The notes beneath the pieces are model-generated. The model did no database searches. It was not told the DNA's origin and saw only the letters and a list, made by a program, of their open reading frames with translations. A program made the translations under genes and the position numbers. A DNA stretch of 22,073 nucleotides. Origin: a virus. The stretch spans positions 1 to 22,073 of IMG/VR virus record IMGVR_UViG_3300026120_000012. One strand, 5' to 3'. Shown here in pieces: positions 1-22,073 of the stretch (position 1 is the stretch's first letter; each line of letters begins with the position of its first letter).

Positions 1-3000
1 ATGGGCCTGGGCGGCAAGGTCACCAGTGAGCGAAAGACAGCTCAGCTGCTAGACGAGGGCCGGCGAGCAAAGCCAAAGGGGCTGGAAGACGAAATCCTTG
101 GAGGCATGGAAGAGTCTGTCCCTGCTGACCCCGTGATAAATACAACCCAGGAGCAGGGGCCGTCGCCAGAGCCACCCCAGGACATCCCCGCTGGCGGCAT
201 GGCGAAGGATGACGTTGACCAGATTGTGGACAATGCGACAGACCCAGAGCCCCCTTCGGAGTTTGACTTGCCTGACCGCGGTGGTTTGACGCCGGAGCAG
301 TACGCAGAGAAGGCAGCCGGCATTAAGTCTGACGAGCTCGAGGCCAGAACCTGGGAGCGCAACGTCAACTTGGATTACATGGACAGCGTGGAGGATATTG
401 GCAAGGCGCTGGAGGTTGGCGCAACCATGATACCTACCGCAGCGCGGCAGTCCCTGGAGGAGGTTCAAGCCAGGGTTGATGCCGGAGAGGCTGTCGAGAT
501 ACTGAAAGACGTGCTGACCGAAAAGCCCGCGGCCCTGTCTGCCACTCAGCTTCTGGCTGGCCGGCAGGTTCTGCTGACCATGTCGGAGCGAGTTGAAAAG
601 CTGGCAGAGAAAATCGTCAAAGGGCAAGCGTCTGATGAGGAGCGACTAAGCTTCGAGAAGACTTCTGGCCAGATGGTGATGATCCAAGAGTACATGCAGG
701 GCAAGATCCGGGAGGCCGGTCGCGCCCTCAACTCCATGAAGATCGTGGCGCAGACAGTGAACAGCGGCGACGTATCTCAAATCGCGTCAATGGCTGGCTC
801 CGGGATGTCCCGTAATGCTGCCGGCGGTGACGTGGCGAGCTCTGGCGGCCCGACCATGATCATGGCGCAGCAGATTTTGGATCTGAAGGCGGCCGGCGGC
901 ACCGTGGGTGAGTCGATCAAAGAAATTCAGCGCGTATCAAAGCTTAGGAATTTTGCGTCTGCGCTGGTTAACTACCGGAACGCAGCAATTTTGACCGGCT
1001 TCAAAACCCAGCTGGTCAACTTCATATCCAACACCAACTTCGGCGCGATCAGCACCATGGCGGTAAGGCCTACCCAGGCGCTCATTGGCCTTGCTCGGTC
1101 ATCCATCACCGGCAACCAGGACCGCGTGTACATGGCTGAAGCTGTGGCTGAGGCGACCGCGTTCATGGAGGGCTTTGGTGACGCCATCCGCATGGCAGCA
1201 CGGGTTTGGAAAGACGGCACCTTTGCCAATGGCGGTGAGTATGCATCGTCGTTTGGCGCGAGAAAGATCGATGAGACGGTGGATAACGCACCTTTGACGG
1301 GCACCGCACTGCAACAGCTCATCCCCGGCGGCGAGAAATTGCGCCTCGCAGGGATTCCTCAGACACTTGATGCTACCCAGCGGGTGGTTGAGTCGATCAG
1401 CTACGGGCTTCTGACGGCGTCTGACGAGTTTTTTAAATCGATGGCCTACCGCAAGTCTCTCTACGGGCAGGCGACCAGGCAAGCGTACATGGAGGGGGTG
1501 GATGTTCCTGCCGACCGGGCCAACGAGCTGCTTAACAATGTCACCAAGGAAATGCATGACCAGGCGATCAAGTATGCAGAGCAGCAGACGTTCACCAATA
1601 ACGAGGTGACGCCGATCTTGAAGATGGCTGCTGACTTTATCGTTAAAGCCGGCCAGGCGTTTCCTCCCATGAGGATAATCATCCCCTTTGTTCGGACGCC
1701 TACCGCAATCTTTGACCGGTCAATAAAGCTGTCTCCTTTGGCGCCAATTCAGAAAGACTTTTACGACCGGGTAGCAAAAGGCGGCGCGTCTGCAGATGAG
1801 GCCTTGGGGGAAATGGCTTTTGGTACTGCCCTGGCGACGATGTTTTATTTCATGTACCAGTCTGGTGCGATCAAAGGTGAGAACCTGACAACCGAAGACG
1901 GCACACCTATTGACCCAAGCGGACGATTAACTGGGCAGGGTCCCGGCTTCGATACCGCTCGCGATCGGAACCAGCGAAGGGTGCTTGAGTCCACTGGGTG
2001 GCAAGGTGTCAGCGTCCGTGCCGGCGACAGCTACGTGTCTATACAGCGGGGCATGGAGCCATTTTCTACCCCCCTGATCGGCATGCTGAACTACATGGAT
2101 AAGATTGCTTACGCGCAAGACGAGGCGGAGGCCATGGATCTGTTCGCTGGTGCCGCTTTGGCGACCGCGGCACACTTCAAAGACAACACATACCTCCAAG
2201 GCCTGGCCGACATCAATGACCTTATGTCCGGGCGTATTAACTACCAGTCGTGGGCCGCCCAGCAAGGCGGGTCTTTTATCCCGTCGCTGCTCCGTGACTT
2301 CCGGTCGCTTGAGAAGGGCGCCACCGGCAAAGAGGAGACGCCGTACATACCGCGGTCAAATAACTTCTGGGAAATGCTGAACCAGGAAGTGGCTTACCGT
2401 CTTCCAGGCACGGAGAACCGCGCGATACGACGCTATTGGGATGGCACCCCGGTTATCGCTGGCGGGGGTGAGGCGCTGTATATGTACAATTCTGTGTCGC
2501 CTGTGCGGGTGAGCAAAGTGATGGGGTCTGAAGGCAGGGATTGGAGTTATGCCAATGATCGCCTAGCCGCCAACGGGGTTGCTGTGTCAGAGCCCACTTC
2601 GGAAATTGGCCTAGAGTCTCAGACCGGCATCAAGGTGGATCTGCTCGAGCTGACTGGAGGCACTGAGCTCTTTGACAAAATGCTTGAGATCGTTGGGCAA
2701 GCGAGGCTGGAGCAGGTTGAGGCGCTGATTGAAGAGCCGGAGTTTGAAAAGCTGACGGCTGGCCCTGGCAAAATGCAAGCAGCCTATCTGGAGAAAGCCC
2801 TGGCAACCGGCCTCAAAAACGGGAAAGCGCGATTCATCCAATGGCTGATGGAGCAGGATCTTGACCCCGAGGTGTACGGGGAAGAGGCGCAGCTTCTTAA
2901 TCCGACCAACCTGCAGCGGCTATACAAAGACCAGCTGAAAGGGAAAACAACGGCGGAGCAGGAGAAGATGCTTGGCGAGCAGGGCATGAAGAATGTGTCA

Positions 3001-3033
3001 GGCCGCGGCGAGCTGTACGTTCCGCAGATATAA
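1..3033 (+). CDS. Large internal virion / DNA-ejection protein, C-terminal part (5' end probably cut by window)
   Basis: The reading frame is open from the first base for 1010 codons and has no visible ribosome site, so the true start probably lies outside the window. The N-terminal ~100 residues are acidic, proline-rich and low in complexity. From about residue 310 the pattern resembles the very large polyvalent/internal virion proteins of podoviruses: a segment around 315-345 with LVNYRNAAILTGFKTQLVNF, a hydrophobic stretch near 600-625 (TALATMFYFMYQSGA), and an IPFVRTPTAIFDRS motif just before it. Such proteins are carried in the capsid and ejected with the DNA; any enzymatic domain would be upstream and unseen. 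It is the last gene of the rightward late region: its stop codon abuts the terminator of the opposing early operon. Family assignment rests on recalled patterns; function is inferred. Confidence 0.7.
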   Translation: MGLGGKVTSERKTAQLLDEGRRAKPKGLEDEILGGMEESVPADPVINTTQEQGPSPEPPQDIPAGGMAKDDVDQIVDNATDPEPPSEFDLPDRGGLTPEQYAEKAAGIKSDELEARTWERNVNLDYMDSVEDIGKALEVGATMIPTAARQSLEEVQARVDAGEAVEILKDVLTEKPAALSATQLLAGRQVLLTMSERVEKLAEKIVKGQASDEERLSFEKTSGQMVMIQEYMQGKIREAGRALNSMKIVAQTVNSGDVSQIASMAGSGMSRNAAGGDVASSGGPTMIMAQQILDLKAAGGTVGESIKEIQRVSKLRNFASALVNYRNAAILTGFKTQLVNFISNTNFGAISTMAVRPTQALIGLARSSITGNQDRVYMAEAVAEATAFMEGFGDAIRMAARVWKDGTFANGGEYASSFGARKIDETVDNAPLTGTALQQLIPGGEKLRLAGIPQTLDATQRVVESISYGLLTASDEFFKSMAYRKSLYGQATRQAYMEGVDVPADRANELLNNVTKEMHDQAIKYAEQQTFTNNEVTPILKMAADFIVKAGQAFPPMRIIIPFVRTPTAIFDRSIKLSPLAPIQKDFYDRVAKGGASADEALGEMAFGTALATMFYFMYQSGAIKGENLTTEDGTPIDPSGRLTGQGPGFDTARDRNQRRVLESTGWQGVSVRAGDSYVSIQRGMEPFSTPLIGMLNYMDKIAYAQDEAEAMDLFAGAALATAAHFKDNTYLQGLADINDLMSGRINYQSWAAQQGGSFIPSLLRDFRSLEKGATGKEETPYIPRSNNFWEMLNQEVAYRLPGTENRAIRRYWDGTPVIAGGGEALYMYNSVSPVRVSKVMGSEGRDWSYANDRLAANGVAVSEPTSEIGLESQTGIKVDLLELTGGTELFDKMLEIVGQARLEQVEALIEEPEFEKLTAGPGKMQAAYLEKALATGLKNGKARFIQWLMEQDLDPEVYGEEAQLLNPTNLQRLYKDQLKGKTTAEQEKMLGEQGMKNVSGRGELYVPQI

Positions 3034-3065
3034 AAAAGGGCGGTGGCAACTATCACCCACCGCCC
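3032..3065 (-). terminator. Intrinsic terminator of leftward early operon
   Basis: Read leftward, a 9-bp GC-rich stem (GGGCGGTGG at 3038-3046 with CCACCGCCC at 3057-3065, 10-nt loop) is followed directly by six T residues (A3032-3037 on the plus strand). In the rightward direction the stem is followed by AAAGCC, not a T run, so it should terminate mainly leftward transcription coming from ssb. The T tract overlaps the stop codon region of the large virion gene on the other strand. Confidence 0.85.
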
Positions 3066-3130
3066 AAAGCCTCACTCATGAACTCGCTAATGCTATCTGG
3101 ATCTGGGATCTTAAACCAGCGCTCATCCAT
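3053..3130 (-). CDS. Possible 25-residue peptide after ssb
   Basis: Downstream of ssb on the same strand an ATG at 3130 opens a 25-codon frame reading MDERWFKIPDPDSISEFMSE and ending GGG. Its TGA stop falls inside the loop of the operon terminator. An AGGA sequence from the ssb stop region lies about 10 nt before the start. The composition looks protein-like (aromatic, charged and proline-rich without low-complexity bias) but the frame is short and nothing is recognised. It may be the last cistron of the early operon or a chance frame. Confidence 0.3.
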   Translation of the reverse strand: MDERWFKIPDPDSISEFMSEALGGG

Positions 3131-3142
3131 CCATGGCTTTTC

Positions 3143-3613
3143 CTAGAAAGGAATGTCATCGTCTTCAAACTTACTTTGATTCTGCTGCCCCCCCTGGTTC
3201 TGGGCCTGATTATTACCCTGTTGACCCCCTTGCGGAGGATAATGATTTTGCTGCTGAAGAGCCTGGTCTTGTTGCCGGGGAGCCTGGTCTTGCCCTTGTT
3301 GAGGCCTTCCGCCAAGTAACGATACATCATTTACCCGACACTGCAGCTGACTGACTTCTTTTCCAAGCTCCTTGCTGTGGTAGGTGTTGAGTGACGCCTC
3401 CCCGGACACGGCGACCAGCTGGCCCTTAACCAGGTAGCTCGCCAGACCAACACCCCGGTCGCCAAACATCCCGCAGCGCACCCACTGCGTTTTTTTCTTT
3501 TCTCCATAGCCCACTGTGGCAGCAACACCAAACGACGTTACCGCTGTGCCGTTCTGGAGATATCGAATCTCTGCGTCACCACCCAAGTGGCCCGTAAATG
3601 TGAAGTTATTCAT
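3143..3613 (-). CDS. ssb: Single-stranded DNA-binding protein (SSB)
   Basis: This 156-residue protein has the bacterial/phage SSB layout. An N-terminal OB fold begins MNNFTFTGHLGGDAEIRYL and continues through TQWVRCGMFGDRG and the GQLVAVSGEASL strand. A Gln/Asn/Pro-rich linker follows (about 110-148), and the acidic tip ends DDDIPF, the tail by which SSB recruits partner proteins. It coats single-stranded DNA made during replication and annealing recombination. The start is an ATG with AGGA 7 nt upstream, and that ribosome site overlaps the stop region of the preceding coiled-coil gene, suggesting translational coupling. It closes the Rad52-like/coiled-coil/SSB recombination set. Length and tail are typical; no oddity seen. 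Confidence 0.95.
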   Translation of the reverse strand: MNNFTFTGHLGGDAEIRYLQNGTAVTSFGVAATVGYGEKKKTQWVRCGMFGDRGVGLASYLVKGQLVAVSGEASLNTYHSKELGKEVSQLQCRVNDVSLLGGRPQQGQDQAPRQQDQALQQQNHYPPQGGQQGNNQAQNQGGQQNQSKFEDDDIPF

Positions 3614-3622
3614 AGTTGTTTC

Positions 3623-4591
3623 CTAATAGGTGAGTTTTACATTTGGCACTTTGTTCATAACAATGGCCGTAATCGCTCGCTTTGCATCGTTACTGCTAAG
3701 CCCCGCATCGATTAACGCTTGAGCAGCAGCGCGATTGATTGACGCAACGTGCTCTTTGTCTGCAATTTTGCGAGCCTCTTCCGCCTCCTGCAGCCTTTGC
3801 TTTTCAATAGCACGTTGCTCAGCTTCGGCTTTTTCTTGCTCGGCCTTTTTGTGAAGGAGAGCTGCTCGCTCTTTTTCCTGCTCAAGCTTTCTCTCGGCCT
3901 CCCTGGCTTTCTCCTGCTCGGCTTCAATAGCTTTCTGAGCAGCATGTTCTGCCTCAAGCCGGGCCTCATCAGCAATACGCTTTTCGTTTTCAATGCGTTT
4001 GCGCTCAGCCTCTTCAGCTTTAAGTCGCTCAAACTCTTTGCGCTCCGCTTCCTCTTTGACTTTCCGGTTAACCATGTCCGCCAAGGCAGTGCGCGATGCA
4101 TTGCGAGCCTTCAACGCCTGTTCGGTAAACTCATAGAAATCCAAGCACTCTTCCTGCAGGAGATCGTCAAGGGCGGCCTGTACTTCATCAGAGCTGGCGT
4201 CCTCCATGTTGGATGGCAGCATAGATATAAAATCGACGCGATCCTGGAGCTCCTGCTTTCGTTTGGTTTCGCGCTCCTTTTTCATGCGGTCCAGCTCTTG
4301 GTAAGCCAGCTTGTGGGGATCTCGCATTTCTGTGAGCTCTGCCTCGATAGACTTAGCCTCAGCGTCCACCTTCCTGCCATACGCCAGCGCGTCTGCCTTG
4401 AGCTCTTTGCGCGTTTTCTCCAGCGAGGAAAGTATTTTCCCTATATCGAGAGACACACGCTTGGACTTCTCATACCCTTCGTCTGTCGAAACGTCAGGAA
4501 TAAAGTCACACTGCTCTTTGACTTCATTGATTTTGGCTCGCACCTCATCGTAAGCAGCCAATGGATTCATTTCTTTTTCAACGCTATTCAC
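3623..4591 (-). CDS. DUF1351-like coiled-coil protein of the recombination module
   Basis: The frame extends to an upstream ATG at 4633, but the best start is the GTG at 4591: AAGGAG lies 9 nt before it, and it overlaps the rad52-like stop (4584-4586) by 8 nt. The product is then 322 residues. The N-terminal ~120 residues (NPLAAYDEVRAKI, then KTRKELKADALAYGRKVDAE) resemble phage DUF1351-type proteins that sit beside annealing proteins. The centre is a long Glu/Lys/Arg/Ala-rich coiled coil (about 120-285 of the GTG form). A short C-terminal domain (AAAQALIDAGLSSNDAKRAI) resembles those of recombination-associated phage proteins. Activity is unknown; position between rad52-like and ssb genes suggests an accessory recombination role. 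A long antiparallel open frame covers it but is a codon-bias shadow. Confidence 0.8.
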   Translation of the reverse strand: MNSVEKEMNPLAAYDEVRAKINEVKEQCDFIPDVSTDEGYEKSKRVSLDIGKILSSLEKTRKELKADALAYGRKVDAEAKSIEAELTEMRDPHKLAYQELDRMKKERETKRKQELQDRVDFISMLPSNMEDASSDEVQAALDDLLQEECLDFYEFTEQALKARNASRTALADMVNRKVKEEAERKEFERLKAEEAERKRIENEKRIADEARLEAEHAAQKAIEAEQEKAREAERKLEQEKERAALLHKKAEQEKAEAEQRAIEKQRLQEAEEARKIADKEHVASINRAAAQALIDAGLSSNDAKRAITAIVMNKVPNVKLTY

Positions 4592-5126
4592 TTGGCGCCT
4601 CTCCTTCAACTTTATATTTAAATCGGACAGCACCTGTCTCGTCCCTGGCGGCCAACAAAACGAGCTTGTTGTTTTCCCATTTGGTGAACCATCGCCAGTT
4701 TTTAACCTTCAAATTCCAGGTTGCCTTCGGCTTGTTGTTAAAAATTTCCCACTCGTTGTCGTTTAACTTGACTGAAATCTCAGGGTAGTCATAAAGCTCT
4801 CTACCAATACCCCAGTTCGTGCAAGCGCGTTTAAACGAATCACTGGCGAGGCCTTTCTGGGCGTCCTGATTAGACTCTGTGCCCGTGTCTTCTTTGCTGA
4901 CCCATGCTTTCTTATCGGGACACCATATAGAGACAATGCAGTTATGGTTGCCGTTGAGGTGCTCGCGCTTCCAGTTCGTAGGACCAACGACGCGGTCAAG
5001 AACCTCCATGTCTACCCGCGCGTTTTTGTAAACCAGCATTGTGGCGTAGCCGCCGCGGTTGATTGACTGCACACGAAACTCAATTTCATCCTGAGTTAGC
5101 GGGGTGCGTAATCCAGAAACATCCAT
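4584..5126 (-). CDS. Rad52/Rad22-family (Sak-type) single-strand annealing protein
   Basis: This 180-residue protein matches the DNA-binding core of Rad52/Rad22-family phage annealing proteins. It starts LTQDEIEFRVQSI, passes through a VVGPTNWKREH segment (about 47-56) and CIVSIWCP (63-70), and contains the signature KGLASDSFKRACTNWGIGRELY at 91-112. Such proteins form rings that anneal complementary single strands, serving phage recombination and replication restart. It is followed with 8-nt overlap by a coiled-coil protein and then SSB. The ATG at 5126 shares its A with the stop codon of the small membrane peptide upstream (TAATG); GGAG lies 11 nt before it. Length is at the short end, consistent with the core only, without a C-terminal Rad51-interaction tail. 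No gene symbol is given because several unrelated phage naming schemes exist. Confidence 0.88.
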   Translation of the reverse strand: MDVSGLRTPLTQDEIEFRVQSINRGGYATMLVYKNARVDMEVLDRVVGPTNWKREHLNGNHNCIVSIWCPDKKAWVSKEDTGTESNQDAQKGLASDSFKRACTNWGIGRELYDYPEISVKLNDNEWEIFNNKPKATWNLKVKNWRWFTKWENNKLVLLAARDETGAVRFKYKVEGEAPSE

Positions 5127-5266
5127 TACGAAATGATCTCCATCAAAGAAACAAACATCCAGTAAATCACCGTGCCCCCGCCAATCAAAGAAAGGAAGCT
5201 GGCTGCACTGGACTCTTCAATCCATAAAAGAAAAAACACCAGACCTGCACATAGAAGTAAGCTCAC
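5126..5266 (-). CDS. 46-residue single-span membrane peptide
   Basis: A GTG at 5266 overlaps the upstream gene's TGA (GTGA) and has GGGAGG 7 nt before it. The frame runs 46 codons and stops in a TAATG junction with the rad52-like gene, so both ends are coupled to neighbours. The product starts VSLLLCAGLVFFLLWIEESS, a hydrophobic helix of about 16 residues, followed by a short loop with a second hydrophobic segment (IGGGTVIYWMFVSLMEIIS). It is probably an inner-membrane peptide with one or two spans. No family is recognised. Its place within the recombination cluster is unusual for a lysis protein; an effect on host membrane or exclusion is possible but speculative. The tight overlaps and strong ribosome site are the main evidence that it is real. 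Confidence 0.6.
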   Translation of the reverse strand: MSLLLCAGLVFFLLWIEESSAASFLSLIGGGTVIYWMFVSLMEIIS

Positions 5267-5469
5267 CCCAGATCCTCCCAGCAATCATCCGAAGGCGCCA
5301 TCGCTGACATCGCCTCGCACATTGCATACTCTTCATTGATCTGAAGCTTGAGCTCTGTTGTATATTCTTTGCGAGCCTCCTCACGATCAGGCAGGTCGAT
5401 AACGATAGGCCTCAAAGGTCCGCGACCAAAGCATGAAAACGTGCCGTCAGAATTACGCTGCGTTAACAT
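5263..5469 (-). CDS. Small hypothetical protein (68 aa)
   Basis: The start is the ATG at 5469 with a perfect AAGGAGG 6 nt upstream; a TTG two codons earlier is in frame but too close to that site. The product reads MLTQRNSDGTFSCFGRGPLR, then a PIVIDLPDREEARKEY segment and an acidic C-terminus ending EDLG. The first 17 nt overlap the end of the preceding gene. It is soluble-looking, with no membrane segment or recognised motif. Function unknown; co-transcribed with the recombination genes. Confidence 0.75.
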   Translation of the reverse strand: MLTQRNSDGTFSCFGRGPLRPIVIDLPDREEARKEYTTELKLQINEEYAMCEAMSAMAPSDDCWEDLG

Positions 5470-5752
5470 TGTCAACCTCCTTAATAAGCGCCGCCAAAGC
5501 AGATATCTTGTCGTTGATATCGTTGACCTGCTCTTCAGGAGATTGAAGCAGCTTGGAGCGGGTGCGATTGAGGTTTTTGTAAATCTCCAGTATTACTTCT
5601 TCCTCATCCACGTCAGCAATCTCAAAACTCTTTTTACCGATGCAGAAGTAATCGTCGTACTCCTTCATGTCAGTAAGGTACAAGCCGTAAGAAAGCGTCC
5701 CTTTCTCAGTAAGTCGCGCTAACACATAGTACTCTTGGGTAATTGTCGCCAT
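5453..5752 (-). CDS. Hypothetical protein (99 aa), first gene after internal early promoter
   Basis: The start ATG at 5752 has GGAG 7 nt upstream. The 99-residue product begins MATITQEYYVLARLTEKGTL, has a mixed strand/helix middle (YDDYFCIGKKSFEI) and an acidic segment DVDEEEVILEI. The C-terminal half looks helical and could form a coiled coil (SPEEQVNDINDKISALAALI). No family is recognised. It is the first gene downstream of the leftward promoter at 5789-5816, so it would be expressed early and strongly, followed by the other small genes and the Rad52-like module. Confidence 0.8.
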   Translation of the reverse strand: MATITQEYYVLARLTEKGTLSYGLYLTDMKEYDDYFCIGKKSFEIADVDEEEVILEIYKNLNRTRSKLLQSPEEQVNDINDKISALAALIKEVDNVNAA

Positions 5753-5772
5753 TGTTTTGCTCCGCTGCTTGT

Positions 5773-5786
5773 GTGTTGAACAACAC
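5773..5786. promoter_or_regulatory. Inverted repeat GTGTTG-AA-CAACAC at the transcription start of the 5800 promoter
   Basis: Six-base arms GTGTTG and CAACAC flank AA, just downstream of the leftward -10 box (5789-5794), where a bound repressor would block initiation. The GTTG/CAAC core matches the palindrome in the 7902-7912 control region, so the same small regulator could bind both. Binding is inferred. Confidence 0.45.
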
Positions 5787-5788
5787 GA

Positions 5789-5816
5789 ATAGTACTCCTT
5801 TTAGATCAGGCGTCAA
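5789..5816 (-). promoter_or_regulatory. Leftward sigma70-like promoter for recombination operon
   Basis: Read leftward: TTGACG (5811-5816) and TACTAT (5789-5794) separated by 16 bp. The -35 is embedded in AAAAAGTGTTGA (5813-5824), a 12-mer that recurs exactly at the rightward promoter near 8985. It lies in the gap between the small gene ending at 5852 and the gene starting at 5752, in the correct orientation. Confidence 0.65.
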
Positions 5817-5851
5817 CACTTTTTATGAAATAAATCACGACGTGTAGCTTG

Positions 5852-6121
5852 TTACGACAGGCGCCCTTTCGATTTACCTATCGCGTGATCCTGTTGTCGA
5901 ATCTTCCGGCCAAGTACGCTTCTTCGTCGGACGTCTCCCATGCCATCCTGGCTGGTATTTCCTTTCCCCTCGTTACTGATGCCCTGGCCGGTCGGTATCT
6001 TGTCGATCTTCCCGCCCCTGGCAACAAACTCTTCAACGGTTTCCCTGCCGGCCAGGGAGTCTTTATTAGCCTTCCAACCCGAATGGATGTTGAGGCGCGG
6101 GAAGTGATCTGTTCTGCTCAT
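5852..6121 (-). CDS. Small hypothetical protein (89 aa) after the P-like gene
   Basis: The ATG at 6121 overlaps the stop of the P-like gene (ATGA) and has AAGGAGG about 7 nt upstream. The basic 89-residue product contains TVEEFVARGGKIDKIPTGQG (about residues 28-47), a motif of the form V-E-x-F-(V/L)-A-x-G-G-K-I/V-x-x-(I/C)-P seen in small phage and prophage proteins of unknown role. The C-terminus is Arg/Lys-rich. It is the last gene before the internal promoter near 5800 and is co-transcribed with the replication pair. It may bind nucleic acid given its basic tail, but this is inference only. Confidence 0.75.
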   Translation of the reverse strand: MSRTDHFPRLNIHSGWKANKDSLAGRETVEEFVARGGKIDKIPTGQGISNEGKGNTSQDGMGDVRRRSVLGRKIRQQDHAIGKSKGRLS

Positions 6122-6570
6122 ATTAGCGCCTCCTTCATCATCGCTATGCCCGCCGCCCTGATCTCATCAGAAGTCTTCTCTGGCAGTGCAAGCACCTTAT
6201 CCCTGTTGGCAGCTTCAATGCGACTGTGCTCCCAGCCCTGGGTGTCCCCAAGGCACCATCCCTTAAATTCAGGGGCAGACGGAGGCCAGGCCTCTGTGCT
6301 GTCGTTTAGCTTTTCAATGCCCCGCTTCCACTGCTCGGGTGTTAGGCCTTCAAGGTTCTGATACCACTCAGGCGGTGGCGTGTCGCCAAAGGCAGAGGTA
6401 AGCTTGTGACCATAACGCCCAGCGAGAATGGTCCACAGGCGGTCTGTGTAGCGTTCAGACACCGCGCCGTTGACGCTCCCGCTCTCGCTCCTCTGCTGCA
6501 ACTTTAACTCGCTCCGCTGCGCTAAGGCGCTGACGTCTTGCATCCCCATTATCTCGTCCATTGTTCTCAT
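6118..6570 (-). CDS. Lambda P-like replication protein (helicase loader), short form
   Basis: The 150-residue product has the features of phage P-type replication proteins: YTDRLWTILAGRYGHKL, DTPPPEWYQNLEGLTPEQW and WPPSAPEFKGWC (about residues 94-105), followed by a helical C-terminus. P-type proteins recruit and load the host replicative helicase onto an O-bound origin, and this gene follows directly on the O-like gene, as in lambda. It is shorter than lambda P, so it may carry only the conserved loader core. The ATG at 6570 has GAGG 6 nt upstream (TTGAGGTAAAGC). This start lies 116 nt inside the O-like gene, so the first ~38 codons are read in two frames. The N-terminal ~35 residues are polar and Ser/Gln-rich, unlike the rest. 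Confidence 0.75.
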   Translation of the reverse strand: MRTMDEIMGMQDVSALAQRSELKLQQRSESGSVNGAVSERYTDRLWTILAGRYGHKLTSAFGDTPPPEWYQNLEGLTPEQWKRGIEKLNDSTEAWPPSAPEFKGWCLGDTQGWEHSRIEAANRDKVLALPEKTSDEIRAAGIAMMKEALI

Positions 6571-7129
6571 GCTTTACCTCAAATAGGCCAGTCCAGCCAT
6601 TAGTGATTGATTGGTCGATTATTGCCTGCTGCTCTTCAGGAGTCCTGCCTGACAAAAACTTAACCTGCTTTTTAATGGTAGCAGGGGTCATTTTTTTCTT
6701 AATCTCACGTCGATAGCTTACCCACTCATCCCACCCCTTTATTTGTTTAATTACATTGTTTAATTCATTGTTTAATTCGGGTGAACGACGTTCAGGGGGT
6801 GGAGGAACCTCGTTCAGGGTGAGAGGTGAACCTCGTTCAGGGGGTGAATCTAGTTCAGGGGTCAATATCTCGTAGCGAGTCGTGCCATATTTTGACTCGC
6901 CATTGGCAATCAAATAGCCCGCCTCACAAATTATTGGCAGGTTTTTTCTCACGCATCTAGATGTGAGCCCACACTCTCTCGCGATAGTTTCCTTGCTGGG
7001 CCATGCCATTTCGCGCTCGGCATTCATGTACTTGCGTAGACAGCAGCAGATAAGTTTCTGGGTAGGCGAAAGATCGCTTTGCCAGATGTAATTAAGCCAC
7101 GTTGTGGCATTGTTTGCAGGGTGACGCAT
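6455..7129 (-). CDS. Lambda O-like replication initiator with N-terminal winged helix
   Basis: This 224-residue protein starts at an ATG (7129) with GAGGAG 5 nt upstream. The N-terminal domain (about 12-80) is a helix-turn-helix of the phage replication type: LSPTQKLICCCLRKYM, WPSKETIARECGLTSRCVRK, then a wing ending GTTRYEILTPE. A Pro/Glu/Arg-rich linker (about 90-117) is encoded by four DNA iterons, followed by ELNNELNNVIKQ, encoded by AT-rich repeats. The C-terminal half (WVSYRREIKKKM, TNGWTGLFEVKHE) resembles the helicase/loader-contacting end of such initiators. It would bind the iterons inside its own gene and, with the P-like protein, open the origin. The basic C-terminus is dual coding with the P-like start. 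Assignment rests on architecture and gene order. Confidence 0.8.
   Translation of the reverse strand: MRHPANNATTWLNYIWQSDLSPTQKLICCCLRKYMNAEREMAWPSKETIARECGLTSRCVRKNLPIICEAGYLIANGESKYGTTRYEILTPELDSPPERGSPLTLNEVPPPPERRSPELNNELNNVIKQIKGWDEWVSYRREIKKKMTPATIKKQVKFLSGRTPEEQQAIIDQSITNGWTGLFEVKHENNGRDNGDARRQRLSAAERVKVAAEERERERQRRGV
6743..6860. other. Putative replication origin: four iterons plus AT-rich 10-mer repeats
   Basis: Four 19-bp imperfect direct repeats start at 6779, 6801, 6824 and 6842, with consensus GGGTGAACCTCGTTCAGGG, each containing inverted halves (TGAAC...GTTCA; GAATC/GTTCA in the last). Directly beside them are three copies of TTGTTTAATT starting at 6743, 6756 and 6768, spaced 13 and 12 bp, in an AT-rich tract. 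Iterons plus an adjacent AT-rich unwinding region inside the initiator gene is the lambda ori layout, and the order relative to the coding direction (iterons first, AT tract second) is the same. Confidence 0.75.
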
Positions 7130-7149
7130 TACATCTCCTCAGATATATT
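7121..7149 (+). promoter_or_regulatory. Candidate rightward promoter of the noncoding RNA
   Basis: GTGACG (7121-7126) and TATATT (7144-7149) are separated by exactly 17 bp. The predicted start (about 7155) coincides with the first hairpin of the RNA. The promoter overlaps the start codon and ribosome site (7135-7140) of the O-like gene on the other strand. The -35 is a 4/6 match and the -10 a 5/6 match. Confidence 0.5.
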
Positions 7150-7265
7150 GAGAAGTATTGCGGTACTGGGGGAATCAAATTAAAATGGGGCCTGATTCCA
7201 GAACGTACTGCTGATACTTCTGGTTTCGTTGGCAGGGGACTCCACGCCCCTCCAACACTTGTGAG

Positions 7266-7293
7266 ATTAACCCTGACCGCTCTCCGCTGTCAA
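7266..7293 (-). promoter_or_regulatory. Candidate leftward promoter upstream of the O-like gene
   Basis: Read leftward, a perfect TTGACA (7288-7293) is followed after 16 bp by GTTAAT (7266-7271, 4/6 match). It would start a transcript with a leader of about 130 nt before the O-like gene, fully complementary to most of the candidate noncoding RNA. The weak -10 keeps confidence low. Confidence 0.3.
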
Positions 7294-7300
7294 AGGTTGG

Positions 7301-7333
7301 AAAGCCCATACCTCCCCGGCGTGGGCTTTTTTT
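7301..7333 (+). terminator. Rightward intrinsic terminator of the noncoding RNA
   Basis: AAAGCCCA (7301-7308) pairs with TGGGCTTT (7322-7329) and is followed by a run of T to 7333. The polarity is rightward: leftward the stem is followed by CCAACC. There is no rightward protein gene here for it to serve, which supports a short RNA gene. It overlaps the stop codon of the opposing winged-helix gene (7332-7334). Confidence 0.8.
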
Positions 7334-7538
7334 ATGCCTGTTCTAAATAATAGGCTGCGTATCTCGAGTCACCGTTATCGACAATCTCGGTCGCAATTTG
7401 ATAGCCCTCAGCTCTCAACTCACTGATCCTGGCTGCCAATCTGAAGCATCCAAACTCAGTTAGAGCATGAATCGGCGTAATTACTCGGCCATCTTTTAAA
7501 CTATCGATGATCATGTCTTTCTGACTTACTGGTCTCAT
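7332..7538 (-). CDS. Small winged-helix/HTH protein (HTH_39-like)
   Basis: This 68-residue protein begins MRPVSQKDMIIDSLKDGRVI and has THALTEFG-type architecture: ITPIHALTEFGCFRLAARIS (about 20-39) as the helix-turn-helix, then ELRAEGYQIATEIV and an AAYYLEQA strand. This matches the short HTH_39-like domain found in phage and prophage early regions. The ATG at 7538 has GGAG 10 nt upstream. It lies between the Cro-like gene and the O-like gene, the position of cII in lambdoid phages, but the sequence is not CII-like. A regulatory DNA-binding role is inferred; its target is unknown. Confidence 0.75.
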   Translation of the reverse strand: MRPVSQKDMIIDSLKDGRVITPIHALTEFGCFRLAARISELRAEGYQIATEIVDNGDSRYAAYYLEQA

Positions 7539-7610
7539 GGTAAAGTATCTCCGCGGTTTAGTTTTCGTCGCTGTTTGTTAAGCCGTTTGACTCTGGTCTC
7601 CTGGGGTCAA

Positions 7611-7643
7611 GGCCGATCCCCCTTCCAACGGTTGGGGGCGGCC
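7611..7643 (-). promoter_or_regulatory. Strong GC hairpin just after the Cro-like gene
   Basis: Read leftward, GGCCG/CGGCC and CCCCC/GGGGG form a 10-bp stem (7639-7643 with 7611-7615, 7634-7638 with 7618-7622) with a 2-nt bulge, beginning 7 nt after the Cro-like stop codon. No T run follows, so it is not an obvious intrinsic terminator. It may be an RNA-stability element, a pause site or a Rho-type attenuator analogous in position to lambda tR1. Confidence 0.4.
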
Positions 7644-7649
7644 ACCTAA

Positions 7650-7853
7650 TCAGGCCCTCCCCTTTATTTTTTTCCACTTTGGCTGCTCTTTGACCAGGTC
7701 AACCGATCCAGAACCAATGCGGATTTTGTAGTTGTTGTTCTCCCGGTCATCAAACGCTTTTGATACCGCGGCCGGAGATACCTTACACATTTGCGCGATA
7801 CCCTTCTTAGATCCGTAACGCTTCAGTGCGCCGTCCAGTGTTAAAAATTTCAT
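7650..7853 (-). CDS. Cro-like transcriptional repressor
   Basis: The best start is the second ATG (7853): AGGAGG is 8 nt upstream of it but only 2 nt from the ATG at 7859. The 67-residue product begins MKFLTLDGALKRYGSKKGIA, and the helix-turn-helix (about 12-36) reads KRYGSKKGIAQMCKVSPAAVSKA, the typical pattern of small Cro proteins. A basic C-terminus (PKWKKIKGRA) could contact DNA. It is the first gene of the leftward early arm and is divergent from the NinB-like gene. It would repress the two promoters between them, probably at the palindrome at 7902-7912. No partner CI repressor is present in the window, so it may act alone to damp early transcription. Confidence 0.8.
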   Translation of the reverse strand: MKFLTLDGALKRYGSKKGIAQMCKVSPAAVSKAFDDRENNNYKIRIGSGSVDLVKEQPKWKKIKGRA

Positions 7854-7882
7854 CGCCATTTCCTCCTGTTGTTGGCGAACAA

Positions 7883-7911
7883 ATCAGATCACACTTTGTA
7901 AGTTGACGCAA
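7883..7911 (-). promoter_or_regulatory. Leftward early promoter candidate
   Basis: Read leftward: TTGCGT (7906-7911) and TCTGAT (7883-7888) with a 17-bp spacer, upstream of the Cro-like gene. The match is moderate (3/6 and 4/6), but it is the only well-placed candidate in the short divergent region. Its -35 overlaps that of the opposing promoter. Confidence 0.45.
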
Positions 7912-7912
7912 C
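7902..7912. promoter_or_regulatory. Palindromic operator candidate GTTGACGCAAC
   Basis: GTTG-ACG-CAAC covers the -35 boxes of both divergent promoters, so one bound dimer would block both. A related half-matched site, GTTGGCGAAC, lies at 7871-7880 near the Cro-like start, and GTGTTGAACAACAC at 5773-5786 shares the core. Confidence 0.5.
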
Positions 7913-7931
7913 AAAAAAAGTGAAGTACTGT
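7903..7931 (+). promoter_or_regulatory. Rightward early promoter
   Basis: TTGACG (7903-7908) and TACTGT (7926-7931) are separated by exactly 17 bp, giving a start near 7938, about 22 nt before the ATG of the NinB-like gene. The boxes resemble those of the leftward promoter near 5800 (TTGACG, TACTAT). Confidence 0.65.
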
Positions 7932-7959
7932 GGCCCTTCAATCATAACGGCGACCAGCA

Positions 7960-8430
7960 ATGAAAGATTTCATCGTGTCAAAAGCAAACCTACACCAGCT
8001 TATGGAGCGTCTGCAGGATGAGCTCAAAGATCAATCGAGCCTTTCAGTAACCACCAAATCTCCTTCGATAGGCAAGTGGGGCATGACTCGTATCTGGCGA
8101 GCTTGGATGACCCAGACCGCTAAGTATATGGAGAATGAGGGTCTTAGAATCTACGTTGAAGATGCTGACGGCAACCGGATGGATGATGGCCGGCCTCCCA
8201 GTGCAGAAGATGCCCATGAGTACTTTACCCGGCGGTACCTGGGGGTCGATGAAAACGGACATCGCATGACCTGGTCGGCTGGCGGGGATGCACCTGGTCG
8301 CCGGGCCAATAAGGGTGAGCGGTATGGCGCGATGTGTCTTCATGAGCAGTGGGCAATAAGTCGCGGGATTGTTTTATATAACCCGCAGGATGGTGAGTAC
8401 AAGCAACTAATGGATCAGGAGAATCAATGA
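7960..8430 (+). CDS. NinB-like phage recombination-associated protein (tentative)
   Basis: This 156-residue protein has a basic/aromatic segment SIGKWGMTRIWRAWMTQTAK (about 36-55), then RPPSAEDAHEYFTRRYLG (about 78-95) and a C-terminal helix HEQWAISRGIVLYNPQDGEY. This order (an S-x-x-x-x-x-x-x-x-W helix, an H-E-Y-F motif, a helix ending in RGI/V) resembles the NinB (lambda Orf) group, which binds single-stranded DNA and SSB during recombination mediation. The likeness is to a pattern and not a firm match. Support comes from context: it is first in a rightward operon that also holds NinG, like the lambda nin region. No clear ribosome site precedes the ATG; the leader is short. Confidence 0.6.
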   Translation: MKDFIVSKANLHQLMERLQDELKDQSSLSVTTKSPSIGKWGMTRIWRAWMTQTAKYMENEGLRIYVEDADGNRMDDGRPPSAEDAHEYFTRRYLGVDENGHRMTWSAGGDAPGRRANKGERYGAMCLHEQWAISRGIVLYNPQDGEYKQLMDQENQ

Positions 8431-8597
8431 TGGGACAAGCAAGAGATCGCGGTACATTTGAGGAGAGAAAGGCGCAAGCCATCGCAGATGGAAGGGAGAA
8501 AAAGGAGAAGAAAAATACCCTGACAAAAAACACTCACTATGAAACAGATTATTTTACAGCCGTAGTAAACATGCTTCTCAGGCGGGGCAGGAAATGA
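8427..8597 (+). CDS. Small basic hypothetical protein (56 aa)
   Basis: The ATG at 8427 overlaps the NinB-like stop (ATGA), with AGGAG 5 nt upstream; a second ATG at 8430 has 8-nt spacing and may be used instead. The product begins MMGQARDRGTFEERKAQAIA, a motif I recognise from short phage proteins of unknown function (G-x-A-R-D/E-R-G-T-F-E-x-R), and continues with a Lys/Glu-rich helix and a basic C-terminus. It ends in ATGA overlap with the zinc protein that follows. Function unknown. Confidence 0.7.
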   Translation: MMGQARDRGTFEERKAQAIADGREKKEKKNTLTKNTHYETDYFTAVVNMLLRRGRK

Positions 8598-8971
8598 TGA
8601 AGATTATGTGCATAGGCTGTAATGGCCTGGTGGATGCCCGGCTTACGGATGGGGCAGAAATCTATCCTCATCGGAAAGACCTGGCGGCCGTGCCGTTTTG
8701 GAGGTGTGACGCTTGCGGCAATTACGTGGGCTGCCACCACCGTTCGGACGTAAAGACTGCGCCCCTTGGATCAATCCCAACAAAAGAGCTCCGGCAGCTG
8801 CGTAGCGAGATCCATCGCGTTATCGACCCGATCTGGCGCCAGGAGCGCAGGATGTCTCGTAAGCAGCTGTATAAAACAATCAGCGACATGGTGGGCTGGG
8901 ATTTTCACACCGCGAGGATACGCAGTGTCGAAGAGGCGAAAGATATCTTAGCGTTGGTGACTAAAATATAA
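8594..8971 (+). CDS. DUF3268-type zinc-finger protein
   Basis: This 125-residue protein carries two Cys pairs: C6-x2-C9 in MCIGCNG and C38-x2-C41 in FWRCDACGNYVGCHH, a treble-clef/zinc-ribbon arrangement. The conserved features of the DUF3268 group are visible: YPHRKDL (24-30), FWRC, YVGCH, then TAPLGSIPTKELRQLR and a helical HRVIDPIW...MSRKQLYKTIS segment. The biochemical role of the family is unknown; it is common in phage and prophage nin-like regions. The ATG overlaps the upstream stop by 4 nt. It is the last gene before the promoter at 8985-9013. Confidence 0.8.
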   Translation: MMKIMCIGCNGLVDARLTDGAEIYPHRKDLAAVPFWRCDACGNYVGCHHRSDVKTAPLGSIPTKELRQLRSEIHRVIDPIWRQERRMSRKQLYKTISDMVGWDFHTARIRSVEEAKDILALVTKI

Positions 8972-8984
8972 TTCACAAAAAGTG

Positions 8985-9013
8985 TTGAGTTAAGTGTTTT
9001 TCTTCTATATCGT
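8985..9013 (+). promoter_or_regulatory. Rightward promoter candidate with shared 12-mer
   Basis: TTGAGT (8985-8990) and TATCGT (9008-9013) have a 17-bp spacer; TATATC at 9006-9011 is an alternative -10 at 15 bp. The -35 lies in AAAAAGTGTTGA (8977-8988), identical to the 12-mer at the leftward promoter near 5815. AAGTGTT is repeated 12 bp downstream (8992-8998). Confidence 0.5.
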
Positions 9014-9054
9014 GTGCCTCAAGTAATACGAAATCACGCAGGGGATATAGAGAT

Positions 9055-9276
9055 ATGATTGAAGAATACAAAGTTGAGCAAAACCAAAAGTATGGCGACT
9101 ACAGGGTTTCTGAGTATAGAAACGGAGAGTGGTGCAACGAAGTTGACGGCTTCAACAGTAAAGCAGCTGCTCAACGATTTTGCGACCAGCGCAATATGTT
9201 TGCCATACGCAATGATGACGAGCCTGTTGCTGGTCAAGCTGGCGAAGATGGCGAGCCGTCAGAGGGGGTTTACTAG
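9055..9276 (+). CDS. Small hypothetical protein (73 aa)
   Basis: The ATG at 9055 follows AGGGG about 10 nt upstream. The product begins MIEEYKVEQNQKYGDYRVSE, with NGEWCNEVDGFNSKAAAQRF in the middle, reading like a short beta-sheet plus helix domain that ends in an acidic tail. No family is recognised. It is the first gene after the 8985 promoter. Confidence 0.65.
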   Translation: MIEEYKVEQNQKYGDYRVSEYRNGEWCNEVDGFNSKAAAQRFCDQRNMFAIRNDDEPVAGQAGEDGEPSEGVY

Positions 9277-9337
9277 CATGAATCCCCAAGACAAATTCAA
9301 CGCGAAAGTCTAGCGGAATCACACAGGAGATAAACAA

Positions 9338-9535
9338 ATGAATGACGCACAGTTAATGACTTACCAAAACGAAAACCGCGCAGACGTTGATGCGGTATAC
9401 GAAGCAATTAAAGGGTCTGTGCTTGCGCGGATACCTGGCGCTGACGAAGGCTGGATATACGACCTTTTTCATGATGGATGCAGTGCTGACGAAATCATTG
9501 CTGAGATTATGACTAATTATGAAGGGCAGTCATAA
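9338..9535 (+). CDS. Small acidic hypothetical protein (65 aa)
   Basis: The ATG at 9338 has a clear AGGAG 8 nt upstream (CACAGGAGATAAACAA). The acidic product begins MNDAQLMTYQNENRADVDAV and looks all-helical, with a C-terminal WIYDLFHDGCSADEIIAEIM. No motif is recognised. Acidic small early proteins of phages often inhibit host factors, but there is no direct sign of that here. Confidence 0.7.
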   Translation: MNDAQLMTYQNENRADVDAVYEAIKGSVLARIPGADEGWIYDLFHDGCSADEIIAEIMTNYEGQS

Positions 9536-9573
9536 GCTCAAACTGTAAATCACAACAGCGACGGAGATACACC

Positions 9574-10107
9574 ATGAATAAGTTCCAAGCAGAGTTTGTC
9601 CAGGCATACGTTACCGGCAAAGCAAACTACAGCGAGCGCGCTCTTACCGAGGCGCGTGATACCTTTCGTAAAACCACCGAAGGCTACATTCTTCTTGACC
9701 AGCTAGTGATGGGTGCGGAGCTCAGCTTTGAGTCTCGCATGGCGATCCAGGACCTGGTGATAACCGCTTATCAGGATTTTGTGGAAGCGGCGGCGGAGGC
9801 GATATCTAAAGATGCCGCTGAGTACGATATCCCCTTGGCGACTGCTGTTAGCGAGCACGTTGTCGATGATGAGCTGCTTTCTCCGACTGAGGTGGAAGAT
9901 GTTTCACGTGAAATAGGCCTAATTGGTGAGTATGCAGAATGTGATATCACTTTGTGCGAATCCTGCAAGGAAGGCTGCGATGTTGTTGAGGCAGATGAAG
10001 GGGGGGTTGAGGAAGCATGGGGCAGGAAAGTTTGGGTGCCCTGCATTACTGAGGTGTCGTCCTGCTGCAACAGTGAAGTAGGTGTTTACCGAGTGGTGGA
10101 GCAATGA
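9574..10107 (+). CDS. Hypothetical protein with Cys-rich C-terminal domain (177 aa)
   Basis: The ATG at 9574 has GGAG 9 nt upstream. Residues 1-115 are helical and acidic without a recognised fold. Residues 120-170 hold seven cysteines: C123, C128, C131, C135, C157, C164 and C165, including C-x2-C in LCESCKEGC, which could bind a metal ion. The start of this region is AECDITLCESCKEGCDVV. It could be a small zinc domain for protein or nucleic-acid contact. An antiterminator role was considered because of position but no supporting motif is seen. It overlaps the next small gene by 4 nt. Confidence 0.75.
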   Translation: MNKFQAEFVQAYVTGKANYSERALTEARDTFRKTTEGYILLDQLVMGAELSFESRMAIQDLVITAYQDFVEAAAEAISKDAAEYDIPLATAVSEHVVDDELLSPTEVEDVSREIGLIGEYAECDITLCESCKEGCDVVEADEGGVEEAWGRKVWVPCITEVSSCCNSEVGVYRVVEQ

Positions 10108-10220
10108 AAGATGGCTTGTTGCTATTTTTTGCAATGTTGCTTTCGGCAATAGTTTTTTCGTTTGTCGGCTACACTGTGGTCAGGCTCTTGTCGATGACGG
10201 CGGGTGAGATACAGGGTTGA
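10104..10220 (+). CDS. 38-residue single-span membrane peptide
   Basis: The ATG at 10104 overlaps the upstream stop (ATGA) and the TGA end overlaps the TTG start of NinG. The product is MKDGLLLFFAMLLSAIVFSF followed by VGYTVVRLLSMTAGEIQG, i.e. one hydrophobic span of about 20-25 residues with a short polar tail. No family is recognised. Coupling at both ends and the clean membrane segment support expression. Confidence 0.55.
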   Translation: MKDGLLLFFAMLLSAIVFSFVGYTVVRLLSMTAGEIQG

Positions 10221-10738
10221 ATATCAAACGCTGTGTTGTGTGCGCGGTGGAGTTTGAGGTCCGCAAGATAGGCCAGAAAGCTTGTAGTCCACGGTGCGCC
10301 ATCATCGAGGTGAAGGCAAAAAAGAAACGCAAGGCAGAAAAAAAGAAAGCCCCGACAAAGCAGGATCTCAAGAAGAGGACCCAGGATGCGTTCAATTCTT
10401 TTATAAGAACCAGGGACATGCACCAGCCGTGTATATCGTGCGGCCAGTCACCCTACAAAGGTAGGCGTAACGCCTCGCATTATAGGAGCGTGGCAGCTGC
10501 AGGGCAGCTCAGGTTTAACTGCTGGAATGTGCATGCGAGTTGCGCCCAGTGTAATACCAGCAAGTCTGGCAACCTGCTCGAGTACCGGATAGCCCTGGTA
10601 CAGAAAATTGGAGTCGAGCGCGTTGAGTCTTTGGAGAACAACAACAGCGTCAGGAAATACAGCGATGAATATCTCAGACGAATCGAAGACATTTTCAAGC
10701 GAAGAGCCAAGCATTATCAAAAAATCCGAGGGCGGTAA
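10217..10738 (+). CDS. ninG: NinG/Rap recombination endonuclease-like protein
   Basis: This 173-residue protein has the NinG (lambda Rap) layout. An N-terminal zinc knuckle comes first: C6-x2-C9 (RCVVCAVEF) and C23-x3-C27 (KACSPRC). A Lys-rich linker follows (33-55), then an HNH-like core with PCISCG (C72, C75), H88 in NASHYRS, H106/C109/C112 in HASCAQCNTSKSGN, and the terminal YSDEYLRRIEDIFKRRAKHY helix. Rap cuts branched recombination intermediates (D-loops, Holliday junctions). The start is a TTG at 10217 overlapping the stop of the membrane peptide; no upstream ATG exists, and the first internal ATG (codon 68) would remove the zinc knuckle. It partners functionally with the Rad52-like module. 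Confidence 0.9.
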   Translation: MNIKRCVVCAVEFEVRKIGQKACSPRCAIIEVKAKKKRKAEKKKAPTKQDLKKRTQDAFNSFIRTRDMHQPCISCGQSPYKGRRNASHYRSVAAAGQLRFNCWNVHASCAQCNTSKSGNLLEYRIALVQKIGVERVESLENNNSVRKYSDEYLRRIEDIFKRRAKHYQKIRGR

Positions 10739-10937
10739 AACACTTGGCGAGCAAATAGTTGAAAGAATGACCAGGGAGGCCCAGGCTCAAAAGAACATCG
10801 AGCTGCGCGACAAGATTGCCATGGATGCCCTGCAGGGAATGTTGGCGGCAGGCTATAGGGAAAGAGAGACGCCTTCTGCCACTGCTAAACACGCATACAT
10901 CTACGCAGATTTCATGCTTGAAGCCAGAGAGCAATAG
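10665..10937 (+). CDS. Small hypothetical phage protein (90 aa)
   Basis: The frame extends upstream, but the ATG at 10665 has AGGA 9 nt before it and lies in the 3' end of ninG, giving a 74-nt overlap. The product begins MNISDESKTFSSEEPSIIKK; the C-terminal half (LRDKIAMDALQGMLA, then AYIYADFMLEAREQ) is a motif seen in small phage proteins of unknown function (D-K-I-A-x-x-A-L-Q-G, then Y-x-Y-A-D-x-M-L-x-A-R). The N-terminal 35 residues are low-complexity and dual coding with ninG. Confidence 0.7.
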   Translation: MNISDESKTFSSEEPSIIKKSEGGKTLGEQIVERMTREAQAQKNIELRDKIAMDALQGMLAAGYRERETPSATAKHAYIYADFMLEAREQ

Positions 10938-10940
10938 TTT

Positions 10941-11027
10941 ATGGCAGCCAACAGGGACTTTGCGACTTGGCATTCCAACGAGTGCCCTGCCTGCTCTGGT
11001 TGCCACCTTATTGGAGAGAGTGAATGA
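10941..11027 (+). CDS. Possible 28-residue Cys-rich peptide
   Basis: An ATG 3 nt after the previous stop opens a 28-codon frame, MAANRDFATWHSNECPACSG then CHLIGESE. C-x2-C-x2-C followed by His is compatible with a metal-binding knuckle. The stop overlaps the next gene's ATG by 4 nt (ATGA). The ribosome site is weak (AGAG). It is supported mainly by its fit between neighbours. Confidence 0.45.
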   Translation: MAANRDFATWHSNECPACSGCHLIGESE

Positions 11028-11281
11028 GTCTTAAGCCTGAAGGAATCATGGTAGACGGTGTGCTTCTCCACCCAGAGCAGTTAGTTAATTTGTGGAGGAT
11101 GGGGGTAAGGCGTATCGCCAAACTAGAGGCAAAGAACGCCAGTCTGCGGGAGGCTGCTACTCGCGTTGTTGAGGAAAAGGAGAGACAGATGGACGACGTT
11201 CACCGAGATTCCCTGCGGCAGTTTCCGCACCTGCTGGACGATATAAATAGATTGGGAGAAGTCCTACAGGAGAGTGAGTAA
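11024..11281 (+). CDS. Hypothetical coiled-coil protein (85 aa)
   Basis: The ATG at 11024 has GGAG 7 nt upstream. The product begins MSLKPEGIMVDGVLLHPEQL and then forms a long amphipathic helix from about residue 25 to 85 (RIAKLEAKNASLREAATRVV, EEKERQMDDVHRDSLRQF), likely a coiled coil. No enzymatic motif is present. The stop overlaps the next start by 1 nt (TAATG). Confidence 0.7.
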   Translation: MSLKPEGIMVDGVLLHPEQLVNLWRMGVRRIAKLEAKNASLREAATRVVEEKERQMDDVHRDSLRQFPHLLDDINRLGEVLQESE

Positions 11282-11433
11282 TGAATCACAACACAGTAAA
11301 AAAATACGCCGATAACCGATACGCAAAGCCACCCTGTCAGGGTCTGGTTTTGGTGTCTGGATACTGGAGAACGAGTGAGTACATTGAGGCCGAGCGGAAA
11401 GGCAAGAAAGCACTGGAGGCTGGTGATGGCTGA
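11281..11433 (+). CDS. Small hypothetical protein (50 aa)
   Basis: The ATG at 11281 has AGGAG 8 nt upstream, and the preceding stop shares its last A. The product begins MNHNTVKKYADNRYAKPPCQ and contains GLVLVSGYWRTSEYIEAERK, then a basic helix ending EAGDG. It is soluble-looking; no family is recognised. The stop overlaps the start region of the next membrane peptide by 8 nt. Confidence 0.6.
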   Translation: MNHNTVKKYADNRYAKPPCQGLVLVSGYWRTSEYIEAERKGKKALEAGDG

Positions 11434-11512
11434 ACCCTTCGCCCACTCCCTAATAGCCCTGGTGACCTTCGGGCTGCTGATTGCAATGGTGGATGCTTAT
11501 TATGGACAATAA
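11426..11512 (+). CDS. 28-residue membrane peptide
   Basis: The ATG at 11426 has GGAG 7 nt upstream and overlaps the preceding gene. The product is MAEPFAHSLIALVTFGLLIA followed by MVDAYYGQ: one hydrophobic span with polar ends. It overlaps the next peptide gene by 11 nt. Too short for family recognition; the ribosome site and nesting support translation. Confidence 0.5.
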   Translation: MAEPFAHSLIALVTFGLLIAMVDAYYGQ

Positions 11513-11597
11513 CCAAATCATAGAGATCATGGTTCCCGCTATCATTGTGATAGCCGCGGTATCAGTATGGTTCAGCGCAAGGAGCTCCGATGATTAA
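11502..11597 (+). CDS. 31-residue membrane peptide
   Basis: The ATG at 11502 lies within the end of the preceding peptide gene. The product is MDNNQIIEIMVPAIIVIAAV followed by SVWFSARSSDD, a single span with an acidic C-terminus. It overlaps the next start (11590) by 8 nt. The ribosome site (GGTGG) is moderate. With the preceding peptide it forms a tandem pair of one-span peptides. Confidence 0.5.
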   Translation: MDNNQIIEIMVPAIIVIAAVSVWFSARSSDD

Positions 11598-12051
11598 CTC
11601 AGCATTAATGTCCAGGCGCCGGGCAGCTCACGCTCTCAATCAGCTTCAGCGCGAGGCCCAGATGGGGTCTCTCGGCCGCGTGTTCCAGGCTGACATCGAT
11701 GACGACTGGGCTACCCACGATGAGGGCTACATTATTGCCCTGGGTGACGGAAAAAAGGTCGCTGAGGTAGAGCTCTTTGAGACTGATGACGGTCGCATCA
11801 TTGCCGATATAGTGGTGATGGATGCCTTCATGCTCGTCAGGCCCAGCAAGTGGAGAGAATTCGACCCCAGAGACCACGGCATACGCATCAGACCGGACGT
11901 CAATTGGCGCAAAGAAAAAATCTATCCAGACATCGAAGCCAAGATTGATGTGACCGATATCCCCGGTATTGAGATACCAAAACAACCGCTGGTTCGTGAT
12001 AAAGTGGTCACCAACTTAAAGTTAATAGGATCAATGGGTTACAGGGAATAG
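11590..12051 (+). CDS. Hypothetical protein (153 aa)
   Basis: The ATG at 11590 has AAGGAG about 5 nt upstream. The product begins MINSALMSRRRAAHALNQLQ, then a strand-rich acidic domain: HDEGYIIALGDGKKVAEVEL, DDGRIIADIVVMDAF. A segment RPSKWREFDPRDHGIRIRPD follows, then an acidic C-terminal part (IEAKIDVTDIPGIEIPK). No family is recognised. It is the last gene before the terminase genes, the position where lambdoid phages carry late regulators, but there is no motif to support that role. Confidence 0.7.
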   Translation: MINSALMSRRRAAHALNQLQREAQMGSLGRVFQADIDDDWATHDEGYIIALGDGKKVAEVELFETDDGRIIADIVVMDAFMLVRPSKWREFDPRDHGIRIRPDVNWRKEKIYPDIEAKIDVTDIPGIEIPKQPLVRDKVVTNLKLIGSMGYRE

Positions 12052-12056
12052 AAATT

Positions 12057-12341
12057 ATGGCCAGACCAAAAGGATCACCGGACCTTACCCCAGCTATCCG
12101 CGGCGGCTTACTTCGAGCTCTGAAGATCATCGATGACAGCAAAAAACCGATGTCAACGCGATGGGTTGAGGCATTCGAAAAAGACTTCCTCGCCACCATG
12201 ACAGTCGCTTCCAGGTTTATCGACAAGAACGTGAATCTCGAGCACTCTGGCACCGTGACGCACAACACCAACCAAATGAGCGAAGAGCTGTTGCGCGACG
12301 TGATAAAGACCAAGCGCCTCCAGGCTGCAGCGAATGGTTGA
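12057..12341 (+). CDS. Putative terminase small subunit
   Basis: This 94-residue protein sits two genes before the large terminase. It begins MARPKGSPDLTPAIRGGLLR, with a helical segment ALKIIDDSKKPMSTRWVEAF and a C-terminal helical part. An N-terminal 'RPKGSPDLTP' followed by a helix-turn-helix-like stretch is common in phage small terminases, which recognise the packaging site and regulate the motor. It is short for a full small subunit, so it may be a minimal form. The ribosome site is weak (AGGGAA). Assignment is largely from position. Confidence 0.5.
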   Translation: MARPKGSPDLTPAIRGGLLRALKIIDDSKKPMSTRWVEAFEKDFLATMTVASRFIDKNVNLEHSGTVTHNTNQMSEELLRDVIKTKRLQAAANG

Positions 12342-12693
12342 GCTCGGCATCAAGCCCCTGGTAGGGAGCCAGCGCGTCCGTCTACATGACGGCAACGTGC
12401 CTATCTTTGAGATCGAGACTCTTGAGCTTGGAAGCCATTTCTGGAGCTTCATGGTGTACGAGGTGGACTCCTGGGAGGAGGGCGCCCGTGAGATCGTATG
12501 CAATACCACGCTCTACGCGCGAGGAAGCATCAAGTTTGACGGCTGTGCCAACCTGGAGTTCAAGGCAATCCCTCACTTCTGTGGCATTCAAGGCGCTGCA
12601 CAGCACTGCAATCTGATCCTGTATCTGTACGACTACGCATCCAAGGCGATCGCAGACGCTGATCAGTCAGAGTTCGAGCTTGGAAACGGCTGA
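12334..12693 (+). CDS. Conserved hypothetical protein between small and large terminase (119 aa)
   Basis: The ATG at 12334 overlaps the preceding gene by 8 nt and its 3' end overlaps the terminase start by 14 nt. The C-terminal half has the pattern F-D-G-C-A-N-L-E-F, then IPHFCGIQGAAQHCNLILYL, then Y-D-Y-A, which I recall from small proteins beside terminase in podovirus-like phages with a head-tail connector portal. The Cys/His residues (C in DGCANL, H and C in PHFCG, C in QHCN) could bind metal. The N-terminal half is strand-rich. Role unknown; perhaps packaging-related. Confidence 0.7.
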   Translation: MVELGIKPLVGSQRVRLHDGNVPIFEIETLELGSHFWSFMVYEVDSWEEGAREIVCNTTLYARGSIKFDGCANLEFKAIPHFCGIQGAAQHCNLILYLYDYASKAIADADQSEFELGNG

Positions 12694-14152
12694 TGAGGCA
12701 GAGCAGTACATCGACTCAGTCCCATGGTATCCCCAGGAGGGACCGCAGGAAGCTGCGTACTTCAGTGAAGCGGACGAGATTCTATACGGCGGTGCTGCTG
12801 GCGGGGGTAAGACATCCCTGGCTGTGGGCCTGGCTATTACCCGTCATCTGCAAACCCTCTTCGTCAGACGAGAGTCCACCCAGCTAGGCGGCGTCTACGA
12901 TCACATCGAAGAGCTCATTGACCCAGGGAGAAAGGGTCAGCGAGGTCAGCCTCCCGAGTGGAATATCCCGCCATGGGACGGCGTCAACAGAAAGATAGTC
13001 TTCGGATCTACGCCCAACCTGGGTGACGAGTCAAAGTACCAGGGCCGGGCTCGCGATCTATTAGTTATCGATGAAGCCGCGAACATGCTGTACTCCCAGG
13101 TCCGATTCCTCATGGGCTGGGTACGAACCACAGTGAAAGGCCAGCGCACTCGAGTACTCCTATGCTCCAACCCACCGACCGGTGCAGACGGCTACTGGAT
13201 CATTGAAATGTTTGCGCCCTGGCTTGATCCCCAACACCCCAATCGCGCGGCCCCTGGCGAGCTTCGTTACTTCACTACGGTGGATGGCGTCGATAAGGAA
13301 ATGCCCAACGGTGATCCGGTAGAGATCAACGGTGAAATGGTCACGCCAAAGAGCAGGACCTTCATTCCCGCCAAGGTGACCGACAATAAGTATTTGGGCG
13401 CCGATTACATGGCCACCCTACAGGCGCTCCCAGAGCCATTGCGCTCTCAGATGCTATACGGTGACTTCACCGCCGGCATGGATGACGATGAGTACCAGGT
13501 AATTCCCACAGAGTGGGTGCGCCAGGCTCAGAATCGCTGGAAACCCATGGAGTACACCAACATATCGTCAGCTGGCCTGGACCCATCGCGAGGCGGCCGA
13601 GACGATACGATACTTTCCGCTCGCTCCGGCTGGCACTTCCATGAGCTCGAGGCCTGGCCCGGCCACGAAATGGATACCGGCGCCAAGGTGGCAGGGAAGG
13701 TGATTGAAAGGCTAGGACTGCACGATTGCCCCATCCATGTGGACTCTATCGGCATCGGTGCATCCGTAGTTGACCACCTCGAAGCGGTGATCTCAGCGCG
13801 ATGTGTGCCGGTCAACTTTGCAGGGAAGAGCAGCGAAAAGGACTGGTCGGGCACCATGTCGTTTTTCAACAAACGCGCAGAGTGCTGGTGGCGCATGCGG
13901 GATCTTCTCAACCCGTCCAATGGTCAGCAGGTGCGCCTACCTCCCGATCAGAAGCTATTGGCCGATCTATGCGCCCCCAGGTACAAGCTGATGGCCACCG
14001 GGATCAAGATCGAGGGCAAGGAAGACATCGTAAAGCGCCTGGGCCGGTCGCCAGATAGGGGCGATGCGGTAGTAATGTGCGCCGAACGCAGCGCAATTAT
14101 GTCCATCAGCGGCATAAATCGTCAGGCATTCACCACAAAACGGTCTTTTTAG
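12680..14152 (+). CDS. terL: Terminase large subunit (packaging ATPase/nuclease)
   Basis: This 490-residue protein has the two-domain TerL layout. The ATPase domain carries Walker A GGAAGGGKT (37-45), Walker B LLVIDEAA (D131-E132) and the coupling motif LLCSNPP (160-166). The C-terminal RNase H-like nuclease begins with AGLDPSRGGRDDT (about residue 299 on), followed by VDSIGIGASVVDHLE near 358-372 and GDAVVMCAE near 466-474, the usual order of acidic residues. It packages DNA into the prohead through the portal and cuts concatemers. The start is a TTG at 12680 inside the preceding gene; no in-frame ATG lies before Walker A, and the ribosome site is weak, so translation may be coupled. The length is typical. 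Confidence 0.95.
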   Translation: METADEAEQYIDSVPWYPQEGPQEAAYFSEADEILYGGAAGGGKTSLAVGLAITRHLQTLFVRRESTQLGGVYDHIEELIDPGRKGQRGQPPEWNIPPWDGVNRKIVFGSTPNLGDESKYQGRARDLLVIDEAANMLYSQVRFLMGWVRTTVKGQRTRVLLCSNPPTGADGYWIIEMFAPWLDPQHPNRAAPGELRYFTTVDGVDKEMPNGDPVEINGEMVTPKSRTFIPAKVTDNKYLGADYMATLQALPEPLRSQMLYGDFTAGMDDDEYQVIPTEWVRQAQNRWKPMEYTNISSAGLDPSRGGRDDTILSARSGWHFHELEAWPGHEMDTGAKVAGKVIERLGLHDCPIHVDSIGIGASVVDHLEAVISARCVPVNFAGKSSEKDWSGTMSFFNKRAECWWRMRDLLNPSNGQQVRLPPDQKLLADLCAPRYKLMATGIKIEGKEDIVKRLGRSPDRGDAVVMCAERSAIMSISGINRQAFTTKRSF

Positions 14153-14201
14153 TCGATCAAGGTGCTACTATGTGATCGATTTTATCGATTGGTGCGCCGA
14201 A

Positions 14202-15860
14202 ATGTCCGAATTAAATACGAAGCTGTTGGCCAGGTACGCAAAGCTGTGCTCTGACCGTACCAATATCGAGCGCATGTGGGAGGCTATCGTTGATTACATC
14301 CTCCCCTACCGCGGTGACTTCTTCGACAATACCGGTGATGAGCTCTCGGTAGACTGGTTCCGGGAGCGCGATGCTTATGACTCCACGGCGATCATGGCGC
14401 ACCAGATGCTGGCAGCCAGCCTCCACGGGGCTCTGACCAGCCCGGCATCACAGTGGTTTCTGATGCGGTTCCGCGACTCCAAGCTGAATAAGAACAAAGC
14501 AGCCAAGGAGTGGCTTGAGGACGGCAGCAAGAAGGTGTTCTTTGCCCTGCAGGACTCCAACTTCAATCTCGAGGTCAATGAGACGTACCAGGACGTGGCC
14601 GGGTTCGGCACTGCGTTCCTGTGCTTGGAGGAGGAAGGCGGCCCGGCGAACACCTGGAATGGCCTCGAGTTCAACTCAATCCCGATCAAAGAAGGCTATT
14701 TTGAGAGCAATGCTCGGGGAAACATTGAGCGATTCTTTCGTCACCTCAAGTGGACGCCCACGCAGATCCTCTCCAAGTTTGGTGACAACGTCCCTGAGAG
14801 CATCAAGGCCCTGGAGGAGAAGGGCAGCACTGACCGCCTGGATGTCATCTGGTGTGTTTACCCCACCGGCAACAAGGTTACGGCGCCAACGAAGAAGGTG
14901 GCCAGGAGCCGGCGCCCGTATGAGGCCCGATACATTCTCAAGGATACCAAAGAGACCATAGGCAAGCCGGTCGGCTATTACGAAATGCCGGTGTTTGCTC
15001 CCCGGTGGCGCAAGACTTCCGATTCTGAGTGGGGCAATAGCCCGGCGATGATCGCCTTGGCTGACGTGCTGTCGCTGAACCAGGCGCGTGAAATGCAGAT
15101 GATCTCCAGTGAGAAAATGATTGACCCTCCCATGATGGCCGAAGAGCGATCCCTGATTACTGATCTGGACGTCAGCGCAGCCAGCCTGACAGTGGTTCGA
15201 AGCGTAGAAGGCATCAAGCCCCTGCTTACCGGTGGTCAGATCAATGTTTCGGATATGATGGTGGAGCAGCTGCAGGACGCTATTCGAAACTACTTCTTCA
15301 TGGATCAACTGACATTCCCAAGCCCCCAGGCTCAGCCAATGACGGCGACCGAGGCTCAGATTCGATACGAGCAGATGCAGCGATTATTGGGTCCGACCAT
15401 GGGCCGGCTGCAGTCTGACCTGCTTGATCCCCTGGTGTCCCGAGTGTTCCGCATGCTGTCGCGTGATGGCGTCATCCCTCCCCCGCCTCAAGAGGTCATC
15501 GATGCCAACGCTGAACTGGACATTGAGTACATGGGGTCGCTGGTGCGAGCTCAGAACAGTGACAAAGCTGCGGCGATTGAGCGATGGACTATGGGTCTGG
15601 GCAACATGGCGGCAGTCCTGCCGGATATTCTGGACGTGGTCGATGACGTCGGTGTCGGTCGGCAGTATGGCGAGGATCTCAACATCCCTGCCACGTTGAT
15701 GCATAGCGACATTGAGGTGAAGAAAAAGCGCACTGAGCGCAAACAGAATCAACAGCAAGCCGAGCAAGCAATGTTGGCTGAGCAGCAAGGCAAGGCAGTG
15801 CAAGAAGTGGCTGCCGGTGAAGAGGCGGCACAGGAGGCAATGAGTGACCAGACACAGTAG
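14202..15860 (+). CDS. Portal / head-to-tail connector protein (T7-like family)
   Basis: The 552-residue product begins MSELNTKLLARYAKLCSDRT, then NIERMWEAIVDYILPYRGDF, the N-terminal pattern of the T7-like head-tail connector family. Later features include YDSTAIMAHQMLAASLHGAL (about 63-82), TYQDVAGFGTAFLCLEEEG and PQAQPMTATEAQIRYEQMQR (about 379-398), followed by a Gln/Glu/Ala-rich C-terminus. The protein forms the dodecameric ring through which DNA is packaged and ejected. An in-frame GTG at 14172 with AAGGTG 7 nt upstream would add ten residues (VIDFIDWCAE); I prefer the ATG at 14202, which has GGTG 7 nt upstream and fits the family N-terminus. The 3' end overlaps the next gene by 17 nt. 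Confidence 0.9.
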   Translation: MSELNTKLLARYAKLCSDRTNIERMWEAIVDYILPYRGDFFDNTGDELSVDWFRERDAYDSTAIMAHQMLAASLHGALTSPASQWFLMRFRDSKLNKNKAAKEWLEDGSKKVFFALQDSNFNLEVNETYQDVAGFGTAFLCLEEEGGPANTWNGLEFNSIPIKEGYFESNARGNIERFFRHLKWTPTQILSKFGDNVPESIKALEEKGSTDRLDVIWCVYPTGNKVTAPTKKVARSRRPYEARYILKDTKETIGKPVGYYEMPVFAPRWRKTSDSEWGNSPAMIALADVLSLNQAREMQMISSEKMIDPPMMAEERSLITDLDVSAASLTVVRSVEGIKPLLTGGQINVSDMMVEQLQDAIRNYFFMDQLTFPSPQAQPMTATEAQIRYEQMQRLLGPTMGRLQSDLLDPLVSRVFRMLSRDGVIPPPPQEVIDANAELDIEYMGSLVRAQNSDKAAAIERWTMGLGNMAAVLPDILDVVDDVGVGRQYGEDLNIPATLMHSDIEVKKKRTERKQNQQQAEQAMLAEQQGKAVQEVAAGEEAAQEAMSDQTQ

Positions 15861-16092
15861 GAAGGAAGCTGAAGAGCAGTGGAAAGAAAGGCTCCGCGAG
15901 AAGGCGGAGATCGTTCGGTCGGCTCTCAATACAGACAGCGGCAAAGCGTTATTTGGGTTGATGTCGCAGACGTTTGAGAGCGGATCTCTTAAAGGCGAAG
16001 ACCCGCATGACACGTATTACCGGCTTGGACAGCGGGACGTGGTGGCGTATTTGCGTGAATTATCAGAGGTGACAAATGTCAGAGACCAATAA
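15844..16092 (+). CDS. Bbp19-like small phage protein (82 aa)
   Basis: The start is a GTG at 15844 with AGGAGG 6 nt upstream, inside the end of the portal gene. The product has a basic helical N-terminus (KEAEEQWKERLREKAEIV) and then GKALFGLMSQTFESGSLKGE, DTYYRLGQRDVVAYLRELSE. This is the pattern of small Bbp19-like phage proteins found beside portal genes (a short helical fold ending G-x-R-x-V-x-x-x-L). Structural or assembly role unknown. The 3' end overlaps the scaffold start by 17 nt. Confidence 0.65.
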   Translation: MTRHSRKEAEEQWKERLREKAEIVRSALNTDSGKALFGLMSQTFESGSLKGEDPHDTYYRLGQRDVVAYLRELSEVTNVRDQ

Positions 16093-16948
16093 CGAAGGCG
16101 GCGGCGATAGCGGTCAAACCTGGGTAGATACGGTACCGGAGGCTGATCTTCGCAGTGCGCTGCGGGATGCCCCGTTCATCAAAGGCTCGAAAGATATTGA
16201 GTCTTGGAAGAGTGAGGTCAAAGGCGTCTCCGATAGCCTGGGCAACTCAATCCGGCTCCCAAGCGCAGAGGCCGGCGAGGAAGACGTAGGCAAGTTCCAG
16301 CGCAAAGTGCTCGAGCGAGCTCCTGGCATGATCATGGTGCCCCCGGAAGATGACGATGAAGCGATGGGCATGGTGCTTAACAAGCTTGGCCGTCCATCAG
16401 ACCCTGAAAACTACACGCTCCCCGAAGGCGTAGAGCTCGATGCTGACACTCTTGGCCGGGAGAAGGCTCGCGCTCACGCCCTGGGAATGACGCAAAAAGC
16501 ATTCGCTAAGGATATTGCTGAGCGCCAGGGTGCCCTCGCTGAGGAGCGGCAGCGGCGGGAGGATCACTTCAAAGAGCAGCACTCTCTGCTGAAAACCGAG
16601 TGGGGCCAGGCATACGATGACCGCGTTGGCGAGATCAATGCCTTTCTGGCGAACAATGAGGACACCCCGGACGCGTTTAAACAGGCGTTCGAGAAGGGTG
16701 AGTTCTCCGCGGCGGATGCCCGGTGGCTCCACGGCCTGGCCCAGCTGGGTGAAGAAGGCGCGACCGTTAACCAGCAAAGCGATGGAGGCGATCGCAAGAT
16801 GACTCCGGCGGAAGCTGAGGCGCAGCTTTCTGAGATCGAGAATCGACTGTTCAAAGAGAACGGCGGACGTCCGATGCATCCCTCGCATCCAGACTTCCAG
16901 CGGCTGAGTAAGCGGAAGATTGAATTGTTGAGGATGATGCAGACGTGA
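16076..16948 (+). CDS. Scaffolding protein
   Basis: This 290-residue acidic protein lies directly before the major capsid gene, the expected place for scaffold. It begins MSETNNEGGGDSGQTWVDTV, has a segment MNKLGRPSDPENYTLPEG-like (NKLGRPSDPENYTLP, about 102-116) typical of podovirus scaffolds, a long Glu/Arg-rich helical middle (QGALAEERQRREDHFKEQHS) and a C-terminal part with GGRPMHPSHPDFQRLSKRK. The C-terminal basic helix could contact capsid. Scaffold drives prohead assembly and leaves before DNA packaging. AGGTG lies about 4-5 nt before the ATG. Confidence 0.85.
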   Translation: MSETNNEGGGDSGQTWVDTVPEADLRSALRDAPFIKGSKDIESWKSEVKGVSDSLGNSIRLPSAEAGEEDVGKFQRKVLERAPGMIMVPPEDDDEAMGMVLNKLGRPSDPENYTLPEGVELDADTLGREKARAHALGMTQKAFAKDIAERQGALAEERQRREDHFKEQHSLLKTEWGQAYDDRVGEINAFLANNEDTPDAFKQAFEKGEFSAADARWLHGLAQLGEEGATVNQQSDGGDRKMTPAEAEAQLSEIENRLFKENGGRPMHPSHPDFQRLSKRKIELLRMMQT

Positions 16949-16956
16949 GCACCCTA

Positions 16957-16985
16957 TTGCTTTGTTGATCACGCAAGCATAAAAT
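16957..16985 (+). promoter_or_regulatory. Candidate promoter of the capsid gene
   Basis: TTGCTT (16957-16962) and TAAAAT (16980-16985) have a 17-bp spacer; the -10 is a 5/6 match, the -35 only 3/6. The predicted start (about 16992) falls on the first hairpin of the leader. It would boost capsid expression over the rest of the operon. Confidence 0.45.
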
Positions 16986-16991
16986 TCAGCC

Positions 16992-17099
16992 ATCAGACAA
17001 CCGGGTAGCCATTTGGTCCGAGTCTGATAAAAGGTTCCGGTTGCGGGTAGGCCTTCGAGAATGAGTTTTTATTAACGCTCAACTTGGAGGGTCCTACCC
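16992..17099 (+). promoter_or_regulatory. Structured 5' leader of the major capsid mRNA
   Basis: ATCAGAC (16992-16998) pairs with GTCTGAT (17022-17028). GGGTAGG (17045-17051) pairs with CCTACCC (17093-17099), which ends immediately before the ATG; the ribosome site GGAGG lies inside that loop. A second GGGTAG (17003-17008) in the first hairpin loop could also pair with CTACCC, giving alternative folds. The arrangement suggests translational control or mRNA protection. Confidence 0.5.
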
Positions 17100-17966
17100 A
17101 TGAGCGCAACAATTGACAATGTATATGTACAGGGGTTCGAGCGCACCGTTCGGCACCTGGCCCAGCAGGGCATCAACCGTCTTCGTCCCTACGTCCAGGA
17201 AGTTTCAGAGTCTGTAGAAGCCTACAACTTTGAGCGAGTTGCTGCGACCGCGGCCACCCAGAAGACCACTCGCAAGACTGCCACTCCCGATGACGAGACT
17301 GCTTTCAGCCGTCGTAAGGCGATTCCGGTTGAATATCACACTGGTGATGTGACCGAGAAGAAAGACGTGGTCCAGCTCCTGATCGACCCTAACAGCACCT
17401 ATGCGAAAGCACAGGGCATGGCGATGCGTCGAGCCCAGGATGACGAGATCATTTCTGCAGCTGTTGGTGCTTCGCGCGATGGTGATGGCAACTCCGTAGC
17501 CTTCCCGGCTGCACAGGCGATCGATGGATCTGCCGGCCTGATCACGTTTGACGCAGTGACTGCTGTCAGCGAGATCTTCATGAACAACGATATCGACCCT
17601 GATACGGATAAGGTCTTCGTGATCTCTCCTGAGCAGGCTCGCAAGTTGCTCCAGCTGACAGAGGCAACCAGCGGTGACTACAACGCGCTGAAGCCGCTGA
17701 CGTCCAAGGGTTATGTCGAGTCCTGGATGGGCTACACCTGGATTGTGTCTACTCGCCTGACCTCGCCTACCGGTGATGGCTCAGACGTTGACTGCTTTGC
17801 GATGACTCGCGATGCAATCGGACTCCTGATGAACCAGGACATCCAGACTGAAGTTGATAAAGATCCAAGCATCAGCTTCGCATGGCGCATCTACACCAAC
17901 TCCATCTACGGCGCGATCCGCGTTGAAGACGAGCAGCTGGTTAAACTGACATTGGCTACCAGCTAA
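17100..17966 (+). CDS. Major capsid protein
   Basis: This 288-residue protein follows scaffold and has the sequence character of a podovirus capsid family: a polar N-terminus (MSATIDNVYVQGFERTVRHL), AAYNFERVAATAATQ-like region (about 40-53), DDETAFSRRKAIPVEYHTGD (62-82), AQGMAMRRAQDDEII and a C-terminal FAWRIYTNSIYGAIRVEDEQ. It would form the icosahedral shell. The start is the ATG at 17100 with GGAGG 9 nt upstream. It has its own candidate promoter and structured leader, and a hairpin follows it, as expected of the most abundant virion protein. The family is recalled by pattern; position makes the assignment strong. Confidence 0.92.
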   Translation: MSATIDNVYVQGFERTVRHLAQQGINRLRPYVQEVSESVEAYNFERVAATAATQKTTRKTATPDDETAFSRRKAIPVEYHTGDVTEKKDVVQLLIDPNSTYAKAQGMAMRRAQDDEIISAAVGASRDGDGNSVAFPAAQAIDGSAGLITFDAVTAVSEIFMNNDIDPDTDKVFVISPEQARKLLQLTEATSGDYNALKPLTSKGYVESWMGYTWIVSTRLTSPTGDGSDVDCFAMTRDAIGLLMNQDIQTEVDKDPSISFAWRIYTNSIYGAIRVEDEQLVKLTLATS

Positions 17967-17985
17967 GTCAGGCGTAGTATAGGGC

Positions 17986-18003
17986 GGGGCCCATAAGGGC
18001 CTC
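17986..18003 (+). terminator. Weak hairpin after the capsid gene (partial terminator?)
   Basis: GGGGCCC and GGGCCTC form a 7-bp stem (one G-U) with an ATAA loop, followed only by GTTTCT. The short T run suggests partial termination or an RNA-stability role, reducing expression of downstream genes relative to capsid. Confidence 0.45.
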
Positions 18004-18029
18004 GTTTCTAACTACACAGGAAGACAGAC

Positions 18030-18311
18030 ATGCCATTAAAAACAGGGACAAACCAAACAGATCGTAAAGCGATTGCCGAGTATCTCGAGGCCGGCGAAGA
18101 GAGCGCGAAGAAAATCGCGATTGCTCTGAAGCTCCCCGAGCAAGCTGTGGCCAATTGCATTAAGGCTCTCAAGAAGCCCAAGAAAAAACCCGCCGCTAAG
18201 CGCAAGCCAAAGCAGGTAGACGCATCACAGGAAGACGCCGGCACTGAAGACAGTGGCACCGAGGGCGTCGATTTTGGCGAAGAAGAGAGCTCCTCAGAAA
18301 CGCCCAGTTAA
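18030..18311 (+). CDS. Hypothetical protein (93 aa) with basic middle and acidic tail
   Basis: The ATG at 18030 has AGGA 8 nt upstream. The N-terminal ~50 residues look like a small helix-turn-helix (DRKAIAEYLEAGEESAKKIA, LKLPEQAVANCIKALKK). A strongly basic stretch follows (KKPKKKPAAKRKPK, about 50-63), then an acidic Ser/Glu tail. In this position, just after capsid, it might be a head-associated or DNA-contacting minor protein. No family is recognised. Confidence 0.65.
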   Translation: MPLKTGTNQTDRKAIAEYLEAGEESAKKIAIALKLPEQAVANCIKALKKPKKKPAAKRKPKQVDASQEDAGTEDSGTEGVDFGEEESSSETPS

Positions 18312-18343
18312 GTAGTTGTCGGAAGTAGCCAAGGAGGTGAATG

Positions 18344-18730
18344 ATGACAATGACCGCAGACACGCACGTAGCACTGGGTGCGTCTAGTCCAAAAACCGCA
18401 GCTCGCGTAGGCACCGGGTCTTTTACCCTGGGAGCCAATGAGGTTGCTATCAAGATCGGCTCATCTGTATCTGTTGCGAACCCGCAAGAAGTCATCGGTG
18501 CGCTCGAGCATTTGTACAGATTCGCAAAGAGCAATATTTCGGACTACACGTCCGATACCGTGTTCTCTGTGTCATTGGATGGCAGCGATTCCGACATTGT
18601 GACCACTGGTCATGCTGTCGGGCTCGTTTCCCTTTACGTCGATAGCGCGGTGCTTACTGGCGATAAATCCCACTTCCTGCACCGCACTTATAAGAGGGTC
18701 ATTGAGCGCCTTCTTGAGGAGTCCAAGTAA
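18344..18730 (+). CDS. Hypothetical virion-region protein (128 aa)
   Basis: An unusually complete ribosome site, AAGGAGGTGA, precedes the gene; the ATG at 18344 has 6-nt spacing, while the ATG at 18341 is only 3 nt away. The product begins MTMTADTHVALGASSPKTAA and has SFTLGANEVAIKIGSSVSVA, a beta-rich middle and a C-terminal helix HFLHRTYKRVIERLLEESK. No family is recognised; head completion or decoration is possible from position. The stop overlaps the next ATG by 1 nt. Confidence 0.7.
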   Translation: MTMTADTHVALGASSPKTAARVGTGSFTLGANEVAIKIGSSVSVANPQEVIGALEHLYRFAKSNISDYTSDTVFSVSLDGSDSDIVTTGHAVGLVSLYVDSAVLTGDKSHFLHRTYKRVIERLLEESK

Positions 18731-19092
18731 TGGCACGTTCAGTTTCATTGAAGCAATCACAGGGTAATCAGGTCCGCGGGGCCATGGTTGAGTTTTTAAT
18801 GGATGGCAACCTGACAGTCCCGGATGCATGGGATGTCGGCGTTAGCGTTGCTGTTGATGACGCCGAAGGCACCGAAGTCAATGCTGCAGAGGCGGTGCTT
18901 GCCGCAACGTCTGGCGCGACTGACAACAAGGAAGCGATCTCTGCCCTGGTGGCTGCGATCAATGCCAACATTGTCGGTGTGCATGCGTACTACGTGCAGA
19001 ACAGCGTGAATGAGTACGTGATTAACGTAGAGGGCGCCGGTTCGGGCTGGGAAGTAACTTTGTCGTCGCCGTTGTTTGAAGCCAGCTCTTAA
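18730..19092 (+). CDS. Hypothetical virion-region protein (120 aa)
   Basis: The ATG at 18730 (TAATG overlap) has GAGGAG 8 nt upstream. The product begins MARSVSLKQSQGNQVRGAMV and is strand-rich, with VAAINANIVGVHAYYVQNSV and a Gly-rich C-terminus (EGAGSGWEVTLSSPLFEASS). No motif is recognised. It belongs to the head/neck gene run between capsid and lysis genes. Confidence 0.7.
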   Translation: MARSVSLKQSQGNQVRGAMVEFLMDGNLTVPDAWDVGVSVAVDDAEGTEVNAAEAVLAATSGATDNKEAISALVAAINANIVGVHAYYVQNSVNEYVINVEGAGSGWEVTLSSPLFEASS

Positions 19093-19295
19093 TGGCCCAA
19101 ATTAACGACACGATGTTCGCTGCTCTGCGGGACGCTGGTTATTCCGGCGCTCTCGCGGACATGCGTACTGAGTATCTGACTGACCTTGGCTACGAGAACA
19201 TGCGGGAAATGTACGTCTCAAACGGGTACACCTCGGGGTCTATCTCTGACTTTGCTCTAACTTATTGGAGCGGGACCATTGAGACTCCGCCATGA
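19092..19295 (+). CDS. Hypothetical small virion-region protein (67 aa)
   Basis: The ATG at 19092 overlaps the previous stop by 1 nt (TAATG). The product begins MAQINDTMFAALRDAGYSGA, then LADMRTEYLTDLGYENMREM, a repeated 'D-x-x-x-x-x-L-x-x-x-G-Y' character found in short proteins of the tail-adjacent region of podoviruses. Function unknown. The 3' end overlaps the holin-like start. Confidence 0.65.
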   Translation: MAQINDTMFAALRDAGYSGALADMRTEYLTDLGYENMREMYVSNGYTSGSISDFALTYWSGTIETPP

Positions 19296-19609
19296 TGGCG
19301 GAAAAGATTGTGTTTTCTAATATGGAGCGACGTGTGGACGACGCAAGGCTTACTCGTATCGAAGTTAAACTAGATGGTCTCATGGAGGCTATGCAGACGC
19401 TCGCACGGGTAGAGGAAAGAATAGGCTCTCAGAACGAGCAGTTGGCGCGCCTCCAAGCGCGTGTTGACAGTTTGATTGACGAAAAAATAGCGGATCTTGC
19501 CAGTGGAACTAAGGAAGGAAGGCATTTTAAAGAGCGCATTTTTTGGGTCATAGCTACTGTGGCTTTGACGTCTTTGAATCTATTACCAGACGGCGTCTTG
19601 GGCTCTTAG
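19292..19609 (+). CDS. XhlA-like holin / hemolysin-type membrane protein
   Basis: This 105-residue protein has an amphipathic coiled-coil region (about 12-72: RLTRIEVKLDGLMEAM, VEERIGSQNEQLARLQARV) followed by one C-terminal transmembrane helix (about 83-98, RIFWVIATVALTSLNLL). That is the layout of XhlA-type holin accessory proteins, which anchor at the inner membrane. It lies two genes before an M15 peptidase, so it is probably the holin of the lysis cassette. The ATG at 19292 overlaps the preceding stop; the ribosome site is weak. It could be an accessory and not the pore itself. Confidence 0.7.
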   Translation: MMAEKIVFSNMERRVDDARLTRIEVKLDGLMEAMQTLARVEERIGSQNEQLARLQARVDSLIDEKIADLASGTKEGRHFKERIFWVIATVALTSLNLLPDGVLGS

Positions 19610-19618
19610 TAGGTGCAG

Positions 19619-20011
19619 ATGAAGAGTAGGTCTATACACTACAAGCGTGTCGGGAATAAACGCTACGTCCTACTCGAGCAGGAGGTCTTCTACACGCAGA
19701 TAGAAGGCTACGACGCCGTATTGGAGTTCCCGGTCACTGACGCCTGTTCGCTGTCTTACGACGGGACGCTCACGGTTAAGTCGGGGTTTGTGTGGGACAT
19801 GGCATCGGGCGCTATCGATACGCCTGACATGGCTGTCGCGTCATTGGCCCACGACGCGCTTTGTAGGCTGATCAAGAAAGGCCAGCTGCCAACATCAACA
19901 CAGAAGCCCGCTGACGTGTACTTCAGACGCGTACTCAAAGCAGAGGGCTGCGGGTGGTTTAGACGCTGGTACGCGTATTGGGCACTGAGGGCGTACAGTC
20001 ACATAAAGTAG
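19619..20011 (+). CDS. DUF1353-family protein (130 aa)
   Basis: A GTG at 19613 would add two codons; I use the ATG at 19619, with AGG just upstream. The protein matches DUF1353: a beta-rich N-terminal half (YKRVGNKRYVLLEQEVFY), FVWDMASGAID (about 57-67), then SLAHDALCRLIKKGQL (about 75-90), KPADVYFRRVLKAEGC and a C-terminal WRRWYAYWALRAYSH-like helix. The family is frequent in phage lysis/tail regions and its biochemical role is not established; the conserved H-D and A-D residues suggest an enzyme or metal site. Confidence 0.8.
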   Translation: MKSRSIHYKRVGNKRYVLLEQEVFYTQIEGYDAVLEFPVTDACSLSYDGTLTVKSGFVWDMASGAIDTPDMAVASLAHDALCRLIKKGQLPTSTQKPADVYFRRVLKAEGCGWFRRWYAYWALRAYSHIK

Positions 20012-20017
20012 GTAACC

Positions 20018-20335
20018 ATGAGAATCAAGAAAGGCGTCGACTTTAACGGCATTCAGCCTGAGACAGTGATGGCAATGCTGGTCTGTGAGACGGCCCTTGA
20101 TGACATGGGGCACCCGTTCACCGCCACTTCCATTCTGGACGGGGTTCACAAGCCGGGCTCAAAGCATTACGCCGGGCTCGCTTTCGATATTCGCACCTGG
20201 GCTGATGGCTCTGGCACCCAGCTCTCCAATCACATCAAGCAGGAAATGGCCGCGCGACTACGCGACATACTGGGCCCTAAATGGGATGTTGTGGTGGAAG
20301 ACACCCACATTCATGTGGAGTTTGACGACAAATGA
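20018..20335 (+). CDS. Small M15-family peptidase (endolysin)
   Basis: This 105-residue protein has the zinc-peptidase signature of the M15 family: H50 and D57 in KHYAGLAFDIRTW, E94 and H97 in VEDTHIHVEF. The family cleaves peptide bridges of peptidoglycan (D-Ala-D-Ala or L-Ala-D-Glu bonds). It has no signal peptide or cell-wall binding domain, so it is a minimal catalytic domain that depends on a holin for export. It follows the holin-like gene and overlaps the nozzle-like gene by 4 nt. It begins MRIKKGVDFNGIQPETVMAM; the ATG has AGG 5 nt upstream. Length is short but complete. Confidence 0.85.
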   Translation: MRIKKGVDFNGIQPETVMAMLVCETALDDMGHPFTATSILDGVHKPGSKHYAGLAFDIRTWADGSGTQLSNHIKQEMAARLRDILGPKWDVVVEDTHIHVEFDDK

Positions 20336-22073
20336 CAAAGCGCATGCATATCCAACGGTCATTCCAGAGCGGCGAGATATCGCCAAAGATGCTGATGAGG
20401 GCCAACACCGAGGAGTATAAGAGCGCGGTTTTGCTCATGCAGAACTTCTGGCCGACCAATCAAGGCTCAGCGCAGCGCACTCCTGGATCTCGATATGTGC
20501 TGGAGCTCACTGACCCAGAGACCCGCATCATCCCCTACCTGACGTCTGCCAATGAGCGAGCCCTGGTGATCCTGGGTGATGAAGACGTGAAGATGCTGGT
20601 CAACATCAATGACTTTGTGGCCGGCGATCTTTCTGAGGTTGATCTATCAGGCGGTGGCGGGACGATCCTGTTCCGTCGCAACACAGTCAAAAACTTCAAC
20701 TTCAATGAAAAGACCAACTGGATCTTTGATCCTCCGCAGTACGACGGCGCCAATGGCGAGGGCCCTCTTGGGGGTTTTTATATTGAGGCCAATAACGTCG
20801 CTCGGCTGGTTCCCAGGCTCTACAAGTTCCCCACCAGGGAAGATGCGGTTGTAGATATGACTGGCACGGCAGCGGTGTTGGTGGCCACCAGTGTCGCCAC
20901 GTTGCGGTACGAGGCTCAATACTTCAGCAATCCGGCCGAAGGATTTGGTGGTTATACGCTGACGTTCACTGTCTCTGCCAATGCGGATTTTTCGAGCCCA
21001 TTGTTTGAGCGGTCATACGCCCATGCTCAGTTCCCGCAGACAGGCTCGGTGTTTACTGTTGAGGAAAATATCAGCCTACCCACTACCGGGTGGACAGGGA
21101 CTTTGTATATTCGTGTTCGCGCTGAGGCGCAGACCCTGGAGGGAGAGCGCGAGTACAGCAATCCGCAATTCAATATCCGGTACATCCAGCTGTTTGTAAA
21201 TGGATCTGCTGAGCTTGGCGAGGTCGATCTTACGACCCCGTATGAGGCTGTCGACCTGGAAGATGTTCAGTACGTGCAGTCGCCTTATGCCAACAAAGAG
21301 ATTGTTTTCACTCACCCAAAACACGCGCCACAGCAGCTGTTTTTTGCCACGGGTAGCGGCGCTTACACCTTCAGCTCGATTACGTTTTCCAACACGCCCG
21401 CGGAGTGGGAGGAGAATAATTACCCTGCGGCATGCACGTCATTCAACGGCCGTCTTGTTTTGGCGGGGTCTCAAAGCTTCCGCGTTTTATCTGGCGACCC
21501 CCTGGCCTCTGAATCTGAGACCGTGTGGACAACCAAGGTTGGGCAGTGGAATGCATTTAGCGACCCCTCAGCAGATCCCCCGGAAGTAGACCCTGACGAC
21601 TCTGTGCAGTTCACCGCGATCTACCGGTCGCCAATCCAGTGGGTGTACGGGCACAAGTCTCTGCTGGTGGGGGCCCTGGAGTATGAGTACATCGCTGACG
21701 GGCAGGTTATCTTCTCTCCTGGCGATGTTGGGGTAAACCTACACTCAACCAATGGCGGCATTAACGTGCAGCCAGTGGGCTTTGGTGAAGCCGTGCTGTT
21801 TGCTGCGGACGGCGGCCGGCGCCTTCGAGAAATGAAATTTAACGATGATGACGGTGGATGGGTTGCTCCCGACATGAGCTTACTGAACCCGGACATCATT
21901 GAATCTGGAATCAAGCGCATGGTCCGCGTCCGGTCGCCGCATCAGATGTGCTGGTGCCTGACAAACGCCGGCTACATCGCCATCTTCCACTCCGAAGGCA
22001 ACATCATGGGTTGGTCGCGATACCTGCTCACCGGAGGCCGTGTGCTGGATCTGACTGCGCTCGCTGATGATGA
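20332..22073 (+). CDS. Nozzle / tail-tubular-protein-B-like tail protein, 5' part (cut by window end)
   Basis: An ATG at 20332 (ATGA overlap, GGAG 11 nt upstream) opens a frame with no stop to the window end (580 complete codons). The N-terminus MTKRMHIQRSFQSGEISPKM, then FWPTNQGSAQRTPGSRY, is typical of large podovirus tail-nozzle proteins (the 'S-F-x-x-G-E-x-S-P ... R-x-G-x-x-x' motif). Farther on, DSVQFTAIYRSPIQWVYG (about 424-441), SPGDVGVNLHSTNGGINV and LFAADGGRRLREM match the family's beta-propeller-like repeats. It forms the tail tube tip below the portal. The rest lies beyond the window. Confidence 0.85.
   Translation, partial: MTKRMHIQRSFQSGEISPKMLMRANTEEYKSAVLLMQNFWPTNQGSAQRTPGSRYVLELTDPETRIIPYLTSANERALVILGDEDVKMLVNINDFVAGDLSEVDLSGGGGTILFRRNTVKNFNFNEKTNWIFDPPQYDGANGEGPLGGFYIEANNVARLVPRLYKFPTREDAVVDMTGTAAVLVATSVATLRYEAQYFSNPAEGFGGYTLTFTVSANADFSSPLFERSYAHAQFPQTGSVFTVEENISLPTTGWTGTLYIRVRAEAQTLEGEREYSNPQFNIRYIQLFVNGSAELGEVDLTTPYEAVDLEDVQYVQSPYANKEIVFTHPKHAPQQLFFATGSGAYTFSSITFSNTPAEWEENNYPAACTSFNGRLVLAGSQSFRVLSGDPLASESETVWTTKVGQWNAFSDPSADPPEVDPDDSVQFTAIYRSPIQWVYGHKSLLVGALEYEYIADGQVIFSPGDVGVNLHSTNGGINVQPVGFGEAVLFAADGGRRLREMKFNDDDGGWVAPDMSLLNPDIIESGIKRMVRVRSPHQMCWCLTNAGYIAIFHSEGNIMGWSRYLLTGGRVLDLTALADD

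Follow-up and report, generated by a model that had tools for sequence, protein, structure and literature searches.

The leader of the major capsid protein gene in the window (the whole 22,073-nt stretch of viral DNA analyzed here) carries a bulged-hairpin motif in two strand orders. We favor, with moderate confidence, the reading that this leader is a cis-acting, phage-specific translational RNA switch in which the stabilized motif frees the capsid Shine-Dalgarno (SD) sequence. Comparison of related leaders shows the motif itself, its bias toward the sense strand, its tie to capsid genes, and a helix between a strand of its second form (form II) and the SD region. We infer that the alternative folds interconvert in vivo, that the formed motif corresponds to the on state, and that the factor acting on it comes from the phage or the infected cell; the formed motif is probably the bound state.

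According to this model, the leader would bear a duplicated aptamer-like bulged hairpin, once standing alone (form I) and once in permuted strand order (form II), and the 3' strand of form II would double as an anti-SD strand. Left unaided, the leader would prefer a hairpin that buries the capsid SD. If form II were stabilized, either by a bound factor or by forming first during transcription, it would use up the anti-SD strand, the SD would be exposed, and capsid translation would be turned on.

Definition and enrichment of the motif

The first-pass annotation of the window took the gene starting at 17100 to encode the capsid protein, and the profile matches agree that it is the major capsid protein (PHROG_3437, E 9e-75; PF19821, E 1.7e-53). 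The motif was first noticed in the capsid leaders of 31 viral-contig loci encoding relatives. In these leaders, a recurrent hairpin consists of GG/CC pairs, then a G·U pair, a 3-nt bulge of the form YNR, and a C-G pair. Our shorthand is GGG-YNR paired with UCC, and the variant is GGA-GYA paired with CCC. The strands occur in two orders, namely, B strand, loop, A strand (form I) and A strand, loop, B strand (form II).

A loose descriptor of the motif gave 43 matches on the plus strand and 11 on the minus strand, compared with 4 to 18 in each of ten Markov simulations of 250,650 bases; the loci behind these counts include near-duplicates, the window and L001 among them. For stricter counting, 209 capsid leaders drawn from relatives' loci, from named phages, and from 10 cases picked for matching were reduced to 136 non-redundant leaders. 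A strict descriptor matched 62 of these 136 leaders (55 of 129 without the 7 pre-selected leaders, termed "extra"), compared with 2 of 136 reverse complements and 0 of 136 capsid-ORF stretches. The summed mean for shuffled leaders was 0.65. With a relaxed descriptor, 66 of the 136 leaders matched, as did 3 of 136 reverse complements and 3 of 136 capsid ORFs; both forms occurred together in 43 leaders, and the motif was absent from 70. By group, the relaxed matches comprised 46 of 60 leaders of the first capsid profile, 10 of 54 of the second profile, 3 of 15 named phages, and 7 of 7 extra leaders.

The window leader (L001) has both forms by the relaxed descriptor. The strict descriptor misses it: its form II has a G-U pair after the bulge where C-G is usual, and its form I has only 2 inner pairs. 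These copies are degenerate, which counts against the switch reading, as does the absence of the motif from many leaders. Named phages with the strict motif include, among those printed, K300 and VP5. The Alteromonas phage ZP6 has the motif by eye and a weak match to model R1 (E 0.09), and no motif was found by eye in the leaders of the pelagiphages HTVC010P and HTVC028P. Unpaired sequence in related phages, with capsid expression unchanged, had been named as the observation that would speak against the earlier reading of the window; most close relatives do not show it, and many distant ones, pelagiphages included, lack the motif.

On a capsid tree with 134 rows, the motif label changes 16 times, compared with about 45 times when labels are shuffled. 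The motif is inherited, but it is often gained or lost. The near-invariant G·U pair and the rarity of matches in reverse complements (only 2 or 3 of 136) indicate an element that acts as RNA; a DNA-level element, considered as a candidate, was rejected on these grounds.

Predicted folds of the window leader

Table 1. Features of the capsid leader and its surroundings in the window
Feature	Coordinates	Strand	Basis or predicted energy
Hairpin 1, with outer stem ATCAGAC (16992-16998)/GTCTGAT (17022-17028); holds form I	16992..17028	+	MFE folds
Form I, CGGGTAGCCATTTGGTCCG; GGG/TCC, bulge TAG, 2-bp inner stem, ATTT loop; degenerate	17002..17020	+	
Form II, AAGGTTCCGGTTGCGGGTAGGCCTT; A strand TCC, B strand GGGTAG	17031..17055	+	-7.9 kcal/mol
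SD-burying hairpin; 5' strand GGGTAGGCCTTCGAG, 3' strand CTTGGAGGGTCCTACCC	17045..17099	+	-26.1 kcal/mol
Shine-Dalgarno GGAGG, 9 nt before ATG	17086..17090	+	Read directly; paired in MFE fold
Major capsid protein gene, 288 aa	17100..17966	+	PHROG_3437, PF19821
Hairpin directly 3' of capsid gene	17985..18004	+	Fold

The first-pass annotation had located GGGTAGG at 17045, GGGTAG at 17003, and CCTACCC at 17093 to 17099, directly before the ATG at 17100, and all three are present at these positions. It had interpreted them as two mutually exclusive stems, with either upstream strand pairing with CCTACCC and the ribosome site lying in the enclosed loop. Exclusivity holds up, with a different pair of rivals. 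GGAGG sits within a stem rather than in a loop, and the better partner for GGGTAG at 17003 is TCC at 17017 to 17019, with which it makes its own bulged hairpin, as in relatives. The actual rivals are form II and the SD-burying hairpin. Positions 17045 to 17055 are common to both, and the two folds are mutually exclusive because both need this common strand, GGGTAGGCCTT.

The SD-burying hairpin, at -26.1 kcal/mol, has a z-score of -5.0, and none of 200 shuffles equaled it; the z-score for the fold of the whole region from 16957 to 17160 is -2.49. Among 20,000 Markov-shuffled leaders, the 7 nt immediately preceding the ATG had a perfect complement upstream in 0.56% of cases. The form I site is the top R1 place in the whole window, but it is weak (13.9 bits, E 0.22). 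Forcing form II in the window raises the predicted accessibility of 17085 to 17089 from 0.12 to 0.42. The price is about 11 kcal/mol, which, by the folding model, would be a lot for a ligand to repay.

Stable 5' hairpins on a presumably abundant mRNA are also what would be expected of an mRNA stability or processing element, such as a 5' stabilizer or an RNase site. We consider such a role highly improbable, given that one bulge is kept in two strand orders and is coupled to the SD.

Covariation in related leaders

Covariation in related phages had been proposed as a check on the stems of the window, and both form I and whole leaders do covary, with 0 of 500 shuffles as high. Across 29 distinct form I sequences, 87.4% of cells are paired, compared with 74.4% when shuffled, and the covariation score is 0.398, compared with 0.182 when shuffled (0 of 500 as high). 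Covariation in relatives is seen for form I hairpins that have long outer stems. In an alignment of 23 leaders from one clade, a structure that includes form II scored 0.389 and one that includes the SD hairpin scored 0.302, both with 0 of 500 controls as high, although these structures were drawn from one of the 23 sequences, which gives them an advantage in slid controls. Hairpin 1 and a middle hairpin supply most of the support in this clade. The cores of form II and the SD hairpin hardly vary in the clade alignment and so carry little covariation. The A1 strand is conserved, though the predicted ground state leaves its outer pairs unused.

In the leaders L058 to L098, a middle hairpin with a covarying stem lies between two motif hairpins (alignment A4, columns 53-90) and is flanked by the conserved sequences CTCCGGTTG..AAGCTGAGGG.

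Coupling of the motif to the SD region

For 53 form II leaders, a set that excludes the window itself, we compared how well the B strand, extended by its 3' flank, pairs with the SD region of the same leader and with swapped partners. The mean was -14.4 kcal/mol for own SD regions and -11.1 kcal/mol for swapped partners; the swap distribution had an sd of 0.30 and a lowest value of -11.9, and 0 of 500 swaps reached the own value. In 45 of the 53 leaders, SD pairing was at -9 kcal/mol or below. The B strand beat every upstream window of its own leader in 26 of 53 (median rank, 0.019). Form II of the window likewise shares a strand with pairing to the SD region (hairpin 17045-17099). Clear exceptions are L017, L019, L023, L057, L292, VP5, and K300; all of these but L019 have form II and no strong SD pairing, with a rank of 0.39 (K300) or worse. 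In Vibrio phages the motif is retained although no strong SD competitor accompanies it. When form II was forced, predicted SD accessibility rose in 26 of the 53 leaders and fell in 5, and the mean went from 0.13 to 0.23, a gain that, on these predictions, lends modest backing to a switch across leaders. One further set of swap counts was discarded as proof, being biased by site selection.

A plain translational attenuator would make use of the same SD pairing. The SD hairpin, which is strong in the window, would fix a low or temperature-dependent rate with no ligand, and form II, which is transcribed ahead of the SD, would be a mere folding intermediate during transcription. The SD pairing common among form II leaders fits this explanation as well, but the conserved bulge, the second copy in form I, and the presence of the motif before other capsid families are left unexplained by it, and we judge it distinctly unlikely.

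Leaders of PHROG_9953 capsids use a different strand: here the SD region is paired with the A strand of form I (TCCGTAGC with GCTACGGA is one example). For 9 non-redundant leaders of 17, the own value was -14.2 and the swapped value was -12.1 with an sd of 0.9, and some swaps reached the own value. Given this use of the A strand, two capsid families appear to achieve the same exclusion of the SD via different motif strands, a comparison of sequences that for PHROG_9953 is suggestive only.

Distribution in phages and prokaryotes

An exact scan of viral contigs with CGGGTNGCTCGNAAGRGTCCG returned 21 stretches, and a scan with the variant pattern returned 7, all of them upstream of capsid genes. 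The pattern CGGGYARCYCGNAAGRGTCCG, which overlaps the CGGGTNGCTCGNAAGRGTCCG pattern, had 80 matches in viral contigs, and its reversed pattern had 0; the independent cases are fewer than 80 because many matches are near-copies. Seventy-three of the 80 matches lie upstream of capsid or scaffold-capsid genes belonging to three PHROG capsid families. These comprise 55 before PF19821/PHROG_3437-type capsids (blastp), 17 before capsids starting MAI[ST]TE[IV]LN (two of which, L316 and L197, were profile-scanned, and both match PHROG_9953), and 1 (L201) before an acidic ORF without a family match that is followed by a PHROG_334/PF13252 capsid. Another 5 matches are cut by contig ends (L186, L203, L213, L349, and L351), and 2 (L318 and L370) are set among uncharacterized genes.

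The matches in L370 (2212-2232) and L318 (reverse strand, near 12112-12132) are perfect form I hairpins with a long outer stem in a non-capsid setting. They precede a 37-aa reading frame amid genes of unknown function, and each is the sole R1 match in its record.

When R1 was run over whole records, 12 of 22 had matches at E up to 1, and the matches with E below 0.05 were capsid leaders by their coordinates. All 14 of a further set of records, which were picked for carrying the pattern, had exactly one R1 match each at E up to 0.1. No R1 match was found in 10 of the 22 records, including VP5, K300, phiVC8, and the 36-kb record G002, which encodes a capsid identical to that of the window. R1 misses degenerate copies, and genomes may hold extra ones. 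The usual count per genome is one place, at the capsid gene.

Prokaryote genomes yielded 4 matches. One of them (L217) precedes a capsid gene and is identical in that stretch to L129, and the other 3 have no leader context. The motif is nearly confined to phage contigs.

A scan for form II returned 83 stretches; among the 80 examined, 43 lie before relatives of the capsid of the window (blastp). Inspection by eye adds L142, L147, and L186 as leaders close to contig ends, and the remaining matches look mostly like chance occurrences in GC-rich coding DNA. The L186 leader (reverse strand, about 250-115) holds three motif copies (by eye, two of form I and one of form II) and lies between an upstream terminator-like hairpin and a downstream ORF cut by the contig end.

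A phage-borne small-molecule riboswitch with tandem aptamers would also present a tandem conserved motif tied to SD exposure. Because prokaryote genomes hold almost no copies of the motif except in phage DNA, and because it is tied to capsid rather than metabolic genes, we regard this explanation as very unlikely.

Transcription context and the comparison with put RNA

The first-pass annotation had also placed a predicted promoter start at the outer hairpin, which our scan does not bear out: no sigma-70-type promoter passed between 16000 and 18500 of the window. Across the non-redundant set, a promoter-like site was found upstream in 67 of 136 leaders, compared with 12 of 136 capsid ORFs, and most printed loci of relatives have a terminator-like hairpin after the capsid gene. 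Given this promoter and hairpin, the capsid gene with its own leader looks like its own transcription unit in many relatives. The hairpin at 17985 to 18004 in the window is without a clear U run, whereas the strong terminator-like hairpin found there in relatives carries a T run.

In phiVC8 (L110), the promoter predicted at 5551 to 5601 in the published account (PMC4802629) coincides with form II in the capsid leader. Just past the capsid gene of the window, a 93-aa ORF (18030-18308) has weak winged-helix matches below the cutoff (E about 0.009), and an ORF at 19613 to 20008 matches DUF1353 above the Pfam cut-off.

The putL and putR elements of phage HK022 are leader RNAs in which a pair of bulged stem-loops lies near a promoter. 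As described, put RNA follows early promoters, binds RNA polymerase, and needs no phage proteins to suppress termination (PMC9378689). The capsid leader resembles put in this architecture; unlike put, it is found ahead of capsid genes, and one of its strands also belongs to the SD hairpin. A put-like element is the main rival to a translational switch, although we consider it unlikely. In this scenario, the capsid transcript would begin with two bulged hairpins that bind RNA polymerase and suppress pausing or termination, the terminator-like hairpin past the capsid gene being a possible target, and effects on the SD would be secondary. The two hairpins soon after a promoter, as in putL, the upstream promoter-like sites, and the hairpin after the capsid gene are consistent with this explanation, and the same motif across different capsid families suggests a common partner. 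However, the element normally occurs at one place per genome, at the capsid gene and not in early operons, and SD pairing co-varies with the motif strand. The translational switch and a put-like role at RNA polymerase could be combined.

Discussion

The idea that mutually exclusive stems gate the ribosome site of the capsid gene, as originally proposed for the window, is sustained in its general form by enrichment, covariation, the difference between own and swapped SD pairing, and association with capsid genes. The first-pass annotation suggested that such an element might sense scaffold, capsid, or ribosome load. Translational riboswitches and protein-responsive leaders have two mutually exclusive folds, one of which hides the SD. 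The capsid leader, by prediction and comparison, would resemble them in its alternative folds and SD sequestration; it differs in being phage-specific, in carrying a tandem motif in permuted strand orders, and in having no Rfam match. In MS2-type RNA phages, binding of coat protein to an operator hairpin represses the replicase gene. The capsid leader likewise places a bulged hairpin near a phage ribosome site, possibly linked to a capsid protein, but its element precedes the capsid gene itself, it belongs to dsDNA phages, and the formed motif would free the SD.

The element belongs to the structured cis-regulatory leaders, and we found no earlier description of it. No Rfam 15 family matched at its gathering score, the E-value mode giving only weak snoRNA chance matches, and blastn of the leader against phages gave no match. 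No description of the leader was found in the literature searched, the coverage of which mostly leaves out subscription papers.

A broader proposal, which we put forward tentatively and hold to be doubtful as yet, is that tailed phages of different capsid families share one RNA aptamer through which capsid translation is gated. A common factor in the infected cell would read this aptamer, such that capsid output tracks the state of assembly or infection. The factor may be a protein associated with the capsid or the scaffold; it may also be the machinery of transcription or translation itself.

A phage needs a great deal of capsid protein, in amounts matched to those of scaffold and portal. To our knowledge, post-transcriptional setting of capsid amount in tailed phages has been described for few cases. 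An RNA element shared by capsid genes from three PHROG families would offer a general entry point to the question of capsid dosage, and the capsid leader element may serve as a regulated expression element.
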